Shown: piece after piece, positions 1 to 50,194 of the stretch | How the letters are laid out: each line of letters starts with the position of its first letter | How positions within the stretch are numbered: position 1 is the first letter of the stretch | The notes under the pieces: generated by a model | What the model was told of the DNA's origin: nothing | Database searches by the model: none | The model's input: only the letters and a program-made list of their open reading frames with translations | Program-made: the position numbers and the translations under genes | Assembly (NCBI GenBank): GCA_021828375.1 | Contig: JAKARS010000006.1 | Span: 1 to 50,194, forward strand | Reading direction: 5' to 3' | From: Nitrospirota bacterium | GTDB lineage: Bacteria > Nitrospirota > Leptospirillia > Leptospirillales > Leptospirillaceae | DNA: 50,194 bases

Positions 1-30
1 GGAGGGTCGGGGGAGGGGAACGGAATGGTC

Positions 31-59
31 TTGACAATGGATCCGTTGCCGCCTATATT
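31..59 (+). promoter_or_regulatory. Sigma70-type promoter for the 38-aa microprotein
   Basis: A perfect TTGACA (31-36) and TATATT (54-59) are separated by exactly 17 bases. The expected start is near 66, giving a leader of about 55 bases before the ATG at 120. This is one of the best promoter matches in the window. Confidence 0.75.
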
Positions 60-119
60 GGGTAGGCATCGACGTTCTCATCATAAACTATTTTCCTTGA
101 ATTGAGCAAGGGGGCCAAC

Positions 120-236
120 ATGTACGATGTTCACAAGATGGTCGGAACGAATCCGAGCTTTATGGGGTGGATGGGCTTCTTGGCAATCGTTGCCATCATC
201 TTTGCTTGGGGATACGCCACCTCCGTCAAGCAGTAA
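120..236 (+). CDS. 38-residue single-pass membrane microprotein
   Basis: I do not recognise the family. The 38-residue product has a short polar N-terminus containing His and Lys, one hydrophobic segment at about residues 15-33 rich in Ile, Ala, Phe and Trp, and a short basic tail ending in Lys-Gln. An AAGGGGG ribosome binding site sits 6-7 bases before the ATG, a consensus promoter lies upstream (31-59) and a strong intrinsic terminator follows at 346-381. The complete set of expression signals makes this a real gene despite its size. The shape resembles small accessory subunits of respiratory oxidases or transporters, but nothing in the sequence decides this. It is probably transcribed alone. 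Its relation to the aprA operon downstream is only positional. Confidence 0.7.
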   Translation: MYDVHKMVGTNPSFMGWMGFLAIVAIIFAWGYATSVKQ

Positions 237-345
237 GGCACCTTTTCCTTCACCGGTCGAGTCGTTGTGACTTGATGGGTCTCGGGCGTCTCCTCTCCCT
301 CCCACAGGGGGACCGGTCGCTCCAAAAATGCATAAGGCTTTTTGG

Positions 346-381
346 CCCGGTTCGGAAGAACATTCCGTTCCGGGTTTTTTT
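346..381 (+). terminator. Intrinsic terminator after the 38-aa gene
   Basis: Arms CCCGG-TT-CGGAA and TTCCG-TT-CCGGG form a 10-bp hairpin with a TT/TT internal mismatch and a 5-base loop, followed by seven T. It is oriented for rightward transcription and insulates aprA from the unit upstream. Confidence 0.8.
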
Positions 382-690
382 GTTTTCTGAGCGACGTCTC
401 CTCATCTTCCCGGGTTTTGACGGGGATCTCCCTTCCTCAAGGGGCCAGCCTCCTTGACCACAAATGTTGCCAGCAGTCACTTCGCTCCGCATCTGCGCCC
501 CCCTGCCTGGAAAAATACTCTCGACTTGCCTTGTCTCGGTTCGCCTGGCGTTTCTCCTTGTCATTCCGCTCGCCCATGCTCTGGGTCCTTGTTCACATTT
601 GAGTCTCGGCGCGTAGGGAAGAGATGCTTTCGGAGCCTGTCCTGATCGACGCCGTATTGGGGGGGGAAGGAGGGGTGAGGGGGAGCCGTC
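382..690. other. Intergenic stretch with no gene recognised
   Basis: About 300 bases between the terminator and the aprA promoter. Short reading frames occur on both strands, but none has a ribosome binding site or a protein-like composition. I see no tRNA or riboswitch fold. It ends in a G-rich run just before the aprA promoter. Confidence 0.5.
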
Positions 691-719
691 TTGACAGACG
701 CCTGGTTTTTATTTATGTT
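691..719 (+). promoter_or_regulatory. aprA-aprB-sat promoter
   Basis: TTGACA (691-696), a 17-base spacer and TATGTT (714-719). The segment from 706 to 750 is strikingly AT-rich compared with its surroundings. It contains a weak dyad (TTATT at 718-722 and AATAA further on) that could be an operator, but no regulator family can be assigned from it. Confidence 0.6.
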
Positions 720-759
720 ATTTAATTAGTAATGTAATAAATTTAAACCGGAGGTCCTC

Positions 760-2550
760 ATGCCCACCCCGAACGCTTTTGCCGTTTACGACACTGACCT
801 TCTTGTTATCGGAGGGGGAACGGCCGGATGTTATGCGGCGATCATTGCCCGTCGAGAAAACCCCGATCTGAAAGTTTTAGTGGTTGATAAGGCCCATATT
901 GACCGCTCAGGATGTCTGGCAGGGGGGATGAATGCCATCAATGCCTACATCAACCCCGGAGAGACGGTCGACAGCTTTGTCGAGTACGTTCGGGAAGACG
1001 CCATGGGGATCCTTCGGGAGGATCTGGTGCGGACACAGGCGGCGCTCTTTTCCGAGGTGGTGTCGACGGTCGAGGCGATGGGGCTTCCCATCGTCAAGGA
1101 TCCCGACGGGAAGTATTCACCTCGTGGTCGCTGGAACATCAAGATCCACGGAGAGTCTCTCAAGCCGATCCTGGCCCGTGAGGTCAGAAAAAGCGGGGCG
1201 GAGGTCCTCGACAGGGTTGTGGTGACCGACCTTGTCACCATCGAGGGGGGCGTCCATGGGGCCGTGGGCTTTTCCCTCAAAAGTGGACAGCCCATCCGGG
1301 TCTCCGCCAAAAAGACCATTGTGGCCACCGGAGGAGCCTCGGGGCTCTATCGGCCCAACAACGAAGGTCTCTCTCGCCACAAGATGTGGTATTCCCCCTT
1401 CAATACGGGGGCGGGGTATGCCATCGGGATCAGGGCGGGAGCCGAGATGACCAGCTTTGAGCACCGCTTCATTGCCCTGCGGACCAAGGATACCATCGCC
1501 CCCACCGGGACCCTGGCGTTAGGATTCGGGGCTCCCCAGGTCAACTCCAAAGGCGAGGAGTTCATGAAGCTCCGCTGGGCGGATAAGGGCGGAGAGGGGG
1601 CACCGACGCCTCTTCGCCTCGAGGCCCCGCTCCGGGAAATCGAGGCCGGGAACGGTCCCTGCTTCATGGACACGCGGCATTTGGGAGCGGCCGATCTCAA
1701 GAGGCTCTATGAGGCCTATCTCGACATGTATCCCAATACGGTCCTCTACTGGGCGGCCAACAATGACGATCTGACGCGAACGCCGGTGGAAATCTGCGGA
1801 ACGGAGCCCTATCTCGTGGGGGGACATTGTCAGGCCGGATACTGGGTTGATGTCAACCGGCGGACCACTCTCCCGAATCTTTTTGCCGCAGGAGATGTGG
1901 CGGGAGGGGCCCCTTACAAATTCGTGAGCGGCTGCTTCGCTGAAGGGGCCATTGCCGCCCGGGCCGCCTCTCGGGAGATTCGGGAAGAAAAAACGGGTCT
2001 TGCCCGCCCGGAAAAGTCCGTGGAAGGGGAGCTTCTCCACCGAACCGTTTCCTTTCTGTCGAAAAACGGAAAGGGAAACGCTGGCTCAATTCGCCCGGAC
2101 GAGGCCGAAAGTCGCCTGCAAAAGATTATGGACGAGTATGCCGGAGGGCTGAGGACCTCCTACCGCATGAATGAGGCCGGCCTTCTCATGGCAAAGAAGA
2201 AGCTGGATTCGCTCCGCCAGGACCTCGGCCGGATACAGGCTCAGGATGCCTACGGCCTGATGGGAGCCCATGAGGTGGCGGACCGCCTCGATGTGGCCCA
2301 AGTTCTGGTTGAACACCTTCTGGCTCGGCGCGAAACCCGGTGGCCGGGATTTCAGAGCCGTCAGGACTGGCCGAATGCCGATCGCCGTTACGAACACTTT
2401 ATCAATTCGATTCGGGAGGACGACGGAACGGTCCGGGTCATCCACCGAAGCCTCTCCGGGGAGATCCTTCCCTGGGAGGACGTGAGCGGACAGGAATCTC
2501 TCCGGGAGGAGTCGATCGTGACCTCAGGGAGCTCTGTGGGGAAGTCCTGA
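760..2550 (+). CDS. aprA: Adenylylsulfate (APS) reductase alpha subunit
   Basis: FAD-containing subunit of heterodimeric APS reductase, which interconverts APS with sulfite plus AMP in the cytoplasm. The 596-residue product opens with a Rossmann FAD motif (GGGTAG, residues 18-23) in the order seen in the fumarate reductase/AprA flavoprotein family. It keeps the GGMNAIN loop, the FEHRF segment that carries an active-site Arg, and the GGHCQAGYWVD region with the active-site His near residue 355. It is a little shorter than typical AprA. The ATG has a GGAGG site 5-6 bases upstream. aprB follows after 27 bases and sat after that, so the three form an operon. No qmoABC or dsrAB lies in the window, which suits an assimilatory role in an organism not known to respire sulfate. 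That role is inferred. Confidence 0.92.
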   Translation: MPTPNAFAVYDTDLLVIGGGTAGCYAAIIARRENPDLKVLVVDKAHIDRSGCLAGGMNAINAYINPGETVDSFVEYVREDAMGILREDLVRTQAALFSEVVSTVEAMGLPIVKDPDGKYSPRGRWNIKIHGESLKPILAREVRKSGAEVLDRVVVTDLVTIEGGVHGAVGFSLKSGQPIRVSAKKTIVATGGASGLYRPNNEGLSRHKMWYSPFNTGAGYAIGIRAGAEMTSFEHRFIALRTKDTIAPTGTLALGFGAPQVNSKGEEFMKLRWADKGGEGAPTPLRLEAPLREIEAGNGPCFMDTRHLGAADLKRLYEAYLDMYPNTVLYWAANNDDLTRTPVEICGTEPYLVGGHCQAGYWVDVNRRTTLPNLFAAGDVAGGAPYKFVSGCFAEGAIAARAASREIREEKTGLARPEKSVEGELLHRTVSFLSKNGKGNAGSIRPDEAESRLQKIMDEYAGGLRTSYRMNEAGLLMAKKKLDSLRQDLGRIQAQDAYGLMGAHEVADRLDVAQVLVEHLLARRETRWPGFQSRQDWPNADRRYEHFINSIREDDGTVRVIHRSLSGEILPWEDVSGQESLREESIVTSGSSVGKS

Positions 2551-2577
2551 AAAAGGTGCATAACGAAGGAGACTGTG

Positions 2578-2919
2578 ATGGGAATTGCCATATCTGAGAC
2601 GCTGTGCCATGGATGCAAAAAATTGCCGGAGGCTCGTTGCGTCATTGCCTGTCCGGGGAATCTCATCCGGATGGACGAGGATCGGGGCCTCGCTGTGATG
2701 CGCGAGCAGGCTGACTGCTGGGATTGCTATGCCTGCGTGAAGATGTGTCCCGTGGGAGCGGTGGATGTGGTTCTTCCCTATGAACTGGCGGGGAGGGGGG
2801 CGCGTCTTTTCCCCCGCCTGAGACGGGAGTCCATTCGCTGGACCCTGCAGGTGGACGGGAAAGAAGATCAGACCTTTGAGCTTGCCACGCGTGTTCCGGA
2901 GGAACTTCTCGAAGGCTAG
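2578..2919 (+). CDS. aprB: APS reductase beta subunit, two [4Fe-4S] ferredoxin
   Basis: Iron-sulfur electron-entry subunit that docks on AprA. The 113-residue product has the split ferredoxin pattern of AprB: CxxC and a later CxxxCP near the N-terminus, then the cluster CWDCYACVKMCP around residues 49-60. That gives eight cysteines for two [4Fe-4S] clusters. Family members are usually about 145-165 residues. The long C-terminal tail that wraps around AprA is reduced here to roughly 50 residues. The ATG at 2578 is preferred to the GTG directly before it because the AAGGAG site is then 6 bases away. It is co-transcribed with aprA and sat. Confidence 0.9.
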   Translation: MGIAISETLCHGCKKLPEARCVIACPGNLIRMDEDRGLAVMREQADCWDCYACVKMCPVGAVDVVLPYELAGRGARLFPRLRRESIRWTLQVDGKEDQTFELATRVPEELLEG

Positions 2920-3031
2920 ACAGTGAAGAAATGAAGAGGGTGGTCATGCGTTGAGGCTTGAGTTCCCAAAAGGGAAGGGTCTTCATGGCCACTGTTGGCG
3001 AAACCGGTGATCCTTGTTAAAGGAGTTCAAG

Positions 3032-4222
3032 ATGTTCCTCTCTGTCCCTCATGGGGGTCGGCTCATTACGGCACTCTCCCCGGCCTCCGCCCGTGCCGAA
3101 ATGGCAAGATCCTATGCGACTCGCCCGGCCATCCGGCTTTCTCCCCGCGAGATCTCGGACCTCGGCCTCATTGCCATTGGGGCCGTGAGCCCGCTCGATG
3201 GTTTCATGGATGAGAAAACCTATCATTCGGTCGTCGAGCGCATGAGGCTCCCGGATGGTCTGGTCTTCCCTCTTCCCATCGTCTTGCCGGTTCGGGAGGA
3301 GGAGGCTCGGGGGCTCCGGATCGGAGAGGTTGTGCGTCTTTTGGACACAAGCGATCGTCTTTTGGGGCTCATGACCGTCTCGGACATCTTTCGGAGGGAT
3401 CTTGAGTGGGAAGCCCAGGAGGTCTATCGGACCAATGACCCCGCCCATCCCGGGGTTGCGGCGCTCGGTCGCCTTCCCGGACCCTTTGCCATCGGGGGAA
3501 AGGTCACCGTCTTCGACGACTGGTCGGAGGGCCCCTTTGCCCCTCTTGCCCTCACGCCGACCGAATCCCGGGCTCGCTTCGAGACTCTGGGGTGGCAGAC
3601 GGTCGTGGGGTTTCAGACAAGAAATCCCATTCACCGGGCGCACGAATATATCCAGAAGTGTTCGCTTGAGATTGTCGATGGCCTCTTCCTTCATCCCCTT
3701 GTGGGCGAGACCAAAGAAGATGACGTTCCTGCCAGTGTTCGGATGGATTGCTACAACGTTCTTCTCGAGCGGTATTACCCCCGGACGAGAGTTGTCCTGG
3801 GGGTCTTTCCCGGAGCCATGCGCTATGCGGGTCCCAGGGAGGCCCTCTTCCATGCATTGGTCAGAAAAAACTATGGTTGCACCCATTTTATCGTGGGTCG
3901 GGATCATGCCGGAGTGGGGAACTACTACGGTCCCTTTGAGGCCCATGCCCTTCTGCGCCAGTTCTCCTTTGATGAGCTGGGGATCATTCCGATCTTCTTC
4001 GATACCGCCTATTACTGCCGAACCTGCGAAGGAATGGTCTCCCACAAGACCTGCGGACATGACGAGAGCTCCCATGTCCTTCTGTCCGGAACAAAGGTCC
4101 GCCAGATGCTTCGAGATGGGTTGCCACCCCCTCCCGAGATGACCCGCCCGGAGGTGGCGGCGGTGTTGATCGGCCACTACAGGAAGCGTGAAGAGAGCAT
4201 ACCGGCTGTCTCCTCATCTTGA
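3032..4222 (+). CDS. sat: ATP sulfurylase (sulfate adenylyltransferase), homo-oligomeric type
   Basis: Converts sulfate and ATP to APS and pyrophosphate, supplying the substrate of AprAB encoded just upstream. The 396-residue product has the family signatures: QTRNPIHRAHE near residue 196 (sulfate and ATP-binding HxxH-type motif), and GRDHAGVG near residue 290. A Cys-Cys-Cys-His metal-site-like segment (YYCRTCEG...HKTCGH) lies near residues 327-347. There is no APS kinase domain. The ATG at 3032 follows AAAGGAG with 6-base spacing; the TTG 18 bases upstream is less likely because it precedes that site. The 112-base gap from aprB shows no terminator, so sat should share the aprA promoter. Confidence 0.95.
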   Translation: MFLSVPHGGRLITALSPASARAEMARSYATRPAIRLSPREISDLGLIAIGAVSPLDGFMDEKTYHSVVERMRLPDGLVFPLPIVLPVREEEARGLRIGEVVRLLDTSDRLLGLMTVSDIFRRDLEWEAQEVYRTNDPAHPGVAALGRLPGPFAIGGKVTVFDDWSEGPFAPLALTPTESRARFETLGWQTVVGFQTRNPIHRAHEYIQKCSLEIVDGLFLHPLVGETKEDDVPASVRMDCYNVLLERYYPRTRVVLGVFPGAMRYAGPREALFHALVRKNYGCTHFIVGRDHAGVGNYYGPFEAHALLRQFSFDELGIIPIFFDTAYYCRTCEGMVSHKTCGHDESSHVLLSGTKVRQMLRDGLPPPPEMTRPEVAAVLIGHYRKREESIPAVSSS

Positions 4223-4277
4223 GATCGAGCGTTCTTGCTTCAAGCCGAAGCCGGATGATCGGCGGGGTGCTGGGGAA

Positions 4278-4646
4278 TCAGGAGGCAGAACGCGAAGAAA
4301 GAAGGCGGGCCAACTGCCGGATGGCCCGTTTTGAGGGAGAGTCGAGATTGCCGATGAAGAGGAGCTCATAGGAGTTTCCGTAGACGGGAGAGGCTTCAGC
4401 GGCGACACCGTCTTGGGCTCCGGTGAGGAGGTAGTCGACGCTGACGGAGAAGGAGAGGGCCAGAGCCAGAAGAAGCTCAATGGACGGGGGCCGGATCCCC
4501 CGTTCGGCCCGGGAGATGTCCACCTGATTGCACCCGATGCGTTTTGCCAATTCGGACTGGGTCAACGGCCCCCGGAGGTTCCGGATGCGCTGTCCGGTGG
4601 CCTTCGGGTCCCATTTGACCTTTATTCCATTTTGGTTTATAGTCAA
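4278..4646 (-). CDS. XRE-family DNA-binding regulator
   Basis: A 122-residue helix-turn-helix protein. Residues about 17-72 hold a Cro/CI-type domain: QRIRNLRGPLTQSELAKRIG, then a recognition helix around NQVDISRAERG, then the PSIELLLALALSF helix and VDYLL. The C-terminal 45 residues have no recognised domain. The start is uncertain. The only early in-frame start is TTG at 4646 with an AAGG directly against it, so the message may have little or no leader. A candidate promoter (TTATTG, 17 bases, TATACC) overlaps the palindrome at 4654-4668, which suggests autoregulation. It is divergent from a second, shorter XRE protein. Confidence 0.75.
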   Translation of the reverse strand: MTINQNGIKVKWDPKATGQRIRNLRGPLTQSELAKRIGCNQVDISRAERGIRPPSIELLLALALSFSVSVDYLLTGAQDGVAAEASPVYGNSYELLFIGNLDSPSKRAIRQLARLLSSRSAS

Positions 4647-4653
4647 CCTTAAG

Positions 4654-4668
4654 ATACCTTTTTGGTAT
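4654..4668. promoter_or_regulatory. Palindromic operator between two XRE regulators
   Basis: ATACC-TTTTT-GGTAT is a perfect inverted repeat with a 5-base centre. It lies in a 71-base AT-rich gap between divergent regulator genes and overlaps the likely -10 element (TATACC on the minus strand) of the leftward one. The dyad length suits a dimeric helix-turn-helix repressor. Which of the two proteins binds is not visible. Confidence 0.5.
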
Positions 4669-4717
4669 AAGGAATAGCTTTTCGAACAATAAAAAACCCT
4701 TTTGCGGATTATAGTTT

Positions 4718-4951
4718 TTGGATAAGGACACGGTCAAGGAAGTTCGAATTGCGCTGATACAACGGGAATGGACCCAGAGCGATTTGGCCAAGCAGATCGG
4801 GATCTCTGCGGCTTATCTGAGCCTGGTGATGAAGGGACACCGATGTGTACCCGATCTGGAAGTTCGGATTCTTGAGGTGTTGGGATTGTCCCGAAGGACT
4901 GAAGATTCGCCTGGGACTCATCGGATGCAAGAGTCCCAAGGGGGGTCATAA
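4718..4951 (+). CDS. Short XRE/Cro-like helix-turn-helix protein
   Basis: The 77-residue product is almost entirely one Cro/CI-type domain: an initial helix, TQSDLAKQIGISAAYLSLVM (helix-turn-helix), then GHRCVPDLEVRILEVLGL, and a short Ser/Gly-rich tail. No ATG is available. TTG at 4718 is the earliest sensible start and lacks a clear ribosome binding site, so the N-terminus is uncertain. It converges with the helicase gene, overlapping its end by 6 bases. The pairing of a longer and a short XRE protein around a shared operator resembles a phage-type CI/Cro switch, though no phage genes are present. Confidence 0.55.
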   Translation: MDKDTVKEVRIALIQREWTQSDLAKQIGISAAYLSLVMKGHRCVPDLEVRILEVLGLSRRTEDSPGTHRMQESQGGS

Positions 4952-6340
4952 GATCGCACCGGCGAGAAGGAGTTGATGCCGGGGCCGGGTGCAGGCGACG
5001 TAGAGGCCCCGGAGGAAGGTCCGATCATCCCGAAAGTAGGTCATGTCGCGCCAATCGACAATGACCGAGTCGAAGGTACTTCCCTGCGCCTTGAAGACCG
5101 TTGTGGCATAACTGTGCCGAAGGGGCGCAAAGGCGCGCTTAAGTTTCCACGCCGCTCGTGACATCTGGGCGGATTCCTGCTTTGCCAATAATCCCTTTTC
5201 CTCTCTGATCCGTCTCACCTCCCGAAAAATCCTGTCGATCTCGGCCTGATGGGACGACGAGTCTTCCGGAACCAAAAAAGAGAACTCCTCTCCCGAATCA
5301 TCTTCAAGATAGACACGAAAGGCGGGAATCTCGGGATAGTCGGGATGGCGCTCCGGGAAGATTTCAAGGACCCTCACCTCCTCTCCCGCGGCCACCACGC
5401 CGGTCAGCTCTCCTGCCATGGATCGAATTCCCGTCGTTTCGTTGACCAGGACCCGCTCGTTGGGGGCAAAGGGGGTCGGGCAATCGCCATAGTGGCTTTT
5501 GAAGAGAAGGCGGTTGTAGCGTTCGACCTGGCGGTTTGTGTAGGCCAGAATCCGGAGGTTGTCCCCCTGGGACTCAATGCGCCGCGACCAGAACAGGATG
5601 TCCTGGTCGCGGCCGCCGATCCGGAAGAGGGCTTCCCGGGAAGAAGGGGAAACGTCGAGCTCCCCGAGGGAGTCTTCGCATTCCGCCAAAAGATCCCGAA
5701 GGGTCGGACGACCTCGTGTCGGATCCCACGCCAGAATTCGCCGCGTCAGGGTATGAAGGGGGTGATCCTTGTCCTGTCTGTGGATGCGGGTCAGGGCAAT
5801 CCGCGGAAGCGGGAGGTCAAAGACCGGAGGAGTCTCCAGAAGTGTGGCGCTCACCGGGGGCAGCTGGTGGGGGTCTCCCACGAAGAGGATCCGGGAGCCC
5901 TTTTTCTGCCGCTCAAGTGTTGCCAAGAGTTCTGGGCCGACAAGGGAGCATTCGTCGACGACGATCCAGTCGAAGACGGAGAGATCGGGCGAGGCTCCCG
6001 GTGCGAGATCGTAGGTGCCGTCTTCCTTTTCGCTGAGGCGAAGTCCCAGAAGGGAGTGGAGGGTGGCAAAGGTGGCGCCGCTCCCGGAGGAGCGAAGACT
6101 CTCCCGAAGGACCCGGAGGGCCTTGTGGGTCGGCGCCGTGACGGCCACCTGTCCCCCTCGGACCATGACCTCCACAAGAAACTTTGCCGTCAGTGTGGTC
6201 TTTCCCGAGCCGGCGGGCCCCGAAAGGATCACGGAGGGAACCTCCGGGTGGTCGAGAAGATCCCGGAGGGTTCGTTCTGGGTCGGAGGGGTCGGGATGCC
6301 AATGTCCTTTTCCGCGTCGAGGACGTCCAAATAGGGTCAC
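4946..6340 (-). CDS. SF1 DNA helicase, RecD/Dda-like
   Basis: ATP-dependent DNA helicase of superfamily 1B. With the GTG at 6340 the product is 464 residues. Motif I is GPAGSGKT (about residue 42), motif II DECSLV, motif III GDPHQLPPV, motif IV-like RIHRQ, then the C-terminal UvrD/RecD-type motifs KAQGSTFD and YVACTRPRHQ. The size and motif set fit stand-alone Dda-like helicases better than full RecD of RecBCD; no recB or recC is nearby. A longer frame runs back into ettA but is only overlap shadow. GTG is chosen because it follows the ettA stop (6396) and has AAGGG about 10 bases upstream. It is last in the bphP-bphO-ettA-helicase unit. Confidence 0.8.
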   Translation of the reverse strand: MTLFGRPRRGKGHWHPDPSDPERTLRDLLDHPEVPSVILSGPAGSGKTTLTAKFLVEVMVRGGQVAVTAPTHKALRVLRESLRSSGSGATFATLHSLLGLRLSEKEDGTYDLAPGASPDLSVFDWIVVDECSLVGPELLATLERQKKGSRILFVGDPHQLPPVSATLLETPPVFDLPLPRIALTRIHRQDKDHPLHTLTRRILAWDPTRGRPTLRDLLAECEDSLGELDVSPSSREALFRIGGRDQDILFWSRRIESQGDNLRILAYTNRQVERYNRLLFKSHYGDCPTPFAPNERVLVNETTGIRSMAGELTGVVAAGEEVRVLEIFPERHPDYPEIPAFRVYLEDDSGEEFSFLVPEDSSSHQAEIDRIFREVRRIREEKGLLAKQESAQMSRAAWKLKRAFAPLRHSYATTVFKAQGSTFDSVIVDWRDMTYFRDDRTFLRGLYVACTRPRHQLLLAGAIL

Positions 6341-6395
6341 GGAAGAGGACCCTTGCGGCTCTCCCGTCGGAAAAGGGTGCGGGAATGTCGGCGGC

Positions 6396-8063
6396 TCATC
6401 GGCGCAACGGTTTGTAGCGGATGCGGTGGGGCCGGGCTCCCTCTGCGCCAAGGCGACGTTTCTTGTCGGCCTCATATTCCTGATAGTTTCCAGAGAAGAA
6501 GGTGACCTGGGATTCACCTTCGAAGGACAGGATATGGGTGGCAATCCTGTCGAGAAACCACCGGTCATGGGAGATGACCAGGATGGATCCCGCAAACTCG
6601 AGCAACGCATCCTCCAACGCCCGGAGGGTTTCCACATCAAGATCGTTGGAGGGTTCGTCGAGAAGGAGGACGTTGCCGCCGGAGATCAAGGTCTTGGCCA
6701 GGTGAAGACGCCCCCGCTCCCCTCCGGAAAGGGTTCCGACCATCTTTTGCTGATCGGGGCCCTTGAAGTTGAAACGGCCGAGGTACGCGCGGGAGGGGGT
6801 TTCGAAGCGACCGACCGTCAGGACTTCTGAGCCGCCGGAGATCTCTTCGAAGACGGTTTTGTTTCCGGAGAGAGCGTCCCGAGACTGGTCCACATAGGAC
6901 AGTTTCACCGATTGTCCGATCTTTACCTGCCCCGAGTCGGGGGACTCCTGTCCGGTGATCATGCGAAAAAGGGTCGACTTTCCGGCGCCGTTGGGACCGA
7001 TAATGCCGACAATCGCCCCCGGAGGGACGATGAAGGAGAGGTCCTCCATGAGTAGCCGGTCGCCATAACCCTTGGAGACTCCGGAGAACTCGATCACGCT
7101 GTCTCCCAGGCGGTCCGCCACGGGAATGAAGATTTCCTGGGTTTCGTTCCTCTTTTGGTATTCCTGGGAGGAGAGCTCGTCGAACCGGGCCATGCGGGCC
7201 TTGGACTTGGCCTGCCGTCCCTTGGGGTTCTGGCGGACCCATTCGAGCTCCTGCTTCATCGTCTTGATCCGTGCCGACTCCTGTCGTGATTCCAGTTCAA
7301 GGCGGGCTTCCTTTTGTTCGAGCCAGGAGCTGTAGTTCCCCTTCCAGGGAATTCCCATTCCCCGGTCGAGTTCGAGGATCCACTCCGCCGCGTTGTCGAG
7401 GAAGTAGCGGTCATGGGTGACGGCCACCACCGTTCCGGGGAAGCCCTGGAGAAACTGCTCCAGCCACTCCACCGATTCGGCGTCAAGGTGGTTCGTGGGT
7501 TCGTCGAGGAGAAGCATGTCAGGGTTTGAGAGCAAGAGACGACAAAGGGCAACCCGCCGCTTCTCTCCGCCGGAAAGGGTCTTGACCACCGCCTCCCAGG
7601 GAGGCAGGCGAAGGGCATCGGCGGCGATTTCCATCTGCTGGCCTGTGTTGTGGCCATCCTGGGTGGCAATGATGGCTTCAAGTCGCGCCTGCTCTTTGGC
7701 CAGGGCATCAAAATCGGCGTCAGGTTCCGCATAGGCTGCATAAACGGCATCGAGTTTTTTCTGGGCCTCGAAGACTTCTCCCAGACCCTCTTCGACGCAG
7801 GCCCGGACAGTGGCTGAAGGATCGAGTTGCGGCTCCTGGGGAAGATGCCCAATGCGAATGCCCGGCATGGGGATGGCCTCCCCGAGTATGTCGGTGTCGA
7901 TTCCCGCCATGATGCGCAGGAGGGTCGACTTTCCCGAACCATTGAGTCCCAGGACTCCGATCTTGGCGCCTGGGAGGAAGGAAAGGGAAATGTCCTTGAG
8001 GATCTGCTTCTTGGGGGGAACGATCTTCCCCACCCGGTTCATGGTAAAGACATACTGTGCCAT
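6396..8063 (-). CDS. ettA: Energy-dependent translational throttle EttA (ABC-F ATPase)
   Basis: ABC-F protein that binds the ribosomal E site and gates the first elongation steps according to ATP/ADP ratio. The product is 555 residues, the standard EttA length. It has two ABC domains. The first has Walker A GLNGSGKST near residue 38, signature LSGGEKRR and Walker B LLLDEPTNHLD. An Arg/Lys/Glu-rich linker around residues 240-300 holds the tRNA-interaction region. The second has GPNGAGKST, LSGGERGR and LLLDEPSNDLD. There are no membrane segments. It starts 15 bases after the bphO stop and is probably co-transcribed with it. No functional link with light sensing is evident. Confidence 0.93.
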   Translation of the reverse strand: MAQYVFTMNRVGKIVPPKKQILKDISLSFLPGAKIGVLGLNGSGKSTLLRIMAGIDTDILGEAIPMPGIRIGHLPQEPQLDPSATVRACVEEGLGEVFEAQKKLDAVYAAYAEPDADFDALAKEQARLEAIIATQDGHNTGQQMEIAADALRLPPWEAVVKTLSGGEKRRVALCRLLLSNPDMLLLDEPTNHLDAESVEWLEQFLQGFPGTVVAVTHDRYFLDNAAEWILELDRGMGIPWKGNYSSWLEQKEARLELESRQESARIKTMKQELEWVRQNPKGRQAKSKARMARFDELSSQEYQKRNETQEIFIPVADRLGDSVIEFSGVSKGYGDRLLMEDLSFIVPPGAIVGIIGPNGAGKSTLFRMITGQESPDSGQVKIGQSVKLSYVDQSRDALSGNKTVFEEISGGSEVLTVGRFETPSRAYLGRFNFKGPDQQKMVGTLSGGERGRLHLAKTLISGGNVLLLDEPSNDLDVETLRALEDALLEFAGSILVISHDRWFLDRIATHILSFEGESQVTFFSGNYQEYEADKKRRLGAEGARPHRIRYKPLRR

Positions 8064-8078
8064 GGGGCTCCTGTAGGT

Positions 8079-8729
8079 TTATGGTGAAAGGGACTCCGCA
8101 AGATGTTGACCGGAGAGGCGAGTCGTTTGAGGGTCGGAGGGGCTGATTGTTGAATCCCGAGGGGAAAAGGCGTCAAGAAAGTGCCGGAATGTGCGGGTGG
8201 CTCCCCTGAGAAGCTCTTGGGAAAAATCGCCGGAGGCAGGAGCTGACGGAAAAATCATGAGGAATTTTTCCCACAGGGAGGGGGACTCTCTTTCCCCAAG
8301 TGAAAAGAAGGAAAATGCGTGGCGGGGGATTCGCGGGAGGCTTCGCTCAAGTCTGCCGGCAATCACGGTGCCCCCCAGGGTGGATCCTTCCGTGACATAG
8401 AGAATTCCCAGGGTCTCAGGCAGGGTTCCGGGGGATGAAAACGTCACCGGCTCGTGCTTTCGGCTCGGTTGTCCCAGGGCCGCAAGATCGGCAGTCAGAA
8501 GTGGCGTCCGGGGGGGGGTGCGACAGGTGGGAAGAAATTGTGAGAGCGCGTCCTCAAGGGCCCTGTCGATCGGGCGGTAGGCCCAGAGAAAGCGGTCGAG
8601 GACTTCGCTGACCTCTTCGAGGGAGATGCTGTCGCCGAGAAGCTTTGAGAGCAACGGCGTGGTCTCGAGCTGTCGGTGCATCTCCGCCGTTTCCCGGGAG
8701 AGCCATGAAAGAAGAGGCGATCTCTTCAT
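8079..8729 (-). CDS. bphO: Biliverdin-producing heme oxygenase partnered with phytochrome
   Basis: Opens heme to biliverdin, CO and iron, giving the chromophore for the phytochrome encoded immediately upstream. The 216-residue product starts with the family's proximal-heme helix: SRETAEMHRQLE, with the ligand His near residue 17. The distal helix motif YVTEGSTLGGTVIAG lies near residues 106-120. The ATG overlaps the bphP stop (ATGA), so translation is probably coupled; no strong independent ribosome binding site is seen. An upstream extension in the same frame lies inside bphP and is rejected. Confidence 0.88.
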   Translation of the reverse strand: MKRSPLLSWLSRETAEMHRQLETTPLLSKLLGDSISLEEVSEVLDRFLWAYRPIDRALEDALSQFLPTCRTPPRTPLLTADLAALGQPSRKHEPVTFSSPGTLPETLGILYVTEGSTLGGTVIAGRLERSLPRIPRHAFSFFSLGERESPSLWEKFLMIFPSAPASGDFSQELLRGATRTFRHFLDAFSPRDSTISPSDPQTTRLSGQHLAESLSP

Positions 8730-10231
8730 GAAGGAGAGGCCGGAGGGGGAGAGGAGCTTCGGAGGAGGTGAAGGGCGGCAAGGGTGTCGAGCTTGTCCCA
8801 GGGCAGGCTCTGCCCCACTCTTTTCTCGACCCATCGCTCGAATGATTGTCGGGGGGAGATCCCGGCTCCCGAGGCGTCACTCTCAACGGGCTTCTGGGGA
8901 TTTCCCCCCCAGACGACCTCTTGCAGGGTTTCGGGGCGAAAGATCCAGAGCTCGGAGTTCTTCGGGAGTTTGAGAGCCATCAGCCCTGCGACCGGGAGAG
9001 GCCCGATTCCAGGAAGGGACTGGGTAAGCGACACGGTATGCCAGAGGGGGTCGGATCTTCGGGGGCCCAATAGCTCATGGAGCTTGTCAAGGCTTTGAAG
9101 GGACGGGGTGGTCCCCCAGGAGGTGAAGGCATGGTTGTGGAAGAAGACAAGTCCGCAGGCGTTAAAGAGGGTGGCAAGGGAGGTGGCGCAGACAGAGAGA
9201 ATGTCGTCAGGATTCTCCGTTTTCGAGAAAATCTCCCGAAAGGGGGCGAGCCGATGATCGAGGCTGTCAATGGTCCGGATGCGCTCTTCTGCATGGGATT
9301 GGAGAAGTGCCATGTTGTAGTGCTTGACGATAGAGCGTGCGGCAGAAAGAGTCTCCAGTCCAAGTGTCCGGGGGGATCGGCTGTGGCAGGCCACCAGCCC
9401 CCAGAGGGACTTGGTTTCGATCACAGGAAAAGAGAGGGAAGCCACGACCCCCATATTGGCAAGATAGGCCACGTGGACCGGAGAGACGCTCCTCAAATCT
9501 GAAAAGGAAAGGTCGGGGGGACGTCCTGTCAGGGAGCGAATGGGGAGAGAGGGCGCCGGGGCATGGGGAATCAGCCGCCAGGGATTCTTGAGGTAGAGCT
9601 CCCTCGCAATCTTGGGAATGTCGCTCCCTGGAAAGCGAAGTCCCAGATAGGTGCCGTAAATGTCAGGATTGCGATTTTCCGCCAGAACCTCCCCGTCCCC
9701 GTCGTCCCGAAAGGCGTAAAGCATGACTCTGTCGAATCCCGTGAGGGCCCGGATACGGGAGACAAGTTCCTGGTTCAAGTCTTCCGGAGAAAGGCTCCTG
9801 GAAAAAGGAGTGGTGAGCGTCGGGGGGAGGGGGGATTGGGAATGGCGCGACAAGAAGAGTTCGATCAGGAAGCCCTCACTGTTGCGGATGAAGACGGCAT
9901 CAAGCGAAGGGAATCCGGCAGTCAGGCCCATGGACGCACTCTCTTTCCTGTCTCCGGGGGAGGAGGAAAGTATCTGGTCGAGGGTTGTTCCCATTCGCTT
10001 TAGAAGGTCGGAGGGGAACCTTTTGCCAAAATGTTCCGTAAGTTCCGGAATCAGATCCCCGATATTGGTGCTTGCGTGAGTGATTCTTCCCGTGAGGTCG
10101 ACCTGGAGCAAGGCTCCGTGGGGCTGGATCATCCCGGAAAAAGACAACGGTTCCGATTCGCAGATGGTTGCCCAGTTCTCCGGAAGAGGAGGTAAACGAC
10201 CGGCTGAATCTTTTGGAGGAAGAGAAGACAT
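8726..10231 (-). CDS. bphP: Bacteriophytochrome photosensory module without an output domain
   Basis: Red/far-red photoreceptor carrying biliverdin. The 501-residue product contains PAS, GAF and PHY domains in order. Visible landmarks are Cys24 in the N-terminal segment (CESEP, the biliverdin attachment site), the SDIP motif with its key Asp near 204, His near 253 in SPVHVAYL, His near 283, and the PHY tongue motif PRQSF at about 460-464 followed by RVGQSLPW. Only about 25 residues follow, so there is no histidine kinase, GGDEF or other output. The ATG at 10231 is preferred over the upstream TTG because GAGGG lies 8 bases before it. A promoter lies at 10317-10346. It heads the unit bphP-bphO-ettA-helicase. 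How the signal leaves the protein is unknown. Confidence 0.9.
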   Translation of the reverse strand: MSSLPPKDSAGRLPPLPENWATICESEPLSFSGMIQPHGALLQVDLTGRITHASTNIGDLIPELTEHFGKRFPSDLLKRMGTTLDQILSSSPGDRKESASMGLTAGFPSLDAVFIRNSEGFLIELFLSRHSQSPLPPTLTTPFSRSLSPEDLNQELVSRIRALTGFDRVMLYAFRDDGDGEVLAENRNPDIYGTYLGLRFPGSDIPKIARELYLKNPWRLIPHAPAPSLPIRSLTGRPPDLSFSDLRSVSPVHVAYLANMGVVASLSFPVIETKSLWGLVACHSRSPRTLGLETLSAARSIVKHYNMALLQSHAEERIRTIDSLDHRLAPFREIFSKTENPDDILSVCATSLATLFNACGLVFFHNHAFTSWGTTPSLQSLDKLHELLGPRRSDPLWHTVSLTQSLPGIGPLPVAGLMALKLPKNSELWIFRPETLQEVVWGGNPQKPVESDASGAGISPRQSFERWVEKRVGQSLPWDKLDTLAALHLLRSSSPPPASPS

Positions 10232-10316
10232 CGACAAATCCCTCGGTCAGTCTTTTGTCTCGGTATGACGGGGTCAATGGGGGATTCTGGACGGGGGCCG
10301 ATTTCGGCTTTTTTAA

Positions 10317-10346
10317 ATCATAGAGAAGAGGGACAGGGATTTTCAA
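10317..10346 (-). promoter_or_regulatory. Candidate promoter for bphP-bphO
   Basis: Read on the minus strand: TTGAAA (10346-10341), an 18-base spacer and TATGAT (10322-10317). It lies about 85 bases before the bphP start, in the gap after the 46-aa microprotein gene. Confidence 0.5.
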
Positions 10347-10393
10347 GGATCCGCTGACTGATTGACGGGAAAAGGCGCGGGAGAAAAGGAGCG

Positions 10394-10534
10394 TCAGTGG
10401 TGGCCGAGAAGGGCGTTCCCCAAAACGACGAGAAGCGCAGTCACAATGAAAATGATGGCCACAATGGACACAAGGATGACCGAGGCTCCCAATGTGGGGT
10501 ATTTGTCGAGAAATCGCTTCATGAAGCCACGCAT
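10394..10534 (-). CDS. 46-residue single-pass membrane microprotein
   Basis: I do not recognise the family. A basic N-terminus (RGFMKRFLDKY) is followed by one long hydrophobic helix at about residues 14-41 (Val/Ile/Leu-rich) and a C-terminal Gly-His-His. Two ATGs are possible. The one at 10534 is chosen because AGGAG is then 8 bases upstream, against 2 for the ATG at 10540. It follows the outer-membrane protein gene by 27 bases and is probably the third cistron of TPR lipoprotein, outer-membrane protein, microprotein. The positive-inside rule predicts N-in, C-out. Confidence 0.6.
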   Translation of the reverse strand: MRGFMKRFLDKYPTLGASVILVSIVAIIFIVTALLVVLGNALLGHH

Positions 10535-10561
10535 GGACATATCTCCTGAGAGGGGTGGAAA

Positions 10562-11659
10562 CTACATGCCACGGTACCCGAAGGGGCCATTAAAGTAAAG
10601 GGTGACGGTTCCCATGGGGGTATAGGTGTGGGGGTAGTTTGACTGATAGACGGGAAGGGCCACTCCAGCACCCCAAGTGGCGGCAAACTTCTGGGTGTGA
10701 GGCCATGTCACCTCAAGTTCGGGCGCCAGCCAGAAGAAGGACCAGGCCGGCGCATTCGCGGCGCCGAAAAAGAGGTTGGTCCCGCTCTGGGTTTCGCCAT
10801 AAAACTCAAGGAGCCAGCCGGCGCCCCATTCAGTATTGAGGACATCCTCAAGGGCTCCCGCGTAGTAAGTGATATTTCCGTCGACCATGTGGAGGTCTCC
10901 CGCAGTCCAGGGGAGCTGGGTGAGGCCATTGTTGAAGGTGTAGCCGGCCCCGACGGTGGAGGGATTCTCCACGATATCCCCGACTTGGAGGTAGACCATG
11001 AAGGGTTTGACGTGTTTTCGGAGGAGGAACATGACTCCTTCGTTGTAGGTGCCGTTTCCCAGCTGGTCGGCCCCGTAGTCTTGAGGATTCAGATTCTGGT
11101 ACTGGCCGGAGGGAATCCAGAAGTCAAAGGTGAGGGCCATGGCGGGAAGGGCAAGGGGAAGATAGACGTTGGCGTCGCTGGTGAGCTGCCACTTGATTTC
11201 AAAATGAGTGTTCCCCACGCCGAAGTGGCTGGCGGAATGGTCGATCCCTTGGGAGGGATCCACTCCCTGCCAGTTTTGTATAAGTGGAAGATAGGAGTCG
11301 AGTTCGATGTTGTGCCCAAGTCCCACCGCCAGGCGCATCGGCATATACAGGGAAGAGGCGGAGACACCGGGGGTGATGTAATCGTAGGCGAACGGCTCGA
11401 GATACCAGGAGCCAATGGGCTCAACCTCGGCGGTTCCCGTAAAGAAGGGTCCACTTGTATTGGGTCCCCAGGGGAGAAAAGGGGGAGCCAGAGCCTGAAA
11501 GTCCTTGGCCATCTCTTCATCATCGGACATCGGGAGAAAAAAGTCACCTGTGCCGGTCCCGGAGGAGCTGGCGCTCGCCAGTGGGGGAGTGATGAGACAT
11601 AGACTCAAAAGTCCAAGAAGGACAAAAAAAGACTGTCTTTTTTGAAAGAGAAAGGTCAT
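10562..11659 (-). CDS. Outer-membrane beta-barrel protein (phenol-degradation MetA-like family)
   Basis: The 365-residue product has a clear signal peptide (hydrophobic residues 10-26, then PPLASAS). The rest is rich in Trp, Tyr, Gly and Asn with alternating short amphipathic strands and ends in a Tyr/Phe-containing strand, as expected for an outer-membrane barrel. The overall pattern resembles proteins annotated as MetA-pathway or transporter-family barrels; this is a recollection of family style, not a search result. GGAG precedes the ATG by 7 bases. It lies 28 bases downstream of a TPR lipoprotein gene. The cargo, if any, is unknown. Confidence 0.65.
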   Translation of the reverse strand: MTFLFQKRQSFFVLLGLLSLCLITPPLASASSSGTGTGDFFLPMSDDEEMAKDFQALAPPFLPWGPNTSGPFFTGTAEVEPIGSWYLEPFAYDYITPGVSASSLYMPMRLAVGLGHNIELDSYLPLIQNWQGVDPSQGIDHSASHFGVGNTHFEIKWQLTSDANVYLPLALPAMALTFDFWIPSGQYQNLNPQDYGADQLGNGTYNEGVMFLLRKHVKPFMVYLQVGDIVENPSTVGAGYTFNNGLTQLPWTAGDLHMVDGNITYYAGALEDVLNTEWGAGWLLEFYGETQSGTNLFFGAANAPAWSFFWLAPELEVTWPHTQKFAATWGAGVALPVYQSNYPHTYTPMGTVTLYFNGPFGYRGM

Positions 11660-11687
11660 GGAAAATCTCCGGGACGGAAAAGAGGGC

Positions 11688-12203
11688 TTAGTGAGTGGTC
11701 GGCTGGGTCATCATTCCGGCTTCATCATGCTTCTCAAGGAGAATCGCCAGGGCTTTGGCATTTTTCCCGTTGTGAATCAGGGCCTTGGCCAGCATTTTTC
11801 GATAGCCGTGAGGCCACTTGGTGCGGGGCTCGATGAGCGACAGAAGCGTGAGGGCCTTGCGGTAGTGGTGGGAGGAAATGAGGATTCGGGCTTCGTTGAG
11901 AATGTAGGGCTCGTCGTTGTCGTTGCTTCGCAGGGCCCGGGCCTGCTCAAGATAGCCGATGGCCTTCTGGGACTCTCCTTCCTTGAACTGGATGAAGGCC
12001 AAGTTGTTGAGAATGGTCGGATCGGTGGGGTTGTCCCGAAGCGCCTTTTTCAGGTCGGCTTCCGCCTGCTCAAGATGGCCTTGCTTGATTTCCGCATAGG
12101 CCTTCTGTTCGGAGAGCCAGGCACGGACTGGTGGCTCCGTGGTGGCGGCGCATCCTGACAGGACAAGGGCGACGAGAGGAATGAGAGAGAGTCTTTTCAG
12201 CAT
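11688..12203 (-). CDS. TPR-containing lipoprotein
   Basis: The 171-residue product has a type II signal peptide with lipobox LSGC (lipidated Cys near residue 18), then tetratricopeptide-like helices: NPTDPTILNNLAFIQFKEG is a canonical TPR half, with further repeats to about residue 155. It should sit on the inner face of the outer membrane or in the periplasm as a protein-protein adaptor. It is the first gene of the unit that continues into the barrel protein and the 46-aa microprotein, so it may help assemble or partner the barrel. Confidence 0.75.
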   Translation of the reverse strand: MLKRLSLIPLVALVLSGCAATTEPPVRAWLSEQKAYAEIKQGHLEQAEADLKKALRDNPTDPTILNNLAFIQFKEGESQKAIGYLEQARALRSNDNDEPYILNEARILISSHHYRKALTLLSLIEPRTKWPHGYRKMLAKALIHNGKNAKALAILLEKHDEAGMMTQPTTH

Positions 12204-12230
12204 TGGAATATCCTTATCTTCTTTGACAGT

Positions 12231-12953
12231 CTATTTTTTAAGCCTGGCAGATGGTCGTTGTGATGCCGATATGTTGCTTTGTTGCGATCCTTCCCTAAAA
12301 GAATGATCTTGAGGACCCTCTGCTTCTACTTGCGGCAACTTCATGTAGTAGGCTGCCGCAAATCCCAGGATGGCAAAGTCGTCAAAAAATCCTAGAAAAG
12401 GGATGTTGTCCGGGATGAAGTCGATGGGTGTCAAGAGATAAAAAAGCGCCCCATAAGCGATGAATTTATCGGTCAGGCTCATCTTTCGGGACCGGATCAC
12501 CGAGACGAGCGTCGAAATGCGTTCGGTCCACTCCGCTCCCATGGCCTTGAATCGTGAAATTTTCTCCGGGTTGCTCTCAACTTCAGACTGTTTCTTTTCC
12601 TGGGCTCCGATGACGACAAGGCTTGTCAGAATCCGATCCTCACTCATGGCGGGGTTGGTCTCAAAATCTGAGGGAAGTCCCAGATTGACGATCGCCGCAT
12701 GATGCTCCCCCTTTGAGAGCCCGGAGAGAAGAATCGCCTTCACATGCGGGCTTTCGGGATCGAGGAGACCCTGGGAGACCAGCCGATAGCAGGTATCACG
12801 GATTGCCGGAACATAGACCGGAGGAATCGGGAAGTCAAGCGGCTTTTTCGTCCAGCGCCGCAATGTCATCCCCGATAGCCCAATCATTCTCCCGAGCTCT
12901 TCGGGAGAGTGGCCTGTCGTCTCGAGTATTTTTAACAAATGTGAATTCGTCAT
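12231..12953 (-). CDS. HTH-like N-terminus fused to a DUF1232 (YkvA-type) membrane domain
   Basis: The product is 240 residues. Residues about 5-40 look like a short helix-turn-helix (HSPEELGRMIGLSGMTLRRW). Residues about 155-215 carry the DUF1232 core, whose hallmark YLLTPIDFIPD is followed by FLGFFDDFAILGFAAAYYM, a hydrophobic hairpin. The middle segment is unassigned. ATG at 12953 is preferred to TTG at 12959. No ribosome binding site is present, and a near-consensus promoter ends only 8 bases before the ATG, so the transcript may be leaderless. Function is unknown; DUF1232 proteins are small membrane proteins of unclear role. Confidence 0.7.
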   Translation of the reverse strand: MTNSHLLKILETTGHSPEELGRMIGLSGMTLRRWTKKPLDFPIPPVYVPAIRDTCYRLVSQGLLDPESPHVKAILLSGLSKGEHHAAIVNLGLPSDFETNPAMSEDRILTSLVVIGAQEKKQSEVESNPEKISRFKAMGAEWTERISTLVSVIRSRKMSLTDKFIAYGALFYLLTPIDFIPDNIPFLGFFDDFAILGFAAAYYMKLPQVEAEGPQDHSFREGSQQSNISASQRPSARLKK

Positions 12954-12961
12954 ATTCAAAT

Positions 12962-12988
12962 GTTATACCGGGTGAGACAGGGTGTCAA
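12962..12988 (-). promoter_or_regulatory. Promoter directly abutting the DUF1232 gene
   Basis: On the minus strand: TTGACA (12988-12983), a 15-base spacer and TATAAC (12967-12962). The expected start of transcription is within about two bases of the ATG at 12953. The spacer is shorter than ideal. Confidence 0.45.
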
Positions 12989-13138
12989 GAGTGTCAGTCA
13001 ACGGGGAATGTGAGGGTGATGAAAGGAATGGAAAAGAGGATAAAAAATATGGCAAGGAGAAAGCTTTAGAAACGTAAACGCGGGATTTTTTGGATTTGAT
13101 GTTTGATTTTGATGGTGGTCAAGGAAAGATTTGCAGAA

Positions 13139-13215
<77 letters not shown>

Positions 13216-13220
13216 GCTAC

Positions 13221-13250
13221 ATATTAGGTCAGCGGGATGAGATTTGTCAA
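13221..13250 (-). promoter_or_regulatory. Initiator tRNA promoter
   Basis: On the minus strand: TTGACA (13250-13245), an 18-base spacer and TAATAT (13226-13221). The -10 element ends only five bases before the mature 5' end of the tRNA, so the primary transcript has almost no leader. Confidence 0.7.
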
Positions 13251-13428
13251 CAAGTCTCAATCGAAAAATTCCTAAATGCACCGGGATTTCGCTTCAAAAT
13301 ATTGATATCAGGGGGAACTTCTTTAGAGAGTGGGTCACTGTCGCCTTTCGGAGTTCGTGGGGTTCTGATAATATCTATATCAAAAACTCAGCGAATCTTC
13401 TTTGTCTTATGAATGAGGTCATATAAAA

Positions 13429-14874
13429 TTGATTATTGAAAATGATGAAGAGTGGGATCTCGTTGTCATTGGGGCGGGTTCGGCCGGGTATGTTGGGGCG
13501 ATCCGGGCGGCAGAAATCGGAATGAAGGTTCTTGTTCTTGATCCCGGTGAGCTTGGCGGAACCTGCTTGCATCAGGGGTGCATTCCGACAAAGGTCTTGC
13601 TCGAGGCTGGTGGTCGTCTCCGGATGGGAGACGAGGGACAGGAAACGGGCATTGCCTACCCCCGCCCGACTCTTGATGCTGTCCGGTTGAGTGCCTTTCG
13701 AAAGACGACGGTAGACCGGCTCTTTCGTGGCATTGGCTTTCTTTTCAAGAAGCATGGGGTGACCTATCGAAAAAGTCGGGGACGCCTCGATGGACCTGGA
13801 TATGTTCTCGAGGAAGGAGAATCCCCGGTTCGCCACCGAGCCAAGAATGTCCTTCTGGCGACTGGTTCGAGACCCCGGAGCCTTCCCTCCCTCCCGTTTG
13901 ACGGGACACTCGTTCTTTCCAGCACGGACCTTCTTCGACGTGAGGTCTTTGAAGGTCGATTCGCTATTGTGGGAGGCGGAGCGATCGGATGCGAGTTTGC
14001 AGAAATCCTTTCGGCGTTCGGTTGCGAGACCACGATATTGGAGCGAGAATCGCGGTTGCTTCCGACGGAGGACCCTGAACTCGGAGTCGCCCTGGAAAAG
14101 GAACTGTCGCAGAAGTCCGTGGCGATCAGGACAGGGGTCGAGGATCTTTCTTTGGTTCGTCAGCCGGGGGAGGGCCAGGGAAAGGCCAGTCTTTCCGGTC
14201 GGAGTGGCAACGATGCCTTTTCGCTGAATGTCGATGCGGTTCTTGTTGCCGTGGGTCGGTCCCCTGTGACGGAGAATTTGGGACTTGATTCGGTCGGTCT
14301 CTCTCCGGGTCCGGGAGGTTTTCTGGATGTGGACCCTCTGGGGAAAACGAAAGTTCCAGGGATTTATGCCGCCGGAGATTTGGTCGGAGGTCTCCTCTTG
14401 GCCCACAAGGCGAGCCGTCAAGCTGTGATTGCAGTGGACGCCATGGCGGGGCGGGCCCCTTCATCCTATGATCCAATGCTGATCCCTCGTGTGGTCTACA
14501 CACACCCGGAGGTTGTCTCGATCGGTCTGACTCGGGAGGAAGCGGAAAAGAAAGGCTATTCTCCCCGGGAGGGAAAGTTTCCGCTTCTGGCCAATGGGCG
14601 ATCTCTCTCAATGGGGCAACGGCGGGGGTTCATCAAGGTTGTTGTGGAGGAGCGGTCGACGAGGGTTCTCGGTATGCATGGGATCGGTCCTCATCTGTCG
14701 GAGATGATGGCCGGTGTGGCTCTTGCCATGGGTCTTCCCGATGGCCTCTTCCGCCTCTCCGAAACCGTTTTCCCTCACCCCACAGTGAGCGAGGCTCTTC
14801 ACGAGGCGGTCCTTGACGGACTTATCGCCATAGAACCTCCGTCCAGCTCTTCTTCAGAAAAAAGAGGCGGATGA
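13429..14874 (+). CDS. lpdA: Dihydrolipoyl dehydrogenase (E3)
   Basis: FAD-dependent disulfide oxidoreductase that reoxidises dihydrolipoyl groups of 2-oxoacid dehydrogenase or glycine cleavage complexes, with NAD. The 481-residue product has the FAD motif GAGSAG (residue 16 on), the redox disulfide GGTCLHQGCIPTK (Cys near 46 and 51), the NAD-binding GGGAIG near 184, the second FAD motif YAAGDL, and the C-terminal catalytic HPTVSE near 452. The start is TTG, with GAGGT 9 bases upstream. No E1 or E2 genes are adjacent. The next gene overlaps by four bases (ATGA). Confidence 0.9.
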   Translation: MIIENDEEWDLVVIGAGSAGYVGAIRAAEIGMKVLVLDPGELGGTCLHQGCIPTKVLLEAGGRLRMGDEGQETGIAYPRPTLDAVRLSAFRKTTVDRLFRGIGFLFKKHGVTYRKSRGRLDGPGYVLEEGESPVRHRAKNVLLATGSRPRSLPSLPFDGTLVLSSTDLLRREVFEGRFAIVGGGAIGCEFAEILSAFGCETTILERESRLLPTEDPELGVALEKELSQKSVAIRTGVEDLSLVRQPGEGQGKASLSGRSGNDAFSLNVDAVLVAVGRSPVTENLGLDSVGLSPGPGGFLDVDPLGKTKVPGIYAAGDLVGGLLLAHKASRQAVIAVDAMAGRAPSSYDPMLIPRVVYTHPEVVSIGLTREEAEKKGYSPREGKFPLLANGRSLSMGQRRGFIKVVVEERSTRVLGMHGIGPHLSEMMAGVALAMGLPDGLFRLSETVFPHPTVSEALHEAVLDGLIAIEPPSSSSSEKRGG

Positions 14875-16259
14875 TGGGATTTGTCTCCCTTATTGCCTCA
14901 ATCCGGGATCTTTCCCCCTGGAAAAAGATCCTTGACTATGGGGTCAACTCCAATGTTGTCACGAGTTTTGCGACCGATGCTGCAGGCAAGATCGTCCTGT
15001 TCGACGATGGGCTCGTCCACCTGACAAAACTTCCGGCTCGAACTTTGTCCCGAATGCCTGTACGGTCATTGCGGGACCATCTTGCGAGCCGTGGAGGGCC
15101 GAAGGCCGGTCCGGAGAGTGACGAGGAAGACCTGTTCCGCCGTAAGGACTACAGGGGAACCAATGATCAGGGCACACTGATCTGGTGGGGGTTTCCCATC
15201 GGAACCCTTTCCCAACCTGCGGGTCTTTATTTTCTTGCCTTTTTCGACAGGATGCCTCCGGAAAAGCAGATCGAAACGGTGGAATATCCCGAAGTTCTTA
15301 AGATGAGGGAAAAGATTCAGGTCCCGGTGGCGAGACATCTCCTTGACGAAGCCGACCAGAACGTTCTGATGACGGAGATTCCCCGTCTCATGGAGTGGGA
15401 AGACCGTCCGTTCAAGCATCACCGGGTTTTTCTTGTCGACGGAGTGACCCTCGATGACGGTCCTCGTCCAATCTATCTCCAATTCGATGGTCCCGAAGAG
15501 AAGCTCCGCATGTTTCAGGAGAATGTCTCCATGGGAGATGTTCAGTTTTTTAAAAAAATTTCAGAGTCAGGTCCCCGGCCTGCCCTGATCGAGCATACGG
15601 ATAAGAACTTCCGTTATGAGATCATGCTTCCCCTCACCTGGTACATCCATGTTTTTGGATGGATCGGGATTGCCCTGCCGACGCTTGATACCTGGATGAA
15701 ACCAGTGCGTCTCAACTTTGAGGAAATTGTCCGAAACATTGGTGATGCCTTGGGGGAGGAGCGGATGTCCCTGGGCCTTCTTCCTCACTACGACGTTCAT
15801 CGGGGGCTTTTCGAGGAGGAAAGCTTCATGACGCTGATGGAGGAGATGATTACACGACATCCTCCCCGGCCCTTTGTGCTGCTCGGGGTTCGGGTGGATC
15901 CTGCCCACCGGGATCTTCTCCAGACAGTTCTTGATCGTGCCAAGAGGCCATCGGATATTTTGGCCCAAGTTGGGTCCAATCTTGTGATCCTCTTCCCCGA
16001 CCAGGATGTGGGGCGGGCAAAGGCGGTCGAAAATCGCTATCGGGAGGTCTTGGGGAGATTTGTGGTGACCCGTCCTGATGTGGTTCTCTCCATTAGTGTC
16101 TTTTGGTTTCCCTCTCAGGCGTGGTCCGGTCGGGAGCTCATGGCGGTTCTCGAGGAAAGGCCCAAGATCGACATTGTTCCCACCCAGGGAGAACAATCAT
16201 CTGGGGAGGGCTTTGACGACTGGTTCAAACGCTTTCTTGTCCTTAAGGACTGGGAGTGA
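14871..16259 (+). CDS. Hypothetical protein with a degenerate GGDEF-like C-terminus
   Basis: The product is 462 residues and soluble. The N-terminal part looks PAS-like (VVTSFATDAAGKIVLFDDGLVHLT). The middle, about 170-270, is unassigned. The last 150 residues follow the secondary-structure rhythm of a GGDEF domain (VLLGVRVD, then SDILAQVGSNLVILFP where GGDEF should be, then helices and a final VVLSISVFWF strand). The catalytic signature has become GSNLV, so no diguanylate cyclase activity is expected; it could be a c-di-GMP or GTP sensor, or simply diverged. The start overlaps the lpdA stop. A similar architecture occurs at 45435-46745, and the two may be paralogues. Confidence 0.65.
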   Translation: MMGFVSLIASIRDLSPWKKILDYGVNSNVVTSFATDAAGKIVLFDDGLVHLTKLPARTLSRMPVRSLRDHLASRGGPKAGPESDEEDLFRRKDYRGTNDQGTLIWWGFPIGTLSQPAGLYFLAFFDRMPPEKQIETVEYPEVLKMREKIQVPVARHLLDEADQNVLMTEIPRLMEWEDRPFKHHRVFLVDGVTLDDGPRPIYLQFDGPEEKLRMFQENVSMGDVQFFKKISESGPRPALIEHTDKNFRYEIMLPLTWYIHVFGWIGIALPTLDTWMKPVRLNFEEIVRNIGDALGEERMSLGLLPHYDVHRGLFEEESFMTLMEEMITRHPPRPFVLLGVRVDPAHRDLLQTVLDRAKRPSDILAQVGSNLVILFPDQDVGRAKAVENRYREVLGRFVVTRPDVVLSISVFWFPSQAWSGRELMAVLEERPKIDIVPTQGEQSSGEGFDDWFKRFLVLKDWE

Positions 16260-16282
16260 GACCTGTGAAGGGGCGAAATCGT

Positions 16283-17287
16283 ATGATCCGCAAAGGACAA
16301 GAAATCTTCTTCTGGACCCTGCCCTTTTTTCTTTTTTTCGGTGTCGAGACGGGAACGCTCCATGCTGCCTCGTTTCCCCCCGCCGATCATGTCGTCGTCA
16401 TCGTGATGGAGAACAAAAACTTTGGGGAGGTCTATAAGAATCCTGCCCTTCCCTTCTTCAACGCCGCCTCAGGGGAGCTCCTGCTGAACTACTGGAGCGT
16501 TGCCCACCCGAGCCTTCCCAATTACCTTGCCCTTTTGGGAGCCCCGCCTCCGCTTCCCCAAACGGATAGTCCGAGGGTTCGCGTGTCTGGTGATAGCCTC
16601 CCAGAGGAAATGGTCCGACATGGATTGAGCGTGGCCGCCTATATGCAGGGACTCCCTCATGATGGCTTTGGCGGAGGGCGATATCCCCGGCTGTTTGGCC
16701 GCTATGTCGAAAAGCATGATCCCTTTCTCCTTTTTTCTCGCCTCCGCAATGGTCCGGAGAGACAGAATGTCCATCCGCTCTCTCGTCTGAGAGCGGACCT
16801 CGAATCCAACCGCCTTCCCGCTTTTTCCTTTGTGGCGCCAGATCTTTGTCACGACATGCATGGAGCCTTCTCCTGCCACATGAACAGACAGGAACTTCTC
16901 AGGGAGGGAGACAGGTTTTTGGGAAAATGGATCCCCCTTATTGAGGAATCCCGATCATTCCGTCAAAGCCGTTTCTGGATTTTTGTTCTTTGGGATGAGT
17001 CCGGATCACGTTCCTCCTGGGGAGGCTCTCCGCTCCCGGCCGCCGTACCCTCTCCTTCCCGCATGCATGGAGGGGGGCGAGTGGCCCTTCTCTGGATCGA
17101 TTCGAAGCGACCAGGGCACTCCCGCGTCTCCTGTTTTGCCAATCATTACGCTCTTCTGGAGACGGTCACGGAAAACTTTCACCTCCCCTCTCTGGCCCCT
17201 CAAGGAGAGGGGATTCCCCTGCCCGAAAAGAATGGAGACTGTCTGGACGCTCATGGAAAACATCACTCTGGGCCATCCATAAGATAA
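16283..17287 (+). CDS. Secreted phosphoesterase (acid phosphatase/phospholipase C family)
   Basis: The 334-residue product has a signal peptide (residues 1-30, ending LHAAS). It then shows the landmarks of the PF04185-type phosphoesterase family: VVIVMENKNFGEVY (metal-ligand Glu/Asn), HPSLPNYLALLG, a central AYMQGLPHDGF, and the C-terminal WIFVLWDESGS. It would act in the periplasm or outside the cell on phosphate esters; the substrate is not predictable. ATG at 16283 is chosen because AAGGGG lies 9 bases upstream; GTG starts at 16256 and 16265 are possible but would lengthen the signal peptide. It is followed directly by a ruined EAL domain. Confidence 0.75.
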   Translation: MIRKGQEIFFWTLPFFLFFGVETGTLHAASFPPADHVVVIVMENKNFGEVYKNPALPFFNAASGELLLNYWSVAHPSLPNYLALLGAPPPLPQTDSPRVRVSGDSLPEEMVRHGLSVAAYMQGLPHDGFGGGRYPRLFGRYVEKHDPFLLFSRLRNGPERQNVHPLSRLRADLESNRLPAFSFVAPDLCHDMHGAFSCHMNRQELLREGDRFLGKWIPLIEESRSFRQSRFWIFVLWDESGSRSSWGGSPLPAAVPSPSRMHGGGRVALLWIDSKRPGHSRVSCFANHYALLETVTENFHLPSLAPQGEGIPLPEKNGDCLDAHGKHHSGPSIR

Positions 17288-17305
17288 GAAAGCCCCCCCC
17301 ACAGC

Positions 17306-17547
17306 ACCATTATAAAAATAGACCGGACCTTTGTGGAGGGGGTTCCCGGTGATGAGGATGCGCCAGCAATTTTCAGTGCCATGATAGGTATTGCCAATAC
17401 CATGGGAATGGATATCCTTGCGGAATGAGCCGAAAATCGGAACAGATGAAGTGGCTTGCCGACCAGGAGTGCACGAAGACCCAAGGATTTCTCTTTCATT
17501 GTCCGATCCGGGCCGGCGACTTTCGGAAGTTTCTTCTCAATATTTAG
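17306..17547 (+). pseudogene. EAL-domain (c-di-GMP phosphodiesterase) C-terminal remnant
   Basis: Reading from 17306 gives the C-terminal third of an EAL domain: KIDRTFVEGVPGDEDAPA, then FSAMIGIANTMGMDILAE. An in-frame TGA at 17426-17428 falls where the family has the Gly of AEGVET. About 20 bases later a frameshift is needed, after which SEQMKWLADQECTKTQG and FLFHCPIRAGDFRKFLLNI run to a proper stop at 17547. All the N-terminal catalytic residues, including EAL itself, are missing. This is a decayed fragment with at least one nonsense change, one frameshift and a 5' deletion. Confidence 0.8.
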
Positions 17548-17573
17548 TCAGAAAGTCAGTCGCCAACACAGGC

Positions 17574-17602
17574 TTGTCCCTTTCGAACGGATGGTCTAGG
17601 AT
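17574..17602 (+). promoter_or_regulatory. Candidate dsrE2-tusA promoter
   Basis: TTGTCC (17574-17579), a 17-base spacer and TAGGAT (17597-17602), about 60 bases before the dsrE2-like start. Matches are moderate. Confidence 0.4.
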
Positions 17603-17665
17603 AAAAAGGTCCCTCCCGAACAGCGGGGGAATCTGGGTTTATTTTTGAGACGGGAAGGAGTCGCG

Positions 17666-18058
17666 ATGGAAAAAGTGTCGTTCGTGCTGGCTTCGGATGC
17701 CCTGGAGAAGTTGCATGCAGTAGGCCTCATGGCCTCGGTGGCAGCGATGAGTCAGATGGATGTTCGGGTTTTCGTGACCATGAATGCCGTGACAGCTTTC
17801 CGGAAGGAAACGATCGAAAAAAAGTCTTTTCGGGTGGAAGGCGAGGTTGGTCGCAGGCTTCTCTCAAAAAATGCCCCCATGTTCTATGACCTTCTGTCCC
17901 AAGGAAAGATGATGGGCTCTTTAAAGGTCTTTGCCTGCGGGATGGCCCTCGACCTTTTGGAGGAGGGGCTCGATCACTTCCATCCTGTCTTCGATGAAGT
18001 TCTCGGCGTGGCGGGATTCTTCCAGCATGCCGAGGGCGGGCAGATTTTATTTGTCTAA
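17666..18058 (+). CDS. DsrE2-type sulfur-carrier family protein (COG2210-like)
   Basis: The 130-residue product has the DsrE/F fold pattern: an N-terminal strand (KVSFVLASD), a helix rich in Ala/Met, VRVFVTMNAV, and KVFACGMALDLL with the conserved Cys near residue 92, followed by a Gly/Phe helix and a final strand. In sulfur oxidisers DsrE2 proteins are encoded beside tusA and rhodanese genes and take part in cytoplasmic persulfide transfer; here tusA follows 32 bases downstream. The ATG at 17666 has AAGGAG 5 bases upstream. I infer a sulfur-handling role; oxidation versus biosynthesis cannot be told. Confidence 0.75.
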   Translation: MEKVSFVLASDALEKLHAVGLMASVAAMSQMDVRVFVTMNAVTAFRKETIEKKSFRVEGEVGRRLLSKNAPMFYDLLSQGKMMGSLKVFACGMALDLLEEGLDHFHPVFDEVLGVAGFFQHAEGGQILFV

Positions 18059-18090
18059 AGGACCAATTCAAGAATGGGAGAAAATGAGCG

Positions 18091-18339
18091 ATGGCAGATG
18101 ATGCAGGCATGAAGGTCGACGAGGTTGTTGACGGACGGGGACTCTTTTGTCCGGGTCCTCTGATGGAGCTGATCAAGTCGATCCAGCTCAAACCCGTGGG
18201 AACGGTATTGGCTGTTCTGTCGACCGATGAGGGATCGGCGAAGGATATTCCCGCCTGGATTCAGAAAGTGGGACAGGAATACATCAAGACGGACAAGAAG
18301 GACGGGTACTGGGAGGTCATTGTCAAAAAGATCAAGTAA
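18091..18339 (+). CDS. tusA: TusA-family sulfur carrier
   Basis: The 82-residue product has the TusA/SirA signature VDGRGLFCPGPLMEL, with the persulfide-carrying Cys near residue 20 in CPGP. LSTDEGSAKDIPAW and the C-terminal strand (YWEVIVKK) follow. It accepts and hands on sulfane sulfur in the cytoplasm. It lies directly downstream of a DsrE2-like gene and is closed by a strong terminator, so the two form a two-gene unit. Confidence 0.9.
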   Translation: MADDAGMKVDEVVDGRGLFCPGPLMELIKSIQLKPVGTVLAVLSTDEGSAKDIPAWIQKVGQEYIKTDKKDGYWEVIVKKIK

Positions 18340-18363
18340 GTGATTTTTTTGTTCTTGTTGAAG

Positions 18364-18400
18364 GGAGAGCCGAAAATTTGAAGGGCTCTCCTTTTTTTTT
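18364..18400 (+). terminator. Intrinsic terminator after tusA
   Basis: GGAGAGCC and GGCTCTCC pair perfectly over 8 bp around a 12-base loop and are followed by nine T. It lies 25 bases after the tusA stop. Confidence 0.85.
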
Positions 18401-18437
18401 GAAAAAGATTCGTTCGGCAAGCTCAATAGCCATTGGC

Positions 18438-19667
18438 TCAGTGTCCATGGTCTCCCGGTGCAAACTCCAGGTATCGGGCGACGTCTGCAGGAGACAGTCC
18501 CAGTTCTCTCGGGTGAAAGGTCTGGCGGACATAGCTTCTGTCGATGGTGGGGAGGGTGATGGCTGATGGTTCCGCCAGAGGTTTTTGTGGGGCGGAATAG
18601 AGAACGATGAGGTCAACCGTTCCGGAGTTTGTATCAGGGCTTTCGTAGGCCGAGACCATGGCGATCCGTCCATCCATAAGCTCGACGAAGGATCCCACGG
18701 GATAGATCCCGACCATTTGGACGAGGTTGGCAATGGCCCGCGGGTCGAGGCGATGAAGCTCCTTCTCTAGCAAATAGGAAAGCGTCTTGGCCGGGGAGAG
18801 GGGAGACCGGTAAACCCGTCCGGCGGTCAGTGCTTCGTAAATGTCCAGGACCATGAGCGAGCGGGTGACTGGGTCAAGATCCGGAAGGTCCAGTCCATAA
18901 GGATACCCTCCACCCCCCTTTCGTTCGTGGTGCTCCATGGCCACGGTGGTACAAATTCCTCGCACCACATCGTCCTTGGACTTTGAGAGAATTGAGTGAC
19001 CAAATTTTGGGTGGCGCTTCATGGTGTCCCATTCCTGCGGGTCCAGTCGTCCAGGTTTCTTGAGAATCTCTAGGGGGACGAGGGCCTTGCCGATATCATG
19101 CAGAAGGGCAGCCATTCCCCATTTTGGGATGTCTTCTTTGGGGACGCCACTTTGGGCGGCCAGCCCCATCGAAAGAATCATCGTATTCGTGGAGTGCACA
19201 TAAGACTCGTCGTCGATTTCCGAGAGAGTCACAAGAAAGGAATTTTTTCGAGGATCTTTGACGAGCATTTCGAGGGTCTCGATGACCTGCTGGCGAAGGG
19301 GAGTCACATCAAGCGCGCTTCCCATGCGGATATCATCGAAGCTTTTGGAAAGAACGGCGATGGTCTTGTCGTGCAGGGCATTCCATTCCCGAAGGGTGGG
19401 AAGGGGGAGGACCTCCATTGCACGAAGCTTGGGAATATCCCGATCATCATCGATAGAGAGGGGGGGCCCCTTTTCTGTCCCGGCGAGGATGGAGTCTTTG
19501 ATCAGAATCGTCACATTCTTGATTCCATTATCGCGAAGTCGTTGGATATCTTCGAAGCTTCGGACGCGGAACCGATGGAAGAGAATGTTTGTCTCAAGCC
19601 AGCTTTTGTCGACGGCGACAACTTCCATGCCGATCTCGAGTTTGTCGACGGGAAGAATCTTGTTCAT
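18438..19667 (-). CDS. HD-GYP domain protein (putative c-di-GMP phosphodiesterase)
   Basis: Predicted to hydrolyse c-di-GMP. The 409-residue product has a DUF3391-like N-terminal region (about 1-110) and an HD-GYP domain (about 150-330): LLHDIGKALVP (HD pair), HHERKGGGGYP, and VLDIYEALTAGR. The usual HHExxDGxGYP is altered, with Gly in place of Asp before the glycines, while the HH, HD and later Asp metal ligands are kept. The C-terminal 80 residues are unassigned. The ATG at 19667 shares its A with the trpD2 stop and has GGAG 6 bases upstream, so it is preferred to the ATG at 19679. It is last in the mazG-SDR-trpD2 unit. Confidence 0.85.
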   Translation of the reverse strand: MNKILPVDKLEIGMEVVAVDKSWLETNILFHRFRVRSFEDIQRLRDNGIKNVTILIKDSILAGTEKGPPLSIDDDRDIPKLRAMEVLPLPTLREWNALHDKTIAVLSKSFDDIRMGSALDVTPLRQQVIETLEMLVKDPRKNSFLVTLSEIDDESYVHSTNTMILSMGLAAQSGVPKEDIPKWGMAALLHDIGKALVPLEILKKPGRLDPQEWDTMKRHPKFGHSILSKSKDDVVRGICTTVAMEHHERKGGGGYPYGLDLPDLDPVTRSLMVLDIYEALTAGRVYRSPLSPAKTLSYLLEKELHRLDPRAIANLVQMVGIYPVGSFVELMDGRIAMVSAYESPDTNSGTVDLIVLYSAPQKPLAEPSAITLPTIDRSYVRQTFHPRELGLSPADVARYLEFAPGDHGH

Positions 19668-20584
19668 CAGTGGCTCCATGAGGGTGTGGGGAGTGAGGCC
19701 AAGGCCTCTTGAAAATCTGAGGTGACCCCCGCGGCAAAGAGAAAGAGGGCGGCTTGGCGGCGAATGATAGTCGTTTCATCATGTGGGGGAGAGGAGCCTT
19801 TCAGTCCTGAGGGGATGGTCACTTGCGCGATGTTTGGAGATGCCTCCCGGTCATAGAGGTAGCAGAGCGTCTCCCGGTGGGGGTGAAGGTCTGTGGAGCC
19901 CTCAACGCCTGCCACGAACAGGAGTCGTTTTGGGGGGTCCTTCTGTGCCAAGAGAGCCTCATGAAGCTTGGCAACGATCGGTTCGTGGAAGACCCCAATG
20001 ATCTGGGAGGGGGCCTGCAAAGGGTTGGCCGCCTTTTCTACCGTATTCCAAAGTGTTCTCAGTCCCAGTTCTTGCCGGATAGGGAGCAGGTCCGCCAATT
20101 CCGGAAGAAAAGTTCTCTGGGAAAGGCAAATGACGTTGTCCGTCACCCCCAAAAGGCCCTCCATTCTTTCCAGAGAATTCCACGCCTCCAGAACACCCGG
20201 CCCCATCTTGACAGGAACACCCGAGAGACCGTGAAGGCTGATCCGAAGCCCTTCACGCCCAGCTAGGGTCGCGGCGGGAACGGTATGGGATGTCGATCGG
20301 CTTCTTCCGTCGTAGGGCTCACCCACATCGAGGCGGGGTGAAAACTCTTTTTCCGGTCGGGCAGAAACTCGGGGGCGTATCCTCTCTCTCAGTCCTGTCA
20401 AGAAGCCAGACATTTCTGTCGCCGTTTCTCCCTTGAGGCGCATTCCCAGGAGAAGAGCTCCGACTTGGGCCGGGGTTGCCTGATGAGAGAGGAGAATCCC
20501 GGCTGCCTCCCGTGCCTCGTCGTGAGAGAGGTCTCGGTGTCCGGAAGGTCCTGTTCCAATTTTTTTGATGAGCGCCTTGATCAT
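19667..20584 (-). CDS. TrpD2-like glycosyl/phosphoribosyl-transferase-family protein
   Basis: The 305-residue product belongs to the anthranilate phosphoribosyltransferase-like superfamily in its TrpD2/YbiB branch. It has an N-terminal helical bundle with the ATPAQVGALLLGMRLKGE motif, then DVGEPYDGR replacing the DxxGTGGD loop of true TrpD, and a glycine-rich segment (HGLSGVPVKMG). Without that loop it should not make tryptophan. YbiB-type proteins have been linked to nucleic-acid binding. GAGGG lies 9 bases before the ATG. It is 35 bases downstream of the SDR gene and overlaps the HD-GYP gene. Confidence 0.7.
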   Translation of the reverse strand: MIKALIKKIGTGPSGHRDLSHDEAREAAGILLSHQATPAQVGALLLGMRLKGETATEMSGFLTGLRERIRPRVSARPEKEFSPRLDVGEPYDGRSRSTSHTVPAATLAGREGLRISLHGLSGVPVKMGPGVLEAWNSLERMEGLLGVTDNVICLSQRTFLPELADLLPIRQELGLRTLWNTVEKAANPLQAPSQIIGVFHEPIVAKLHEALLAQKDPPKRLLFVAGVEGSTDLHPHRETLCYLYDREASPNIAQVTIPSGLKGSSPPHDETTIIRRQAALFLFAAGVTSDFQEALASLPTPSWSH

Positions 20585-20619
20585 CCGAATTTTCCCTCGA
20601 TCTTATCGTCAGTCCGTTT

Positions 20620-21324
20620 TTAGAGCCCTCCCAGGCGCTTCATGACAATATCCCCCGTGACGGCCGCGGGGGAGAGGTCCGTAAGATAGAGAATGGTCTT
20701 CAAGATGTCCTCGGGCTGGATCATCTCCTCATGGCTTACGGGTGCCCCGGCGACAAGGGGTGTGGCCACATATCCGGGGCAGATGGCCACGGCTTTGACT
20801 CCAAAAGGGGCGCCTTCGGCAAGGAGTGATCCGGTCAGTCCCCGAAGGGCAAACTTTGTCATGGAGTAGAGGGAGGAACCGGACCAGGCATCAATTCCTG
20901 CAACGGAAGAGATGTTGACGATCAGTCCATCCTTTTGTGATTTCATCAGTGGAAGGATCGCTCGGGAGAGAAGGTAGGGGGCCCGGAGATTCACAGAGAT
21001 AATATGATCGAACTCTTCGGGGGAGGTCTCTTCGATCGAGGCAAAGGTCGCAATGCCGGCATTGTTCACAAGGATGTCGACTTTATCCTGAAAGGCAGCG
21101 CGAGTGACTTCAATGAGTGTTTCAACATCTTTTTGACGGGAGAGGTCGCAGGCAAGGGTTTCGATCGACCTTCCCTGGGAGCGTGCCCTGGATTTTTCTT
21201 TGTCTAGGGCCTCCCCGTTACGGCCCGTCATGAGAACGAAATACCCCCTATCGAGAAGTCCCCGGGCGACAGAGAGTCCGATGCCCGAGGTTGCACCCGT
21301 GACAAGGGCGGTCGGATGTCCCAT
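20620..21324 (-). CDS. Short-chain dehydrogenase/reductase
   Basis: NAD(P)-dependent SDR of 234 residues. It has the cofactor motif TGATSGIG (about residue 9), NNAG near 86, the catalytic Ser of NISSVAG near 136, and YSMTK (Tyr/Lys) near 152. The substrate cannot be read. The ATG at 21324 has AAGGAG 7 bases upstream, which lies inside the last codons of mazG; the gap to the mazG stop is two bases, so translation is coupled. Confidence 0.85.
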   Translation of the reverse strand: MGHPTALVTGATSGIGLSVARGLLDRGYFVLMTGRNGEALDKEKSRARSQGRSIETLACDLSRQKDVETLIEVTRAAFQDKVDILVNNAGIATFASIEETSPEEFDHIISVNLRAPYLLSRAILPLMKSQKDGLIVNISSVAGIDAWSGSSLYSMTKFALRGLTGSLLAEGAPFGVKAVAICPGYVATPLVAGAPVSHEEMIQPEDILKTILYLTDLSPAAVTGDIVMKRLGGL

Positions 21325-21326
21325 GC

Positions 21327-22205
21327 TCAATCTCCTTCAGGTGGGTAACGTCTGTTTTTGGCGTTCTCCCAAAGTCTTGCCCATTCTTCGGGAGAGAGCG
21401 ATGAAAGGGCTCTGCTTTCTCTGGTCGCCTGCTCTTCCATGGAGATGAATCGCCTCTTGAATTTTTTGTTTGCCTCTGCGAGGGCCTCCTCCGGACGAAC
21501 TCCAGAGAGTCGGGCAAATTGAGCCATGGCGAAAAGCATATCTCCAATTTCTTCGGCGAGTCTGGCCGGACCTTCCGATGTTGCGGCCCGAATTTCAGCG
21601 CATTCCTCCTCGACCTTGTCGAGCACGGACTGACTCGACGTCCAGTCAAATCCGACGCGACCTGCCTTTTGACCCAGTCGGGCGGACGCCTGAAGCGCCG
21701 GCATGGTCCGGGGAATCCCGTCGAGAACGGACCGGCGATCCTGGTGAACCGCTTCTGCCCGTTTCTTCTCTTCCCATGTCTCCCAGATGGCTTCGAGGCT
21801 TTTTTCGGGGTCGGGAGATTCAAAGACGTGGGGATGTCGGGAGACCATCTTCAGGGAGGCGCCATCGAGAATCTCCCCCAGGGATACGGTCGTCTGCTCC
21901 CAGAGAATTCGTCGAGCCATAAAAAGGATTAAGAAGACGTCTCCCATTTCGCGGGAAAGGTTGTGGAGATCCCCGTCTTCAAGGGACTCCTCTAACTCGT
22001 AAACCTCATCCTTGAGATCAGAGAGCAATCCTTTAAGAGTCTGTTTTCGGTCGAAGGGACACCCGTTGTCTCCCCTGAGATGGTCCACGATTCTCAGAAG
22101 CGTCAGAACGGCTGTCGCATCTCTGGGATCGGCGGTGACAGGAACAGCCCGAGGGTCAGCCTCTCGGGCGATATTGGAGAGATACTCCTTCGGATCGAAG
22201 GTCAT
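21327..22205 (-). CDS. mazG: MazG nucleoside triphosphate pyrophosphohydrolase
   Basis: Hydrolyses NTPs to NMP and pyrophosphate in housecleaning and stringent-response tuning. The 292-residue product has the tandem MazG arrangement. The first repeat contains GDNGCPFDRKQT, DEVYELEESLEDG and REMGDVFLILF. The second contains EEECAEIRAA and EEIGDMLFAMA; the ExxE and ExxD acidic residues bind Mg. GAGGT lies 6 bases before the ATG. It heads the leftward unit mazG-SDR-trpD2-HD-GYP. A TATAAT on the minus strand at 22345-22340, with a poor -35, is the likely promoter. Confidence 0.92.
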   Translation of the reverse strand: MTFDPKEYLSNIAREADPRAVPVTADPRDATAVLTLLRIVDHLRGDNGCPFDRKQTLKGLLSDLKDEVYELEESLEDGDLHNLSREMGDVFLILFMARRILWEQTTVSLGEILDGASLKMVSRHPHVFESPDPEKSLEAIWETWEEKKRAEAVHQDRRSVLDGIPRTMPALQASARLGQKAGRVGFDWTSSQSVLDKVEEECAEIRAATSEGPARLAEEIGDMLFAMAQFARLSGVRPEEALAEANKKFKRRFISMEEQATRESRALSSLSPEEWARLWENAKNRRYPPEGD

Positions 22206-22425
22206 TTAGGCACCTCAATCGTTGTCCGGCAAAGTCAGCAAGTCTCCCCTTTGAGGGAAGAGTCGATTCCCCTTCCCAAAATCCTCGGAGTCCAGGAAGA
22301 AAGCATGAAAAACTTTTGTGGCGTATGCTCGCCCTGTGAATTATACGGAGAAAATCTTTGTCGGAAAACCCCTCCTCTCAAATTCACGCGTGATCCGATA
22401 GAGTCGAAAGCCCGGAGGGAGTTGA

Positions 22426-22481
22426 TTGACACCCGGTTTTAGCGGGTGATAGAGTCGGAGAGGATTGTTAACAAATGTTAA
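22426..22481 (+). promoter_or_regulatory. RND operon control region: promoter and perfect palindrome
   Basis: TTGACA at 22426-22431 is followed 18 bases on by TAGAGT (22450-22455); its spacer contains a CACCCG/CGGGTG dyad. Just downstream lies the 14-base perfect palindrome TTAACA-AA-TGTTAA (22468-22481), where a repressor would block transcription. The leader to the GTG at 22619 is then about 150 bases. A second TTGACA occurs at 22530-22535 with a short-spaced TAAGAT. Confidence 0.45.
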
Positions 22482-22618
22482 TCTTTCGTGAGGGCAGAGC
22501 GATAGAGAAAAGAATGGGGCTTTGTCATCAGCTTGACAGATTCCCGTGAATTCTAAGATGATGAGCTGATGTTTTCTTTTTGATACTTTGTCTCTTTTGG
22601 CCCACCTAGGAGTAGAAA

Positions 22619-24025
22619 GTGCAAAAAATCTTCAGAATTGCCGGGATACTGATGAGTGCCGCCACCATCCTTGGAACCGCTTCCCATTATTCATGGGGGG
22701 ACGACACTGTTCCGGCATCAGTGGCACAAAGCCACTCCTCTTCCAGCAAGAAGGATCTTTCAGATCCTCCCATGACCGTTGATGACGCTGTCAGAATCGC
22801 TCTGGAGAAAAATCCGAATCTGATTTCCTTCAAAAAGACGTGGATGGGAACAAAGGATCTGGAAAAGACGGCTCTGGCTCCGGCCGATCCGCTGCTTCAA
22901 TGGGAATATGGCGGAGGGGAACAGGGAAACGGCCAGAATGTTTTGGCGAACGGGAGCTCTTTTCAGGGGCTCCAAAATGTGGGGCTTCCCTATCCGAATG
23001 GAAGCAACTGGGCCATTGTCCAATCTTTTCTCTTTCCGGGCAAGGCTCTTTATGGATACAAGGTCAATAAAGACAATACCGAGATCGCCTATGATTCCTA
23101 CCGTGTGCAACGGGTGCAGCTCAGAAATCAGACAGAGATGGCCTGCTACCAATGGCTTCTTTCCCGGGAGACACTTCGGCTCAATGATGAACTCCAAACT
23201 TGGCTCAGACGGGTGCTGGAGATCACCAAGGCCAAGCTTTCTGTCGGATCCGTCCAGATTCTTGATGTCGTAAATGCCCGAGTGGCCCTTTCTCAGGCTC
23301 GGCTCGACAGGCTGTCGACCCGCTATCAGCTTGAGGTCGCAAAAAAGCAGTTGAATACCCTGCTGGGCTTTTCCATGGACCGCGAGACCCGGATCGCACC
23401 GGTTCCGGACCCCGACCCGCTGACGGTTCCGATGTCGGAACTCGAGGCCCGCGCCATCGAAAACCGCCCGGATCTGCTTCAGGCCCGGGCCACTGTCGAT
23501 CTGAATCGCCACCAGTTGACTCTCGCGAAGCTTGGATTTCTTCCCGACTACCAGTTGACGGGTTCGGAGGGCGGGGAATCCTGTTACGGATTTTCCGGTC
23601 TGAACTGCTGGTATGTGGGAGTCCAGATCAATGTGCCGATCTTTGCGCCGATCAAGCAGAATCTTCAATACAATTCTCAGGCCGAGATGTTGCGGGCGGC
23701 AGATTGGCAGTATCGCTGGCAATCTGCCCAGGTGCGGCTTGCCGTTGATAACCTTTATTCGCAGGTGGTCTTGGCTTACCGTCAGTACAGAATGAATGCC
23801 GACGAGATTCTTCCCCAGTCCCGACTGGCCTTTGAACTGGCTCTGACCGGATACGAAAACCAGAAAAATGACTTTCTTTATCTGATCAATGCGGTCCAGG
23901 CGTATCGCCAGGCCCAGTACAACCGGTATCAGAGTCTGGTTGCCTATTACCAGGCGATCTCAAATCTTGAAGCCGCTGTCGGGACACCTTTGGGTCAGAT
24001 TGCTGGCTCGACATCGCATAAATAG
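22619..24025 (+). CDS. TolC/CusC-type outer-membrane efflux protein
   Basis: Outer-membrane channel of a tripartite RND exporter. The 468-residue product has a signal-like N-terminus (residues 1-27) and two repeated outer-membrane-factor halves: a long helical region with TVDDAVRIALEKNPNL, then a second beginning near NRPDLLQARATVDLNRHQL. Each includes beta-hairpin strands. The start is GTG with AGGAG 6 bases upstream. The adaptor gene follows after about 75 bases and the pump gene after that, so this is the first gene of the operon. Confidence 0.85.
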   Translation: MQKIFRIAGILMSAATILGTASHYSWGDDTVPASVAQSHSSSSKKDLSDPPMTVDDAVRIALEKNPNLISFKKTWMGTKDLEKTALAPADPLLQWEYGGGEQGNGQNVLANGSSFQGLQNVGLPYPNGSNWAIVQSFLFPGKALYGYKVNKDNTEIAYDSYRVQRVQLRNQTEMACYQWLLSRETLRLNDELQTWLRRVLEITKAKLSVGSVQILDVVNARVALSQARLDRLSTRYQLEVAKKQLNTLLGFSMDRETRIAPVPDPDPLTVPMSELEARAIENRPDLLQARATVDLNRHQLTLAKLGFLPDYQLTGSEGGESCYGFSGLNCWYVGVQINVPIFAPIKQNLQYNSQAEMLRAADWQYRWQSAQVRLAVDNLYSQVVLAYRQYRMNADEILPQSRLAFELALTGYENQKNDFLYLINAVQAYRQAQYNRYQSLVAYYQAISNLEAAVGTPLGQIAGSTSHK

Positions 24026-24100
24026 GGCCAAGAACGCAGGATCTGGCTCATCTTTGAAAATCGTGCATGCGGGAATCAAGGGGGATAAATCGAGGTGAAG

Positions 24101-25252
24101 ATGTGTGCGCCTAGGAGTTGGCGTTGGCGTTCGTTTGTGAAGTCCCTTCCATTTTTTCTTTTCGCGGGCATCTTGTCGGGTATGTCGCTGGCCCGCGCCA
24201 GCGATCCTGTTCCGATGCCGGCGGGACTTCTTCAAATACGCCTGACACCGGATCAGCAGAAGTCCGGCTTCGTGACGGTGGCTCCTGTGGAAAAACGGCA
24301 AATGGAAACCGAACTTCGAAGAACCGGAACGATCAACTTCGACGAGGATAAGGTCTCCGTGGTCTCCGCACGGGTTGGGGGACGGGAGGTGAAGATTCTG
24401 GCGTTTGAGGGGCAAAAAGTTCAGAAGGATGATCCTTTGGCCCTCGTTTACAGCCCGGACTATACAACGGCAGAGGTCGAGCTCCTTAATGCGTTTAAGG
24501 TCCAGGAGACTCTCCATGATCCCAAAGAGAGTCAGGCTTACATCAAGGCCGCCGAGAGAAAGCTTCGTCTTCTGGGGGCCTCGCAGGCGGATGTCGAGAA
24601 GATTGCCTCTTCCAGAAAGATTTCAAAATACTTGACGCTTCATGCTCCTCGCGAAGGAGTGATCCTGAACTCCAGCCTCCGGGCGGGGCTTTTCATGAAC
24701 CCCGGAGACCAGCTCATGACCGTGGCCGATCTCTCGAGTCTCCTCGTCTACATGGACATCTATGAAGGGGACTACCCCCTTGTCCGTCGAGGGCAAAAGG
24801 TTCTTCTCGAATCGGTGGCCTATCCCGACAAGGTCTTTCCCGGGAAAATCGTTTACCTGGGAGGGATGGTCGATCCCAATACCCGAACCTTTCACGTCCG
24901 GGCGGAAATTCCCAACCCCGAGAGACTTCTCAAGCCCGGAATGTTTGCCTCCGTGCGCATCCATCTCGACAGGCCCCATCCGGTGGTGGCTGTCCCCGAA
25001 AAGGCTGTCCTGAGGGATGAGCACGGCTACCATGTCTTTGTTGAGAGCTCCCCGGGCCTCTTTTATCTTCGGCGGATCATCCCGGGACCCGATGAAAACG
25101 GATGGATGCGGATAGAGTCCGGTCTCCTGCCTGGAGAGAGGGTTGCCGTGCGAGGAGCCCTCCTCCTCGAAGGGATTCGCGAGGATAATCTCAGCCGGGG
25201 AACCGGAACCTTCACGCTGCCTGCGGGCCGGATCGCAGGAACTCGCCCATGA
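24101..25252 (+). CDS. RND periplasmic adaptor (CusB/CzcB-like membrane fusion protein)
   Basis: Links the inner-membrane pump to the outer-membrane channel. The 383-residue product has an N-terminal signal or anchor (residues 10-33, ending ARAS) and a biotinyl-lipoyl-like domain (VGGREVKILAFEGQKVQKDDPLALVYSPDY split by a hairpin). A barrel region (VYMDIYEGDYPLVRRGQKVLL, PNTRTFHVRAEIPNP, LLKPGMFASVRI) follows. There is no CzcB-type His-rich tail. ATG at 24101 (GAGG 5 bases upstream) and GTG at 24095 are both possible. The stop overlaps the pump start by ATGA. Confidence 0.88.
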   Translation: MCAPRSWRWRSFVKSLPFFLFAGILSGMSLARASDPVPMPAGLLQIRLTPDQQKSGFVTVAPVEKRQMETELRRTGTINFDEDKVSVVSARVGGREVKILAFEGQKVQKDDPLALVYSPDYTTAEVELLNAFKVQETLHDPKESQAYIKAAERKLRLLGASQADVEKIASSRKISKYLTLHAPREGVILNSSLRAGLFMNPGDQLMTVADLSSLLVYMDIYEGDYPLVRRGQKVLLESVAYPDKVFPGKIVYLGGMVDPNTRTFHVRAEIPNPERLLKPGMFASVRIHLDRPHPVVAVPEKAVLRDEHGYHVFVESSPGLFYLRRIIPGPDENGWMRIESGLLPGERVAVRGALLLEGIREDNLSRGTGTFTLPAGRIAGTRP

Positions 25253-28200
25253 AACATCTTGTCGCCTTCTCCCTTCGGGAGAGGGTGGTGGTCTTTCTTG
25301 CGGCTATCACCCTCTCCATTATTGGCGTCTTCTCTTACAACAATCTTCAGATTGAGCCTTACCCGGATGTCTCCCCCCTGGAGGTCCGCGTTCTGACTCA
25401 ATGGCCGGGTCGGGGCGCCCAGGAGGTCGAACGCCAAATTACCCTGCCGGTGGAGATCGCCATCAACGGGACTCCGGGAATGAAGACCCAGCGGTCGATC
25501 TCCATGTATGGCCTCTCGGTGGTGATTGCCGTTTTCAAGGATGGGATCGACGATTTTGAGGCACGCCACAGGATTTACAACCGGATCTCTCAGGCGAATC
25601 TCCCTGGTGGGGTGACTCCGGTGCTCGATATCAATACTCCGGCAACGGGAGAAATCTATCGCTACACCCTCACCGGAGCGCCCCTCGATGAGCTCAAGAC
25701 TCTTGATGACTGGGTCCTGGAGAGGCGATTCAAGGAGATTCCGGGAGTTGCGGACGAGTCGGGTATGGGCGGATGGATTCGGCAATACCAGATTCTTGTG
25801 GATCTGGCTCGCCTTCGTGACTTCAATATCCCGCTTTCCCAAGTTCTATCAGCTGTGGCCGCGGCCAATAATAATGTCGGTGCCTATGTCATGAACTTCG
25901 GAGAGACGGCCGCCGTTGTCCGTGGGCTGGGCTTGCTCAAGAACCGCCAGGATATCGATCACATTATGGTTGGAGAGGTCAAGGGAACTCCGGTTCTCCT
26001 GCGGGACATCGCTTCGGTCCAGATTGGTCCCCAGCCTCGTCTCGGCAGGGTGGGACGAAACTATGAAAATGACACGGTGGAGGGGGTCGTCCTTCTGTTG
26101 CGCGGGGCGAATACCCGTCATGTGATGGCGCGGATCCACAAGAAGGTCCAAGAAATCAGGGCGCATGACCTGCCTCCTGGCGTTCGTATTCTTCCCTTCT
26201 ACGACCGTACCCAGCTCATGCACTGGACCCTTCATACTGTTCTGGAAAATCTCTCCCTGGGAATCGGCCTGGTTCTTTTGACCCTCTATCTTTTTCTGGG
26301 CAACTTCCGGTCGGCTCTTATCGTGGCCGTCACGATTCCCGTGGCCCTCCTGACAGCCTTTTCAATCATGAAGGCCAACGGGGTCTCCGCCAATCTCCTC
26401 TCTCTCGGAGCCATCGACTTTGGGATTCTCGTCGATGCTTCTGTCATTGTGGTGGAAAACATCTATCGCCACCTGACCTCCGATCCTCCAGGAGAAAGAC
26501 GTGTCAGTACCTTTGCGACAGTTTTTAATGCGGTCACAGAGGTTCAGTCTGCTACAGTCTTTTCGACGCTGATTGTTTTCTCCGCCTATGTTCCCCTGCT
26601 CTTTATGAGCGGGATCGAGGGAAAGATATTCTTCCCCATGGCCTATACGATGGGGGGTGGTCTCCTGGCCGCCGTCATTCTTTCGATGACGCTGTCTCCC
26701 GCCCTTTCCTCGACCTTTCTCTCAAAGGTGGGGGCCCACCCTGACACCCGCCTCATGCGGGTGGTCAAGGAGGTGTATGATCGTCTTCTTTTGTCGGTCC
26801 TGTCCCGACCTCGAACCGTCCTGTCGGCTGCCCTCCTTTTTCTTGTCGCCACACTGGGCTTTATCCTTCCTCGTCTGGGAACGGAATTTTTGCCGAAGCT
26901 CGAAGAGAACAACCTCTACATCCGGGCCACCTATCCTGCGGCGATCAGCCTTGATTATGGTGCGCACCTCACCGATGGGATCCGCCGTCTTGTCCTGGAG
27001 GTTCCTGAGGTCAAGACCGTAGTCTCCGAGGAGGGACGTCCGGATGACGCCTATGATGTGGGAGGTTTCTGGAACGCGGAATTTGCCATTTTTTTCAAGC
27101 CACACAAGGAGTGGCGAAAAGGCGTGACAAAGTCCCAGATCCAGGCGGAGGTCCTGGCGAAAATCAAGACCCTTCCTGGTGTTACCTACAACGTCTCCCA
27201 GTACATCGAGGATAATGTGGAGGAGGCGGTCTCCGGGGTCAAGGGGCAGAACAGCATCAAAATCTATGGCCCCGACCCGGTGCGTCTCGAGGCCTTGGCT
27301 CACCAGGCTCTGGGGATCCTCTCCGGAGTCAAAGGATTCCATGATCTCGGCCTGTTTCGCATTCGTGGAGGGCCGGAGCTTGATATTCGAGTGAATTCTC
27401 TGGCCTGTGCCCGTTACGGAATCCATGTGGCGGATGTGGAGGCAGTTATCCAGGCCGCTGTCGGGGGAGTGGCCGTAACACAGGTCTTGAAAGACGAGAA
27501 GCGGTTTGATGTGACGGTTCGTCTCTCCCGCCCCTACAGGAAGGATATTGCGGCCATTCGATCAATCCCTGTCGACAGCCCGGACGGATCCCATATTCCT
27601 CTTTCTCAGCTGGCCACGATCGACCTGAAAATCGGAAACTCCTACATCTTCCGGGAGGCCAACTCCCGATATATTCCTGTAAAGTTCTCCATTCGCGGTC
27701 GGGATATCGGGTCGGCGGTCGATGAGGCCAAACGTATCATGAGCCGTCAGTTAGACCTTCCTTCCGGATACCGGATTCGATGGTACGGGGAGTACAAGGA
27801 AATGAAAGAGGCACAGCATCGCCTTGCTCTCTTGCTTCCGATCGCCTTTGGCATGATCTTCCTCCTGCTCTACTGGGCCTATCGTTCGGTCAAGTATGCG
27901 CTGGTCCAGATCCTGACCGTTCCTGTGGCCGTCACCGGAGGAGTGTGGGCCCTCTTCCTGACCGGTCATCATCTCAGCATTTCTGCCTCGCTGGGCTTTC
28001 TTTCTCTTTTTGGAATTGCGATTCAGGACGGAATGATTCTGATCAATTTTGTGACGAACCTCCGGCGGGAAGGGCTGACGATGCATGAGGCGCTTGTTCA
28101 GGGAGGAAATCTTCGGGTTCGTCCCGTGTTGATGACCGCCCTTCTTGCCGGACTGGGACTTCTCCCGGCGGCTCTTTCCTCCGGTATCGGAAACCAGGCC

Positions 28201-28326
28201 CAAAAACCTCTGGCCATCGTGATTGTCGGAGGAGTCCTCACGACAATTGTCTTTACCTTGTTGGTGCTTCCGGTTGTCTATTCATTGACGGGGTCCCTGC
28301 CGCGTGAAGAGAAAGAAGTGTCGTAA
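25249..28326 (+). CDS. Heavy-metal-type RND inner-membrane transporter (CusA/CzcA family)
   Basis: Proton-driven exporter of 1025 residues with the duplicated RND layout: TM1 at 13-30, a large periplasmic loop, TM2-6 around 330-480, TM7 near 525, a second loop, and TM8-12 from about 865. The TM4 proton-relay motif reads DFGILVDASVIVVEN, giving Asp390, Asp396 and Glu403, the D-D-E arrangement of the divalent-cation (CzcA-like) branch. I would lean to Zn/Co/Ni-type rather than Cu/Ag substrates, but the assignment is weak. It is last in the three-gene operon. Confidence 0.9.
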   Translation: MKHLVAFSLRERVVVFLAAITLSIIGVFSYNNLQIEPYPDVSPLEVRVLTQWPGRGAQEVERQITLPVEIAINGTPGMKTQRSISMYGLSVVIAVFKDGIDDFEARHRIYNRISQANLPGGVTPVLDINTPATGEIYRYTLTGAPLDELKTLDDWVLERRFKEIPGVADESGMGGWIRQYQILVDLARLRDFNIPLSQVLSAVAAANNNVGAYVMNFGETAAVVRGLGLLKNRQDIDHIMVGEVKGTPVLLRDIASVQIGPQPRLGRVGRNYENDTVEGVVLLLRGANTRHVMARIHKKVQEIRAHDLPPGVRILPFYDRTQLMHWTLHTVLENLSLGIGLVLLTLYLFLGNFRSALIVAVTIPVALLTAFSIMKANGVSANLLSLGAIDFGILVDASVIVVENIYRHLTSDPPGERRVSTFATVFNAVTEVQSATVFSTLIVFSAYVPLLFMSGIEGKIFFPMAYTMGGGLLAAVILSMTLSPALSSTFLSKVGAHPDTRLMRVVKEVYDRLLLSVLSRPRTVLSAALLFLVATLGFILPRLGTEFLPKLEENNLYIRATYPAAISLDYGAHLTDGIRRLVLEVPEVKTVVSEEGRPDDAYDVGGFWNAEFAIFFKPHKEWRKGVTKSQIQAEVLAKIKTLPGVTYNVSQYIEDNVEEAVSGVKGQNSIKIYGPDPVRLEALAHQALGILSGVKGFHDLGLFRIRGGPELDIRVNSLACARYGIHVADVEAVIQAAVGGVAVTQVLKDEKRFDVTVRLSRPYRKDIAAIRSIPVDSPDGSHIPLSQLATIDLKIGNSYIFREANSRYIPVKFSIRGRDIGSAVDEAKRIMSRQLDLPSGYRIRWYGEYKEMKEAQHRLALLLPIAFGMIFLLLYWAYRSVKYALVQILTVPVAVTGGVWALFLTGHHLSISASLGFLSLFGIAIQDGMILINFVTNLRREGLTMHEALVQGGNLRVRPVLMTALLAGLGLLPAALSSGIGNQAQKPLAIVIVGGVLTTIVFTLLVLPVVYSLTGSLPREEKEVS

Positions 28327-28378
28327 GGGGGAGAGGGAATTGAATGAGTTTTGAGGCCTTACTGAAACTAGTTAAAGA

Positions 28379-30007
28379 CTATTTATTTTTCTCGGCGTGA
28401 AATCCCCGAGGAGATGTGCCGTGGAAGGAGATCTCTGAGTATTTTTCAACAACATAACGAAGGGCCCACTCGTTTCTGAAGAGTGCGACTGGGGCCCCCT
28501 CACGGTCATAGACCCGCAGGGTATCGAGGGTTCCGGCAAGGGCATCGATCTTGGCAGGGTCTCCGGTGATCCACCGGGCCCGGTCGTATCCCACTGGCTC
28601 AAGGCGAGTCTTGACGTTATATTCGTGTTCGAGACGAAATTTCAAGACTTCCAGTTGAAGGGCCCCAACAGCGCCGACAATCATGTCTCTCTCCCCGTGG
28701 GGATCTTGGGCAAACACCTGAATCGCTCCCTCTTCGGCAAGTTGATCCAGCCCTTTCTTGAGGTGTTTCCTTTTCAGTGGGTCTTCAAGAATGAGTCGGG
28801 CAAAGAGCTCCGGCGAAAAGGAGGGGATCCCTTCGAAATGGAAGAGTCCTTTTTCGCAAAGGGTGTCTCCGATACGGAAGACTCCGGGGTCGTGAAGGCC
28901 GATAATATCACCAGGCCAGGCCTCTTCCACCCGCTCGCGCTTTTGGCCTAAAAACTGGATGGTTTTCGAGAGGCGAAGCGCCTTTCCCGTCGTTGCATTG
29001 GTGACCGACATCTCCCGGACGAATCGCCCCGAGCAGACACGAATAAAGGCGAAACGATCGCGATGCTGAGGATCCATGTTGGCCTGTATTTTGAAGACAA
29101 AACCGGAAAAAGAGGGAGAGTCCGGGGGGATGGGGCCCTTGTCGGAGGGGTAGGCCCGGGGAGGGGGGGCGAGGCCGATAAAGGCATCGAGAAAAATTTC
29201 AATTCCGAAGTTGTTCAGCGCACTTCCAAAGAAGACGGGTGTGGCTCTTCCGGCGAGAAAGTCCTTCTGATCGAAAGAGTTGTCTTCCAAGGAAAGAAGG
29301 GCGACCTCTTCCTCAAAGAGGGTCCTGTCGGGGAGGGTGTCGAGAATGGACTCAAGTGCCGGGTCCCCCCCCGTGAGAATGCGGTCGGTGGCCCGGGCTC
29401 CTCCATGATCGACGGCCTCGTAGATGTGGCCCTTGCCGGAAGAGAGATCCCAGACTCCTCGAAAGGCGGATCCTGCTCCGATGGGCCAATCAAAGGGGAT
29501 GGCCCTGATATCGAGAGTCCGCTCTATCTCGGACAAAAGGGCAAAAGGGTCAACCCCTTCGCGGTCAACTTTGTTGATGAAGGTGACAATCGGAAGCTGT
29601 CGCATGCGTGCAACTTCAAAGAGTTTGAGTGTCTGGGGTTCGATCCCCTTGGCACCATCAAGAAGCATGACCACAGAGTCCACGGCCTCAAGGGTGCGAA
29701 AGGTGTCTTCACTGAAATCCTTGTGGCCAGGAGTGTCAAGAATATTGAGTGTATGGTCCCGGTAGTCAAAGACCAAGGCACTCGATGTCACGCTGATCCC
29801 ACGCTGTCGCTCGATTTCCATCCAGTCGCTTGTCGCGTATCGGGCGGCTTTTCGGGCCTTGATGGACCCCGCCAAGTGGATGGCTCCGCCATAAAGAAGA
29901 AGCTTCTCCGTCAAGGTTGTCTTTCCAGCATCGGGATGGCTGATGATGGCAAAGGTTCGACGCTTGGCAATTTCGGCAGAAAGCTCTGATGGTGCGATCG
30001 GGTCCAA
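28379..30007 (-). CDS. prfC: Peptide chain release factor 3 (RF3)
   Basis: GTPase that removes RF1/RF2 from the ribosome after termination. The 542-residue product has G1 SHPDAGKTTLTE (near 23), the switch-I region with RGISVTSSA, G3 DTPGH, and G4 NKVD. The C-terminal RF3 domain runs to about 530. It is close to the usual 525-535 length. The start is TTG with a GAGGT-like site a few bases upstream; no ATG is available near the N-terminus. It lies 38 bases after recR and may be read from the dnaX unit. Confidence 0.93.
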   Translation of the reverse strand: MDPIAPSELSAEIAKRRTFAIISHPDAGKTTLTEKLLLYGGAIHLAGSIKARKAARYATSDWMEIERQRGISVTSSALVFDYRDHTLNILDTPGHKDFSEDTFRTLEAVDSVVMLLDGAKGIEPQTLKLFEVARMRQLPIVTFINKVDREGVDPFALLSEIERTLDIRAIPFDWPIGAGSAFRGVWDLSSGKGHIYEAVDHGGARATDRILTGGDPALESILDTLPDRTLFEEEVALLSLEDNSFDQKDFLAGRATPVFFGSALNNFGIEIFLDAFIGLAPPPRAYPSDKGPIPPDSPSFSGFVFKIQANMDPQHRDRFAFIRVCSGRFVREMSVTNATTGKALRLSKTIQFLGQKRERVEEAWPGDIIGLHDPGVFRIGDTLCEKGLFHFEGIPSFSPELFARLILEDPLKRKHLKKGLDQLAEEGAIQVFAQDPHGERDMIVGAVGALQLEVLKFRLEHEYNVKTRLEPVGYDRARWITGDPAKIDALAGTLDTLRVYDREGAPVALFRNEWALRYVVEKYSEISFHGTSPRGFHAEKNK

Positions 30008-30045
30008 ACGTACCTCGCGGGTAAAGTGATGGATCGGAAACGGTT

Positions 30046-30693
30046 CTAGAAAGGGTGACGCCCCTCAACGGCGCGCATGAGAGTCACCTCATCAACGTAC
30101 TCAAGCTCAAGTCCGACAGGGATACCGAAGGCAATCCGGCTGACGCGGATGCCGAGAGGCTTGACAAGGCGGGAGAGATAAAGGGCAGTGGCCTCACCAT
30201 CGGTCGTGGGAGAGGTGGCCAGGACAACCTCACGAATGTCCGGATTTTCAAGACGATGCAAAAGCTCTCTGACGCGAAGCATTTCAGGGTCAATGCCCTC
30301 AAGGGGGGAAAGTCTTCCTTCAAGCACATGATATCGGCCCCTGAATTCGCCACTCTTTTCGATGGAATAAAGCGTCTGAATGTCTTCGACAACAATCAGG
30401 ATCGTCGAGTCTCTGGCCGGATCTGAGCAAATGGCACACCGGGGAGCCGCGGGTGACTCCGGTGGAGGGGAGGCAACGATATTTCGACATTCCGAACAGG
30501 GACGAAGGCGTTCTTTCAGGGTCGAAACGGCGGACGACAGTTCCTGCCGCTCCGATTCCGAAGATTGCAGAAGATGGAAGGCTAGACGCGTCGCAGTTTT
30601 CGTTCCGATCCCAGGCAGTCTGCGAAAGAGATCGACGAGATCTTGAAAAGGGGCTGGGAAGAGGGAGGATCCCATACGTGGTGGACGCTCCAT
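30046..30693 (-). CDS. recR: Recombination protein RecR
   Basis: Acts with RecF and RecO to load RecA at gaps. The 215-residue product has the N-terminal helix-hairpin-helix (FRRLPGIGTKTATRLAFHLL), a C4 zinc finger (CSEC...CAIC) and a Toprim domain (ILIVVEDIQTLYSIEKSGEF, then the TTDGEATALYL segment). The ATG at 30693 shares its A with the ybaB stop, indicating coupling. A longer frame that reaches back into ybaB is rejected. Confidence 0.95.
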   Translation of the reverse strand: MERPPRMGSSLFPAPFQDLVDLFRRLPGIGTKTATRLAFHLLQSSESERQELSSAVSTLKERLRPCSECRNIVASPPPESPAAPRCAICSDPARDSTILIVVEDIQTLYSIEKSGEFRGRYHVLEGRLSPLEGIDPEMLRVRELLHRLENPDIREVVLATSPTTDGEATALYLSRLVKPLGIRVSRIAFGIPVGLELEYVDEVTLMRAVEGRHPF

Positions 30694-31019
30694 CAGAACC
30701 CCGGTAACCCCAGAGAGGCTAGAGGGTTTCCCGGGCCCATCCCGGTGGCCCTCTCCAGAAGTTTTGCGGCTTCTTCCCGGACTTTTTCCGAGGCACGATT
30801 GGTGGTCGAGATGATTTGGCGGGACAGGACACCTTCTCCTTGGGTACAAAGGGAAGGATCGATGGTGAGGGAGAGAACCTCAAACTTTCCGTTCATCTGG
30901 ATCTGAACCAGCCCGTTGTCTGATTGTTCTGTCACAGTCAGTCGGGCCAGCTCCTCTTTGGCTTTTTCCATGTTTGCCTGAAATTCCTGGGCTTTCTTCA
31001 AAATATCAAGTCCAAACAT
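30693..31019 (-). CDS. ybaB: YbaB/EbfC nucleoid-associated protein
   Basis: Small DNA-binding dimer of 108 residues. It shows the family pattern: an N-terminal amphipathic helix rich in Met, Lys and Glu (ILKKAQEFQANMEKAKEELA), a strand region (GLVQIQMNGKFEVLSLTIDPS) and a C-terminal helix, then the Gly-rich tail. It starts on the last base of the dnaX stop and ends on the first base of the recR start, the classic dnaX-ybaB-recR order. Confidence 0.95.
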   Translation of the reverse strand: MFGLDILKKAQEFQANMEKAKEELARLTVTEQSDNGLVQIQMNGKFEVLSLTIDPSLCTQGEGVLSRQIISTTNRASEKVREEAAKLLERATGMGPGNPLASLGLPGF

Positions 31020-32752
31020 TATTCGCTCTCCTCTGAAGGGGACGGGGGACGATCGATTTGGGGTGACCTAACATCAAGAACCTCGGAGCCAAAGAGGGAC
31101 ACTGCATCGGAAACGAGAGGCGGAAGATTCCGGCCTGCTCGATTGTCTCCCGAGGAAGCAATTTCAGGTGACATTTGTCCGGAAGAGGTTCCCTTGCGGG
31201 GGAGTGTCGGGGTTTCAATCCTCAGGGGCTCCGGGGATTTTATGGCAAGGGAAAGTGCCTTCGCAAGGGGGTCCCGGCTGGCCTGTATACGGGTATTGAA
31301 GAAAGAATTTCCCGTATCAAGATAGAGCGTGTTTTGTTCAACCTTTCGCGTCCGGACCGACTCGAGGAGTGCGGCCATTTCATGAGGAAGCCGGGAAAGT
31401 GCCCGTGGCCAGTCCGCAGGGATTCTTAAGTCCAGCGGTCCGTCATCATGAAGGGCAGGGATTTCCTGGGGCTTCGCTTGCGGGAGAGGTGATTCTTCGG
31501 GGGGCGAGGGAAAGACCTCAATGGGGATTTCTGCGGTGGGAGGGGGGGACGGGGGAGGACTGTTGTGTGACTTTGGTCCCAACGACCGAACGGGAGCGGG
31601 TGCTGTTCCTGCCGCCACCACGCCGATCTTGGCAAGAATCTCAGGAAGAGGAAGCACCTCACGAAGATGGCAGAGACGGGCCAAAAGAAGTTCAAAGGTG
31701 ATTGCGGGTTGGGGGGAGCGTCTTAGGTCATCTTCTCCCCTGACGAGGACCGAAAGGGCCTGTTCCAGAAAGAAAATGTTGGGCGGAGGGTCAAGGGGAA
31801 GGGATTGGACACTTTCACGAATCCATCCATAAACAGGACTGTCGAGAGGTGTCCCATCGAGAGTGCTATGAAGGATGTCTCGAAAACGACGGGCAAGAGA
31901 GCGAACCTGAGCCCGGGGATCAACCCCAGTGTCCAATGCTGTACGCGCCGTTCTCAGCGTGGTAGAAAGGTCACCCAGAAGAATGGCTGCGAGCATCTTT
32001 TCTTCCAATGCGTGATCCGTGACGCCCAGAAGGTCTGCGACATCGGCCGGAGTGAGTGACTCTCCCCCTGTCCGGAGAAGCTGGTCGAGAAGGGATAATG
32101 CATCCCGCAAGCTTCCTTCAGCAGCTCGTGCCACCATTCCCGTAACGGTGGGGTTGAGAGAGATATTCTCACTTCGGCAAACATGGAGGATTCGATCGCT
32201 GATCTGGGAGACTGTCAGAAGGCGGAACCTGAAATGTTGACAGCGGGAGAGGACGGTATCCGGAATCTTGTGGGCCTCTGTTGTGGCAAGAATGAAGACG
32301 ACATGAGGAGGCGGCTCTTCGAGGGTCTTGAGAAGAGCGTTAAACGCTGAGGTCGAGAGCATGTGGACTTCATCGATGATGACGATGCGTGAACGGCTCG
32401 TCAGGGGAGCGTATACAAGGCTTTCCCGAAGAGTGCGGACGTCATCAACTCCTGTGTGGGAAGCGCCATCCATCTCTGTCACATCGGGAGAACGGCCCTC
32501 GGCAATTTCAAGGCAGGAAGAGCATTCAAGACATGGGGTGGCAGTCGGCCCGGACTGACAGTTTATGGCCTTGGCAAGGATGCGGGCCACCGTGGTCTTT
32601 CCCACACCCCTCTCTCCTGAAAACAGGTAAGCCTGAGTCATGACGCCGGAGGAAAGTCCTTGTGTCAGGGATCGAACGACGGCTTCCTGTCCGATAAGGT
32701 CGGAGAATGTTCGTGGACGGTAAAGGCGGGCGAGAGAGGCGAACTTTGCCAT
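31019..32752 (-). CDS. dnaX: DNA polymerase III subunit gamma/tau
   Basis: Clamp-loader ATPase and tau coordinator of the replisome. The 577-residue product has Walker A GERGVGKTT near 46, a CxxCxxC zinc site (CLECSSC), Walker B IIDEVHMLS, the Ser-Arg-Cys sensor motif (LSRCQHF), and a Pro-rich linker at about 390-440 before the tau-type C-terminal region. GGAG is 5 bases before the ATG. I looked for a gamma-type slippery A run in the linker and did not see a convincing one. It heads dnaX-ybaB-recR(-prfC). Confidence 0.94.
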   Translation of the reverse strand: MAKFASLARLYRPRTFSDLIGQEAVVRSLTQGLSSGVMTQAYLFSGERGVGKTTVARILAKAINCQSGPTATPCLECSSCLEIAEGRSPDVTEMDGASHTGVDDVRTLRESLVYAPLTSRSRIVIIDEVHMLSTSAFNALLKTLEEPPPHVVFILATTEAHKIPDTVLSRCQHFRFRLLTVSQISDRILHVCRSENISLNPTVTGMVARAAEGSLRDALSLLDQLLRTGGESLTPADVADLLGVTDHALEEKMLAAILLGDLSTTLRTARTALDTGVDPRAQVRSLARRFRDILHSTLDGTPLDSPVYGWIRESVQSLPLDPPPNIFFLEQALSVLVRGEDDLRRSPQPAITFELLLARLCHLREVLPLPEILAKIGVVAAGTAPAPVRSLGPKSHNSPPPSPPPTAEIPIEVFPSPPEESPLPQAKPQEIPALHDDGPLDLRIPADWPRALSRLPHEMAALLESVRTRKVEQNTLYLDTGNSFFNTRIQASRDPLAKALSLAIKSPEPLRIETPTLPRKGTSSGQMSPEIASSGDNRAGRNLPPLVSDAVSLFGSEVLDVRSPQIDRPPSPSEESE

Positions 32753-32802
32753 GAGATCTCCGTAGGGACAATGCTAACGGGAGAGGGCGAGGAGGTGAAA
32801 GA

Positions 32803-32922
32803 GGACCGAAGGGACCCCAGGGGGATCCGGGGCACACGTGATACACCGCTACCGTTGCTTCCTTCCGGACCTGGCGGGGTTTGCGGGAACCCGTTGCCCG
32901 GAGCCTGGAGTCCCATCGGACC
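32803..32922 (-). ncRNA. ffs: Bacterial signal recognition particle RNA (4.5S-type)
   Basis: The minus strand contains the invariant SRP domain IV core, CAGGTCCGGAAGGAAGCA, with the GGAA tetraloop. The ends of the segment, positions 32922-32904 and 32821-32803, pair in 17 of 19 positions including G-U. This defines a roughly 120-base hairpin. It lies between tRNA-Ser(GGA) and dnaX, all leftward. End points are set from the outer helix and may be off by a few bases. Confidence 0.92.
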
Positions 32923-32965
32923 GCTCTCGGGGGAACCGCTCCCGTGGGAGGAGTCAGCCTGAAAA

Positions 32966-33058
32966 TGGCGGAGAGAGGGGGATTTGAACCCCCGAGGCGC
33001 TTTTTAGGCACCTACACGATTTCCAGTCGTGCTCCTTCGGCCGCTCGGACATCTCTCC
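32966..33058 (-). tRNA. tRNA-Ser (GGA)
   Basis: A 93-base class II tRNA with long variable arm and encoded CCA. The anticodon loop CTGGAAA gives GGA, reading UCC/UCU. A promoter at 33118-33090 on the minus strand (TTGTTT, 17 bases, TATGAT) leaves a normal leader of about 25 bases. Confidence 0.95.
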
Positions 33059-33089
33059 ATTGACAGGCTCAAATGCAGAACATCGAGAA

Positions 33090-33118
33090 ATCATAGCGGG
33101 AAGATGGACAAAAAACAA
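33090..33118 (-). promoter_or_regulatory. Promoter of tRNA-Ser(GGA), possibly also SRP RNA
   Basis: On the minus strand: TTGTTT (33118-33113), a 17-base spacer and TATGAT (33095-33090). There is no obvious terminator between the tRNA and the SRP RNA gene, so both could be read from here. Confidence 0.5.
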
Positions 33119-33205
33119 GAGGAGCAAGCCGATTGTTTCATTGCATCTCCAGAATCACTGGATGTCATCCTTGATGTCATGGGTGAAGAGGTTTTGTAAA
33201 GGAGT

Positions 33206-33454
33206 TTAAGGAAGGACGAGGATTTTGGGATGCGTATGAATCATCCCAAGAAGATCTTTCTGTGTTATTGAAGTCATTCCTGCGGGAGGCTCCGGGTCTA
33301 GTGCAAAGGTGTAATCGGGAAGAATCAGGGGGGGGCCAGCCGAGTCGAGCGCTCCTTCGAGGTAAACTAACATGGCCGGGTCTTCGCCGGGGGGGATGGA
33401 GGCAATAACCTCTCGGAGACGATCGTCTGGGGATGTGCGCAAGAGAATGAGCAT
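33206..33454 (-). CDS. dsrH: DsrH/TusB-like protein
   Basis: Last of a dsrE-dsrF-dsrH trio. The 82-residue product opens with MLILLRTSPDD, the hydrophobic first strand and loop typical of the DsrH/TusB family. It continues with GEDPAMLVYLEGALDSA and ends with a short strand (KILVLP). No cysteine is present in it. In TusBCD/DsrEFH complexes the three small subunits form a hexamer that relays sulfur. The ATG has AGGAG 4 bases upstream, overlapping the dsrF stop. A longer reading frame that includes part of dsrF is rejected. Confidence 0.65.
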   Translation of the reverse strand: MLILLRTSPDDRLREVIASIPPGEDPAMLVYLEGALDSAGPPLILPDYTFALDPEPPAGMTSITQKDLLGMIHTHPKILVLP

Positions 33455-33461
33455 ATGGCTC

Positions 33462-33815
33462 CTAGAAAACGATCGTATGATCAAAGTCGGGAAGAATTCT
33501 TCCCAGTTCTTGTAACGCCAGGGGAGAAGCGTTCTTTGGAAGAGCGTCTTCTTTTTCCACGGGTTCGTAGTAGACCTTTTGGGCCATTTGCAAGAGTGTC
33601 GGAAGAAATCGTTTGAGGATCTCCCCGTCTGCGAAGTCTTCAAGTTCATCCGTCGTTGCGGTCAGAAGCGGACGGCTCTCCCGGAAAAAGTAGACTGAAA
33701 GAGGAATTTCCCCGGCAATCAGACCCAGCGCTGATCGTATGGCCTCCGCCGGCCTTGGATCAATGTCCGGGTTGCTTTTTATGAGAAGAAGGGTTCGATG
33801 TGTGGGAAGGGTCAC
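33462..33815 (-). CDS. dsrF: DsrF/TusC-like protein
   Basis: The 117-residue product matches the size and outline of DsrF/TusC: a first strand after a short N-terminus (HRTLLLIKSNPD), a helix (AEAIRSALGLIAGEIPLSVYFF), then a helical region and a final strand (HTIVF). Start choice: GTG at 33815 has AAAGAGA just upstream, immediately after the dsrE stop, and gives the normal family length. GTG at 33851 would overlap dsrE. The role in sulfur relay is inferred from the trio. Confidence 0.6.
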   Translation of the reverse strand: MTLPTHRTLLLIKSNPDIDPRPAEAIRSALGLIAGEIPLSVYFFRESRPLLTATTDELEDFADGEILKRFLPTLLQMAQKVYYEPVEKEDALPKNASPLALQELGRILPDFDHTIVF

Positions 33816-33825
33816 AGGTGTCTCT

Positions 33826-34128
33826 TTAGGCAAAGGCCAGAAATCGATCACAGCCTTCCATGACCTGCGTCAACACGACGAGGCCACAAAAGGTGGTCTT
33901 TCCCGGGTCGGAAAGGCGGCGGTTTTGAGCTGCATAAGCACAGGTATAAACTGTCGCCCCCCGGTCAACAAGGTGATGAATCCAGTCTTCTCTGAGAAAT
34001 CTAGCTCCCTCGTCGAGGAGATAGAGATAAACCTCATCGGAATTCGCCATCGCCGTCTCAGCCAGATGCCGGACTCGGGGACCGTCATTCTTGTCGGGGT
34101 GTGTGGAAAGGAGTATGCCAATCTTCAT
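33826..34128 (-). CDS. dsrE: DsrE/TusD-like protein
   Basis: The 100-residue product has the DsrE fold order: MKIGILLSTHPDK, AETAMANSDEVYLYLLDEGARFL, then GATVYTCAYAAQNRR, and TTFCGLVVLTQVMEGCDRFLAF. There are Cys residues near 60, 78 and 90, of which the one at about 78 sits where the DsrE/TusD sulfur-accepting Cys is expected. It begins 7 bases after the mscS-family stop, with no clear ribosome binding site of its own. Upstream in-frame extension inside mscS is rejected. Confidence 0.65.
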   Translation of the reverse strand: MKIGILLSTHPDKNDGPRVRHLAETAMANSDEVYLYLLDEGARFLREDWIHHLVDRGATVYTCAYAAQNRRLSDPGKTTFCGLVVLTQVMEGCDRFLAFA

Positions 34129-34135
34129 TCTGTTA

Positions 34136-35044
34136 TTATGCGTCAGTCTTTGGTCCGACGGCAAGGTCGGCGGAGGCTCCCGCAGACTTTTCCGGGAGGA
34201 GGACGACCGTATGCGGGTAAGGAAGCTCGATTTCTTCTTGTGCAAATCGACGGGCAATCGCAAAGTTGAGGTCGGAAAGAACATTGTGTCGGCGCGTCCC
34301 GTCCTCAATCCAGTAAATCACCTCAAGATTGAAAGAGGAGGCCCCAAATTCTGAAAACCAGACATCGGGGGGAGGATCTTTCAGAACCTCGGGATGAGAA
34401 CTCGCGATCTCCTTAAGGAGATCGACCGCATGATCAAGCCGGGCGGCATCCATTCCGATTCCGACCTTGAGGTGCATTCGGGTTTTTCTGTCACGATGGC
34501 TCCAGTTGATCACCTTATTGGCGATTAGATGGGAGTTGGGAATAATGATGGCGATATTGTCACGACTCATAATGGTCGTTGACCTGGCCTTAATTTCGAC
34601 GACCGTTCCCAAAACACTATCCACTTCGATGAGATCGTCCACCTGGATGCTTTTTTCCAGCAGGATGACAATGAGCCCGATCATGTTTCCTGCCAAGGTC
34701 TGAAGCCCGATTCCGAACCCGATTCCCAAGACCCCCAAGGCTCCACCGAGGAACGAGAGTCTGACTCCCAAGTTGTCGAGGGCAATAATTACCGCAAGCC
34801 CCAGGACGAGATTTGAGGCCAAGGTGGAGAGAAGTCCCATAAGGTGGCGAGTCTGAGGGGAGGACTGTGATTGCACTCGGGATTTGAGGGCCTTGTGAAT
34901 GAGTGATCGGAAGACAAAGCCTAAAAGAATGATGATGGCAAAGTCGATGATTCCTGCCAGAGTGACCGGAGTCTTCCCCAAATGAAAAACTGTTAGATCC
35001 CAGATGAACCGTCGGGATTCAGTATGGTTGGAAATGTAGTGCAC
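34136..35044 (-). CDS. MscS-family mechanosensitive ion channel
   Basis: The 302-residue product has two or three membrane helices (about 30-48, 75-95, 100-140). The pore helix is rich in Gly/Ala/Leu (GGALGVLGIGFGIGLQTLAGN). The MscS beta domain with VLGTVVEIKARSTTIMSRDN follows, then a C-terminal alpha/beta domain. It releases solutes on membrane tension. The start is GTG at 35044 without a good ribosome binding site; a TTGACA lies upstream on the minus strand at 35082-35077. The dsrEFH trio follows within 7 bases, so these may be co-transcribed. Confidence 0.85.
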   Translation of the reverse strand: MHYISNHTESRRFIWDLTVFHLGKTPVTLAGIIDFAIIILLGFVFRSLIHKALKSRVQSQSSPQTRHLMGLLSTLASNLVLGLAVIIALDNLGVRLSFLGGALGVLGIGFGIGLQTLAGNMIGLIVILLEKSIQVDDLIEVDSVLGTVVEIKARSTTIMSRDNIAIIIPNSHLIANKVINWSHRDRKTRMHLKVGIGMDAARLDHAVDLLKEIASSHPEVLKDPPPDVWFSEFGASSFNLEVIYWIEDGTRRHNVLSDLNFAIARRFAQEEIELPYPHTVVLLPEKSAGASADLAVGPKTDA

Positions 35045-35225
35045 AAGAGAAATTAAGAAAATTGGAGAACTCCTTATGTCAAAGTATGTGGGGAGTAAGG
35101 TAAGTCAGTTGCCCATTTTAACCCGGATAACCACATCCGGCGCAAGATTGTAAGAGGATTCCAGATGCTGGTATGATTCTGCAGGATTTCAGGAATAATT
35201 GATTTTTCATTCAGTAAGGATCCCG

Positions 35226-36317
35226 ATGCTCAGATATCTTGAAAGCAAGCCGGCCAGTGCAGAGATCTTCCGTATGGTCATTCAGAAGATGGCGGAATGG
35301 GGATGCGCATTTACCCCCGTTCATTATACTGTTGTCTACGAATACGTTTCAGGAATCAACCCTCCCCTAATCGAGGCGGTCAACGGTCTTCTCAAGAAAA
35401 GCTCTTCCCTGGTGGGGGAGGATCTTGAAAAAGTCTTTGTGAAGTATGTTGTTCCTGACTATGTTCTTCCTCTCAATGAATACCGGGGATCGTTGTCCAG
35501 GCAGCTTCAGTCTATCCTCCAGAATATCTCCTCTTCGACGACTCTCACAGCCCAAGAGGCCGAAAGGGTCAAAAACGGAATGGAGTCTTACAGCCATTCC
35601 CTTCAGGAGGAGGGTCTCGATGAGAAGACCTTCCGGACCCTTGTCGATGCAGTTTTAAAGGATACCTTGTCGATTCGGGAGAGCTCATCTTCTCTTAACG
35701 CGGAACTGGTTAAAAATCAGAAAAAGATTGATCATCTTCAAGATGAACTCCGGGTTGCCCGGGAAGAGGCGATGATTGATCCCCTCACGGGGATACTGAA
35801 CCGGAGAGGACTTTCGGCAAAGATCAATGACCTCCTCCGCGAAGGTAAATTTTTCGGAACTCCGTGTGCTCTTCTCATGGTCGATATTGATCATTTTAAG
35901 AAAATTAATGATAGTTATGGCCATATTATTGGTGACAAGGCAATCGTCGCAGTGTCGAAAGTCCTTCGTGGATCTGTAGGGGAGAATGTTGCCGTTGGTC
36001 GGGTAGGCGGGGAGGAGTTTGCTGTTTTTTCTCCAAAAACCTCACCCGAGGAGGGCGTGGCTCTTGGTGAGAGGCTCCGCCAAAACATTATGAAGATAGA
36101 AATCACAAATCCCTCTACCCGTCAGAAGATTTCTACCATGACGGTGTCCATCGGCATTGATTCAGTTCCATTTAGCAGAGAGTGGGAAGGGATGTTCGAA
36201 CGTGCGGATAAGGCCCTCTATGCTTCTAAATCTTCTGGGCGAAACAAAGTGACACGCTGGACTCCGGAAACTCCTGATATCAAGGATTCAAAAAATCCCT
36301 CCAAGACAAATCCCTAA
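35226..36317 (+). CDS. Diguanylate cyclase (GGDEF domain)
   Basis: Makes c-di-GMP from GTP. The 363-residue product has an N-terminal helical region that opens with a WGCAFTPVHYTVVYEYVSG segment. A coiled-coil stretch lies at about 150-185, and the GGDEF domain runs from about 186: DPLTGILNRRG, MVDIDHFKKINDSYGH, and the catalytic GGEEF near 260. No RxxD inhibitory site is present five residues before it, so product feedback through that site is not expected. The ATG at 35226 has AAGGA 5 bases upstream; the TTG at 35199 does not. It stands alone, divergent from mscS. Confidence 0.9.
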   Translation: MLRYLESKPASAEIFRMVIQKMAEWGCAFTPVHYTVVYEYVSGINPPLIEAVNGLLKKSSSLVGEDLEKVFVKYVVPDYVLPLNEYRGSLSRQLQSILQNISSSTTLTAQEAERVKNGMESYSHSLQEEGLDEKTFRTLVDAVLKDTLSIRESSSSLNAELVKNQKKIDHLQDELRVAREEAMIDPLTGILNRRGLSAKINDLLREGKFFGTPCALLMVDIDHFKKINDSYGHIIGDKAIVAVSKVLRGSVGENVAVGRVGGEEFAVFSPKTSPEEGVALGERLRQNIMKIEITNPSTRQKISTMTVSIGIDSVPFSREWEGMFERADKALYASKSSGRNKVTRWTPETPDIKDSKNPSKTNP

Positions 36318-36513
36318 GTCCATTTTCCCCTTCCTCTTTTTTTTCTATAGGATACAGCCCCAAAAAGATTGCTTCCATTTGAGGGAGAGTCTTTTAAGCT
36401 AGGAGTGTGTGGACTGCTTTGAGAATTTCGTAAGGAAGAGAAAAGCTTGGGGCCTCACAGGAAAAGCTTCTGAAGTGAAGGGGGGACAATAACCTTGGGG
36501 GGGGAATTGATAT

Positions 36514-36606
36514 TGGCGGAGAGACAGGGATTTGAACCCTGGGTAGGACTTTTGATCCTACACCCGCTTAGCAGGCGGGCGCCTTCGACCACTCGGCCAT
36601 CTCTCC
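36514..36606 (-). tRNA. tRNA-Ser (GCT)
   Basis: A 93-base class II tRNA with long variable arm and CCA. The anticodon loop CTGCTAA gives GCT, reading AGC/AGU. It lies 29 bases downstream of tRNA-Ser(TGA) on the same strand, so the two are probably one transcript. Confidence 0.95.
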
Positions 36607-36635
36607 GGGGATATTTAAAAATAACAGACTAAGGG

Positions 36636-36721
36636 TGGCGGAGGGGGTAGGATTCGAACCCACGGAGCTTTCGCTCTACGGTTTTCAAGACCGCCGCCTT
36701 CGGCCACTCGGCCACCCCTCC
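36636..36721 (-). tRNA. tRNA-Ser (TGA)
   Basis: An 86-base class II tRNA with variable arm and CCA. The anticodon loop CTTGAAA gives TGA, reading UCA and, by wobble, other UCN codons. Confidence 0.95.
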
Positions 36722-36732
36722 ATGACTCCAAA

Positions 36733-36761
36733 ATTCTAGGAGATTTTCCCGGAAAAGACAA
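36733..36761 (-). promoter_or_regulatory. Promoter of the tRNA-Ser(TGA)-tRNA-Ser(GCT) pair
   Basis: On the minus strand: TTGTCT (36761-36756), a 17-base spacer and TAGAAT (36738-36733). It lies within the last codons of the upstream TPR gene's downstream gap and about a dozen bases before the tRNA. Confidence 0.5.
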
Positions 36762-36769
36762 ATGAAATT

Positions 36770-37639
36770 TTAGTGGAGGACAGAAGGCGCCTTGATGGGA
36801 GATGGGGACATCTGCTGTGAGCTTGTGGGGGTTGCTGTTGATGTTGCGGGGCCGGGGGTAGGCTGGAGCAAAGGGTTGAACCCCGGGTGATTTTGGGAGG
36901 CATGATTCCCTGAGGGGTGAAGGGAGACCGTGATATAGGCGATGGAGCGTTTGATCCCTGCGTCATTGGGCGCCAGTTTTTCAGCAGTGCGCTCCATAAT
37001 GAGTCCCTCTTCAAGGTATCCCTGATGTGCCAGGGCCAATCCGAGCATCATTCTGGCCTGAGGATCCTTTCCATTGAGGGCCACCGCTTTCTCCTCTGCC
37101 ATTCTGGCCGACTTCCAATCTCCAAGAGAGGCATAGGCCCAGCCCAAAGCTTCCCATGCAGTTTCAGACTTGGGGTGGCTCTGTAAAACGGAAATCTCTT
37201 CCTTGGCCTCTTTTTTAAAGTGTCCGGTGTTGCCAAAGGCAATGCCGAGAGCCGTCCGGGCTGAAACGTTGTGTGGGGATAGGGCCAGAGCGCGGTTTTC
37301 CATTTCAATCGCCTTGAGATGGTTTCCGGCTCTTCCATAGGCGATTCCGGCCAGAGTAAAGAGAGCCGTATAATCGGGGTAGGTTTTCATCAGGGGCATC
37401 AGGGTTTCAATCGCCTTCGAAGCATTTCCCGCTGCAATCTCATAAGAGGCTTTGGAAAGTCCTTTTCGAAGGGGAAGAGGATAGGTGGGATCGTTCAACG
37501 GGACGGCTTGGGCCTCCCCATGGCAAAATAATGTGGAGAGGACAGGAAAAGAGCACTCCTTCCCCGAAAACAACGAAAGAGCCAGAGGAATAGAAAGCGA
37601 GAGGAGACTCAGAATAACGGAACGGAGAAGAGATGTCAT
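36770..37639 (-). CDS. Exported TPR-repeat protein
   Basis: The 289-residue product has a hydrophobic N-terminal segment (residues 8-26) that acts as signal or anchor. It then has about five tetratricopeptide repeats between residues 60 and 235 (for example FTLAGIAYGRAGNHLKAIEMENRALALSP), and a Pro/Ser/Thr-rich tail of about 45 residues. It is probably a periplasmic scaffold; the partner is unknown. ATG at 37639 is chosen although no ribosome binding site is seen. A promoter (TTGCCT, 17 bases, CATAAT) places the transcription start on this ATG, so the message may be leaderless. Confidence 0.75.
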   Translation of the reverse strand: MTSLLRSVILSLLSLSIPLALSLFSGKECSFPVLSTLFCHGEAQAVPLNDPTYPLPLRKGLSKASYEIAAGNASKAIETLMPLMKTYPDYTALFTLAGIAYGRAGNHLKAIEMENRALALSPHNVSARTALGIAFGNTGHFKKEAKEEISVLQSHPKSETAWEALGWAYASLGDWKSARMAEEKAVALNGKDPQARMMLGLALAHQGYLEEGLIMERTAEKLAPNDAGIKRSIAYITVSLHPSGNHASQNHPGFNPLLQPTPGPATSTATPTSSQQMSPSPIKAPSVLH

Positions 37640-37645
37640 TTCTTC

Positions 37646-37674
37646 ATTATGCGTTGACAAGACAAGGCAGGCAA
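37646..37674 (-). promoter_or_regulatory. Promoter abutting the TPR gene
   Basis: On the minus strand: TTGCCT (37674-37669), a 17-base spacer and CATAAT (37651-37646). The predicted start is the A of the ATG at 37639. Confidence 0.45.
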
Positions 37675-37741
37675 GAGGGCAACATCACTATAACTCAATG
37701 ATTCATTGGCTTGAAGACCTTGAACTATAAGGGAGGAAAGA

Positions 37742-38494
37742 GTGAGCGAGAGACAAAAGGTTGCTGTTGTCACGGGGGCATCCTCAGGTATTGGAAGCGA
37801 GACCGTAAGGGCTCTTGCAGGTGCCGGATATGTTGTCTATGGAGGGGCGAGACGAATGGACCGTCTCGTCGAGCTCTCGTCTGAAACAGGAATGTTCCCT
37901 AAACTTCTTGATGTGACGATTTCAGATTCAGTGAAGGGATTTGTTGAAACACTTCCCGAAAAGGTTGATCTCTTGGTCAATAATGCGGGGGGGGCTTTGG
38001 GGCTTGATCCTATATCAGAGATGGATGAAGGGGCCTGGCTTTCAATGTATCAGAGCAATGCCATGGGAACGGTACGAATGGTTCAGTCGCTCTTTTCGCG
38101 GCTTAAGGGCTCCGGACAGGGTCATGTGGTCAACATCGGGTCGGTTGCCGCGATTGAAACCTATAGTGGTGGCGCGGGCTATACGATGGCAAAGCACGCA
38201 TTGCGGGCGCTGACGGAAACCCTTAGGATCGAGTGGCTGGGCATGCCCATTCGCATCACCGAGATCGATCCGGGTCTCGTGGAAACGGAGTTTTCCCTGG
38301 TGCGATTCAAGGGAGATGCGATTCGGGCAAAAGGTGTTTATGCGGGGATGACTCCCTTGACCGCCAAGGATGTTGCCGATGCGGTTCTCTGGACGGTGAC
38401 CCGCCCCCCTCATGTCAATGTGGACAGCATTCTTCTCCGGCCCTTGGACCAGGCTCGGGTTGACCGGATTCATCGTCGTGGAGAGGGTGTATGA
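37742..38494 (+). CDS. Short-chain dehydrogenase/reductase
   Basis: SDR of 250 residues. It has the cofactor motif TGASSGIG near 11, a DVTIS segment near 58, NNAG near 80, Ser of NIGSVAA near 132, and YTMAK near 147. An Arg pair after the second strand (GARRMDR) suggests NADPH. The substrate is unknown. The start is GTG with GGGAGG 5 bases upstream. It overlaps tadA by ATGA, so the two are translationally coupled. Confidence 0.85.
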   Translation: MSERQKVAVVTGASSGIGSETVRALAGAGYVVYGGARRMDRLVELSSETGMFPKLLDVTISDSVKGFVETLPEKVDLLVNNAGGALGLDPISEMDEGAWLSMYQSNAMGTVRMVQSLFSRLKGSGQGHVVNIGSVAAIETYSGGAGYTMAKHALRALTETLRIEWLGMPIRITEIDPGLVETEFSLVRFKGDAIRAKGVYAGMTPLTAKDVADAVLWTVTRPPHVNVDSILLRPLDQARVDRIHRRGEGV

Positions 38495-38967
38495 CCCACC
38501 GAGAAAAGCCCAACCATCAGGCGGATCTCTGTTTTATGAATAAGGCACTGAACCTTGCCCGAAACGGCATTGGGGATGATGTTCCTGTGGGGGCCATCGT
38601 TGTGGTCGGAGGCGAAATCGTCGGGGAGGGGGTCAATCAGGGGCGGGCCAGTCACGATCCCACGGGCCATGCCGAGATCATTGCACTTCGTCAGGCAGCG
38701 GCACGCCTCGGAAATTATCGGCTCCCCTTGAGCACGCTTTATGTCACCCTTGAGCCATGCCTCATGTGTCTGGGGGCTATGATGGAGGGGCGGATCCATC
38801 GACTTGTCTTTGGGGCTCGAGATCCCAAGCGCGGGGTGGCAGGATCCTTATATGACCTTCATAATGATCCGCGATTCACTCATCGCATCAAGGTTGAGTC
38901 AGGCTTGTGCGAAGAGGAGTCGGGAGATCTCCTCCGTCAGTTTTTTGAAAAAAAAAGAGGAAGATGA
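38491..38967 (+). CDS. tadA: tRNA-specific adenosine deaminase (A34 to inosine)
   Basis: Deaminates A34 of tRNA-Arg(ACG). The 158-residue product has the cytidine-deaminase zinc site HAE (residues about 58-60, with catalytic Glu) and PCLMC (about 91-95), plus VPVGAIVV and the C-terminal helix. Its last codons contain an A run that doubles as the T tract of a leftward terminator (38948-38998). It is coupled to the SDR gene upstream. Confidence 0.93.
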   Translation: MTHREKPNHQADLCFMNKALNLARNGIGDDVPVGAIVVVGGEIVGEGVNQGRASHDPTGHAEIIALRQAAARLGNYRLPLSTLYVTLEPCLMCLGAMMEGRIHRLVFGARDPKRGVAGSLYDLHNDPRFTHRIKVESGLCEEESGDLLRQFFEKKRGR

Positions 38968-38998
38968 ATGGTCACCAAGCAACCAATCCATCTTCCTC
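38948..38998 (-). terminator. Intrinsic terminator of the leftward microprotein unit
   Basis: On the minus strand GAGGAAGATG (38998-38989) and CATCTTCCTC (38966-38957) pair over 10 bp and are followed by nine T (38956-38948). It overlaps the 3' end of tadA. Confidence 0.75.
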
Positions 38999-39031
38999 AG
39001 TGAAGCCGTTCTAACCGATGGAGGCAAAAAG

Positions 39032-39148
39032 CTAGAATCCGCCAAGTCCACCCTTAAAGGCGTGGTCAATTTTTTCGAAGACAGCAAGGAGAAGAAACGG
39101 AAATGCTGCGAGAATGATGAAGGTAAGATTTCTGGCGCCAGTGTTCAT
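39032..39148 (-). CDS. 38-residue membrane microprotein
   Basis: I do not recognise it. A short N-terminus (MNTGARN) is followed by one hydrophobic helix at about 8-24 (Phe/Leu/Ile/Ala) and then an amphipathic tail with Lys-Ile-Asp-His and a Gly-rich end. AAGGAG lies 7 bases before the ATG and a strong terminator begins 34 bases after the stop. With the promoter at 39451-39479 this forms a self-contained transcription unit, so I regard it as a real gene. Confidence 0.65.
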   Translation of the reverse strand: MNTGARNLTFIILAAFPFLLLAVFEKIDHAFKGGLGGF

Positions 39149-39185
39149 GAGCCGCTCCTTTTGAGGTGAGTTGAGCTTGATAACT

Positions 39186-39264
39186 GCGTCATCATGAAAT
39201 CATGAACGACGCAAATAATAAATTGAATGATTGCAGGAAATCTCTTCAGGGAAATCCCTGAAGA
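39186..39264. repeat. Two dyads in the microprotein unit
   Basis: TCTTCAGGGA-AA-TCCCTGAAGA (39243-39264) is a perfect 22-base palindrome, lying inside the 35-residue reading frame. GCGTC-A-TCATGA-AA-TCATGA-AC-GACGC (39186-39212) is an imperfect hairpin at the end of the same frame. They could be RNA hairpins controlling translation of the 38-residue gene, or protein-binding sites. Confidence 0.5.
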
Positions 39265-39307
39265 ACTCGACCAGTCTTTCTCCGTCCAGAAGACGGCTCT
39301 CGGTCAT
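39200..39307 (-). CDS. Possible 35-residue protein
   Basis: A short frame with AAGGAG 8 bases before its ATG. It encodes a charged peptide (MTESRLLDGERLVEFFRDFP, then EEIS, then a Tyr-Tyr-Leu-Arg-Arg end), with no membrane segment. It lies between the strong promoter at 39451-39479 and the 38-residue microprotein gene, 51 bases upstream of the latter. It could be a leader peptide or a true small protein. Support is the ribosome binding site and the position only. Confidence 0.4.
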   Translation of the reverse strand: MTESRLLDGERLVEFFRDFPEEISCNHSIYYLRRS

Positions 39308-39450
39308 GGCCGTTACTCCTTGTGACCGAAAGGTCTCGCTCTCTACTTGTGAACCCTCCGGCTTGAGTGGAAAGGTCCGATACTCTCAACGGCCGAAGAA
39401 TTTCCTGGAGAGAGAGGGAAATTGGAAAGACCAAACCCCTCACCGGGGAC

Positions 39451-39479
39451 ATTATATTCCCCGACTCTGAAAATTACAA
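39451..39479 (-). promoter_or_regulatory. Promoter with dyad around the -10, driving the microprotein unit
   Basis: On the minus strand: TTGTAA (39479-39474), a 17-base spacer and perfect TATAAT (39456-39451). The -10 is flanked by an inverted repeat, GGGGA (39445-39449) and TCCCC (39458-39462), which would let a repressor cover it. Confidence 0.6.
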
Positions 39480-39554
39480 TGCCTCCAAATGGTTTGGTCG
39501 ATCATGATTTAGTGAGTCACGTTACCGCGCCTGGGATTTCCAGGAATTCCGGCT
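39480..39554. other. Gap between the EBP stop and the microprotein promoter
   Basis: Contains the short hairpins CCGGC/GCCGG (touching the EBP stop) and CCTGG/CCAGG. Neither has a T run, so termination of the EBP transcript is uncertain. I see no gene here. Confidence 0.4.
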
Positions 39555-40952
39555 TTAGGCCGGGAAGGCGTTATTTCGGTGCATTCCATATTTCTTCATT
39601 TTTCGCCACAGGGTGATCCGACTCATATCAAGAGAGCGAGCTGTTTCGGCAACCCGACCCTGATGTTTCGCCAGTGCCCGAATGATCATGTCTCGTTCAA
39701 TCGCGCTGAAAGCCTCTACAACGCGACCGGAAGTGCTTTGAGAGATTCCTTCATCAAAGTGGAGGGGGAACGTGGTCTTTGCTTTTGATTCAAATATAGA
39801 GCGAATTTCGCCCGGAAGATTTTCGGAAGTCAGAACTGAATCTTCGGCAAGGCTCAGGCAAAGCTCGACGATATGTCGAAGCTCGCGAATGTTTCCTGGA
39901 TAAGGATATCGGCACATCATGTGTATGACTTCGGAAGAGAATTCTGGCGCCGCCTTTTTTTGCCGAGCTGACCAGTTTCCACGAAAGGTTTCCACAAGAA
40001 GCGGGATTTCCTCTCGTCGCTCTCTCAAGGGAGGAAGTTCGATGGTCATTCCACGAAGTCTGTAATAGAGATCTTCTCGAAGACGGCCTGTCTGCAGCAG
40101 TGTCGCTGGAGAAATGTTTGTGGCAGCTAAAACCCGGACATCCAGTGGGGTCGGACGATTCTGCCCAATTCGTTCGATCACGCCTGTTTCGAGGAAACGT
40201 AATAGTTTTGCCTGGACCTGAAGAGGAATGTTTTCAAGTTCGTCGAGAAGAAGTGTACCGCCATCCGCCTGAAGAAGCTTTCCTGGGTTATCTGCCACGG
40301 CTCCGGTGAAGGCTCCGCGGGTATGGCCAAAGAGGGCATCATCAATCAGTGTTTCCGGAATGACGGAGAGATCGAGGACGACAAAAGGTTTGTTCTTGCG
40401 AGACCCCATCTCATGGATTCGTTTTGCCAGGACCTCCTTTCCTGTTCCTGTCTCCCCCACAATCAGCACTGGGATTGTGGTTGGGGAGATACGTGCCAGT
40501 GTCGGCTCCAAAGCCCCGAGCCAAGAGCCACGAACTTCCAGTGAGGTATTTTCGGCGGAGGATTTTCCTGTTGAGGGAAGGATTGTGTTGTCGGCGGTCC
40601 GGGAAATCTGTTTCAGAAGCCCGACAGTCTCCCCTTTATCGGTGATCAGGGTATTCTTGACCTGAAGGTTTCCGGCAGCCTCTTCCATGCAAACCGATCC
40701 AAAGACCTTTCCGTCGGAATCTTGACCGAAGTCTTCGCTGAGCAGGCAAGCGGCTGAACAGATCTTGTCCTTCAACGCATGGGCGCAGGGAACTCCAACT
40801 GTTTCCCCCTCCTTGGCCCCAAGAAGTCTTAAGGCGTTCTCGGAGAGCCATTCGATTCTATAGTCTGACCCTATCAGAAGAAAGGCGGAATCGGTTCCTT
40901 CTGCCAATCTGCTTGCGAGAAGTTTATAGATGTTTTGGGGTGATGAAGGCAC
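39555..40952 (-). CDS. Sigma54-dependent transcriptional activator with Cys-bearing PAS domain
   Basis: Enhancer-binding protein of 465 residues. N-terminal PAS domain (about 10-115) contains a C-x8-C-x3-C group (Cys56, Cys65, Cys69). The AAA+ domain (about 160-390) has Walker A GETGTGKE, the sigma54-contact GAFTGA, Walker B-like LLLDELENIP and the R-finger region. A Fis-type helix-turn-helix ends the protein (RVAETARSLDMSRITLWRKM). No receiver domain is present, so it senses through PAS rather than phosphorylation. The GTG at 40952 has GGAGG 4-5 bases upstream; the longer frame runs into tRNA-Ser(CGA) and is rejected. No -24/-12 target promoter was found nearby. Confidence 0.88.
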   Translation of the reverse strand: MPSSPQNIYKLLASRLAEGTDSAFLLIGSDYRIEWLSENALRLLGAKEGETVGVPCAHALKDKICSAACLLSEDFGQDSDGKVFGSVCMEEAAGNLQVKNTLITDKGETVGLLKQISRTADNTILPSTGKSSAENTSLEVRGSWLGALEPTLARISPTTIPVLIVGETGTGKEVLAKRIHEMGSRKNKPFVVLDLSVIPETLIDDALFGHTRGAFTGAVADNPGKLLQADGGTLLLDELENIPLQVQAKLLRFLETGVIERIGQNRPTPLDVRVLAATNISPATLLQTGRLREDLYYRLRGMTIELPPLRERREEIPLLVETFRGNWSARQKKAAPEFSSEVIHMMCRYPYPGNIRELRHIVELCLSLAEDSVLTSENLPGEIRSIFESKAKTTFPLHFDEGISQSTSGRVVEAFSAIERDMIIRALAKHQGRVAETARSLDMSRITLWRKMKKYGMHRNNAFPA

Positions 40953-40997
40953 GGAACCTCCGCAGAAAAGTCCCGAGAGCTTATGTGTGGAGCAAAG

Positions 40998-41087
40998 TGG
41001 CGGAGAGAGAGGGATTTGAACCCCCGCTGGGGTTCCCCCCAGAGTTGATTTCGAGTCAACCGCCTTCAGCCTCTCGGCCATCTCTCC
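40998..41087 (-). tRNA. tRNA-Ser (CGA)
   Basis: A 90-base class II tRNA with long variable arm and CCA. The anticodon loop CTCGAAA gives CGA, reading UCG. On the minus strand TTGAGA, 17 bases, TAGTTT lies just upstream as a possible promoter. The EBP gene starts 45 bases downstream on the same strand. Confidence 0.95.
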
Positions 41088-41342
41088 GTAGTGTTGGATT
41101 CGGTAGAGAAAAAACTATCACAGTTTCCTCTAAATCTCAAGAATTATGCGATGGGAGAATGTGCTTTTCCGTAATAAATCCTCTATCCGTGGGGGGTCTT
41201 TGTCGACAATTCCTGACTTTGGGGGGATAGACTTTGCCGCAAGAGGAGAATTTTTTCTGTGGGCTCTTTCCACAAGGTGCAATCCGTTGCCGGCTTTGTT
41301 AAAATCCATAGAATCAGGACATTCTCTCGGACCAGAGTATGG

Positions 41343-41362
41343 GCCCTGTATAAGGGCTTTTT
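41343..41362 (+). terminator. Hairpin plus U-run in the dksA-like leader
   Basis: GCCCT (41343-41347) and AGGGC (41353-41357) pair around GTATA, can extend by two G-U pairs, and are followed by five T. It ends 22 bases before the ATG, so it could attenuate the downstream operon or simply end an upstream transcript. Confidence 0.5.
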
Positions 41363-41384
41363 GAATGAATGGAAGGGTGGAAAC

Positions 41385-41750
41385 ATGGCAGGTTACGAAA
41401 AGGTCAGGGAGATCTTGGAGCAGCAAAAGCGAGAGATTCTTTCCGGTGTTGAGAGGACTCTCCAGACAGGAGTTGAAAAAGGTGTGGAGCTCTTTCCCGA
41501 TCCCGCCGATCTCGCCTCTGTCGAAGAAATCCAGGGATTTTCCTACCGACTGAAAGAACGAGAGAAGAAGCTTCTCCGAAAAATTGACGAGGCCCTCGAG
41601 CGGATCGAAGAGGGGTCTTTTGGGATCTGTGAACGCTGCGGAGAAGCCATCGAAGAAAAAAGGATGCTAGCCCGTCCTGTCACAACGTATTGCATTGCCT
41701 GCAAAACGATCTTGGAAGAAGCGGAGCGGGCCGAACAGATTCGTCGATGA
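41385..41750 (+). CDS. DksA/TraR-type zinc-finger protein
   Basis: RNA-polymerase secondary-channel regulator family. The 121-residue product has an N-terminal coiled coil (about 1-75, rich in Glu/Lys/Gln) and a C4 zinc finger, CERCGEAIEEKRMLARPVTT then YCIAC (about 87-112). It has the EERMLARP-type segment typical of DksA. A GGAAGGGTGG site precedes the ATG by 4 bases. It is shorter than E. coli DksA (151) and could be a DksA-like paralogue. It leads a run of overlapping genes, and a terminator-like hairpin sits in its leader. Confidence 0.85.
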   Translation: MAGYEKVREILEQQKREILSGVERTLQTGVEKGVELFPDPADLASVEEIQGFSYRLKEREKKLLRKIDEALERIEEGSFGICERCGEAIEEKRMLARPVTTYCIACKTILEEAERAEQIRR

Positions 41751-42457
41751 AATCTTCGGTTCTGGTCCTTGGGTCTGGCAGAGGTTTGGGTCGTGAGTTG
41801 TGCCGATTCTTTCTGGAGGAGGGCCATTCTGTCATTGGGGTCACTCGTACCCGGGAAAGCCTCACCGCACTTCTGGACGACTTTTCCCCAAGAAACCAAT
41901 GGTTTAGGGGCGAAGCCATTGATCTTTCCGACCGGGAATCTTCTCTGAAGTTTCTTCAAGGGCTGAGAAAAGAGCTCATTCCTGATCTTGTCGTCTATGC
42001 GGCGGGACATCTTTCCGGGCGCAAGCCCCTTTGGGATCTTTCCTGGGAGGAAATTGATCGCGAAATCTCGTCGAACCTTGCAGGTCCACTCTTCTGGTCG
42101 GTCGAGATGACTCGTGCTTTCTTGATGGCTAGGCGAGGAGGGCATTTATTTTTTTCATCCGGTGTTGTTCGGCTTCCCCGTCCCTCATGGGGGAGCTATG
42201 GAGTCGGCAAAGCCGCCATCGAGGCTCTGTCGAGACAAATTTCCCTCGACCTGCCACCGCCCCTCTATTCTCTGTCGATGAATCCGGGGCGGATGGCCAC
42301 CGCCATGCGCAAGGCAGCATTTCCAGATGAAGACCAAGCGACCTTACCTTCTCCCGTATCCATAGCCAAAAAGGTCGGGGCGTTTAGCCTGACGCTCATC
42401 GAAGGAGCGGGACGGACCTATAATGGGAAGGCCCTGACCATGGAGGATATTCCTTGA
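41747..42457 (+). CDS. Short-chain dehydrogenase/reductase
   Basis: SDR-like protein of 236 residues. The cofactor loop is GSGRGLG (near 8) instead of TGxxxGIG. NNAG is replaced by AAGHLSG near 83. A Ser (FFSSGVV) and YGVGK (Tyr/Lys) near 148 are kept. The divergence suggests a sub-family with a narrow substrate. It overlaps the DksA-like gene by ATGA and the next gene by TTGA, so it is embedded in a coupled operon. Confidence 0.75.
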   Translation: MKSSVLVLGSGRGLGRELCRFFLEEGHSVIGVTRTRESLTALLDDFSPRNQWFRGEAIDLSDRESSLKFLQGLRKELIPDLVVYAAGHLSGRKPLWDLSWEEIDREISSNLAGPLFWSVEMTRAFLMARRGGHLFFSSGVVRLPRPSWGSYGVGKAAIEALSRQISLDLPPPLYSLSMNPGRMATAMRKAAFPDEDQATLPSPVSIAKKVGAFSLTLIEGAGRTYNGKALTMEDIP

Positions 42458-43521
42458 AGTCGGTTGTTTTGACAGGAGAAAAAGGGGTTGAGGGAATCGT
42501 GCTGGAAGAACGGCCTGCTCCGACTCCGGGCCCGGGCGAAGTCAGGATACGGATGCGGGCCCACACCCTCAATCACATCGATATCTGGGTCCTTTCTGGC
42601 TCCCCTGCCTATAGCGTTCCATGTCCTCACATTATGGGATCGGAGGGGGTCGGAACGGTGGAGTCCCTTGGTGTTGGTGTGGACCCCCTTCTTGGCCTTT
42701 CTCCGGGACAGACTGTTGCCATTAGCCCAGGGCAGGGGTGTCTGGTCTGCGAACTGTGCAGGAGCGGATCAGAGTCTCTTTGTCCCTCCTACAGGGTATT
42801 GGGGGGCCACCTGCCTGGGATCTTTTCCGAGGTGGTCTGTCTGCCGGCCTCCCGCCTCATTCCTGTTCCTGATGGAGTCGATGCCCTTTCTGCTTCTGCC
42901 GTGACCCTTGCCGGAGCGACAGCTCATCAGGCACTTGTTGTTAGAGGGCTTGCAAAGCCGGGAGAAAAATGGCTCGTCGTGGGCGCAAGTGGAGGGGTGG
43001 GGCATCTGGCCTGCCTTCTGGGAAAGGCCCTGAAAATCGAGATGGTAGGAACCTATGGGCCCGAAAGGAAACGGGAGCCTTTGAGCAGAGGGTTGGCGAT
43101 TCCTCTTGTGTCTCATGAGGCGGCTGATTGGACCGATAGGCTCAGGGAGTCGAATGGACAGCCTTTCGATGGAGTTCTCGATACGGTCGGAGGAGCGACG
43201 ATCCCAAGAGTTCTTCCCCTTCTTCGGAAAGGAGGAAGAGCTGTTGTTGTGGGGGAGACGACAGGAGCTCAGACCCAATTCCCGACCCGAGAGCTTTTTG
43301 GGAGGCAGCTTTCCCTACACGGAGTCTATCTGGCCCATAGAATGGATATCGTGGCAATGCTCGGATGGTTGTCCCGGGGCGCACTTCGTCCCATCGTTTC
43401 TTCCGTCGGCTCCCTTGAATCTGTGACCCCTCTTCGAGAGGCGTATCAAAGAATGATTGACCGGGATTTCGTTGGAAAGATCGGCTTCGTTTGGGATCCT
43501 CAAGGGGGAGAAAAAAAGTGA
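42454..43521 (+). CDS. Zinc-type MDR alcohol dehydrogenase/quinone reductase
   Basis: Medium-chain dehydrogenase of 355 residues. It has a GroES-like N-terminal domain with PGPGEVRIRM and GSEGVGTVE, and a structural-zinc lobe with CxxCxxC and a fourth Cys seven residues on (CLVCELCRSGSESLC). A Rossmann domain follows with GASGGVGHLA near 178. The catalytic-zinc Cys of the first domain is not evident (NHIDIW), which resembles quinone-oxidoreductase-like members. The start is TTG overlapping the SDR stop, with GGAGG 7 bases upstream. The substrate is unknown. Confidence 0.8.
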   Translation: MKSVVLTGEKGVEGIVLEERPAPTPGPGEVRIRMRAHTLNHIDIWVLSGSPAYSVPCPHIMGSEGVGTVESLGVGVDPLLGLSPGQTVAISPGQGCLVCELCRSGSESLCPSYRVLGGHLPGIFSEVVCLPASRLIPVPDGVDALSASAVTLAGATAHQALVVRGLAKPGEKWLVVGASGGVGHLACLLGKALKIEMVGTYGPERKREPLSRGLAIPLVSHEAADWTDRLRESNGQPFDGVLDTVGGATIPRVLPLLRKGGRAVVVGETTGAQTQFPTRELFGRQLSLHGVYLAHRMDIVAMLGWLSRGALRPIVSSVGSLESVTPLREAYQRMIDRDFVGKIGFVWDPQGGEKK

Positions 43522-44357
43522 ATCAAAAAAGATTCGCATTAGGTCTGATGCTGACGACGATGCTTGTCATGGTATCGGGTTGCGATCTCCCTTTCATGCA
43601 GAAGTTTATGGCGCGTGTTCATAAGGAAAACCCGGATGACACCCGCTTTACCAAAGAGTCGACGGCATTCAATGCTCTGATTCGGAATAACCGATTTCGC
43701 CAGGCTCTGGCCTGGACTCAAAAGTGGGAAAGGGTTCGGGATCTGTCAAATGCCAACCGCAAGAAGGTCTTAAAAGATCAGCGGACCGTCCGGATGCTTG
43801 GTGCGGCCTATTATCTTGGGGTTGCCAGGGAGCGAAGTCGGAGGGAACGCTTCCATGGGGCACTTGAAGCTCTCCGAATTGCCCGCACATTTACTCCTTC
43901 GGATCCAGTCCTTGCAAGGGAGATCCAGGAGGTCAAGGCCAGAATTATCGTTTCGGGGGAGGCGGGGCAGGATTGGGGGGAGGCAGTTCAGAAACTTCTT
44001 GCCCTCAAAAGAAGAAATCCTCAGGATCATGCCATTGATCCAACCCTTGGATGGGCTTATTCAAAACTTGCGGAAAGTGAATATACCTCAGGTCGCCTCC
44101 CCTTAGCTTTTCAGTTCACCCAGTCTGCCCTCGCTTACGATCCTGGCAATGAAGGGGCTGTCAGACTGAAAGACCGGATCTCACGGAGGGTTAGCCTTTT
44201 TGTGGAGAAGGCGGAAGCCGCTTATCGAAGAAAGGACTTTCTGGGGGCCCGGGACAATCTCTCGCGAGCATTGGAGATCGATCCCAAGAACGAGAAGGCA
44301 AAGGAAGACTGGAAGATCCTTCAGAAGACCCCCACGGGGTTGCCTTCCAATCCCTAA
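43518..44357 (+). CDS. TPR-type lipoprotein
   Basis: The 279-residue product has a lipoprotein signal (LMLTTMLVMVSGC, lipobox VSGC, Cys near 22) followed by helical repeats of tetratricopeptide style (for example AFQFTQSALAYDPGNEGAVR and DNLSRALEIDPKNEKA). It is predicted to be periplasmic and membrane-tethered. The start is GTG overlapping the MDR stop, with GGGGGAG 7 bases upstream. dapF follows after 27 bases. Confidence 0.75.
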   Translation: MNQKRFALGLMLTTMLVMVSGCDLPFMQKFMARVHKENPDDTRFTKESTAFNALIRNNRFRQALAWTQKWERVRDLSNANRKKVLKDQRTVRMLGAAYYLGVARERSRRERFHGALEALRIARTFTPSDPVLAREIQEVKARIIVSGEAGQDWGEAVQKLLALKRRNPQDHAIDPTLGWAYSKLAESEYTSGRLPLAFQFTQSALAYDPGNEGAVRLKDRISRRVSLFVEKAEAAYRRKDFLGARDNLSRALEIDPKNEKAKEDWKILQKTPTGLPSNP

Positions 44358-44384
44358 CGTTACAGGACAGGAGATCAGGATTTT

Positions 44385-45242
44385 ATGAAGACGGATTTTG
44401 TGAAAGGTCATGGTCTGGGAAACGATTATATTGTCATGGTTGAAGGTGCGTCTCCGAAGATGACGGAGGCTAATGTCAGACTCCTCTGCGACCGGAATTA
44501 TGGGATCGGTTCCGACGGAATCCTTCTCTTGGGACAGCGGACGCCGCCCTTTGGTCTCCGGATCTTTAATCCTGACGGTTCCGAGGCAGAAAAAAGTGGA
44601 AATGGTCTCCGGATTTTTTCCAAGTTTCTTTATGAGTATGGTTATGCCAAGGAAACATCCTTCCCAATCGACACTAAGGGGGGACGTGTGAGTTCAACGG
44701 TGACTGTCGGTGCAGACGGTCGGGTGACTGCCGTAAAGGTTGACATGGGGCGATATTCCTTTAACCCCTCCGATGTGGGGATCCTGGGGCGATCAAATCC
44801 TATGATTGAGGAAGTCCTGCGTCTTGAGGACGGAACTGAGGTCCGGGGATCGGCAGTTTCCGTGGGAAATCCTCACTTTGTGTTTTTTGTGGAGAAGATC
44901 GACGAGAATTTCATTCACGAAAAAGGGCGAATGATCGAGAACAACAAGATGTTCCCGAAGCGGATCAATACCCAAATGGTCCGAGTCATTGGAAGGAATG
45001 AGATTGAGATCAGAATCTGGGAACGGGGTGCCGGGTATACCTTGGCTTCGGGGAGCAGTTCTTGTGCTGCGGCAACCATCGCGGTGCATCTCGGTCGCGT
45101 TCAGAGTCCTGTCCGGGTCCATATGCCTGGAGGAGTTCTCATGATCGAAGTCGATGAAAATCACGAAATCCGAATGGAGGGACCTGTGGAGGAGGTCATG
45201 ACAGGTCACCTCTCTCCCGACTTGAAAAAGCGGCTTGAGTAA
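44385..45242 (+). CDS. dapF: Diaminopimelate epimerase homologue with both catalytic Cys changed to Ser
   Basis: DapF interconverts LL- and meso-diaminopimelate with two Cys acting as acid and base. This 285-residue homologue has the full fold and substrate-binding set: HGLGND, FNPDGSEAE, SVGNPH, RINTQ and WERGAG. The first catalytic site reads SGNGLRI (Ser71, and Ile77 where GNGxRC is usual). The second reads ASGSSSC (Ser222) where ACGTGAC is usual; Cys227 remains. It may be a diverged enzyme on another substrate, a slow Ser/Ser epimerase, or a non-catalytic relative. It is the last gene of the dksA-like operon; start ATG at 44385. Confidence 0.8.
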   Translation: MKTDFVKGHGLGNDYIVMVEGASPKMTEANVRLLCDRNYGIGSDGILLLGQRTPPFGLRIFNPDGSEAEKSGNGLRIFSKFLYEYGYAKETSFPIDTKGGRVSSTVTVGADGRVTAVKVDMGRYSFNPSDVGILGRSNPMIEEVLRLEDGTEVRGSAVSVGNPHFVFFVEKIDENFIHEKGRMIENNKMFPKRINTQMVRVIGRNEIEIRIWERGAGYTLASGSSSCAAATIAVHLGRVQSPVRVHMPGGVLMIEVDENHEIRMEGPVEEVMTGHLSPDLKKRLE

Positions 45243-45245
45243 AGA

Positions 45246-45401
45246 TTATTGTCTGAGAAAGTCGTAATGTTGGAGGTGATAGAGGGTCATTCCGATAATG
45301 CCTCCAAATATCAGAAAGATGGGAATCAGGATCCATGGAAGAGGGATCCCGATGTCCCCCTTTCCGTTCTTAGGGTCTTCTGGATCGAATTCGTCAGACA
45401 T
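45246..45401 (-). CDS. 51-residue single-pass membrane microprotein
   Basis: I do not recognise it. An acidic N-terminus (SDEFDPEDPKNGKGD) precedes one hydrophobic helix at about 20-42 (IPLPWILIPIFLIFGGII) and a short cytoplasm- or periplasm-facing tail with His and Tyr. GAGGTG lies 8 bases before the ATG. It begins 33 bases after the stop of the degenerate-GGDEF gene and is probably its second cistron. It converges with dapF, leaving 3 bases between the stops. Confidence 0.6.
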   Translation of the reverse strand: MSDEFDPEDPKNGKGDIGIPLPWILIPIFLIFGGIIGMTLYHLQHYDFLRQ

Positions 45402-45434
45402 TGTGATACACCTCATGAAATCTTTAATTTAACG

Positions 45435-46745
45435 TTAAGGGTTGTCTGCTGGCGACTGCAATGGCTGGGATTCTTCCCGGAGAAAGACACTTCTTATTAA
45501 ATTCATGGGACCTTTTTCTGCCTCAGGGAAGGACAGTGTTCCCATTGTCACAAGATGGGCAAAATCTCTGTCGGCTCCAAGAAGCATGTCTCTCACTCTC
45601 TCGATCACTCCCTGCACGCTTGCGGCCTTCATTCCTGGGAGAATGAGGAGATACTCTCGAGGAGTGATATGGGCAATTTCATCATAGTAACGCAGGACCT
45701 TTCTGATCTTGATCATGAGAAGCTGATGATTCGCAAGGTCAATCTTTATCCCGATAAGGCCAAATCCCACTCCTGATGATCGAAACTCTTCGATAAGGGA
45801 CTCAAGGAGCAAAAGGGCCTCCCGCCGATCGAGAAATCCTGACTCTGATTCTCGGGCCACGGGGTCAAGGTCTCCAAGGTCAACTCGGATCTGGAAAAGT
45901 CCTCGAGAGAGTTCCTGTGCTTTCATCTGGAAGTTGCTGAGACCGGGAAGTTCTCGCTTCAGAGCCTCTGGCCGGAACAAGCGTATTTTTCCAAAGAAGG
46001 ACCTGTTGGCTAGAAGGGGAAAGTCTGCCCAATATCCTCCCTGACTGCTGTTTCTGGCGAATTGAATTCTTCTAAAAGGAAAGAGTATCTGGGTCTCTTC
46101 TGCCGGGAGAATGGAGGACATGAGCCGTGCAGGGTTCTGCGGAGAGTGGTGAATTCTCCAGAATTGCCCTTCCGGTGACCATGAAGGAGTTTTTGTGAGA
46201 ATGATTTCAGCTTTGGAAGCTTGTGAATCCTTGGCAATCTCCGTGCGGAAAAACTGGTCGATCAGGATTTCGTCCTGAATATTCCTGATGATGGCTCGGG
46301 CTTGGTTTTTGATACGACTGGCCAAGAGAAGCATTCCCTCTTTTTGTCCCTCATTGGCTTGTTCTGTCAAAAGCTCGAGAAAGAACGGGTCATCTCCTGA
46401 GGTCTTTTCCGTTGGAACTCGCAGAAGGAGCCGTTCTCCCCCCGTCTCACCGGGCAGGACGATCAAAGAGGGGCCCGGGGAGGATGTGGAAAACCATGTC
46501 CAGAATCGTCCCTTTGTCTCTCCGGTCAGGTCAACCGCATTTCTGTTTGCAAAGTCGCTCAGGGAAAATCGGGGAAATGACGCCCTTTCCAGTCCCCACC
46601 TCTTGATGAAGGAGTGATTGGCCAGAATCATGTGGTCTCTCGAGAGAAAGAGCGCAAAAGAAAGCCCTGAACCGGAAAGAAGGGCGTCAATTTCCATGAG
46701 GGGGTCATTAAGGCTCAGGAGGGCAGGACGTACAAGAAGCTCCAT
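45435..46745 (-). CDS. Hypothetical protein with PAS-like N-terminus and degenerate GGDEF
   Basis: The product is 436 residues and soluble. Residues about 15-110 resemble a PAS domain (LSFALFLSRDHMILANHSFIKRWG). Middle residues 130-300 are unassigned. Residues about 315-430 follow a GGDEF layout (FGLIGIKIDLANHQL, then DEIAHITPREYLLILPG, then SVQGVIERVRDMLL and LVTMGTLSFPEAEKG), with the signature replaced by TPREY. No cyclase activity is expected. ATG at 46745 has AAGGA 8 bases upstream; a TTG at 46811 lacks one. The architecture parallels the protein at 14871-16259. Confidence 0.7.
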   Translation of the reverse strand: MELLVRPALLSLNDPLMEIDALLSGSGLSFALFLSRDHMILANHSFIKRWGLERASFPRFSLSDFANRNAVDLTGETKGRFWTWFSTSSPGPSLIVLPGETGGERLLLRVPTEKTSGDDPFFLELLTEQANEGQKEGMLLLASRIKNQARAIIRNIQDEILIDQFFRTEIAKDSQASKAEIILTKTPSWSPEGQFWRIHHSPQNPARLMSSILPAEETQILFPFRRIQFARNSSQGGYWADFPLLANRSFFGKIRLFRPEALKRELPGLSNFQMKAQELSRGLFQIRVDLGDLDPVARESESGFLDRREALLLLESLIEEFRSSGVGFGLIGIKIDLANHQLLMIKIRKVLRYYDEIAHITPREYLLILPGMKAASVQGVIERVRDMLLGADRDFAHLVTMGTLSFPEAEKGPMNLIRSVFLREESQPLQSPADNP

Positions 46746-46853
46746 GGGTGCTGTCCTTGTCGAAAAGTCGGTCAAGCCATCCTTAGGGGCAGGAATCCGC
46801 CATAAAATCAAGGATGAAGAGCTCGATGCCTGACTCTACCATGAGAGAAACGG

Positions 46854-46883
46854 TTGAAGGAAGCCTCGAGAAATGTGTATCAT
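46854..46883 (+). promoter_or_regulatory. Candidate promoter for the 104-aa gene
   Basis: TTGAAG (46854-46859), an 18-base spacer and TATCAT (46878-46883), about 95 bases before the ATG at 46983. Confidence 0.4.
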
Positions 46884-46982
46884 CAAAAACAATCAGAAAT
46901 AAGTTCGGAAATTCGGATGGCCCTAGAGTGAATGTGGGTCTGCCAAGAGTTCCGGTTAGCAGGAACACAGGAGGATCGACGG

Positions 46983-47297
46983 ATGGAGCATCGTCCTATC
47001 GCATTTGGATATGACATCGGAGAGACGGTTCTTGTCAAGATTACAAACCAGATCGGACTGGTTGAAAGTCGAACACGCGGTTACTGGAAGTCCAATGAAT
47101 ACGATGTCATCATCCCTCCGGAGAACGCTCGGATGCGCGTCCGGGAGGAGAATCTTTCACATGTTCCTGACGCATATGTTCTAACCCGTCTTCCAACGAT
47201 GGCAGGGCTCGAGGCTCCTCCAAAGTTTCTGCATGGCCCTGGAAGTGCCCGTGTTGTGAATGCGTCGCTGACGGCAGATTCGACTGAAAATCTCTAA
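46983..47297 (+). CDS. 104-residue protein of unknown function
   Basis: Not recognised. The first 60 residues alternate short hydrophobic strands and turns (GYDIGETVLVKITNQIGLVE, then YWKSNEYDVIIPPENARMRV), which suggests a small SH3-like barrel. The C-terminal part is Pro/Leu/Ala-rich and probably less ordered. There is no signal peptide or membrane helix. The ribosome binding site is AGGAGG with 8-base spacing, so translation looks efficient. A bidirectional terminator follows. Confidence 0.6.
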   Translation: MEHRPIAFGYDIGETVLVKITNQIGLVESRTRGYWKSNEYDVIIPPENARMRVREENLSHVPDAYVLTRLPTMAGLEAPPKFLHGPGSARVVNASLTADSTENL

Positions 47298-47337
47298 ATT
47301 TTTCGACGGGAAGTTTTTGGCATCCAAGGGTTGATAC

Positions 47338-47368
47338 AAAAAAGCCCTCCTGATAGGAGGGCTTTTTT
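47338..47368. terminator. Bidirectional intrinsic terminator
   Basis: GCCCTCCT (47344-47351) and AGGAGGGC (47355-47362) form a perfect 8-bp stem with a 3-base loop. It is flanked by six A and six T, so it works for the 104-aa gene rightward and the rhodanese gene leftward. Confidence 0.85.
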
Positions 47369-47393
47369 ATTATTTTTTTAAAACTGTAAGTGA

Positions 47394-47738
47394 TCAGTAA
47401 CGAGGAAGTGTTTTGTCAACATGGAGAGCATAGGCATCGATACCTCCCGTGAGATTCTTCACCTTTTCGAATCCCATTTTTTTGAGAAAATGGCATGCCT
47501 GTAAACTTCGGGCCCCATGGTGGCAGTAGACAACAACATCCTTCTCCTGATCAATTTCAGAGAGCTTCCTGGGAAGCTGTGCCAAGGGAATGTGGATGGC
47601 ATCGGGAAGTCGCACCCTTGAGTGCTCCCAGTCTTCCCTCACATCAATGATGACCAAGTCGTCGCCTTTTTCAAGTCGCTCCTTCAGCTCCTTGGGGTGG
47701 AGCTCCATTTCATTCTTTCCTGAGAAGAGTCCAAACAT
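47394..47738 (-). CDS. Single-domain rhodanese
   Basis: Sulfurtransferase-type domain of 114 residues in the cytoplasm: LVIIDVREDWEHSRVRLPDA, then VVVYCHHGARSLQAC with the active-site Cys near 72 in a CHHGARS loop, and GFEKVKNLTGGIDAY. It has no signal peptide. It could act on the same sulfur pool as TusA and DsrE proteins. AAGGA is 9 bases before the ATG and overlaps the final codons of the broken gene upstream. Confidence 0.9.
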   Translation of the reverse strand: MFGLFSGKNEMELHPKELKERLEKGDDLVIIDVREDWEHSRVRLPDAIHIPLAQLPRKLSEIDQEKDVVVYCHHGARSLQACHFLKKMGFEKVKNLTGGIDAYALHVDKTLPRY

Positions 47739-47750
47739 AGTTGATATTCC

Positions 47751-48098
47751 TTATTTAAGGGAAGGAGAAGGGGATGCCCTCTTTTCCTTGATGACGGAGC
47801 GCTTATAAGACAATTGGGTGATGGTCAGATCTTTATCGGGTTTGAGGTCAGTCACAACAATGGTCGAAAACTCCCTCTGCCTAGCTCGCCCTTCGTCGAA
47901 GATGGAATCAACATTTCCTGACTCTCAACAACGGAGATGGACTCCGCCACTCATGATGATTTTAAATCTTACCGCACCTCCTTCGATGGAAACAATGTCT
48001 AGAATTGCATGTTTTATAGGAAAAGGAGCAGAATATCTCAGATCAATGGCTGAAGATTGTTCGTCTTATTCTTCTTCCCTTCCTATTGTAACTCCAAA
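47751..48098 (-). pseudogene. Disrupted gene upstream of rhodanese
   Basis: One minus-strand frame reads as protein-like sequence across two stops, TAA at 48068-48066 and TGA at 47927-47925, to a terminal TAA at 47751. Pieces include AIDLRYSAPFPIKHAILDIV, then IEGGAVRFKIIMSGGVHLRC, then (after TGA) FSTIVVTDLKPDKDLTITQL. I do not recognise the family. The absence of any good start and the two in-frame stops make this a decayed gene. An opposite-strand frame covering 47818-48111 looks like its antisense shadow. The 5' limit is approximate. Confidence 0.5.
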
Positions 48099-48196
48099 AA
48101 CAAACCGATAAAGACAGTGTTTCTTATTTAGTGAAAAAGAAAGGCAAATACAATGGACGAGAGCTCAATCGAGAGTGCAATCAGTCGAGGTGGAAA

Positions 48197-48751
48197 ATGA
48201 GTATCCCCGGTATGGTGAAAGAATGGCGGAGTGTCACTGCAATCCTTGTTTTCTCTTTTTTAGTTGTCCTCACGGGGGCAATAAAGGCTCATGCTTCTCC
48301 CGGAAGTGCCAACACATGGGGAATCTCTGGTGAGGTGGAGGGAATGGACAACATCAATACCCCAGGAGCTGAGGGAACGTTCTTGTATGGGGGTGGTGTA
48401 ACGTTCCAGTATTGGATCTCTCCAGGCGTTGGAGTTCGCATTGGGGCGGACTATTTTTCCAACAGCAAATCATCGGGACCTCTTCCGCAGAACATTCTTC
48501 CATTTTATTCTGGTCTTATGATAAATCTGATTTCAGGGTCAATGGGTTCACTCGATCTTGTAGGTGACTTCGGCCAAGTCCTGAACAATGGAATTGATAA
48601 CACATATTTTGATGCCGGGCTCCAGCTCAACTCCGTTCTTTCAAGTCGGCGTCAGTTTTTTCTCGATGTTCGCTTCAGGGAGGACGGGGTTGGAACAATG
48701 GCCACTCCCTGGCAATTTGTGACAGCTGGTCTGGGAATCAATTTCTTCTGA
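48197..48751 (+). CDS. Outer-membrane beta-barrel protein, OmpW/Omp25-like size
   Basis: The 184-residue product has an N-terminal signal (residues 12-34, ending AHAS), then repeated amphipathic strands rich in Gly, Asn, Ser and aromatic residues (TFLYGGGVTFQYWISPGVGV, then GADYF), and a final strand ending Gly-Ile-Asn-Phe-Phe. The C-terminal Phe is the typical barrel-assembly signal. GAGG lies 6 bases before the ATG. A longer frame from 48131 is less likely because it would put 22 polar residues before the signal. Confidence 0.7.
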   Translation: MSIPGMVKEWRSVTAILVFSFLVVLTGAIKAHASPGSANTWGISGEVEGMDNINTPGAEGTFLYGGGVTFQYWISPGVGVRIGADYFSNSKSSGPLPQNILPFYSGLMINLISGSMGSLDLVGDFGQVLNNGIDNTYFDAGLQLNSVLSSRRQFFLDVRFREDGVGTMATPWQFVTAGLGINFF

Positions 48752-48769
48752 GTAACATTTCCTTTTCTG

Positions 48770-48785
48770 TATGATGGAAATCATA
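48770..48785. promoter_or_regulatory. FNR/CRP-type palindrome upstream of the globin gene
   Basis: TATGAT-GGAA-ATCATA is a perfect inverted repeat with a 4-base centre. It matches the TTGAT-N4-ATCAA layout of the FNR/Dnr family with one change in each half. It lies 101 bases before the globin ATG and contains a -10-like TATGAT. Confidence 0.45.
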
Positions 48786-48886
48786 GTTGTCTGCCGTGAG
48801 GAAGGGTACCCTGAGGGTGGCAAAGGGTTTGGCTCCCTCACTCAAGGGATCCCAATGATCACTGAGCAACAAAAGGAGAATGGCAG

Positions 48887-49345
48887 ATGGCCATCAATAC
48901 AGAGATGATCAAGGCGCACGGAGCGGCAATCAAGGGGTTGGGCACACAGGTAACAACTTATTTTTACAACTACATGTTCGCTCATTTCCCTGAGGTCCGG
49001 AAGATGTTTCCCGAGACGATGACGACCCAACAGGAAAGACTTTTCAACTCCCTTGTCTACATCTCCATGAACATCGATAACCCCACCGCCCTTGTTCCGT
49101 ACCTTGAGCGTCTTGGGGAGGGGCATATCAAGTATGATACTCGTCCGGAGCATTACGATGCCGTGGGAGTGAGTCTCATGAAGACCCTCGAACATTTCCT
49201 CGGGGCAGCGTGGACTCCTGAGGTGGCGGCTACCTGGAGTGAGGCCTATAATCTTGCCGCGAAAGTGATGGCTGAATCTGCCCACAAAGCAATGGATCCC
49301 TCCCGCTACAAGCCTCTTGCATCAAACGGTGTTCCCCTTTCCTAA
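48887..49345 (+). CDS. Single-domain globin
   Basis: Heme protein for O2 or NO chemistry. The 152-residue product is the globin domain only, without a flavohemoglobin reductase part. Landmarks are TyrB10 in TTYFYNYMFAHFPEVRKMF, a Gln near E7 (TTQQERLFNSL), and the proximal His in LGEGHIKYDTRPEHY near residue 81. Tyr and Gln near the heme are typical of NO- and O2-binding bacterial globins. AAGGAG lies 8 bases before the ATG. The palindrome at 48770-48785 suggests control by an FNR/Dnr-type regulator. It is transcribed alone and ends in a long hairpin. Confidence 0.9.
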   Translation: MAINTEMIKAHGAAIKGLGTQVTTYFYNYMFAHFPEVRKMFPETMTTQQERLFNSLVYISMNIDNPTALVPYLERLGEGHIKYDTRPEHYDAVGVSLMKTLEHFLGAAWTPEVAATWSEAYNLAAKVMAESAHKAMDPSRYKPLASNGVPLS

Positions 49346-49375
49346 TCCAGCACGAAGACATCGGTCCTAAAGAGC

Positions 49376-49417
49376 TTCGGCCTGTTCTAAAAAAGAACAG
49401 GCCGAAACTCTCATTTT
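49376..49417 (+). terminator. Long hairpin after the globin gene
   Basis: TTCGGCCTGTTCT and AGAACAGGCCGAA pair perfectly over 13 bp with a 5-A loop. The following stretch (ACTCTCATTTT) has only a short T run, so termination may be partial. Confidence 0.7.
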
Positions 49418-49824
49418 GTCGTCTGGAAAATTTCTTCTCCATTCAAATAGCTGGCCTTCCCCGAGTTCCGAGCTAAAAAGATGCACGCACCCCTCGGGCG
49501 GTCATTCGAGGGTGTATTTTGATATTCCTTTTACCCTCGAGCGACTCAGATCTTTTTTTCCTCCAAACATTAGAGACGCATGACTCGCGATCCTCCTAAA
49601 CGGGATCTCCAAAGAGGAGTGTTCGGGAACTCTTAAGGCTAAAAGTCAGACCTGTCATAGAGAAAGAAGAGCCTTCTTTCTCTCTTTCGTCTTATCGCCC
49701 CTTTCTGGCTCCTTAGGCCAAGATAGTTTGTTTCGGATGCCGGTCGCCTTCTAATTCAGGCCGAACCAAAGGGCTCATGACATTGACGGAGAATTCTCCA
49801 AGACCCAGGGATGTCGCATCAAAT
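49418..49824. other. Intergenic stretch with inverted repeats, no gene seen
   Basis: Holds TCGAGGGT (49506-49513) with ACCCTCGA (49533-49540), and a perfect 11-bp hairpin AGAGAAAGAAG / CTTCTTTCTCT (49659-49683) with a 3-base loop. I found no reading frame with a ribosome binding site and protein-like composition. Proximity to a transposase remnant suggests scarred, mobile-element DNA. Confidence 0.45.
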
Positions 49825-50194
49825 GTCAGTATGACCTATGGGAGCGGCCATGCCTCCCGTTCCGTCCTCTCAGGGGAAAACTCCACCATCGGAATGTCCG
49901 TAGCGGAATGCCGCGGCAAGGGACCGGAAGCAGATCCCTCATGAACCCGAGACGAAGATTTTAAGCCAACACTCCAATTCAGAAGAAGACGGCGTTGGCA
50001 TGAAGATCTCCTGTGGACAATCTCCCACCCCACGTCGTTTTGAGTCCCTTGAAGAAGTTCTCGAACTTTTCCCTCAGCGGCATTCGCCTCAGATGGCCCT
50101 GCACCCGGGCCCGAAGTTGGTTCGTCGACCCAATACCGCCAAGAGCCCAGAGAGAGGGACAGCGGTGTTGGCGCTCCTTCAACGACTTCACAAT
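49825..50194 (-). pseudogene. C-terminal remnant of a DDE transposase
   Basis: Reading leftward from the window edge, the frame gives LREKFENFFKGLKTTWGG, then LHANAVFF, a TGA, IGVLA, a TAA, NLRLGFMRDLLPVPCRGIPL and RTFRWWSFPLRGRNGRHGRS. This follows the C-terminal layout of IS1380/IS4-like DDE transposases: a Glu in an ENxxKxLK helix, an ANxxFF segment, a NL helix, then TxRW and a basic end. Two in-frame stops show it is dead. The rest of the element lies outside the window. Confidence 0.55.

Follow-up and report, generated by a model that had tools for sequence, protein, structure and literature searches.

Epimerases that act on amino acids without a cofactor have to take the proton from a carbon acid of pKa ~29, and for this reason they are the usual textbook case of a reaction thought to require two tuned thiols. 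Among them, diaminopimelate (DAP) epimerase, DapF, is a long-standing antibacterial target that has been hit via its catalytic cysteines with aziridine and epoxide inhibitors. The pKa of serine lies several units above that of cysteine. Single Cys-to-Ser mutants of the DapF-like racemase PddB have less than 0.1% activity, and the same is reported for Mt-DapF (PMC8225329); a natural DapF carrying serine at both positions is therefore a real puzzle. In C. glutamicum DapF, a disulfide switch is known (PMC5296763).

We analysed a stretch of 50,194 nucleotides from a Nitrospirota bacterium of the family Leptospirillaceae (GCA_021828375.1, contig JAKARS010000006.1), referred to below as the window. 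Its dapF is the last gene of a tight same-strand run, dksA - SDR - MDR - TPR lipoprotein - dapF:

41376..41750, + strand: DksA/TraR-type protein, first gene of the run (family matches)
41747..42457, + strand: short-chain dehydrogenase, SDR (family matches)
42454..43521, + strand: zinc-type alcohol dehydrogenase, MDR (family matches)
43518..44357, + strand: TPR-repeat lipoprotein-like gene upstream of dapF in the same run; start uncertain; conserved in loci L195 and L197
44385..45242, + strand: Ser/Ser-type diaminopimelate epimerase (DapF) gene, 285 aa, ATG start

The ATG of the dapF open reading frame is preceded by AGGAG. The product matches the TIGR00652 DapF equivalog over its full length (residues 4-276) at 238.5 bits, the curated equivalog cut-off being 114.65 bits, and Pfam DAP_epimerase (PF01678) at E=5.9e-52. 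The run is kept in the same genus and family (L195, L197). An earlier, sequence-only reading of this DNA had described dapF as the end of an operon with an SDR, an MDR and a DksA-like gene and had remarked on the absence of lysine genes; both observations stand, although the TPR lipoprotein gene was missing from that description. Elsewhere in the window (37742-38967), an SDR gene runs 4 bases into the beginning of a gene for a tadA-type tRNA adenosine deaminase, which looks like ordinary coupling. Genome G012, of the same genus, has two Ser/Ser dapF genes (L194 and L195, on C30 and C33), ~70% identical to that of the window and with similar neighbours; these may come from two strains that were binned together.

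When window DapF is aligned with DapF chains from the PDB, S71 (in KSGNGLRI) and S222 (in ASGSSSC) fall at the two catalytic cysteines. The residues that matter for the argument are the following:

44592..44594, + strand: Lys70, candidate pKa-tuning residue, invariant in the Ser/Ser clade only
44595..44597, + strand: Ser71 codon, aligned with Cys73 of H. influenzae, the first catalytic cysteine; N-terminal end of helix 72-84
44613..44615, + strand: Ile77 in place of the Cys of GNGxRC (alignment of the Ser and Cys sets)
44874..44876, + strand: His164, catalytic-assist residue, invariant in the Ser-type and Cys-type classes
45021..45026, + strand: Glu213-Arg214, recognition of the DAP amine/carboxylate, invariant; E212/R213 of CgDapF are essential (PMC5296763)
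45048..45050, + strand: Ser222 codon, aligned with Cys217 of H. influenzae, the second catalytic cysteine; N-terminal end of helix 223-235
45051..45062, + strand: Gly-Ser-Ser-Ser (223-226) in place of GTGA, carboxylate-binding loop (alignment)

The sequence-only reading had named both serines, Ile77, the altered GTGA loop and the retained substrate-binding residues, and the PDB alignment together with 100 Ser-type homologues bears it out on each. The PROSITE DapF signature with its Cys (PDOC01029, quoted in PMC8225329) does not match window DapF. Lysine occupies position 70 in 100/100 Ser-type and 0/24 Cys-type proteins, the latter having Met, Gln or other residues, and in C. trachomatis DapF the corresponding residue is part of the pocket lining (PMC5885031). 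Residue 77 is Ile in 99% of the Ser set and Cys in 23 of the 24 members of the Cys set. Besides S71 and S222, then, K70, I77 and S225 are exclusive or nearly so to the Ser class, residue 225 being G in one divergent family, f7. Tyr15 was dropped as a clade-diagnostic residue because it is also found in Planctomycetota Cys/Cys DapF. We also considered a relocated catalytic thiol and rejected both candidates: C35 is the only near-invariant cysteine but is not clade-specific, since 17/24 Cys-type proteins have it too, and residue 227, five positions after S222, varies (82 Cys, 17 Ser, 1 Val), drifting between Cys and Ser.

Codon usage shows that the serines themselves are kept. Among the 100 Ser-type sequences Ser71 is encoded by AGY in 62 and TCN in 38, and Ser222 by TCN in 99 and AGC in one; as both codon families are in use, it is the residue that is conserved. 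Cysteine (TGY) is one base away from many of these codons, yet it is never seen at either site (0/100). Pairwise omega within the family is 0.05-0.17; these values are for closer pairs, since dS is already saturated when the window gene is compared with its nearest relative.

The serine pair is present in 13/13 related DapF loci of the same family, and in the same genus and family, as in two other families of Nitrospirota, no DapF found departs from Ser/Ser. When a named genome collection of 84,980 species was scanned for DapF relatives, the best 80 genome loci were all Ser/Ser (80/80) and came from at least 13 phyla: the hosts belong to Nitrospirota, Bacteroidota, Aquificota, Rokubacteria/Methylomirabilota, Bacillota, Chloroflexota, Planctomycetota, Verrucomicrobiota, Armatimonadota, Gemmatimonadota, Latescibacterota, Dadabacteria, Dictyoglomota and FCPU426, with one alphaproteobacterial metagenome-assembled genome (MAG). 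Many of these genomes are MAGs; the isolates include Nitrospira moscoviensis, Mangrovibacterium, Sunxiuqinia, Apibacter and Neobacillus. No mixed Ser/Cys pair occurs among the 100 Ser-type and 24 Cys-type aligned proteins, and phylum samples of Bacteroidota, Verrucomicrobiota, Aquificota and Planctomycetota hold Ser/Ser or Cys/Cys only; the apparent mixed pairs in the tallies (C/T, C/M) come from the regular expression misreading Cys/Cys proteins or from a motif that was mismatched. Sequencing error or a private mutation can be rejected, the pair being fixed in 100 homologues. One Cys-type DapF (L032, genome G033) has an in-frame C-terminal extension of ~95 residues that by eye resembles a PilZ-like domain.

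The sequence-only reading had proposed a tree of DapF homologues. In a maximum-likelihood tree of 97 proteins, a single branch, supported at 100/100, has all Ser-type rows to one side. They still group together (SH-aLRT 99) after removal of 14 class-defining or active-loop columns, and we therefore reject the idea that the Ser/Ser trait itself produces the grouping. As read from these alignments, Ser/Ser DapF is a large branch of the family across many phyla and not a single variant, and automatic annotation hides it under the ordinary DapF name.

Of 30 genomes examined with a Ser/Ser DapF, most have nothing else of the kind. Exactly one PF01678 gene is present in 24/30, among them G015 (one contig, 99% complete, same family) and the complete N. 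moscoviensis; one further genome, G012, has the two Ser/Ser genes noted above, and five have an additional Cys/Cys DapF (G026 and G035, both of f7, and G065, G066 and G078). Cys-type dapF was found neither in the window's own genome nor in 24/30 Ser-type genomes. The surrounding pathway calls for an epimerase. All 28 genomes tested have lysA (28/28, 22 above cut-off) and MurE, the latter with the meso-DAP motif DNPR in every case (28/28), by which we reject a non-DAP peptidoglycan. Formation of meso-DAP by DAP dehydrogenase (Ddh) was rejected likewise, with a family match above cut-off in 0/28 genomes. LysA acts on meso-DAP, so an LL-to-meso epimerase is required in these genomes. DapL is convincing in 20/28 (seven above the TIGR03542 cut-off, seven above that of TIGR03540, and six at 575-588 bits against 593). 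Ser/Ser DapF was thus found with the DAP/lysine/peptidoglycan pathway and without another epimerase.

The window's own genome, which is 72% complete, has lysA and MurE-DNPR; dapL was not found in it. Same-genus G012 has a lysA-dapA-dapB-dapL cluster. A search for a second, Cys-type dapF and for dapL had been suggested by the sequence-only reading: the former was not found in the window's genome or in complete relatives, and the latter is present in the genus though not found in the genome itself. Together these checks point to a functional enzyme.

Gene order in other lineages says the same. In four unrelated lineages Ser/Ser dapF adjoins dapA, dapB, dapL or lysA: in Bacteroidota it adjoins lysA in 9 loci, including one with the order dapL-lysA-dapF (L046), and elsewhere it follows dapB-dapA (dapB-dapA-dapF, L085), stands between dapB and dapL (L106) or adjoins dapL (L059). 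No metallophore, antibiotic or polymer cluster was seen in the listed neighbourhoods, which have DAP genes instead. At L106, in the alphaproteobacterial MAG (2158-4202), the dapF match overlaps the start of dapL by ~50 bases, with a stop in the tblastn frame; either overlapping genes or a faulty assembly might explain this.

In Aquificota the two forms exclude each other. Each of 31 genomes has one DapF class, Ser in 7 and other in 24, and none has both (Fisher p=4e-7 for 24 vs 7, phylogeny ignored); 23 of the 24 read as Cys/Cys, and the last, G170, was scored at class level, as non-Ser. One class per genome indicates orthologous replacement and not an extra paralogue. Where both forms co-occur, the Ser copy may serve another role, since a Cys/Cys DapF is also there (G026, G035, G065, G066, G078). 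Family f7 (L020-L022 in G026, G035 and G043; L186, L193) has a divergent Ser/Ser DapF with an ASGTGAS loop and a shorter middle part, and in G026 the Cys/Cys DapF gene sits between dapL-like and lysA genes. In Clostridium sp. LS (G066, L047), a Bacillota MAG (G078, L048) and Neobacillus cucumis (G065, L052), the Ser/Ser copy that exists in addition to the Cys-type DapF nests among Bacteroidota sequences, which suggests transfer. A planctomycete genome (G211; L294, L322) has Ser/Ser and Cys/Cys DapF genes on different contigs.

The AlphaFold2 model of window DapF has a mean pLDDT of 95.7, and in it S71 and S222 immediately precede helices 72-84 and 223-235. Its closest PDB match is 9mro, a cyanobacterial DAP epimerase with a bound DAP analogue (TM 0.88/0.90). 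The comparison with O-ureidoserine racemase gives TM 0.87/0.89; because fold alone cannot separate the two, the substrate assignment relies on residues. Alanine mutants of CgDapF at N15, N74, N85, N159, N194, E212, R213 and T223 are without activity (PMC5296763). Their counterparts in window DapF are N13, N62, N73, N162, N195, E213, R214 and S/T224; the first seven are invariant in 100 Ser-type sequences, and at 224 Ser (91) alternates with Thr (9). Window DapF keeps the residues for distal DAP recognition, the loss of which would be expected of an O-ureidoserine, histidine or Dab racemase.

We consider it likely that window DapF is the organism's DAP epimerase, with two serines replacing the thiol/thiolate pair as proton donor and acceptor. 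A bona fide epimerase with two hydroxyls was not among the readings offered earlier (another substrate, a much slower epimerase or a binding protein), which copy number, pathway genes and DAP gene clusters elsewhere disfavour; it now appears the best supported. While family, fold, residues, strict conservation, sole-copy status and pathway context come from sequence, we infer activity and proton transfer by serine. Catalytic activity of Ser/Ser DapF as a DAP epimerase is very probable, and, given activity, there are good grounds to expect that the serines themselves carry the proton, their pKa lowered by Lys70, His164, Glu213 and helix dipoles.

The enzyme would interconvert LL-DAP and meso-DAP for lysine and peptidoglycan, the LL-DAP of the pathway coming from the aminotransferase DapL. 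S71 and S222, each at the N-terminus of one central helix, would donate and accept the proton from either side of the substrate alpha-carbon, and Lys70 beside Ser71, with His164, Glu213 and the helix dipoles, would lower the hydroxyl pKa, in place of the shift that elsewhere comes from thiols. As engineered Cys-to-Ser enzymes are less than 0.1% active, the Ser/Ser clade must carry compensating changes, for which K70, I77 and S225 are the visible candidates. It is plausible, and somewhat favoured, that the whole constitutes a phylum-spanning clade of two-hydroxyl (Ser/Ser) 1,1-proton-transfer amino-acid epimerases with an altered pKa-tuning network centred on Lys70. The clade is probably a natural exception to the rule that such chemistry needs two thiols.

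The alternative that survives best, though we think it unlikely, is a true DAP epimerase whose acid/base residues are not the serines: Lys70, His164 or Tyr15 would move the protons, or the reaction would use one base. Lys70 lies directly before S71, follows the class division exactly (100/100 against 0/24), and its equivalent is within the C. trachomatis DapF pocket (PMC5885031). However, both serines are strictly kept at two helix N-termini though Cys is one base away, a single lysine on one face leaves the conservation of S222 unexplained, and Tyr15 is shared with Planctomycetota Cys/Cys DapF. Decidedly improbable is a DapF-derived racemase, epimerase or dehydratase for another amino acid. 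DapF-fold enzymes have changed substrate repeatedly (HisR, DcsC, PddB, the proline racemase family), the fold fails to set window DapF apart from O-ureidoserine racemase (TM 0.87), and some genomes have a Cys DapF as well; but the full set of DapF residues for distal-carboxylate and amine recognition is invariant, DAP/lysine genes adjoin Ser/Ser dapF in four lineages, and genomes that need meso-DAP would have no epimerase. Least probable of all is a dead or nearly dead binding or regulatory protein, with an unknown non-homologous enzyme making meso-DAP: engineered Cys-to-Ser variants are indeed almost inactive, and E. coli DapF is known to bind RppH as a non-catalytic partner (PMC4227774), but the one-for-one exclusive replacement of the Cys form in Aquificota, a whole substrate site invariant over at least 13 phyla and the operons with DAP genes all speak against it.

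If epimerisation by two serines is correct, a natural Ser/Ser clade that spans many phyla and is mostly the only DapF of its hosts would mean that two hydroxyls suffice in the right setting, and the clade would at once offer material for comparing how the base is tuned. It would also predict that some bacteria have a DapF on which neither cysteine-directed inhibitors nor inactivation by oxidative disulfide formation has an effect.

We found no description of a Ser/Ser DapF in the open-access (PMC) literature; by that measure the enzyme family is known, but this catalytic form of it would be new. Window DapF resembles canonical DapF (TIGR00652/PF01678; PDB 9mro, 1gqz, 2otn, 5m47) in its fold and length, in having two pseudosymmetric lobes, in the residues that bind DAP, in the assisting His and Glu, and in pathway context; it differs in that both catalytic cysteines are serine, the preceding Met/Gln is Lys, the Cys of GNGxRC is Ile and GTG is G[ST]S. 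Serine at one catalytic position of the same fold is also present in H. influenzae DapF C73S and C217S (PDB 2q9h, 2q9j), but these are single mutants engineered for crystallography, whereas in window DapF both sites are naturally Ser and conserved, with the compensating-looking neighbours K70, I77 and S225. A natural precedent for one such exchange in a two-base epimerase of the DapF fold is the cluster 9 4-hydroxyproline 2-epimerase (B9JQV3, Ser93/Cys), which is active with one Ser and one Cys on opposite faces (PMC4113996); unlike window DapF it has one Ser only and belongs to another branch of the superfamily, with another substrate. The Ser/Thr t3Hyp enzymes of the proline racemase superfamily are dehydratases, not epimerases (PMC4113996). 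In the Cys/Thr aspartate/glutamate racemases EcL-DER and MMP0739 a hydroxyl residue likewise replaces a catalytic thiol, but at one site, in another fold and with reported or predicted unidirectional action (PMC8142540).
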